Assembly (NCBI GenBank): GCA_023627715.1
Contig: JAMAHW010000186.1
Span: 1-21,412, forward strand
Direction: 5' to 3'
Source: Periconia sp. R9002
Lineage: Eukaryota; Ascomycota; Dothideomycetes; Pleosporales; Periconiaceae
Length of the DNA stretch: 21,412 bases
The notes beneath the pieces are model-generated. The model worked only from the letters and a program-made list of their open reading frames with translations. It searched no databases and had not been told where the DNA came from. Numbering within the stretch: the stretch's first letter is position 1; the number at the start of each line of letters is the position of its first letter. The translations under genes were made by a program, and so were the position numbers. Positions 1 through 21,412 of the stretch are shown here, one piece after another.

Positions 1-416
1 TAATAAGTTAATATAGTAAAAACGTATACTAAAAGGAGAGTATAAAATACTATTTATAGTTATTTACTTATACTATAGAAAAACTAATTTTTTAAAAATA
101 CTAAATATAGTATTTAATTTATAATTTATAAATAAGTGAAAAGGTAGAATATATAAATAAGATTAGAAATTTTTTAAAAATAGATTTTTTACTTTAAAGT
201 TTTAATAAATATAAAAAAAATATAAAAACTAAATATACTATTTAAATTTTTTATTAAAAGTAAAATTAAAAAGTTTTTTATATTAAAATAAAGTATATTA
301 GTAAAATAAAGCTCTAATTTAGTAGATAGTTTTTAAAAAGTGTATATATTCTAAACTCTAACTCTTATTATATATTTAGCACTTTCTATTAAAGGTATTA
401 TTACTAATTATTGCAT
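1..416. repeat. AT-rich island, probable RIP-degraded repeat
   Basis: Almost only A and T, with frequent TpA and long A or T runs and stops in every frame. Composition changes abruptly at about 416, where ordinary mixed sequence begins. This fits an old transposon erased by C-to-T mutation (RIP), or an AT isochore edge. No element family can be recognised. The window edge cuts it, so its full size is unknown. Confidence 0.75.
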
Positions 417-898
417 AGTCCGCACTTGTCTATAAGAGGTTACCCTGCTGCGCTGAAGATGTGGAATAATCCCCTCTAGGCGCCAAGAGGCAGTTTTTCG
501 GAGCTACCACACGTTTCATCTCCGGTTGTTGCATGGTTACTCATTAGTCTCTGCGGTCTAAAATTAGAGGTGTGAGGGTTGCTGATCGAGTAATCAAGTA
601 CAATGATAGGTAGAAAAAATCTATTTGTCATGGTTCCTAAGGCGTCTCAACACCGCCTCCTGAGATCCCGTCCCGTTATCTTTTTAAGATTTCTTTCATC
701 TTCAATCTCTAATCTCTAATCTACAATCTTTTATTGCTTCCTTAATCCCGACCGGAACCTTCTGACGGACAAGTCCTTACCCAAACTCATGGTCACGGCA
801 CCCAAATCCATAGCTTTAGGCCATTGGGTCTAAATTCGTCCATCAACACACCGGTCGGCTGTTTCCATTGCCTGCTATCACTCTGGCGTGCATTCAAT
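417..898 (+). promoter_or_regulatory. Upstream region of the MFS gene with a CT-rich tract
   Basis: Non-coding stretch between the AT-rich island and the transporter. About 677-750 is pyrimidine-rich and includes the short direct repeat ATCTCTAATCTCTAATCTAC; CT-rich tracts are common just upstream of transcription starts in filamentous fungi. A short ATG-led reading frame starts at 789 but stops after 14 codons; it could be an upstream ORF or an alternative first exon. The promoter assignment is inferred from position and composition only. Confidence 0.4.
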
Positions 899-2293
899 AT
901 GCGTCGCAAATCTGCATTCGAATACCTCGGTATCTTACCCTTTCCCGATCCTCCGGGTGATGTTGGACCCCCTCCAGAAGGTGGACATGGCTGGATTCAG
1001 GTTTTTGTAGCCCAGTAGGTGTACATCGTAGAAGTACTGTCTCCGATCCAGCGTGTCTAATAGCTTTGTTTTAGTCTTGTTTTATTCAACACTTGGGGTT
1101 ATTTCAACAGCTACGGCCTCTTCATCGACCATTATGCTTCCGTGTTCCCTGGCTCAACTCTATCAGATCTTTCATGGGCTGGCAGCATTCAAATCTTTAT
1201 GCTCCTTTTGGTCGGCTCGCTCTCAGGCCGCCTTTTTGACGCTGGATATTATCGTCTGACCCTTTTACTCGGATGTACTCTTCAAATCGTCGCAATTTTC
1301 ATGACAAGCCTTGCAACCAAGTATTGGCAGCTCATTCTTGCACAAGGTGTTTGCGGAGGAATCGGAGCGGGAATAATCTACACCCCCGCCATCTCTTGTG
1401 TCGCCACCTACTTTGTGAGGAAGCGCGCTCTTGGAGTCTCAATAGCTACGATCGGAAACTCTACTGGTGGCATTGTCTTTCCAATTATTGCACAGCAGCT
1501 ACAACCAAAGATCGGCTTCGCCTGGACCGTTCGAGTCATGGGGTTCGTTGTCATGTGCAATAGCATCATCATATTCACGCTCGGTAAGCCGCGAATAGCT
1601 CGTCGTAAGAGTGGGGATTTTCTCGAGCTCAAGGCTTGGAAGGAGGCTCCATACACGCTGTTCACAATTGGAGTCTTCTTGTGCCTATGGGCAGTTTACA
1701 TTGGTTACGATTATGTACGTTCGCGAATTCGACTCCTTCTTTCACGATTTCTGACGATGATTAACATTTCTTAGATCAATGTCTTTGCAACTTCTGTCTT
1801 GGGCACTTCCGATGCAACTGCACTAGTATTTCTGTTGATCTTAAACGGCACCGGCGTACCTGGACGTCTTGCCTCAGCCATAATCTCTGACTCATACCTT
1901 GGTCCGTTCCAAACCTTGATACCGCTGGCGATCGCTTCGGGCATCCTATACTTCTGCTGGATTGCTGTCTCCTCGATAGCTGGTCTTTACACATTCAGCG
2001 TAACATTCGGCATCGTGAACGGGGCCGTCCAAAGCATGATCTTGACCGGTCTGCCAAGCCTGACTAAAGACTTGACCAAGATTGGGACACGGACCGGGAT
2101 GGTGCTCACCGTCGTGAGTTTTGCTACACTGACAGGTCCACCCTTAGCAGGCTCACTTATCTATGCAAATGATGGTGGCTTTCTGTATCTGCAGCTCTGG
2201 GGAGGTCTCAGCATGTCGATCGGTGCAATATTTCTGGTTGCGGCACGAATAACTGCAGCAGAGCCAAACAATGCTTTCGTTGGGTCGGAGTAG
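899..2293 (+). CDS. MFS transporter, monocarboxylate-transporter-like
   Basis: Predicted 424-residue membrane transporter of the fungal monocarboxylate/riboflavin-like MFS family (MCT type). Exons 899-1014, 1075-1714 and 1775-2293; introns of 60 bp each begin GTAGGT and GTACGT and end TTAG, and the joined phases agree. The start is the first in-frame ATG. The N-terminus carries the family signature PPEGGHGW followed by FNTWGYFNSYG in TM1; later hydrophobic segments account for about 12 TM helices, with the central loop around KPRIARRKSGDF. G-rich GGIGAGIIYTP and NSTGGIVFP match TM4-5. Length is normal for the family, without a long N-terminal tail. Substrate cannot be read from sequence; many relatives are orphan transporters or sit in metabolite clusters. 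Its neighbours give no clear pathway link. Confidence 0.88.
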
Positions 2294-2953
2294 GTATGAC
2301 TAGACGGTGAGTATCTGATTGGTGAATTCATCTATGCCACCTTTTTCTCTTTTTTTTTTCTCTATCGCAGTTCTTCCGCCGCAAGCAGTCTATTAATTAA
2401 GTCCTACTATTTAAAACATAGGTTAAAGCAATTTGCTTTTTCCATGGCAGTTCCAACTTACGGTTCCCGCTCACATCTCTTCCTGGGTATTGCCTTTTCC
2501 GTTCATCATGCCGTCGCACACCAATTGGTGGCGTTCAATGTCCTTTGATAGATTTAAACCTAAATGTCTTCAGCATAATATATTATTGTTATAACGCGAT
2601 TGATATTCCCCGCAGAAGTGCGCAAGCTTATCTAACAAGTGTTCTACGATACATATCACTGGTTAATGGTCTGCGAGGTACGAGAAAAGATTCATGGCAA
2701 GACGTAGAAAATTAATAGATACTTTTAGTAGGTGATGTGTCTAGGTGTTATCTTCTCTTGGAGCCTCTGGCTTTGCCTATCGTTCGCTAAATTGAGGGCG
2801 TTGAAATAAACATAGCAAAGAAGAGTGAGTTGGGCTGCAGGCTGAATAGGCAGAGAAAGGGTACAGCCTATATATAACTATTAAGTGATTAAATTTAATA
2901 GTTTTATTGTGCCATGTGAGTATCTCATCAGGAAATAAGGTTTGTTGCCGGCC
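2294..2953. other. Intergenic, convergent 3' regions
   Basis: Lies between the 3' ends of the transporter (+) and the zinc-finger gene (-), so it should hold both transcript ends. A T-rich tract sits at about 2343-2362 and an AATAAA-like signal near 2803. No ORF with family resemblance and no repeat was seen. Confidence 0.4.
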
Positions 2954-3577
2954 CTATCCATGAAATACGGAAGAGTATAGCACCTGTGACTTCTCTTCCG
3001 CCCTCCTCAATTGCTCCAGATGATGTTCGCAGCTTCCATTGCGCAAATGAAGATCTCGCGCAGTTGCTCTTGTAAATGTACACTTGCATAGCAAGCATAT
3101 GAATTTCCGAGCTGTGTGCGCTTTTTCTCTTACATGTCGCTTGTAGTTTGTGTAGGTTGTGAAAGAACGCCCGTTGCACCCATGATCGAAGCAGCGAATT
3201 GTGGATACCGACCTGTTCCCTTCAATTGCGGTTGGAAATGGCAAAAGCGATAGTGCAGCCTTGGTATGCTGTTCGACCTCATTGAAAGGATTCGTGTAGG
3301 CGAATGAGTTTGAGCTTTCCTGATCTTGGAAAACATCTAAGCTGTGTAGGATGCTGCTGTCTGAATGCACGGAGTTTTTGATCATTAGACCAGAGTGTTC
3401 CGTCAAGTGGGTATGGCTCTCCAGCATCTTTTTTGGATTTAATGCGCTTTGCAAGCTGGTGGAGTTTGCATTGGCTGAAACCTTGTTCGGCAACGGATCG
3501 ATAGAGTTAACAGCGGACTGTTGAGAGATCCAAGAGGGGTAATAGTCCAAAGGCACGGGAGGGGAGTCTAAAGACAT
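2954..3577 (-). CDS. Small C2H2/C2HC zinc-finger protein
   Basis: Single-exon ORF of 207 residues starting MSLDSPPVPLDYYPSW. The first about 120 residues are Ser/Asn/His-rich and look disordered. The C-terminal part has two fingers: C129-x4-C134 with H148-x5-H154 (TYTNYKRHVREKAH), then C161-x2-C164 with H177-x5-C183, so the second finger is C2HC. The spacing and the RHVREKAH linker are typical of small Pezizomycotina zinc-finger proteins, probably DNA-binding regulators in the nucleus. No activation domain can be named. The target is unknown; convergent orientation to the MFS gene does not argue for co-regulation. An upstream 5' UTR intron is possible but not required. Confidence 0.72.
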   Translation of the reverse strand: MSLDSPPVPLDYYPSWISQQSAVNSIDPLPNKVSANANSTSLQSALNPKKMLESHTHLTEHSGLMIKNSVHSDSSILHSLDVFQDQESSNSFAYTNPFNEVEQHTKAALSLLPFPTAIEGNRSVSTIRCFDHGCNGRSFTTYTNYKRHVREKAHTARKFICLLCKCTFTRATARDLHLRNGSCEHHLEQLRRAEEKSQVLYSSVFHG

Positions 3578-4286
3578 CTTTCGGTGTAGAGCGATGACTA
3601 ATTAAGAAGAGGTTAAGGGCTAGAATAAAATGATATCACCATTGAGTGAAATTGTGAGGTGTTGGATTCATACCTGTTTGGGAACAATAATGGTCAATGA
3701 ATAGAGTATCAACCAAGTTCGTTGCTTGAATAGGACTAAACACATCTGGGTGCGGCACTCCCCTAACTATATGAGCCAAATGAATAAGGTGTCTTCACCT
3801 TGGTCAGACCGTCCAACGGCATATCTGCACGTATGCCCCTATCTTCCCGCCTATTATTAGTTGAATCCAGTAGCACGGAGGCGTAGTCGCATTGCTAAGA
3901 CCAAGTGCCTCTTTTACTCTACGGCAGCGCATCGGAGTTGCTTATTTAATACCGGTCAAGTATAACTACGGCGAGGGCAGGACAACCTGTCCGCACCGCC
4001 AATCATGTCAACATTGCCCGATCCCTAAGTCTCAGTTTAGTCCACTTGCTGTAAGTAGGGAACGGAATCTTTCCGCTATCTCCATTCGTATTCGGGGTTA
4101 AAGCTGACAATTCGCTTCGGGGCCGGTCGGTCTAGGGCCCAGCAAATTCAGTTGCTCCTACGCTACAGTCCTATGCATTGAAAGGATGTTGTGATGAATA
4201 CGGCATGTCTGCGGTGTCGTATTCCACGGCACATTGCCTACACCCTAGGACCTATGATAAAATGGCATCAGCCTTAAAAATAGCAT
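3578..4286. other. Intergenic, no gene recognised
   Basis: Upstream region of the zinc-finger gene (read on the minus strand) running toward an AT-rich island. Normal composition to about 4250, with short ORFs but no family match. A GC-richer patch with CTTCGGGGCCGGTCGG occurs near 4116. Nothing else can be supported. Confidence 0.4.
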
Positions 4287-4374
4287 CAATAGGGGTGCTG
4301 TTCCGCTTTTAGCTAGAACCGCTACGCGTTGGCAAAGCGTTCTCTAGATTAGCATCCGTAGTAACACCCTATTC
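4287..4374. repeat. Short inverted-repeat element
   Basis: The ends are imperfectly inverted: AATAGGGGTG at the left and CACCCTATT at the right, about 88 bp apart. Inside, about 4314-4342, AGAACCGCT pairs imperfectly with AGCGTTCT to form a hairpin. It could be a tiny decayed MITE next to the AT-rich island, or chance. Confidence 0.3.
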
Positions 4375-4840
4375 ATTCTACTACCCTGCTATTACTATAA
4401 GCTCCCCCCTTACTTATAAACCTTTTTAGTTTCTCTTATTACAGGCGGCGTTCTTAAGAGGAAGCTAGAAGAATTAATAGTATACTTCGACTTATTAAAA
4501 GGATTAGTATTATAATTACTATTAAGCAATAAGAAGAAATAGCTAATTACCTAGAAGAGAAGTGCTATAGCTCTAGCTTTAGTTAATATTATAGTAGTAG
4601 TAAGTAAAGAATCTAGAGCGTAGATATAGGAGGCGTAGAGGTGCTAGCTAAGGTAGGTGTAGAATAAGGGACCTATATAAGATAGAGCTAGATTATAGAT
4701 TTTCTAGGCCGCGACTAACTATATTAGGTAAGATACCTATATTAGGCAACGTGGGTCCTCTTAGTTAAAGAATACTATAATAGCTTTATAGCTATAAATA
4801 ATAGTAATGTGGGGTGACGTTTAAGGAGACGAACGACAAT
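4375..4840. repeat. TpA-rich island, probable RIP relic
   Basis: From about 4380 the sequence turns rich in TA, AGCTA and CTATA words with very few CpA/TpG, no usable ORF, and frequent stops. It resembles a repeat altered by RIP but is less extreme than the island at 1-416. It directly abuts the broken membrane-protein gene at 4843, whose 5' end may have been lost in it. No transposase motif was seen. Confidence 0.6.
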
Positions 4841-4842
4841 AG

Positions 4843-5736
4843 GGACCTGTATTCAACTATGCTCGCATATTTACGTATCCAAAGCTCCGCGACCGCCTCG
4901 TAAGAGAATTCGAGACAAAACTACGAGTGCTTGACGAGCAGGAAACCCAAGCCCCCTCCATCCGGCCTATAGAACGAGTCCCATCGTTACGAAATAGATT
5001 CGATCCCCAAGATTCAGTTCACGAATCGCCACTCCATAATACTTCGACGAGAGATTCACAAGCGACATTAACGTCTTATCAAAATCCTATCCGTGTAGAC
5101 ACCACCCAGCTCGAATATGCACCCTTCTTCGCGACAGTGGATGAGCCGTATATGACATGGGACGAAGTTACATCTAGTTCAGAATGGAAATGAAATTTTG
5201 CGCTCGCGAATGTCCTCGCCGCGTTTCTCATGTGGGGAGCGACGGGAGCGGCTATAGTGATTGCCTACCTCACAGAGGTGCGCGGTCTCGGTTGTCGCTC
5301 AGGCGGCTATCTACTCTATGGTGTTCTGCTCCTCATTTCGGTTTTCCTTTCGAACCAGGTCATGCTGGTATATCAGGAGGAACGTAAAGAAAACTCCGGT
5401 CGTGTGAATGAGAAGAAAACCCGTAGCATCATGCAAAATTGGACGGGTAGGCTTGCCGTACTCACTCGCTTTCTCGGAAAGTTCACCGCAGCTGCGAACG
5501 CTATATGGATCATCGTAAGCTCTCTTTTCGAGCTAATTAGCTTTTGTAATAGCTGCTGGTGCATTGGGACCGTTTTACACCTTGGGAAAAAGAGCTGGGT
5601 CGTGCTTTTTGTTAGTGACTACAGGATTAGACAAGAAGCTGAGCCATCTTGGATTGGTGGGCTTACAATGAGTCTATCCACTATGGGTCTTACATACTGG
5701 ATATTCAGAGCGTATTCTTGGGGGAGAAAACACTAA
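4843..5736 (+). pseudogene. Broken fungal polytopic membrane-protein gene
   Basis: One reading frame runs from the TAG at 4840-4842 to the stop at 5736, interrupted only by TGA at 5191-5193. The first part (GPVFNYARIFTYPKLRDRL..., then a polar linker) and the second part (FALANVLAAFLMWGATGAA, then EVRGLGCRSGGYLLYG, three or four hydrophobic helices, CNSCWC and a terminal WIGG) follow the order of a widespread uncharacterised fungal membrane-protein family that I recognise by the GLGCRSG motif. No GT..AG pair was found that would splice out the TGA. CGA-to-TGA is a RIP-type change, and the gene borders a RIP-like island. There is no plausible ATG at the 5' end. Alternative: an upstream exon supplies the start (an AATAG acceptor-like site precedes 4843) and the stop truncates the protein. 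Function of the family is unknown. Confidence 0.6.
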
Positions 5737-6055
5737 CTGCGCTCCAAGACCTGTAGTAAGAATTTACGCCACTGTTCCATGAAGATGTCTCTCGGTTTTA
5801 GTGGTTAAGCAGATCTGATTTGTACATAACAAAAACCTTTCAAATTGCTGCCTAGATACTCTATTCTCTACTTCTACGCAATGTTGAATATCTATACAAA
5901 GGATGAATTGTACCCTGATAGTAACATACGTCAACTGAAAGATTAGAGAACATTTAATCTTTGATAGTGACTGCCTCCATTGAGGATATTATACTGTCTT
6001 ACTAGAATTACAACAACGCCCTATCCTAGCCGAAGACGTGATTCAAGTGAATCAT
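5737..6055. other. Intergenic, nothing recognised
   Basis: Separates the pseudogene from the 3' end of the secreted-protein gene on the other strand. No ORF, repeat or hairpin stands out. Confidence 0.4.
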
Positions 6056-9000
6056 CTAGGCATCATACTTCATCGGCAGATAACCACAGTTCTTCACCTT
6101 ATTCCCAGTAATCAGAGCTTCCAGTTTCGCATCCTCAAGTTGAGCTACCCCGTTCACGGGATCTTTGGCGAGGAAAATCTTTGGGAAGATACTGGCTTCG
6201 TACAGGCACACGATAGGGAAATAGACGGCGCCGGCTAAATCGGCGAGCACCAGAAGGGACTCACCCGTAGCGTCAATACTAGTTGAAGCAAAAGATCTGG
6301 ATACTATAGTTAGTTGAAGTGACTATAGAACAGTATACATCTACTCACAGAAGAGACGCTGTCTTCGGCATAGCATCCGCAGTATGAAGCCTTAACCTCC
6401 CCACGCCGTATCCATCAATCTCACTCTTATAGCCATGCAGATACCGACCATGAGAATCACCGATAACGAAATCACCGGATGGATCGGCGGCGAAGAGACC
6501 AGATGCGTCGTTGGGGTCTTCGACGTTTTGTGGTGGCACAGCGTAGATGTTGGCATTGCGCGAGTAGTGGAGGTTTAGGGAGCCGCTCCATGTTTTAATT
6601 TTTGATAACTTGGAGCCTTTCAGATTGGGAGAAACTGTACTGTTGCCAACGGGGGAAACTTGAACGGTAGTGTTGCCACTTGGGGAGGCTTGGACAGTAG
6701 TATTGCCAAAAGGGGAGGTTTGAACGGTAGTGTTCCCATGAGGCGGGCTTTGAGCAACAGGACTGCTCTGAGGTACGGTTTTGACGGAGCTGCTTGGAGG
6801 CGCGATTTGAATAGTTGTGCTTGGAGGAGAAATCTGGGGAGTGTTGCTTTGAGGGCCCTGAATAGTGCTTTCTTTCTGCAGGCTATAATAATGTCAGTAA
6901 TGAGTTTTCACGTCTTTCAAACGCACTTACACCACACAATGATCCCAAATGGATCCTTTGATATCGGACAACGTCTTTTTGCTCCCGAAGATATCCAAGG
7001 ATAGTTCATTGCCAAATCCGAGCTCGATGTTTAAGCCTTTACAATTGGGATCCGAGAACTGGCCGCCGCCATCGCGAGAGAACGAGGCCTCAACACCAGC
7101 CTTCAGGAACAGCTTTGGCTTTTCCACAATACCCACAGACTTATCGAAAACTCCACTGAGTATCTTCACTCCCACAGCCAGCTTAAGCGCCAAAAAGGCT
7201 TCGGCACTGAGAACAATTTTGGCCTTGCCCTCGAACACTGGCTTGGCATCCGGACCGAAATTTGGCATGACGGATTTGTCTTTGTCTTTGAGGTCGAAAC
7301 GTGCAGTGAAGTTTGGTACATCAGCAGTGAATCCCGCAAGAAGTTGGCCTTCAGCCAGAATTTCGACCTGAGCACCGGCAGACAGCGACACGGACGGACC
7401 AAGCGTGATGATTCCGGGAATCGTATATGGCGTGAGTGGGATGGTAACAAGTTCTTTGTCAAAGCCCCAGTGATCTTTGTATGATGCAACAATACCGAGT
7501 TGGAGTCCAGCGTGAAGGTTGCCATCAGCGCTGATGTATCCTTCCTCCAGTCCTTTGATAACGCTAAAGGTGACCTTACCTTGTAGCACCATTTTTCCGG
7601 ACGCGCCGCAGTCAACGCAGTAGACAGCTGCCGAGCCAGAGCCGCCGGGAGTCGATTTACTGAACAGCTCAACGCCGGGACCCCATGGTGTCTGTTTTGT
7701 ATTTTGGTTCTTCTTGGTGTCAAAGCTGAAATCCTTGTTGAAGGACTTGGTGATACTGAGCCATTTACCGAGGGTATCGATTCCTTTGTCAATGACGTCT
7801 AATCGCATTAGATTTTTTCCTCTCATGGTTCTGGTTTTGAACGCTTACCGCCCACCTTCCCAGTTACCTTCTTTACTGCATCTCCGACTTTGTCGACAGT
7901 GTCCTTCACTGCATTTCCTATCTGCGCAGATGTCAGTGACTATGATCTGAGAGCACCCGAAATAACACTACCTTCTTTAAGCCCTTTTTGATGCTGCTGA
8001 AAAGCCCACGCCTAGCAAGATGTCGTTTTCTGAAGCCCGCACCGGGTAGAATATCGGGAATATCATCATCCCCCGCCAAGTCTTCCAGAGATACATTGTA
8101 TCTACCAAGCATCTGTGTCTGGAATTCTTCGGTTGTCATCACTCCGATTTGACGATCAAGGTCCTCGTCAAAGCTGCTGTCACCACTTGGGTCTCGGGTC
8201 CCATTGGAAGGCGAAGATGGAGGATTGATACCAGTAGCGTTTGTCTTTCCCGGAGGACCGGTTGCGGGGATGTTGAAACCTTCCGTGCTATTTGTTTGAA
8301 AGTTGCCAAAGCTAAAGTCGATTGGGGTTTCTCCACCTACGGCATCCGCAAAGCTCACTGGCTCAGATTTCCCTGTAACTGTCATTGTTGAATTGTTCGC
8401 AGTCACGCTCTTAACGAGAATGTAACCTCGCTGCATGACCTCCGTGTTGAGGCGACAATTCGGATCGATGGTGATGAGCAGGAAGCCGGATTTGTGAGAA
8501 GACCAATCAGCATGGGCAACGCTGAAGGCTTTCTGGCTGTTGAATTTGACTTGGACAGTGCTATTGGAACAATCGACCGACGAGATATACGACGTATGCT
8601 CGAGTTGGACTGATGGGTACTGCATGTTCTCAACCTTCAAAAATCCGACCGCGGTGTTATTTGATGGAGCTGCCACTCATTAGTACGATATCCATAGTAG
8701 AGAATAGGGGCTTGCAGACGAATTGCCTTTCCACCACGACGTTCAATCTCGTGTTCACAATAGAACATGTCAACGGTCTTGTTTGCTTGTAAGTTTTCCA
8801 CGCGTTGGAGATCAACATCCCAATGCACAGCAGCGTTAAGTGACGTTGCTGCTGGAGGGTTCGCAATGGTAGCCGACGGCTGCTCAGTGACCAAAACAGT
8901 CGTGGGAGCTGGAGTTTGCAGACCCTTAGGATATCCGTCTCCTAGACCAGTTGTGTGAGCACATGTTCCTTCTGTCTTGGTGACGGTCTTGACGACTTCA

Positions 9001-9119
9001 ATGGTGCGTATCTCTACGGGCCGATATCCATCTCCATCTTGAACTACCGGGGCTGCCTGAACAGCAACATAAAGGGAGAAAATCCCAAGTAAGTATCCAA
9101 AATTTCTGGACAAAATCAT
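6056..9119 (-). CDS. Large secreted DUF7029/DUF7223-like protein
   Basis: Six exons: 9119-8720, 8669-7972, 7921-7849, 7798-6931, 6882-6349, 6296-6056; total 2814 nt, 937 residues, all phases consistent. The first donor is uncertain: GTCTGC at 8719 gives a 50-bp intron with a TACTAAT branch site; GTGGAA at 8734 is also in phase (932 residues). The start at 9119 gives a clean signal peptide (FGYLLGIFSLYVAVQA, cut before APVV); an upstream in-frame start would bury it. Order: Thr/Pro-rich N-terminus; DUF7029-like beta domain about 140-235 (YPSVQLEHTSYISSV, FLLIT, C); acidic linker; KR and RR pairs then an amphipathic segment about 355-405; DUF7223-like domain about 410-680 with CVDC; Ser/Pro/Thr region with 10-residue repeats about 729-765; novel-looking C-terminal about 150 residues. 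Probably extracellular or cell-wall linked; no enzyme motif seen. Domain names are from memory of similar fungal proteins. Confidence 0.8.
6640..6759 (-). repeat. 30-bp coding minisatellite
   Basis: Four 30-bp units at 6640-6669, 6670-6699, 6700-6729 and a weaker 6730-6759 lie inside exon 5 of the secreted-protein gene. Read on the minus strand they encode GNTTVQ(T/A/V)SP(F/S/V) units, each with an N-glycosylation sequon (NTT, NST in the last). The unit length keeps the frame, so copy number could vary between strains without breaking the gene. Confidence 0.85.
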
Positions 9120-10401
9120 GTCGACTTGGGTGCCTCTGGTAGAATGACGGTTATCAGACTTTGTGTTCAAGAGATTGGCAGTAGAGCAATATTAAAAAAG
9201 AGTGGCCGTCCTTAAGACACGAAAAAGCTCAAAAGCACAAACGAGTGAATTGTCGAAATGAATATGAAAAAAACGAATGTGTGAGTGGTGGCAGTGCCAT
9301 AGCATCGCGACAGCTGAATGTGGATCTGGTTCATATTTGTACGCGCGCACTTCGTATCTACAGCTGAAAGTCTGCTGAGCTCTGCGGAGCTCTGCGATAT
9401 TGGCACTGCAGATACGGTTGGTGTTTAGGTTACAGCTTGTCGCCAGAGGAAGGTAGTACATGCACGAGCCCGATGTCCGACGCAGATGCAAGGGGCACAA
9501 CAGTAGACCAGGGTTAGCGAAACGGTAAATACCTGCCATTCTAAGTCGAATCCTGAACTTCTGCTACTGAGATATGCCGTGTACCGTGTTACCCAGTCTC
9601 GCCCCCAAATCTATGCAATTTTTGTACCGGCGAGCGTTGCCGTTCGCATTATCATATTTCAGCTCGAACAAGCAAGCTATTCTTAGAATGCTTTGCCAAG
9701 AGCGTATAGCAATACGAGAGCGTACTTAGACAGCAAACTTAACCAGCCATCATGAGGCAGTGAACGCCAAATGTGAAGCTTTTGTCGAAAGCCAGCACAT
9801 AACTGAGCTTTAGAACGCGCCCTTGAAAGTTGAATCTTTCCTGTCCATTCTCTACGCGCGTGGCGTCGCACCAAGCGCAGATCAGCTTCATTTTGTTAAA
9901 GAAACGGTAGCTATTTTTGACATACGCCTCATATGAGCCAATGGCTGACAGCCAGAACACGATCGTACCTGATCTTCTTCGCTTCGCCCTGCATGAGGAC
10001 ACGACCTTGCTTTCTTGGGTGTTGCCATCCTTACCTAGATACACACAACTGACACCCGTGGACGAGAAACATAAATGACAGTTGCATACAATGCACTCGG
10101 CAAGGCTCGTTGCTTCAAGCGTCATCTGTTTTGCTTTTCAATCCTCACATCTTTTCTATCGTTTTTGTTCTTCCAAAAGCAACATCTGCAATACCTGCGG
10201 TTGCGATAGATGGATTGGTGGGGACTTGGGTGTCGCTAATTAGTTTTTCGTATTGTGCGTCGATGCCAGTACACCCCCGCATATGCTTACGGTTTACCCC
10301 AGCGTCACGGCCCGTACTATGATCTGCATTTGGAGCGCTCCAACTAGCTGTATTATGCCTGGTTAGCACTACGATATTTTAGCTCAGTTCTCAGATATGT
10401 A
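9120..10401. other. Gene-poor stretch with one weak cysteine-rich ORF
   Basis: Upstream of the secreted-protein gene. A minus-strand ORF at 9739-10125 (128 codons) contains CNCHLCFSSTG and, later, CAWCD. The order resembles the CxCxxC and CxxC zinc sites of GFA/CENP-V (glutathione-dependent formaldehyde-activating-like) proteins, and a GTAAGG donor-like site follows the first motif. The family's N-terminal strand and remaining core are missing, so it may be a decayed fragment or chance. A further minus-strand ORF at 10145-10369 shows no family match. No confident gene is called. Confidence 0.3.
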
Positions 10402-10564
10402 CAGAGGGGTGACACGGCGGGAGGTCACATATCGGGTAGCTAGTGTACCAGGCGTTATTCATAAATCAGATAACTATACTAGACATACTATGTAGGTCGT
10501 AGAGCTTCTGATTCGTAGGACCTATTAGTCCTCCCGATATGTGACCTCCCAGCGTGTTCCTCTG
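10402..10564. mobile_element. MITE with TA flanks (Tc1/mariner-type)
   Basis: 163-bp element flanked by TA on both sides (10400-10401 and 10565-10566). Its ends are inverted: CAGAGGGGTGACACGGC at the left against CAGAGGAACACGCT at the right (read on the minus strand), continuing into a perfect 18-bp inverted repeat, GGGAGGTCACATATCGGG at 10419-10436 and its complement at 10533-10550. No coding capacity. The tip matches the elements at 15514 and 17848, so they share a terminal repeat family. TA flanks fit a Tc1/mariner (pogo/Fot1-like) transposase acting in trans; none lies in the window. Confidence 0.8.
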
Positions 10565-10862
10565 TAGAACGATAAACGTAATTATCCGAATAAGAGCCGT
10601 TGCCGCCGATATGCCACACCCGCGGTCCGGAACTTGCGCGGGAGTCGAGCACCTTTCCGGTCGCGAGACCTTTGATCGCGTATAGTCTAGCTTGATTTTG
10701 CGTTGCGTGAAATAGGGTATCATACGCTCCCCAGCTCACTAAAATATGGCCAACCTGGGGTTCGCTAGTAATGCGCGAGAACAGAGCACATTTACTACAA
10801 AAGGCAAACTCAACAAATCTGTGGATCATGTGACCCCCATTAGTGTGGCACATCCCTAACAA
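10565..10862 (-). other. Unassigned ORF abutting the MITE
   Basis: A minus-strand ORF (first start at 10862, running into the MITE and ending at 10488) contains LYAIKGLATGKVLDSR, GPRVWHIGG and SYSDNYVYRS, which reads like real protein rather than random sequence. The MITE boundary falls just after this stretch; without the element and one TA the frame would stop within a few codons, or a GTTTAT donor could pair with a GTGCTAAC branch and TACAG acceptor near 10347. The family is not recognised. It may be a relic gene hit by the MITE; confidence is low. Confidence 0.25.
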
Positions 10863-10903
10863 ATTCGGTCATATGATTCACAGAATGGTTGAGTTTGCCC
10901 TTT
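10799..10903. repeat. Inverted repeat (36-bp arms, 33-bp loop)
   Basis: Left arm 10799-10834 (core GGCAAACTCAAC, then TCTGTGGATCATGTGAC) and right arm 10868-10903, whose complement has core GGGCAAACTCAAC, then TCTGTGAATCATATGAC. About 80 percent of positions pair. It could be the remnant of a foldback/MITE element or a structured transcript region. Different sequence from the nearby MITE. Confidence 0.6.
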
Positions 10904-11178
10904 GTATCATAGCCTGCGAAACGGAACGCCGGCCCAGTGGGAGGAATGTAGGTCGCCTGAGCCATGGGCGTTACCGAGCAACGGTGTTAGTCTCAGCTGG
11001 GAGAGCGTACTGATGCCATGGCCTGGAACATGAAGGACTTGTTCATGCGTAGCTATTCACTCTAGTCTGTAATTCCCATTAACGGTTTAGCTCACATCCT
11101 TCATGTACAATCGGTTGTCCAATCTGCATCTAACTGAAGCAAAAAGCTTATTAAAATATGAACTCTGTATTACAACAT
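10904..11178. other. Intergenic, nothing recognised
   Basis: 3' flank of the dioxygenase gene on the minus strand. No ORF, terminator-like structure or repeat could be supported. Confidence 0.35.
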
Positions 11179-14100
11179 TCATGTTTTCCCAGACCTGTCA
11201 CCAATCATAGACTCATTTCGGAGGGGCGATTCGATGAGACTGTCCCTTCGCATATGCAAATGTTCTTCCTTACCTTGGTATTTTTCCGCATTATCCCGAC
11301 CACTGTACACGCCCCTACCCTCCCCGCCATCATACCGAACATTCCACGTGGAGGGAGTGGCACGGAGAGCATCCCATCGTGGCGTGGCGTAACGCAGCAA
11401 TGATGGCCTTTCATTGTAACCTGGAAGACCCTCGCTGGGCGTGTAGACGCGCTTGAGACGACCAGTGCTATCGTGAGCCACACGCAGATTGCGCAGACGA
11501 GAGGTTGTTTTGAGCAATGAAGTGAGTGCAGCAAGAGATAACTGCCGAGATAGGCTGACGCGTTGCAGAATTTCTCCCCCCGTCCCACGAACCGAGCTAT
11601 ACAAGAGGTAGTTTGATCGATTCCGAGATCGCGAATCAATCCTAAAAGAATTTGGATTTGGAAAGATTTTCGGGTCGTGGTTTGCAGCTTGGATGTCGGC
11701 GAACACAACCGTGTTTTCCGGGAAGCTAACAGTGATGGAAGAAGGTGATCTGTCGGTCACCTTTGGACCAAGGTATTTTCGCACAAGGTAGCCCGTCGCT
11801 GACAATCGCTGAGTTTCGAGCACATAGCTAACTATCTCTTCATCTTTGTTCTCAAAAGCAAGTTCTTGTAGGCGCTTCCAAAGCTCAGTACGCGCACCGG
11901 GAAGAAGTGCATTGTCGTGGTCAAAGTCTGAGCTCTTGGGGTCGATGAAAAATGCAAGCATTTCGGTAAATGCAAGGTTAATCTTGTAGACGGACTCGAG
12001 GGTAAAATTCAACATCAAGGCTGCGACTTCCTCGCTAGTGAAGCCCTTGCTGTTCAAAGCTTGGACAGTGTTGACTCCGAGCTGACGGACTTGTCGGATA
12101 GCTTTTGAATCTCCCTTGGCACCATACTTTCGGCCAAAATTGCGCCATCCGAAGAGGCCAGCAGATGAAGCATAAGCTCCATCGCAAGACAACTCATAGA
12201 GTTTCTGAATGGAGGTTTGGAACACCTGACGCCGTTTCATTCCTTTCGTAACATCCGCATCCCAGGCTTGGTAGTTTTGGCAACTCTCGATGAGGTCAAA
12301 TATATCATTCTCAAAGAACTCCCGATCCGGAAACTCTGCCGTTTTGACGCGCTCCCAAAACCCCATGAAATCGCCCATGAAACATACGAGTATGGGAATG
12401 ACAAAATCCTTCACAACGTCCAGTTGTAGAACTTGAACACCATCGCGTTGTTGAAAGGGGCGCTGTTCCCGTTCCCGGATACGATTTGCAACAGATGTGA
12501 AGTAGTCGAGGAAATATCCACGCAGAAGTTCTTCGGAGCCCAAGGTTGATTCAAGCACTTCCATAGCTTCGTCCCAGCGTTCATATTTATCCAACATCAT
12601 TGAGCGCAATGGTCCAGCCGGGATATCAGAAGGGTGAGACATGGTAGGATTTGACCACATCGTAGTCTTGCGACCTAGGAATTCATCCCTTATAGTGATG
12701 TAGTCACTGAGAATTGCCGGTTTCTGGACGACTTTTGTGGCGAGCTCCACGCCCGCCCAACCAGGATTGCGCTCGGGATGTGGCTTCAACTGCCGACGAA
12801 GACGAAAAGTGCCGCGGTTGCGTGAAAGCAAAGTCTTGACAAAGTCATTAGGAACTTGTCCGCGGTTGCCTCCACGAGCAATGAGTTCGGGTTCCAAGGC
12901 ACGCCAGGTCGGACTACTCTCCTTGGCATCTTCAAATCGATATTCGAGGCCGCCGAGGTCCAGGTTATTGAGATAACCTTGCTCCTCAGCAAGCACTAGG
13001 TTTCTCGCTGGTGTATAGTATGGCTCCCACAGATGGAGGGAATTGTACGCAAAGTATCCAGGGAATGCCCGCTGACACAGCCGATGCAACAGACCACCTT
13101 TGTTGATTGTTGGGTCGGAGGCGACTTCCGACATTCCCCAAGCTGTGATGGAATCCACGTTCCAGTCTGTCGTATAGAATCGGTCAGATCGGACAAGGGT
13201 AACAGCGTCCGAGAAGACACCTCTCCAGAGCGTTGTGGTTCCATTTGGACAGGTCACGTTCGGGTCCAAGTTCCTTGTTCGCCCCTCACAAAGGTACCCG
13301 GGGTACATCTCCACCATGTCTGGATCCTCATACAGGTCGCGCAAACGGTCAATGATGATAGGATCATCTGTGATATCTTCGAAATGCTCATGCTGCTTCA
13401 TACCAAAGAAATGTCGAAACTCGTTGAGTGTGGCCACTCCCCACTTGCGAGACTGCAAAATTCCTAGCATCTCAATGGATTTGAAGGCTTTCGGGATTTG
13501 TCGGGCACCAAAACTGCAGATGGGATCTTCAATAGAGCGCACAAGCTCCGCAACAAGCTGCGAATCGTCGAAGTATCCCGTCTTTGCATCTCTGCGGAAT
13601 TTAAATTGATTGGTCGGATGAGACATGTCGCCCCCAACGCGATCCAAACCGACAGGAAAATATGGCCTCGACATACGCTCTTTTGAATCAGCATCGGCCC
13701 TTTGATTGGCATCTCTGATCTTGCCCATCATGATAGGTACTGGTATATCACCTTTCTCAAACATCGTGCTCGTCATTTTTTGACCTGTGGCAATTTCTTC
13801 CTCGGTAGCCTTGTCGTCAATCTTGTCAGCCATCCAAAGTCTGAGTAACTCTGTAGACCAATCGGCATCTCTCACAGAAATGGCGCTGTGAAAGCGATAC
13901 AAGAGGTTGAACTCCACGGAAACCATGTTGCCCTCGCCGCGCTTGAAAGTTCCACGGTCTAACAAACTGTTGTACTCCGCGCGGGGATCAAGAGTCCACG
14001 AGGTATCCTTTGCGTGCATCATCATCAAACATCGCAGGTAATCATGGATGGCGATTTGTGCGTAGAGACCGCATGTGATTAGGCGAGATGTTTGGAAGAG

Positions 14101-14949
14101 ATCCTCGTCCCGTTTGACAAGACACTCCTTCTGCGCCTCTGTTTCCATGTCGGAAAAATTAGACGGCAGTGAGAATCGCCCATTATCGTTGATTTCGAGG
14201 AGTTGTTTGGCCACATAATTATGGAAGCGGTTGTACATGATGAGGAAGATGCTGACGCCAGCGGGTTGATTCAGTAGACGATGGTCAGCAAAAGTGTCCG
14301 GTTTCAGTAAGCCATCCTTCATTGTTCGCACACTTTTCTGAGCCTTGTCATTACTGCCGTACAATGGGGCCAGATCAAGGTAGGATGAAGTGTCTGAAAT
14401 GTTCCTGTCGTTCTCGTTCGTTCTGAAAATGTCGTGAATCACGATAGTAGCTTGATAGAGAAGAAAACTTGAGATGCCAGTGTCACTCTCACGACCTCTG
14501 TTATCTAACTCCTCTCGTGCCATGAGTAAATCAAATAGGTCACCAGGATCCGGTTTGGCACCAAGCATAGAGCGTTGCCCTTGGACAGACTTGGCGTAAG
14601 GGAGACCAGCCATTCCCAGTTGCGGAAAGAGAGCGTTGTGTTTACTGCCATCAGCGGTCCTGTATTGGAAATCGTGTCCCCGATACGACGTGGGTGGATG
14701 GAGCATAGATCCCCACAAGTAATGCACCACGCCACGAGTCAACAGTCCATTCAAAGGATCGTTCAGAGGAATATCAGGGATAACATCCTTCGAAGCGGCC
14801 ACCAGTCCAGCTGATTTGAATGCTGATCTATTGTTCCACAAGGCTGTAAATAAGTTTCGCAAGCTTTGCAATTTACTGACACTCTCTGTTTTCGTGTGGA
14901 GAGACGCATCCTCATGGAAATTGGGCGTGATTGTTTTAGAGGACGGCAT
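11179..14949 (-). CDS. Ppo-like fatty acid heme dioxygenase with degenerate P450 domain
   Basis: One uninterrupted 1256-codon ORF. Residues about 60-560 match the cyclooxygenase-like heme peroxidase domain of fungal Ppo/linoleate diol synthases: LNDPLNG, LFPQLGMAGLPYAKSVQG, distal His172 in IHDIFRT, calcium-loop SSYLDLAPLYG, NRFHNYV, catalytic Tyr351 and proximal His354 in EFNLLYRFH. This domain should make an 8- or 10-hydroperoxide from C18 fatty acids. Residues about 740-1205 are the P450-like half, with ExxR kept (E1045-R1048, ETQR). The heme-thiolate Cys expected near 1127 is absent: the frame reads SSVRGTGGEILQRVSLSRQ. The I-helix Asn/Gln motif for isomerisation also looks altered (YKINLAF). 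YRFH replaces the usual YRWH. Longer than PpoA (1081 residues), and with no introns. Likely a dioxygenase without isomerase activity, as reported for PpoC-type enzymes; exact product unknown. Confidence 0.85.
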   Translation of the reverse strand: MPSSKTITPNFHEDASLHTKTESVSKLQSLRNLFTALWNNRSAFKSAGLVAASKDVIPDIPLNDPLNGLLTRGVVHYLWGSMLHPPTSYRGHDFQYRTADGSKHNALFPQLGMAGLPYAKSVQGQRSMLGAKPDPGDLFDLLMAREELDNRGRESDTGISSFLLYQATIVIHDIFRTNENDRNISDTSSYLDLAPLYGSNDKAQKSVRTMKDGLLKPDTFADHRLLNQPAGVSIFLIMYNRFHNYVAKQLLEINDNGRFSLPSNFSDMETEAQKECLVKRDEDLFQTSRLITCGLYAQIAIHDYLRCLMMMHAKDTSWTLDPRAEYNSLLDRGTFKRGEGNMVSVEFNLLYRFHSAISVRDADWSTELLRLWMADKIDDKATEEEIATGQKMTSTMFEKGDIPVPIMMGKIRDANQRADADSKERMSRPYFPVGLDRVGGDMSHPTNQFKFRRDAKTGYFDDSQLVAELVRSIEDPICSFGARQIPKAFKSIEMLGILQSRKWGVATLNEFRHFFGMKQHEHFEDITDDPIIIDRLRDLYEDPDMVEMYPGYLCEGRTRNLDPNVTCPNGTTTLWRGVFSDAVTLVRSDRFYTTDWNVDSITAWGMSEVASDPTINKGGLLHRLCQRAFPGYFAYNSLHLWEPYYTPARNLVLAEEQGYLNNLDLGGLEYRFEDAKESSPTWRALEPELIARGGNRGQVPNDFVKTLLSRNRGTFRLRRQLKPHPERNPGWAGVELATKVVQKPAILSDYITIRDEFLGRKTTMWSNPTMSHPSDIPAGPLRSMMLDKYERWDEAMEVLESTLGSEELLRGYFLDYFTSVANRIREREQRPFQQRDGVQVLQLDVVKDFVIPILVCFMGDFMGFWERVKTAEFPDREFFENDIFDLIESCQNYQAWDADVTKGMKRRQVFQTSIQKLYELSCDGAYASSAGLFGWRNFGRKYGAKGDSKAIRQVRQLGVNTVQALNSKGFTSEEVAALMLNFTLESVYKINLAFTEMLAFFIDPKSSDFDHDNALLPGARTELWKRLQELAFENKDEEIVSYVLETQRLSATGYLVRKYLGPKVTDRSPSSITVSFPENTVVFADIQAANHDPKIFPNPNSFRIDSRSRNRSNYLLYSSVRGTGGEILQRVSLSRQLSLAALTSLLKTTSRLRNLRVAHDSTGRLKRVYTPSEGLPGYNERPSLLRYATPRWDALRATPSTWNVRYDGGEGRGVYSGRDNAEKYQGKEEHLHMRRDSLIESPLRNESMIGDRSGKT

Positions 14950-15088
14950 TGGGAAGGAGTTGTTGGGAATTTGACAATCTGGTAATTTTGTTCTGATGAG
15001 ATCAAAGCAGGTGGTTCGTCCGAGGAAAAATATTTATCAAGTTTGCAACTTCATGAGAAGGATGGAGCTCAAACCGTCGATCAACTTT
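14950..15088 (-). promoter_or_regulatory. Proximal upstream region of the dioxygenase gene
   Basis: Short 5' flank on the minus strand between the start codon and the duplicated block at 15089. AATATTTAT at 15029-15037 is AT-rich and could act in core promoter function. Inferred from position only. Confidence 0.3.
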
Positions 15089-15352
15089 ACGTAGCTATCC
15101 GGTAAGGGTAAATGTAAAGCATCACTATGAACTAATAAACGTATCCACGACATTGTGTGATCCGTCTTTGGCGATATTCAGGTTAACGTTGGTCGACCGC
15201 TATTTAGAGGGATTAGAGATTTGCTGACGTTACGTAGCTATTGGTAAGGGCATCACTATGGACTCCATGATATTTCTGGATCAGCATTTGCTAATATTTA
15301 GATTAACGTTGCTCGACCGCGGTTCGAGGAATTGGAGTTCTGCTAAGAAGTT
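15089..15352. repeat. Degenerate tandem duplication upstream of the dioxygenase gene
   Basis: Two units, 15089-15231 and 15232-15352. Both start ACGTAGCTAT, continue GGTAAGGG and GCATCACTATG, and share GTTAACGTTG(G/C)TCGACCGC and a GAG(G)GATT/GAGGAATTGGAG tail. They differ by indels, so the duplication is old. It lies 140-400 bp 5' of the dioxygenase start codon, so the doubled GTTAACGTTG-TCGACCGC block could be a duplicated regulatory site. That role is inference. Confidence 0.7.
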
Positions 15353-15513
15353 CTAGGTAGGCTGTAGTACCCTGTTGTAAGGACGACCAGCAATCAGGCG
15401 ACCAGTCTCTAGCAAACAAATGCTTGAGAACACTAACGGAAGTGTTTAACAGGCTACTTAGGAGTAAGTAGATATCGTACGTAGAAAAACTACATCACGG
15501 ATGTACAGATGTA

Positions 15514-15581
15514 CAGGGAGGTGAAAGGACAGGACATGATGATTCGGGCCGCTGGTGCCTTTCAAGAATCGAATCAATCAG
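15514..15581. mobile_element. Truncated MITE, left end only
   Basis: Begins after TA at 15512-15513 with CAGGGAGGTGAAAGGACAGG and continues GATTCGGGCCGCTGGTGC, then AAGAATCGAATCAATCAG. This matches the left end and inner sequence of the element at 17848 position by position to about 15581, then similarity stops and no right terminal repeat is seen. A decayed or truncated copy of the same family. Confidence 0.7.
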
Positions 15582-16129
15582 AGGCATCATTCTAACTGAT
15601 GTGTTTCATTGGAGCCTCAGCCATTCAGTCTATGGGCTCAGAATTAGTTTGCACCAATGATGCCCAAATTTCTCTAGTTCACACTCTAGGTAGGTGTTCC
15701 CACTAACTACAAGGAATTCCCTTGATGGTGAACCCGCAAGCAATCGGAGCTACGTCCTCGGTAGTACAGGGGGTTAGGCGCGTTGGATGGTACGGCATTG
15801 GCCCGTTACGTCAAAATTATGAATGTACCCAGGAATACTTGCAGAGACGAAAGCTATTGAGAAGTCTATTCGAGAGACGCTTTTCGATATACTAACGGGG
15901 TGATGCTGTAACTCCGAACGTTCTCGCCCCTGTGCAGAAAAGTGGACTCCATCGTTGCTATCTTTTAGAGTTCCCAAGATTTTGCATTGCGGATGGTTTG
16001 CAAAATCCTTTAATCACTTCATTCTATTAGTTAGCACGTCTCATTTAAAATAAGTCAAACAGTATTGTAACATGATATTGGCTGTAATTAGGTAATTCTC
16101 AAGCAACTATTGATGATGCATCTGCCAGG
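15582..16129. other. Intergenic between dioxygenase and catalase-like genes
   Basis: 3' flank of the catalase-like gene and distal 5' flank of the dioxygenase gene (both minus strand). Short ORFs only, none with family resemblance. No further repeat detected. Confidence 0.4.
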
Positions 16130-17195
16130 CTACTCTACTTGTTCTTCCTTCCTTCTTTGATCTGCGCTGATCCAGTAAACACCCTTCCTCACCGGAATCA
16201 GGGGATCAGCGGAAGATTTGATGCCCTTGATCCCGCCACTCTCTGGTGCTGAGCTGAAAGCAAGCTCCTTCTGCTTGGCTGCATTGTTGTCTGAAATCTT
16301 GTTGATCTCCAACTTTCCAATTGGAACGAATGTTGAGCTCTTGTATGGGACGGTAGCGTCGTCAAGGACGTCATCGGGGTCTGCAACATGCGCCACAACT
16401 GTCAACTTGATCGGTTTTCCGGGAAACCGCTCTTTGAGATCATTCTCCAAATAGTCTGGTCCAAGCTTTTTGAACTCTTCGGAGTCGTTGTCGTAGAGAT
16501 GATGTCCATCCTCAGGATCGAGGCGATATCGGACATTGCTTACTTTACCATCCGCATTCGTCAAGACGTGGGTGTTAACCTGATAGTAGGTTATAGTACC
16601 GTAATTGAACGGGTTAGGTTTTGGGGCGGTTGCGAAAATTAAGGCTGAGGGATGACTAAGCAAGAAGGCCTTTTGAGCCGCTTCGGCTTGTTTGAAACTT
16701 TCTTGCTCTTTGGAGTAATCCCCGCCTTGTGACATAACTGCCTTCAAACGACCCCCGGCTTTCTTGGCTTCAATGGTAAGCTGCAGAAAGGTCAAGAACT
16801 CCTCTCCCGTTCTAGTTGCAAACCCATTGAACGAGTGACAAATCATATCAGTATGAGTGCCGTCGTCAATCAGAAAACGGATGGCGATTCCTTTGGGAGT
16901 TGATGCGTCGTCGAAATCAGGAGCTTTTGGCGAACCTCCACCCACCGAAAATCGAGCTATGACTGGAGTAGAAGGGTTGTTGAAATGGGGCGCTGTAGAA
17001 AGTTCGTTGGCTTCCGAGGTTGGTGTGAAAACGCCCTCGACAAGCAGGCCTTTGGCATGTGCTACAGAACTTGGTTAATTTGACATAATGAACGGACATG
17101 TTTAACTCACTTGTGCGATAACCTGAATGTTTCCCAAAGATTTTTTGCATATTCTCCACCAGTTGCTCTGGGAGTGAATCTTTTGACGTAGTCAT
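16130..17195 (-). CDS. Small catalase-related hemoprotein (SrpA/AOS-like)
   Basis: Two exons, 17195-17111 and 17061-16130, joined by a 49-bp intron (GTGAGT...CTGTAG); 1017 nt, 338 residues. The start MTTSKDSLPEQLVENMQKIF aligns with the family's usual N-terminus; an in-frame ATG at 17267 would add 24 residues. Heme-pocket features: distal His30 in TTHAKG (its codon just follows the intron), ARFSVGGGSP at 64-73, TDMICHSFNGFATRTGEEF at 99-117, and proximal Tyr324 in R320-KGV-Y with DPLIPVRKGVYWIS. Length fits small catalase relatives (about 330-350), not true catalases (about 500+). Such proteins act on organic or fatty acid hydroperoxides. Thr29 directly before the distal His is the coral allene oxide synthase arrangement that suppresses catalase activity; the usual distal Asn position holds His104. 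It lies upstream of, and in the same direction as, the dioxygenase gene. Substrate is not known. Confidence 0.86.
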
Positions 17196-17847
17196 TCTGT
17201 TCAATGTATTGTGAGAGAGATTCGCAGTTATGTTGGTGAAAAAAGAGTGAGAGAACGCCTTTTCCATTCGGGGATGATCTTAAATTTAATGAAATAGCGG
17301 CTTCGACCCAGAGTATCATTGCAATATCTGATACCGAGCATAAATGTGAACTAGTTACCCGTACATGACAAGTAGAAACATCAATTCCAACCGTGGTCAT
17401 GTTGAGTAGACTAATTGAGAAGCATTGTCTACAGCAGCGAAGTTATTAGGATACATGGCTTGGGGGTACCTGATGCCGTTGGCCAATCTTCGTTAGCAAT
17501 TGCATACCACTTGTGATCATTGCACCTATGAAGTAAACATTGTTGAAGTATTTGCAATCAATCCATGATTGTCAATGGTCGAGGGATCCGAAACCCATGG
17601 TTCTACAATAACTGCTTCCACATCAACCATAAGACTTCTCTATTACGTGTCCCTTGATTTACTTTATACGCGCCTATAGCCGGAACGTTACAGTATTCTT
17701 CTTACCGTGTGGATACTATGGGTAAGATACTGCCTCGCGATGAAAACTCACATCTTTAACGAAGTAAGCTTTCCTTGCCTTAATTACAATAATATGACCC
17801 TGGGCAAATTAGCGTCGAATCTTGATGCTGCTTATGGAAAGTCCCTA
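17196..17847. other. 5' flank of the catalase-like gene
   Basis: Part of a 1.5-kb divergent region between the catalase-like (-) and DUF2235 (+) genes. ORFs are short and show no family resemblance; those at 17107-17400 overlap the catalase first exon in another frame. May hold shared regulatory sites, but none can be named. Confidence 0.4.
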
Positions 17848-18002
17848 CAGAGGGTCGACAAGACGGGTCATAACGATTCGGGCCGCTAGTGCTTTTGAAG
17901 AATCCAACCAATCAGACTTTCAGATTTTGCCATATTTGTTAGCAATTTTTCTATGGTACACTAGGGGCCCGAATCATTATGTCCCGCTGTGTCACCCCCC
18001 TG
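17848..18002. mobile_element. MITE with 44-bp terminal inverted repeats
   Basis: 155 bp, flanked by TA at 17846-17847 and 18003-18004. Left repeat 17848-17891 starts CAGAGGGTCGACAAGACGGG and ends GATTCGGGCCGCTAGTG; the right repeat 17959-18002, read in complement, starts CAGGGGGGTGACACAGCGGG and ends GATTCGGGCCCCTAGTG. The 67-bp centre is AT-rich and non-coding. Same family as 15514 and same tips as 10402. It sits in the shared upstream region of the catalase-like and DUF2235 genes. Confidence 0.88.
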
Positions 18003-18722
18003 TATTATAATGTCTTACCGATGTTTGCTCCAGGTAGATCAAATCCAAGCTTCCAAAGCATCTTATATGGTTGGCCAGGGATCAGTTATCGACCAAGTAC
18101 GAGGTCGGATAAGCAGCCTCATCCCTATGGGCTGGTACTAGTGTTCCAGTGCCTTTAAATTAAGACATAACTGCGACATCCGCAGTCAGCTTAGACAACC
18201 TTTCCGATGTCCATTAAGGTTGATGTGATCGACGAGCCTGGTGCGCAATGCTGGCAAGAGTTAGCTGCCGCCAGTCGTTCAATAAAAATGGTAAGCTAGG
18301 CGTTAGTGAGTCCTCGATTACATGATGTGTCGTTCATTAGCGCGCTACAATATGGTTCAGTTGCTGCATCACGGCTTGCGAAGCCAGACGAATAATAGGT
18401 AATCACAATTGTGATAAACAGATTACGCAAACGCTGATGTAGTTGATAGAATAAATCATTATTACGATACTCAATCTAGCAATAGACGATGTAACAATAA
18501 TGATACGGTCTGGTCTTTGATTCGAGTTATATGCTATGTTTTAGTATCGTAGGTCACTCGGTATCAACTGTTCAATTGATTGTTCGTTGCAACTATTTTC
18601 GAGATTTTGACTTTCATTCAATTTTGCCCGATACGCAAAATCACCGCGAACAATTTGCGGAGGTGAATACTGTTCCAACTTGAAATCTGATACGCCGATC
18701 TCGCCGAAGGACTTCGTGAAAT
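18003..18722. other. 5' flank of the DUF2235 gene
   Basis: Non-coding. AT-rich around 18400-18620, consistent with a promoter for the + strand gene, but no specific element can be named. No repeat found. Confidence 0.35.
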
Positions 18723-20602
18723 ATGGCCGACATCCCGTGGCGGCGCCGAATTGTCATTTGTTGTGATGGGACATGGCAATCGAGCGTTACCTCACAGGAC
18801 AACATTCCATCCAATGTCACGAAGCTCGCGCGACATATCAAGCGCACTGGTACGGACTCTGATGGCAATAAGTATAACCAGATCGTCTACTACGATTCCG
18901 GAGTCGGTACCGGCTCACTGTCCTCATTCGAAAAGGCTCGCCAAGGAGGCCTTGGGGATGGTCTCGCGGAAAATGTGATTGAAGCGTACAATTTCATTTC
19001 TCTCAACTACCAGCCGGGCGACGAAATTTTCTGCTTCGGGTTCTCTAGAGGAGCTTATACCGCACGGGCTGTTGCTGGCTTAGTGGGCGATATCGGCGTT
19101 CTTGAGCCCAGTGATATGTTATTGTTTCCTGGGCTGTATCGAGGTTATATGGAGAGACAGCACGGAGAACCATTTAAGAGCACTAAGGCCTGGAAACATT
19201 ACAAAGCAATAGTGCAAGCCCGCGAGGATGCAAAACGAAAACTGTTGGGGAATTATGTCCCTCCGACTGAAATTGATACTTGTGTTAAGGTCAAAGTGGT
19301 CGGAGTCTGGGATACGGTAGGAAGCTTGGGTATTCCAGACGGCAGATTCACAGAACATGACAGTCTTCGCTCACAGTATGGTTTTCACAATGTGAGATTG
19401 AGTCGCCGTACGTTCTAGTGCATTCTTGAGAGAGCTTAATTGGACTAATGAAAGACAGATATCGAACATGCTTTTCACGCTTTAGCGCTGGACGAACGAC
19501 GTAGAGCATTTGGTCCCACATTATGGTATATTCCATACGAAGACATCAAGCAGGGAGGTGATCTTCCCGAGCTGAAACAAGTATGGTTTCCCGGATATCA
19601 TATCAACGTCGGTGGCGGGTCTGATGATGGAATAAAGGAAATGGAGGGTGATATAGAAGGTAAGTTTCTTCCCAAAGGAAGGATTCCAGAAATTTACTTA
19701 CCTATATCTTCGCAGCTATGGCAAACATTACGTTCGCATGGATGCTTCAGTGCATTTCACCTTACATCGAGATAGACGTTGATGCATTTCAGACCCATGT
19801 TGTGGACTACCAAGTGTGGCTGGACGAAGCCGAGCACCGCTGTATGAGACATCATCCCTCCCAAGAAGGTTATGGTGAATGGCTGTACAACAAAGTTAGT
19901 GGGGCACCTATCCAAGAGCCAAAGGCGCATGGCCATATCATCGATCGTGGATGGGGTACAGGTCCAATGCCCGACAGTCTTGCAGGAGTGATGTACAACT
20001 ATGCAGGCGGTGTAACACGCACTCCCGGTTCTTGCAAGGTTGAAGTTTGGGAGAATGGGAATTACGTCGAAAAGCCTATCAGAGATGTTGGCATCACAAA
20101 TGAGTATATCCATCCTGTCACTGCCTATCGTCGTTTCGACTACAACAATTCGCCAAAGCAGAAATTGGGGTGGTTCGAATCCATGAAATCATCTTCACCT
20201 CCACTCAAAGACCTCACAAAGCCGCAAGTTCCTTTCGAACAAAAGAAACACGAGATCCAAGGGAGGACTTTGATTGGGAGTGATGGTATCAACACGAAGC
20301 AGTTTTGTTGGCTAAACGGTGATGTACCTCTGCCGAAGTGGCACATTCTGGACCACAAAACTGGTCGGGTCAAAGCGAGACAATATTACTGGGATGAGGG
20401 AGATGTCATGCTACCTGAATGGATCATTCTTGATCACAAACCTGGGCAAATTGATTTCGAAAGGATGTGGCTGGAAACCGGAGATGGCCGCGCGGATGAT
20501 GAAAGCAAATGGCTTCAATTGATGGATGTGCAGCTCAAAGACACATTTGATTATATTAGAAGTAACGAAGCATCTGCGTATCCAGGAGTGCTTCTTAGAT
20601 AG
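18723..20602 (+). CDS. DUF2235 (Tle1-like) alpha/beta hydrolase
   Basis: Three exons, 18723-19407, 19459-19659, 19716-20602; introns 51 and 56 bp (GTACGT..ACAG with ACTAAT branch; GTAAGT..GCAG); 590 residues, phases consistent. DUF2235 features: IVICCDGTWQS at 10-20, nucleophile elbow GFSRG with Ser108, VGVWDTVGSLG with Asp197, junction-restored HIEHAFHALALDERR at 229-243, and WFPGYHINVGGG with His276, giving a Ser-Asp-His triad. The usual D in HxDVGGG is N here. Known bacterial members (Tle1) are phospholipases; fungal members are mostly uncharacterised. No signal peptide, so probably intracellular. The C-terminal part after about 450 is lineage-specific and holds two 27-28-residue tandem repeats. 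It is divergent to the catalase-like gene. Lipase activity is inferred from the family and not shown. Confidence 0.88.
20300..20464 (+). repeat. Tandem repeat encoding two 27-28-residue units
   Basis: Within the DUF2235 gene, residues 491-517 and 518-545. Both units carry W-x2-GDV-x-LP-x-W-x-ILDHK-x-G: WLNGDVPLPKWHILDHKTG and WDEGDVMLPEWIILDHKPG. A weak third start (MWLETGDG) follows. An internal duplication in the C-terminal tail. Confidence 0.85.
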
Positions 20603-21017
20603 GATAATGGAGGCACATTGAATTGATATGTCAACCCCGATAGCATCGAGCCACTAGCATATAGGTTTACAGTGAGATGACCCAGCTCATGTCTGCTAGA
20701 CAGGATCTCGCTAGCTAAATTTTTCGCACGCACCCAGTTCAGAAATATCGAGCCGAAAAACTGCATCACCTTGGCGATGAAACAATAACCCGCGAAATGG
20801 CTTCCGCCCACATAGAGTAGCTCCTCTGCGATTTTCATTACGGCCCTCTTAGTTGGTGTTGAAGATTTCTAACCAAATGGAGCTTTCACGAGACATTAAA
20901 TTGACAGTACGGGTTATAGTTTTGTTGCGATGAATATGAAAACACCAAACAATATTCTCACATACGATCATAGGACCATGAAAACAGATTTTCCTGTCCG
21001 ATTCACCACTTGACAAG
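20603..21017. other. 3' flank of the DUF2235 gene
   Basis: A minus-strand ORF at 20551-20838 (95 codons) overlaps the 3' end of the hydrolase gene; it has no recognisable domain and is not called as a gene. Nothing else is supported. Confidence 0.35.
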
Positions 21018-21100
21018 GTTCCCGTTTTCGGTATATTAGTGACGCGATGTTCCGTTTTCGGTTTATTAGTGTGCAGTGTCCCGTATTTGGTGATTTTGCC
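21018..21100. repeat. About 30-bp tandem repeat, three units
   Basis: Units 21018-21048, 21049-21077 and 21078-21100 (partial) share GTTCC(C)GTTTTCGGT(A/T)TATTAGTG, the last decayed to GTCCCGTATTTGGTG. Such sub-terminal repeats can mark the end of a DNA transposon, but no transposase is in the window. Confidence 0.6.
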
Positions 21101-21412
21101 TGCGCCACCCCCTAAGCGCTGGGCTAAATTAGGACTGCTAAAGCAGCGCTGCGTACTCGGTGGTTGGTCATAGAATACGGCACAGCAGTTACCCAGAAGT
21201 ATCGTACATATGTTACTTATAACATATGTATAACAGCACTTCAGACCTGAAGGACATATAACAATATTGATTGATAACAAACTATCACAGGTTCTTCACC
21301 AACTACAGCATGTCTGACGTCAAGCACAGGTCTTTATGTGAGAGGATGTTGGTGCGCTTGATTACATGCATCCCAGCCTTCAGAAAACTGCTATTTAACC
21401 TGCTGACACCGA
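21101..21412. other. Window end, no gene recognised
   Basis: Contains a minus-strand ORF (to 21280) with no known domain and a palindromic-looking patch around 21188-21233 (ACATATGTTACTTATAACATATGT). May belong to the element suggested by the repeat at 21018; the window ends before this can be seen. Confidence 0.3.

Follow-up and report, generated by a model that had tools for sequence, protein, structure and literature searches.

A Ppo-type dioxygenase gene beside a catalase-like gene in a fungal contig: a candidate two-gene oxylipin unit

The window, which is the whole stretch of DNA that was analyzed (21,412 bases), is an entire contig (C186) of a fungal assembly of 42.9 Mb in 267 contigs, and the visible neighborhood therefore stops at the contig ends. 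We consider here a Ppo-type gene, a catalase-like gene, and a DUF2235 gene, with the following features, in which the splice sites are models made from the sequence alone.

14949-11179, minus strand: Ppo-type gene, one uninterrupted frame of 1,256 codons
13000..14682, minus strand: dioxygenase half of the Ppo protein, residues about 90-650
11290..12852, minus strand: P450-like half of the Ppo protein, residues about 700-1220
17111..17195, minus strand: exon 1 of the catalase-like gene, a modeled short first exon with its likely start at 17195
17062..17110, minus strand: intron of the catalase-like gene, 49 nt, GT..AG, modeled
16130..17061, minus strand: exon 2 of the catalase-like gene, stop included
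18723-19407, 19459-19659, and 19716-20602, plus strand: exons of the DUF2235 (T6SS_Tle1-like_cat) gene, modeled, 590 aa, two introns

Frames and Pfam matches confirm each of the three genes where an earlier note on this DNA had placed them, and all three gene models are free of interrupting stop codons. The full Ppo frame (15033-11179, minus strand) has 1,284 codons, of which 1,256 follow from the likely initiator methionine at 14949; it matches the Pfam family An_peroxidase with an E-value of 2.3e-26 and p450 with 5.9e-4, the latter under that family's cut-off. The catalase-like open frame (17074-16130, minus strand) matches Pfam Catalase at 3e-21, and splicing of its one intron yields a model (17195-16130) of 338 aa. 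These two genes stand in tandem on the minus strand, 1,180 bases apart, and the DUF2235 gene is divergent and begins 1,527 bases from the start of the catalase-like gene. Upstream of the Ppo start lies a 57-nt direct repeat (15144-15200 and 15264-15320, 74%), its copies 120 bases apart; nothing else in the assembly matches this stretch.

The N-terminal half of the Ppo protein aligns with cyclooxygenases and plant alpha-dioxygenases. Its residues include the distal His172, the catalytic Tyr351 in Y-R-F-H, the proximal His354, Arg576, and Phe579. In an alignment of 121 rows, made of the window protein and the best 120 of 525 relatives, the distal His is conserved in 118 rows and the catalytic Tyr and the proximal His in 119 each. 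The intact His/Tyr/His set thus supports the earlier identification as a Ppo-like dioxygenase, as far as residues can predict it. The motif table of Oliw 2026 gives YxF for 9-DOX and YxW for 8-DOX, 10R-DOX, and COX; further 9-DOX marks are an arginine where the cavity opens and, in the terminal motif, RxV(F or L) (PMC13049297). All three marks are present in the window protein (Y351-R-F-H354, Arg576, and the terminal R-G-V-F-S-D-A-V-T-L-V), which fits a predicted 9-DOX type; its Phe is the residue seen in 9R-DOX. YxF is found in 120 rows of the 121 and the Phe in 119, and both therefore mark the whole Ppo group among these best 120 relatives. The Arg is found in eight of the nine closest rows (the window protein and P0121-P0128) versus 21 of the 121 overall. 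The Ppo genes on C7 and C6 of the same assembly carry YxW, unlike the YxF of the window. The one on C7 (locus L029, 4806-8231) is a long intron-free frame of 1,142 codons in which no P450 Cys motif was seen by eye.

In the P450-like half of the window protein ExxR is kept, and the heme-thiolate cysteine is absent, with no Cys anywhere after ExxR. A P450 fold is seen in the predicted model of the relative P0124, which stands in for the window protein; this model is weak (mean pLDDT, 58.7), and its P450-like part alone was used. We infer that the P450-like half retains its fold but is dead as a rearranging enzyme. The window protein shares His/Tyr/His with the fungal DOX-CYP fusions whose P450 works (LDS, AOS, and EAS) and differs from them in the missing Cys ligand, on which ground a working DOX-AOS or diol synthase was rejected. 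Two other ideas about this position were dropped: a looser pattern for Cys ligands matched nine Ppo rows, in eight of them elsewhere in the sequence, and a conserved Ser replacing the ligand does not hold, since the window protein has Ser and P0121 has Thr. Many fungal fatty acid dioxygenases among the Ppo relatives listed also have a P450-like half without the Cys. The loss predates the gene pair and reaches beyond it, and hence the two did not arise together. A missing heme-thiolate ligand in the P450-like half, overlooked in the earlier note, would explain why a second enzyme is needed.

The spliced catalase-like protein has an R-T-T-H distal motif, like that of coral allene oxide synthase, and an RxxxY ligand motif. 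The intron splits the distal motif between the R-T and the T-H codons, and the Ala that precedes the distal His in the unspliced reading is an artefact, the spliced model giving Thr. A catalase fold was found for the relative P0002, which stands in for the window protein. In a tree of 117 rows (the best 120 of 207 relatives were taken, and 5 sequences under 255 aa were left out), the window protein groups inside the family that holds Fusarium FG05_02217 (P0036), to which it is 64.8% identical. We take FG05_02217 to be Fg-cat, which acts on fatty acid hydroperoxides and is the partner of an adjacent lipoxygenase. On this identification, membership in the fungal FG05_02217 family favors the reading of the gene as a putative catalase-like hydroperoxide enzyme that the earlier note had put forward. 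The activity of Fg-cat on fatty acid hydroperoxides is mentioned in a review.

The earlier note had regarded a fungal pair of this sort as a parallel solution to the fusions known in corals and cyanobacteria, but it has a precedent in the Fusarium pair of a hydroperoxide maker and a catalase gene, which Teder et al. 2017 name in their title. In Fusarium graminearum, as in the window, a catalase-like gene of this family adjoins the gene of a fatty acid hydroperoxide maker. The neighbor is a 13S-lipoxygenase there and a Ppo-type heme dioxygenase here, and the lipoxygenase (LOX) of the window genome lies elsewhere, on C87. Fg-cat reportedly acts selectively on 13S-hydroperoxides and is said to be inactive on 9-hydroperoxides. 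This preference is the main objection to a functional unit of the two window genes. In the alignment, Glu116 is the sole position with a clean split between the window clade and eight members from Fusarium, Fonsecaea, and Metarhizium, and a change of substrate is therefore not visible there. Given the 13S selectivity of Fg-cat, either the specificity has changed in a subtler way or the catalase-like enzyme still serves the LOX of C87 in trans, on 13S-hydroperoxides as in Fusarium, with the Ppo neighborhood incidental. We consider the latter rather unlikely. It draws on the existence of the LOX gene on C87, on the identity of about 65% to FG05_02217 with one cleanly separating position against eight relatives, and on the 13S selectivity stated in the title of Teder et al.; yet this LOX sits on a different contig, where no catalase match was found, and the Ppo pair probably has a second instance.

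A survey of the assembly found LOX matches on C87 only, Ppo matches on C186, C7, C6, and C37 only, and proteins of the Fg-cat kind and their kin on C186, on C4, and weakly on C5 only. The contig of the C87 LOX has no catalase match, and that of the C4 mini-catalase has neither DOX nor LOX; the frames around the latter look by eye like housekeeping genes. A further catalase match (L019, C36:181473-182219) is AT rich (37% GC) and contains three in-frame TGA codons, perhaps as a decayed copy.

The probable second instance of the Ppo pair comes from contig sizes. The top Ppo match, P0121, and the catalase-like relative P0044 are both JGI proteins, and the sole contig of each has 11,400 bases. In a jitter test, an equality of this kind had a value of 0.0017 for the JGI rows alone (13 x 4), which were picked as a subset after the match had been seen, and of 0.05 when every row of 3-60 kb was included (37 x 31). 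P0044 joins the window catalase-like clade in the 117-row tree (4 rows; SH-aLRT, 90), and P0121 sits in the window Ppo clade (3 rows; SH-aLRT, 99) in a tree for which 47 of 122 available sequences were used. Taken together, the equal contigs and the matching tree positions make it probable that a second fungus has the same adjacency. The conserved adjacency raised in the earlier note thus stands as probable in one further genome (P0121/P0044) and falls as a general feature of either family. Clohesyomyces, which has a close Ppo (P0124), is not named among the best 120 of the 207 catalase-like relatives. Microdochium bolleyi has both the Ppo and the catalase-like kind, on different contigs. A size of 2,037,821 shared in Microdochium trichocladiopsis was rejected as a sign of adjacency, the contig being one of 2 Mb and the Ppo distant. 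Equality by chance was met as well, at 2,965 bases in the catalase-like and DUF2235 lists, from different sources. One scan each of viral contigs returned no relatives of the window Ppo or of the catalase-like P0044.

At 17846-18004, upstream of the catalase-like gene, lies a MITE-like element roughly 160 bases long with 46-nt inverted ends (80% complementary), and a 71-nt partial copy (15512-15582; 79%) lies between the catalase-like and Ppo genes. The element has 15 matches genome-wide, counting partial ones and those of the window itself. Because the copies bracket the catalase-like gene, they may be a trace of its arrival there. The two genes could be chance neighbors, a general organic-peroxide peroxidase having come to lie next to an unrelated dioxygenase, perhaps via rearrangement around these repeats. 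The flanking copies on both sides, the shortness of the contig, and the limited spread of the pair within both families would all agree with this, but the equal 11,400-base contigs of P0121 and P0044 and their matching tree positions would not, and we judge it unlikely.

Known systems resemble the locus in different parts. In Nostoc, the hydroperoxide of a COX-like 10S-DOX can be converted by a catalase-related lyase from a separate gene (Brash et al. 2014, via PMC9579011 and PMC13049297). The window likewise pairs a COX-like dioxygenase gene with a catalase-related one. The 10S-DOX/10S-hydroperoxide lyase system of Nostoc punctiforme consists of a COX-like dioxygenase gene and a separate catalase-related gene, as here, but it is bacterial and has no P450-like half, whereas the window protein is of the 9-DOX type with a dead one. 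One scan of genome contigs gave 40 bacterial loci, and the flanks available for them had no DOX match in a profile search and no LOX match with the LOX frames of this genome as single queries, which may miss distant LOXs. The group of 10R-DOX-1/PpoC and Coprinopsis CcDOX1 also has an inactive P450-like half without the Cys and leaves the second step to another enzyme (PMC13049297 and PMC9579011); these enzymes carry YxW, and the window protein differs in its YxF and Arg and in having a candidate second enzyme next door. The coral catalase-related allene oxide synthase and hydroperoxide lyase share with the window protein the R-x-T-H distal motif, the Tyr ligand, and the catalase fold, but they are fused to a lipoxygenase (PMC5617202), and the window catalase-like protein is separate. 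Coral cAOS is absent from the listed sequence and structure matches, which says nothing on how near to the window protein or how different from it the coral enzyme is. Our searches of open-access literature turned up no fungal Ppo beside a catalase-like gene, and such a pair may be published in the subscription papers, most of which are outside this scope.

We hypothesize that the Ppo and catalase-like genes form a two-gene oxylipin unit in which the catalase-like enzyme handles the hydroperoxide in trans, and we give this reading a little less than an even chance. Judging from its residues, the 9-type heme dioxygenase half would oxygenate linoleic acid, most likely to the 9-hydroperoxide. The P450-like half, lacking the heme-thiolate Cys, would leave this hydroperoxide unrearranged, and it would pass to the mini-catalase next door, a member of the Fg-cat family with a heme ligated by Tyr and a Thr-His pair on the distal side. 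The output could be an epoxy-ketone, an allene oxide, a cleavage product, or an alcohol. The genes, the residues, and the families of both proteins are read at the locus itself; the substrate, the product, and the coupling of the pair are what we infer from them. More tentatively, one mini-catalase family may serve both kinds of hydroperoxide maker, a lipoxygenase elsewhere and a 9-dioxygenase with a dead P450 here, in trans, and some of its members could be ascomycete hydroperoxide lyases or allene oxide synthases that are not P450s. If so, this catalase-fold family can switch its partner between lipoxygenase and heme dioxygenase. The enzyme that cleaves the mushroom 10-hydroperoxide is called uncharacterized in a review (PMC11719350) and in PMC9579011, and a dioxygenase with hydroperoxide lyase is claimed for Agaricus bisporus by the title of PMC9410191. 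For the hydroperoxides of dioxygenases without the Cys, the catalase-like neighbor is an ascomycete candidate for the second step.

The earlier note had counted the DUF2235 hydrolase as a possible member of the pathway, which would make a three-step group: the lipase frees the fatty acid, the Ppo protein oxygenates it, and the catalase-like enzyme converts the product. The gene is adjacent, its sequence has a GFSRG motif, and its Pfam family (T6SS_Tle1-like_cat) is named after a phospholipase effector. Nevertheless, it lies on the divergent strand, this genome contains at least five loci of the same family, and the best-scoring relative among the best 120 of 7,479 is 54% identical over 99%. 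The same list of 120 has no contig equal in size to one in the Ppo list, although this is a weak test, because the unspliced exons are too short for the length limit of the search. No match to the DUF2235 protein was found among solved structures. We regard the three-step group as very improbable and, having seen no support for membership, treat the DUF2235 gene as a neighbor that is not counted in the unit.

Elsewhere in the window are a frame for an MFS transporter (1064-2293), a frame with a weak zinc-finger match below the cut-off (2954-3601), and adjoining DUF7029 and DUF7223 frames (6345-9191, minus strand), which are probably one protein with introns.
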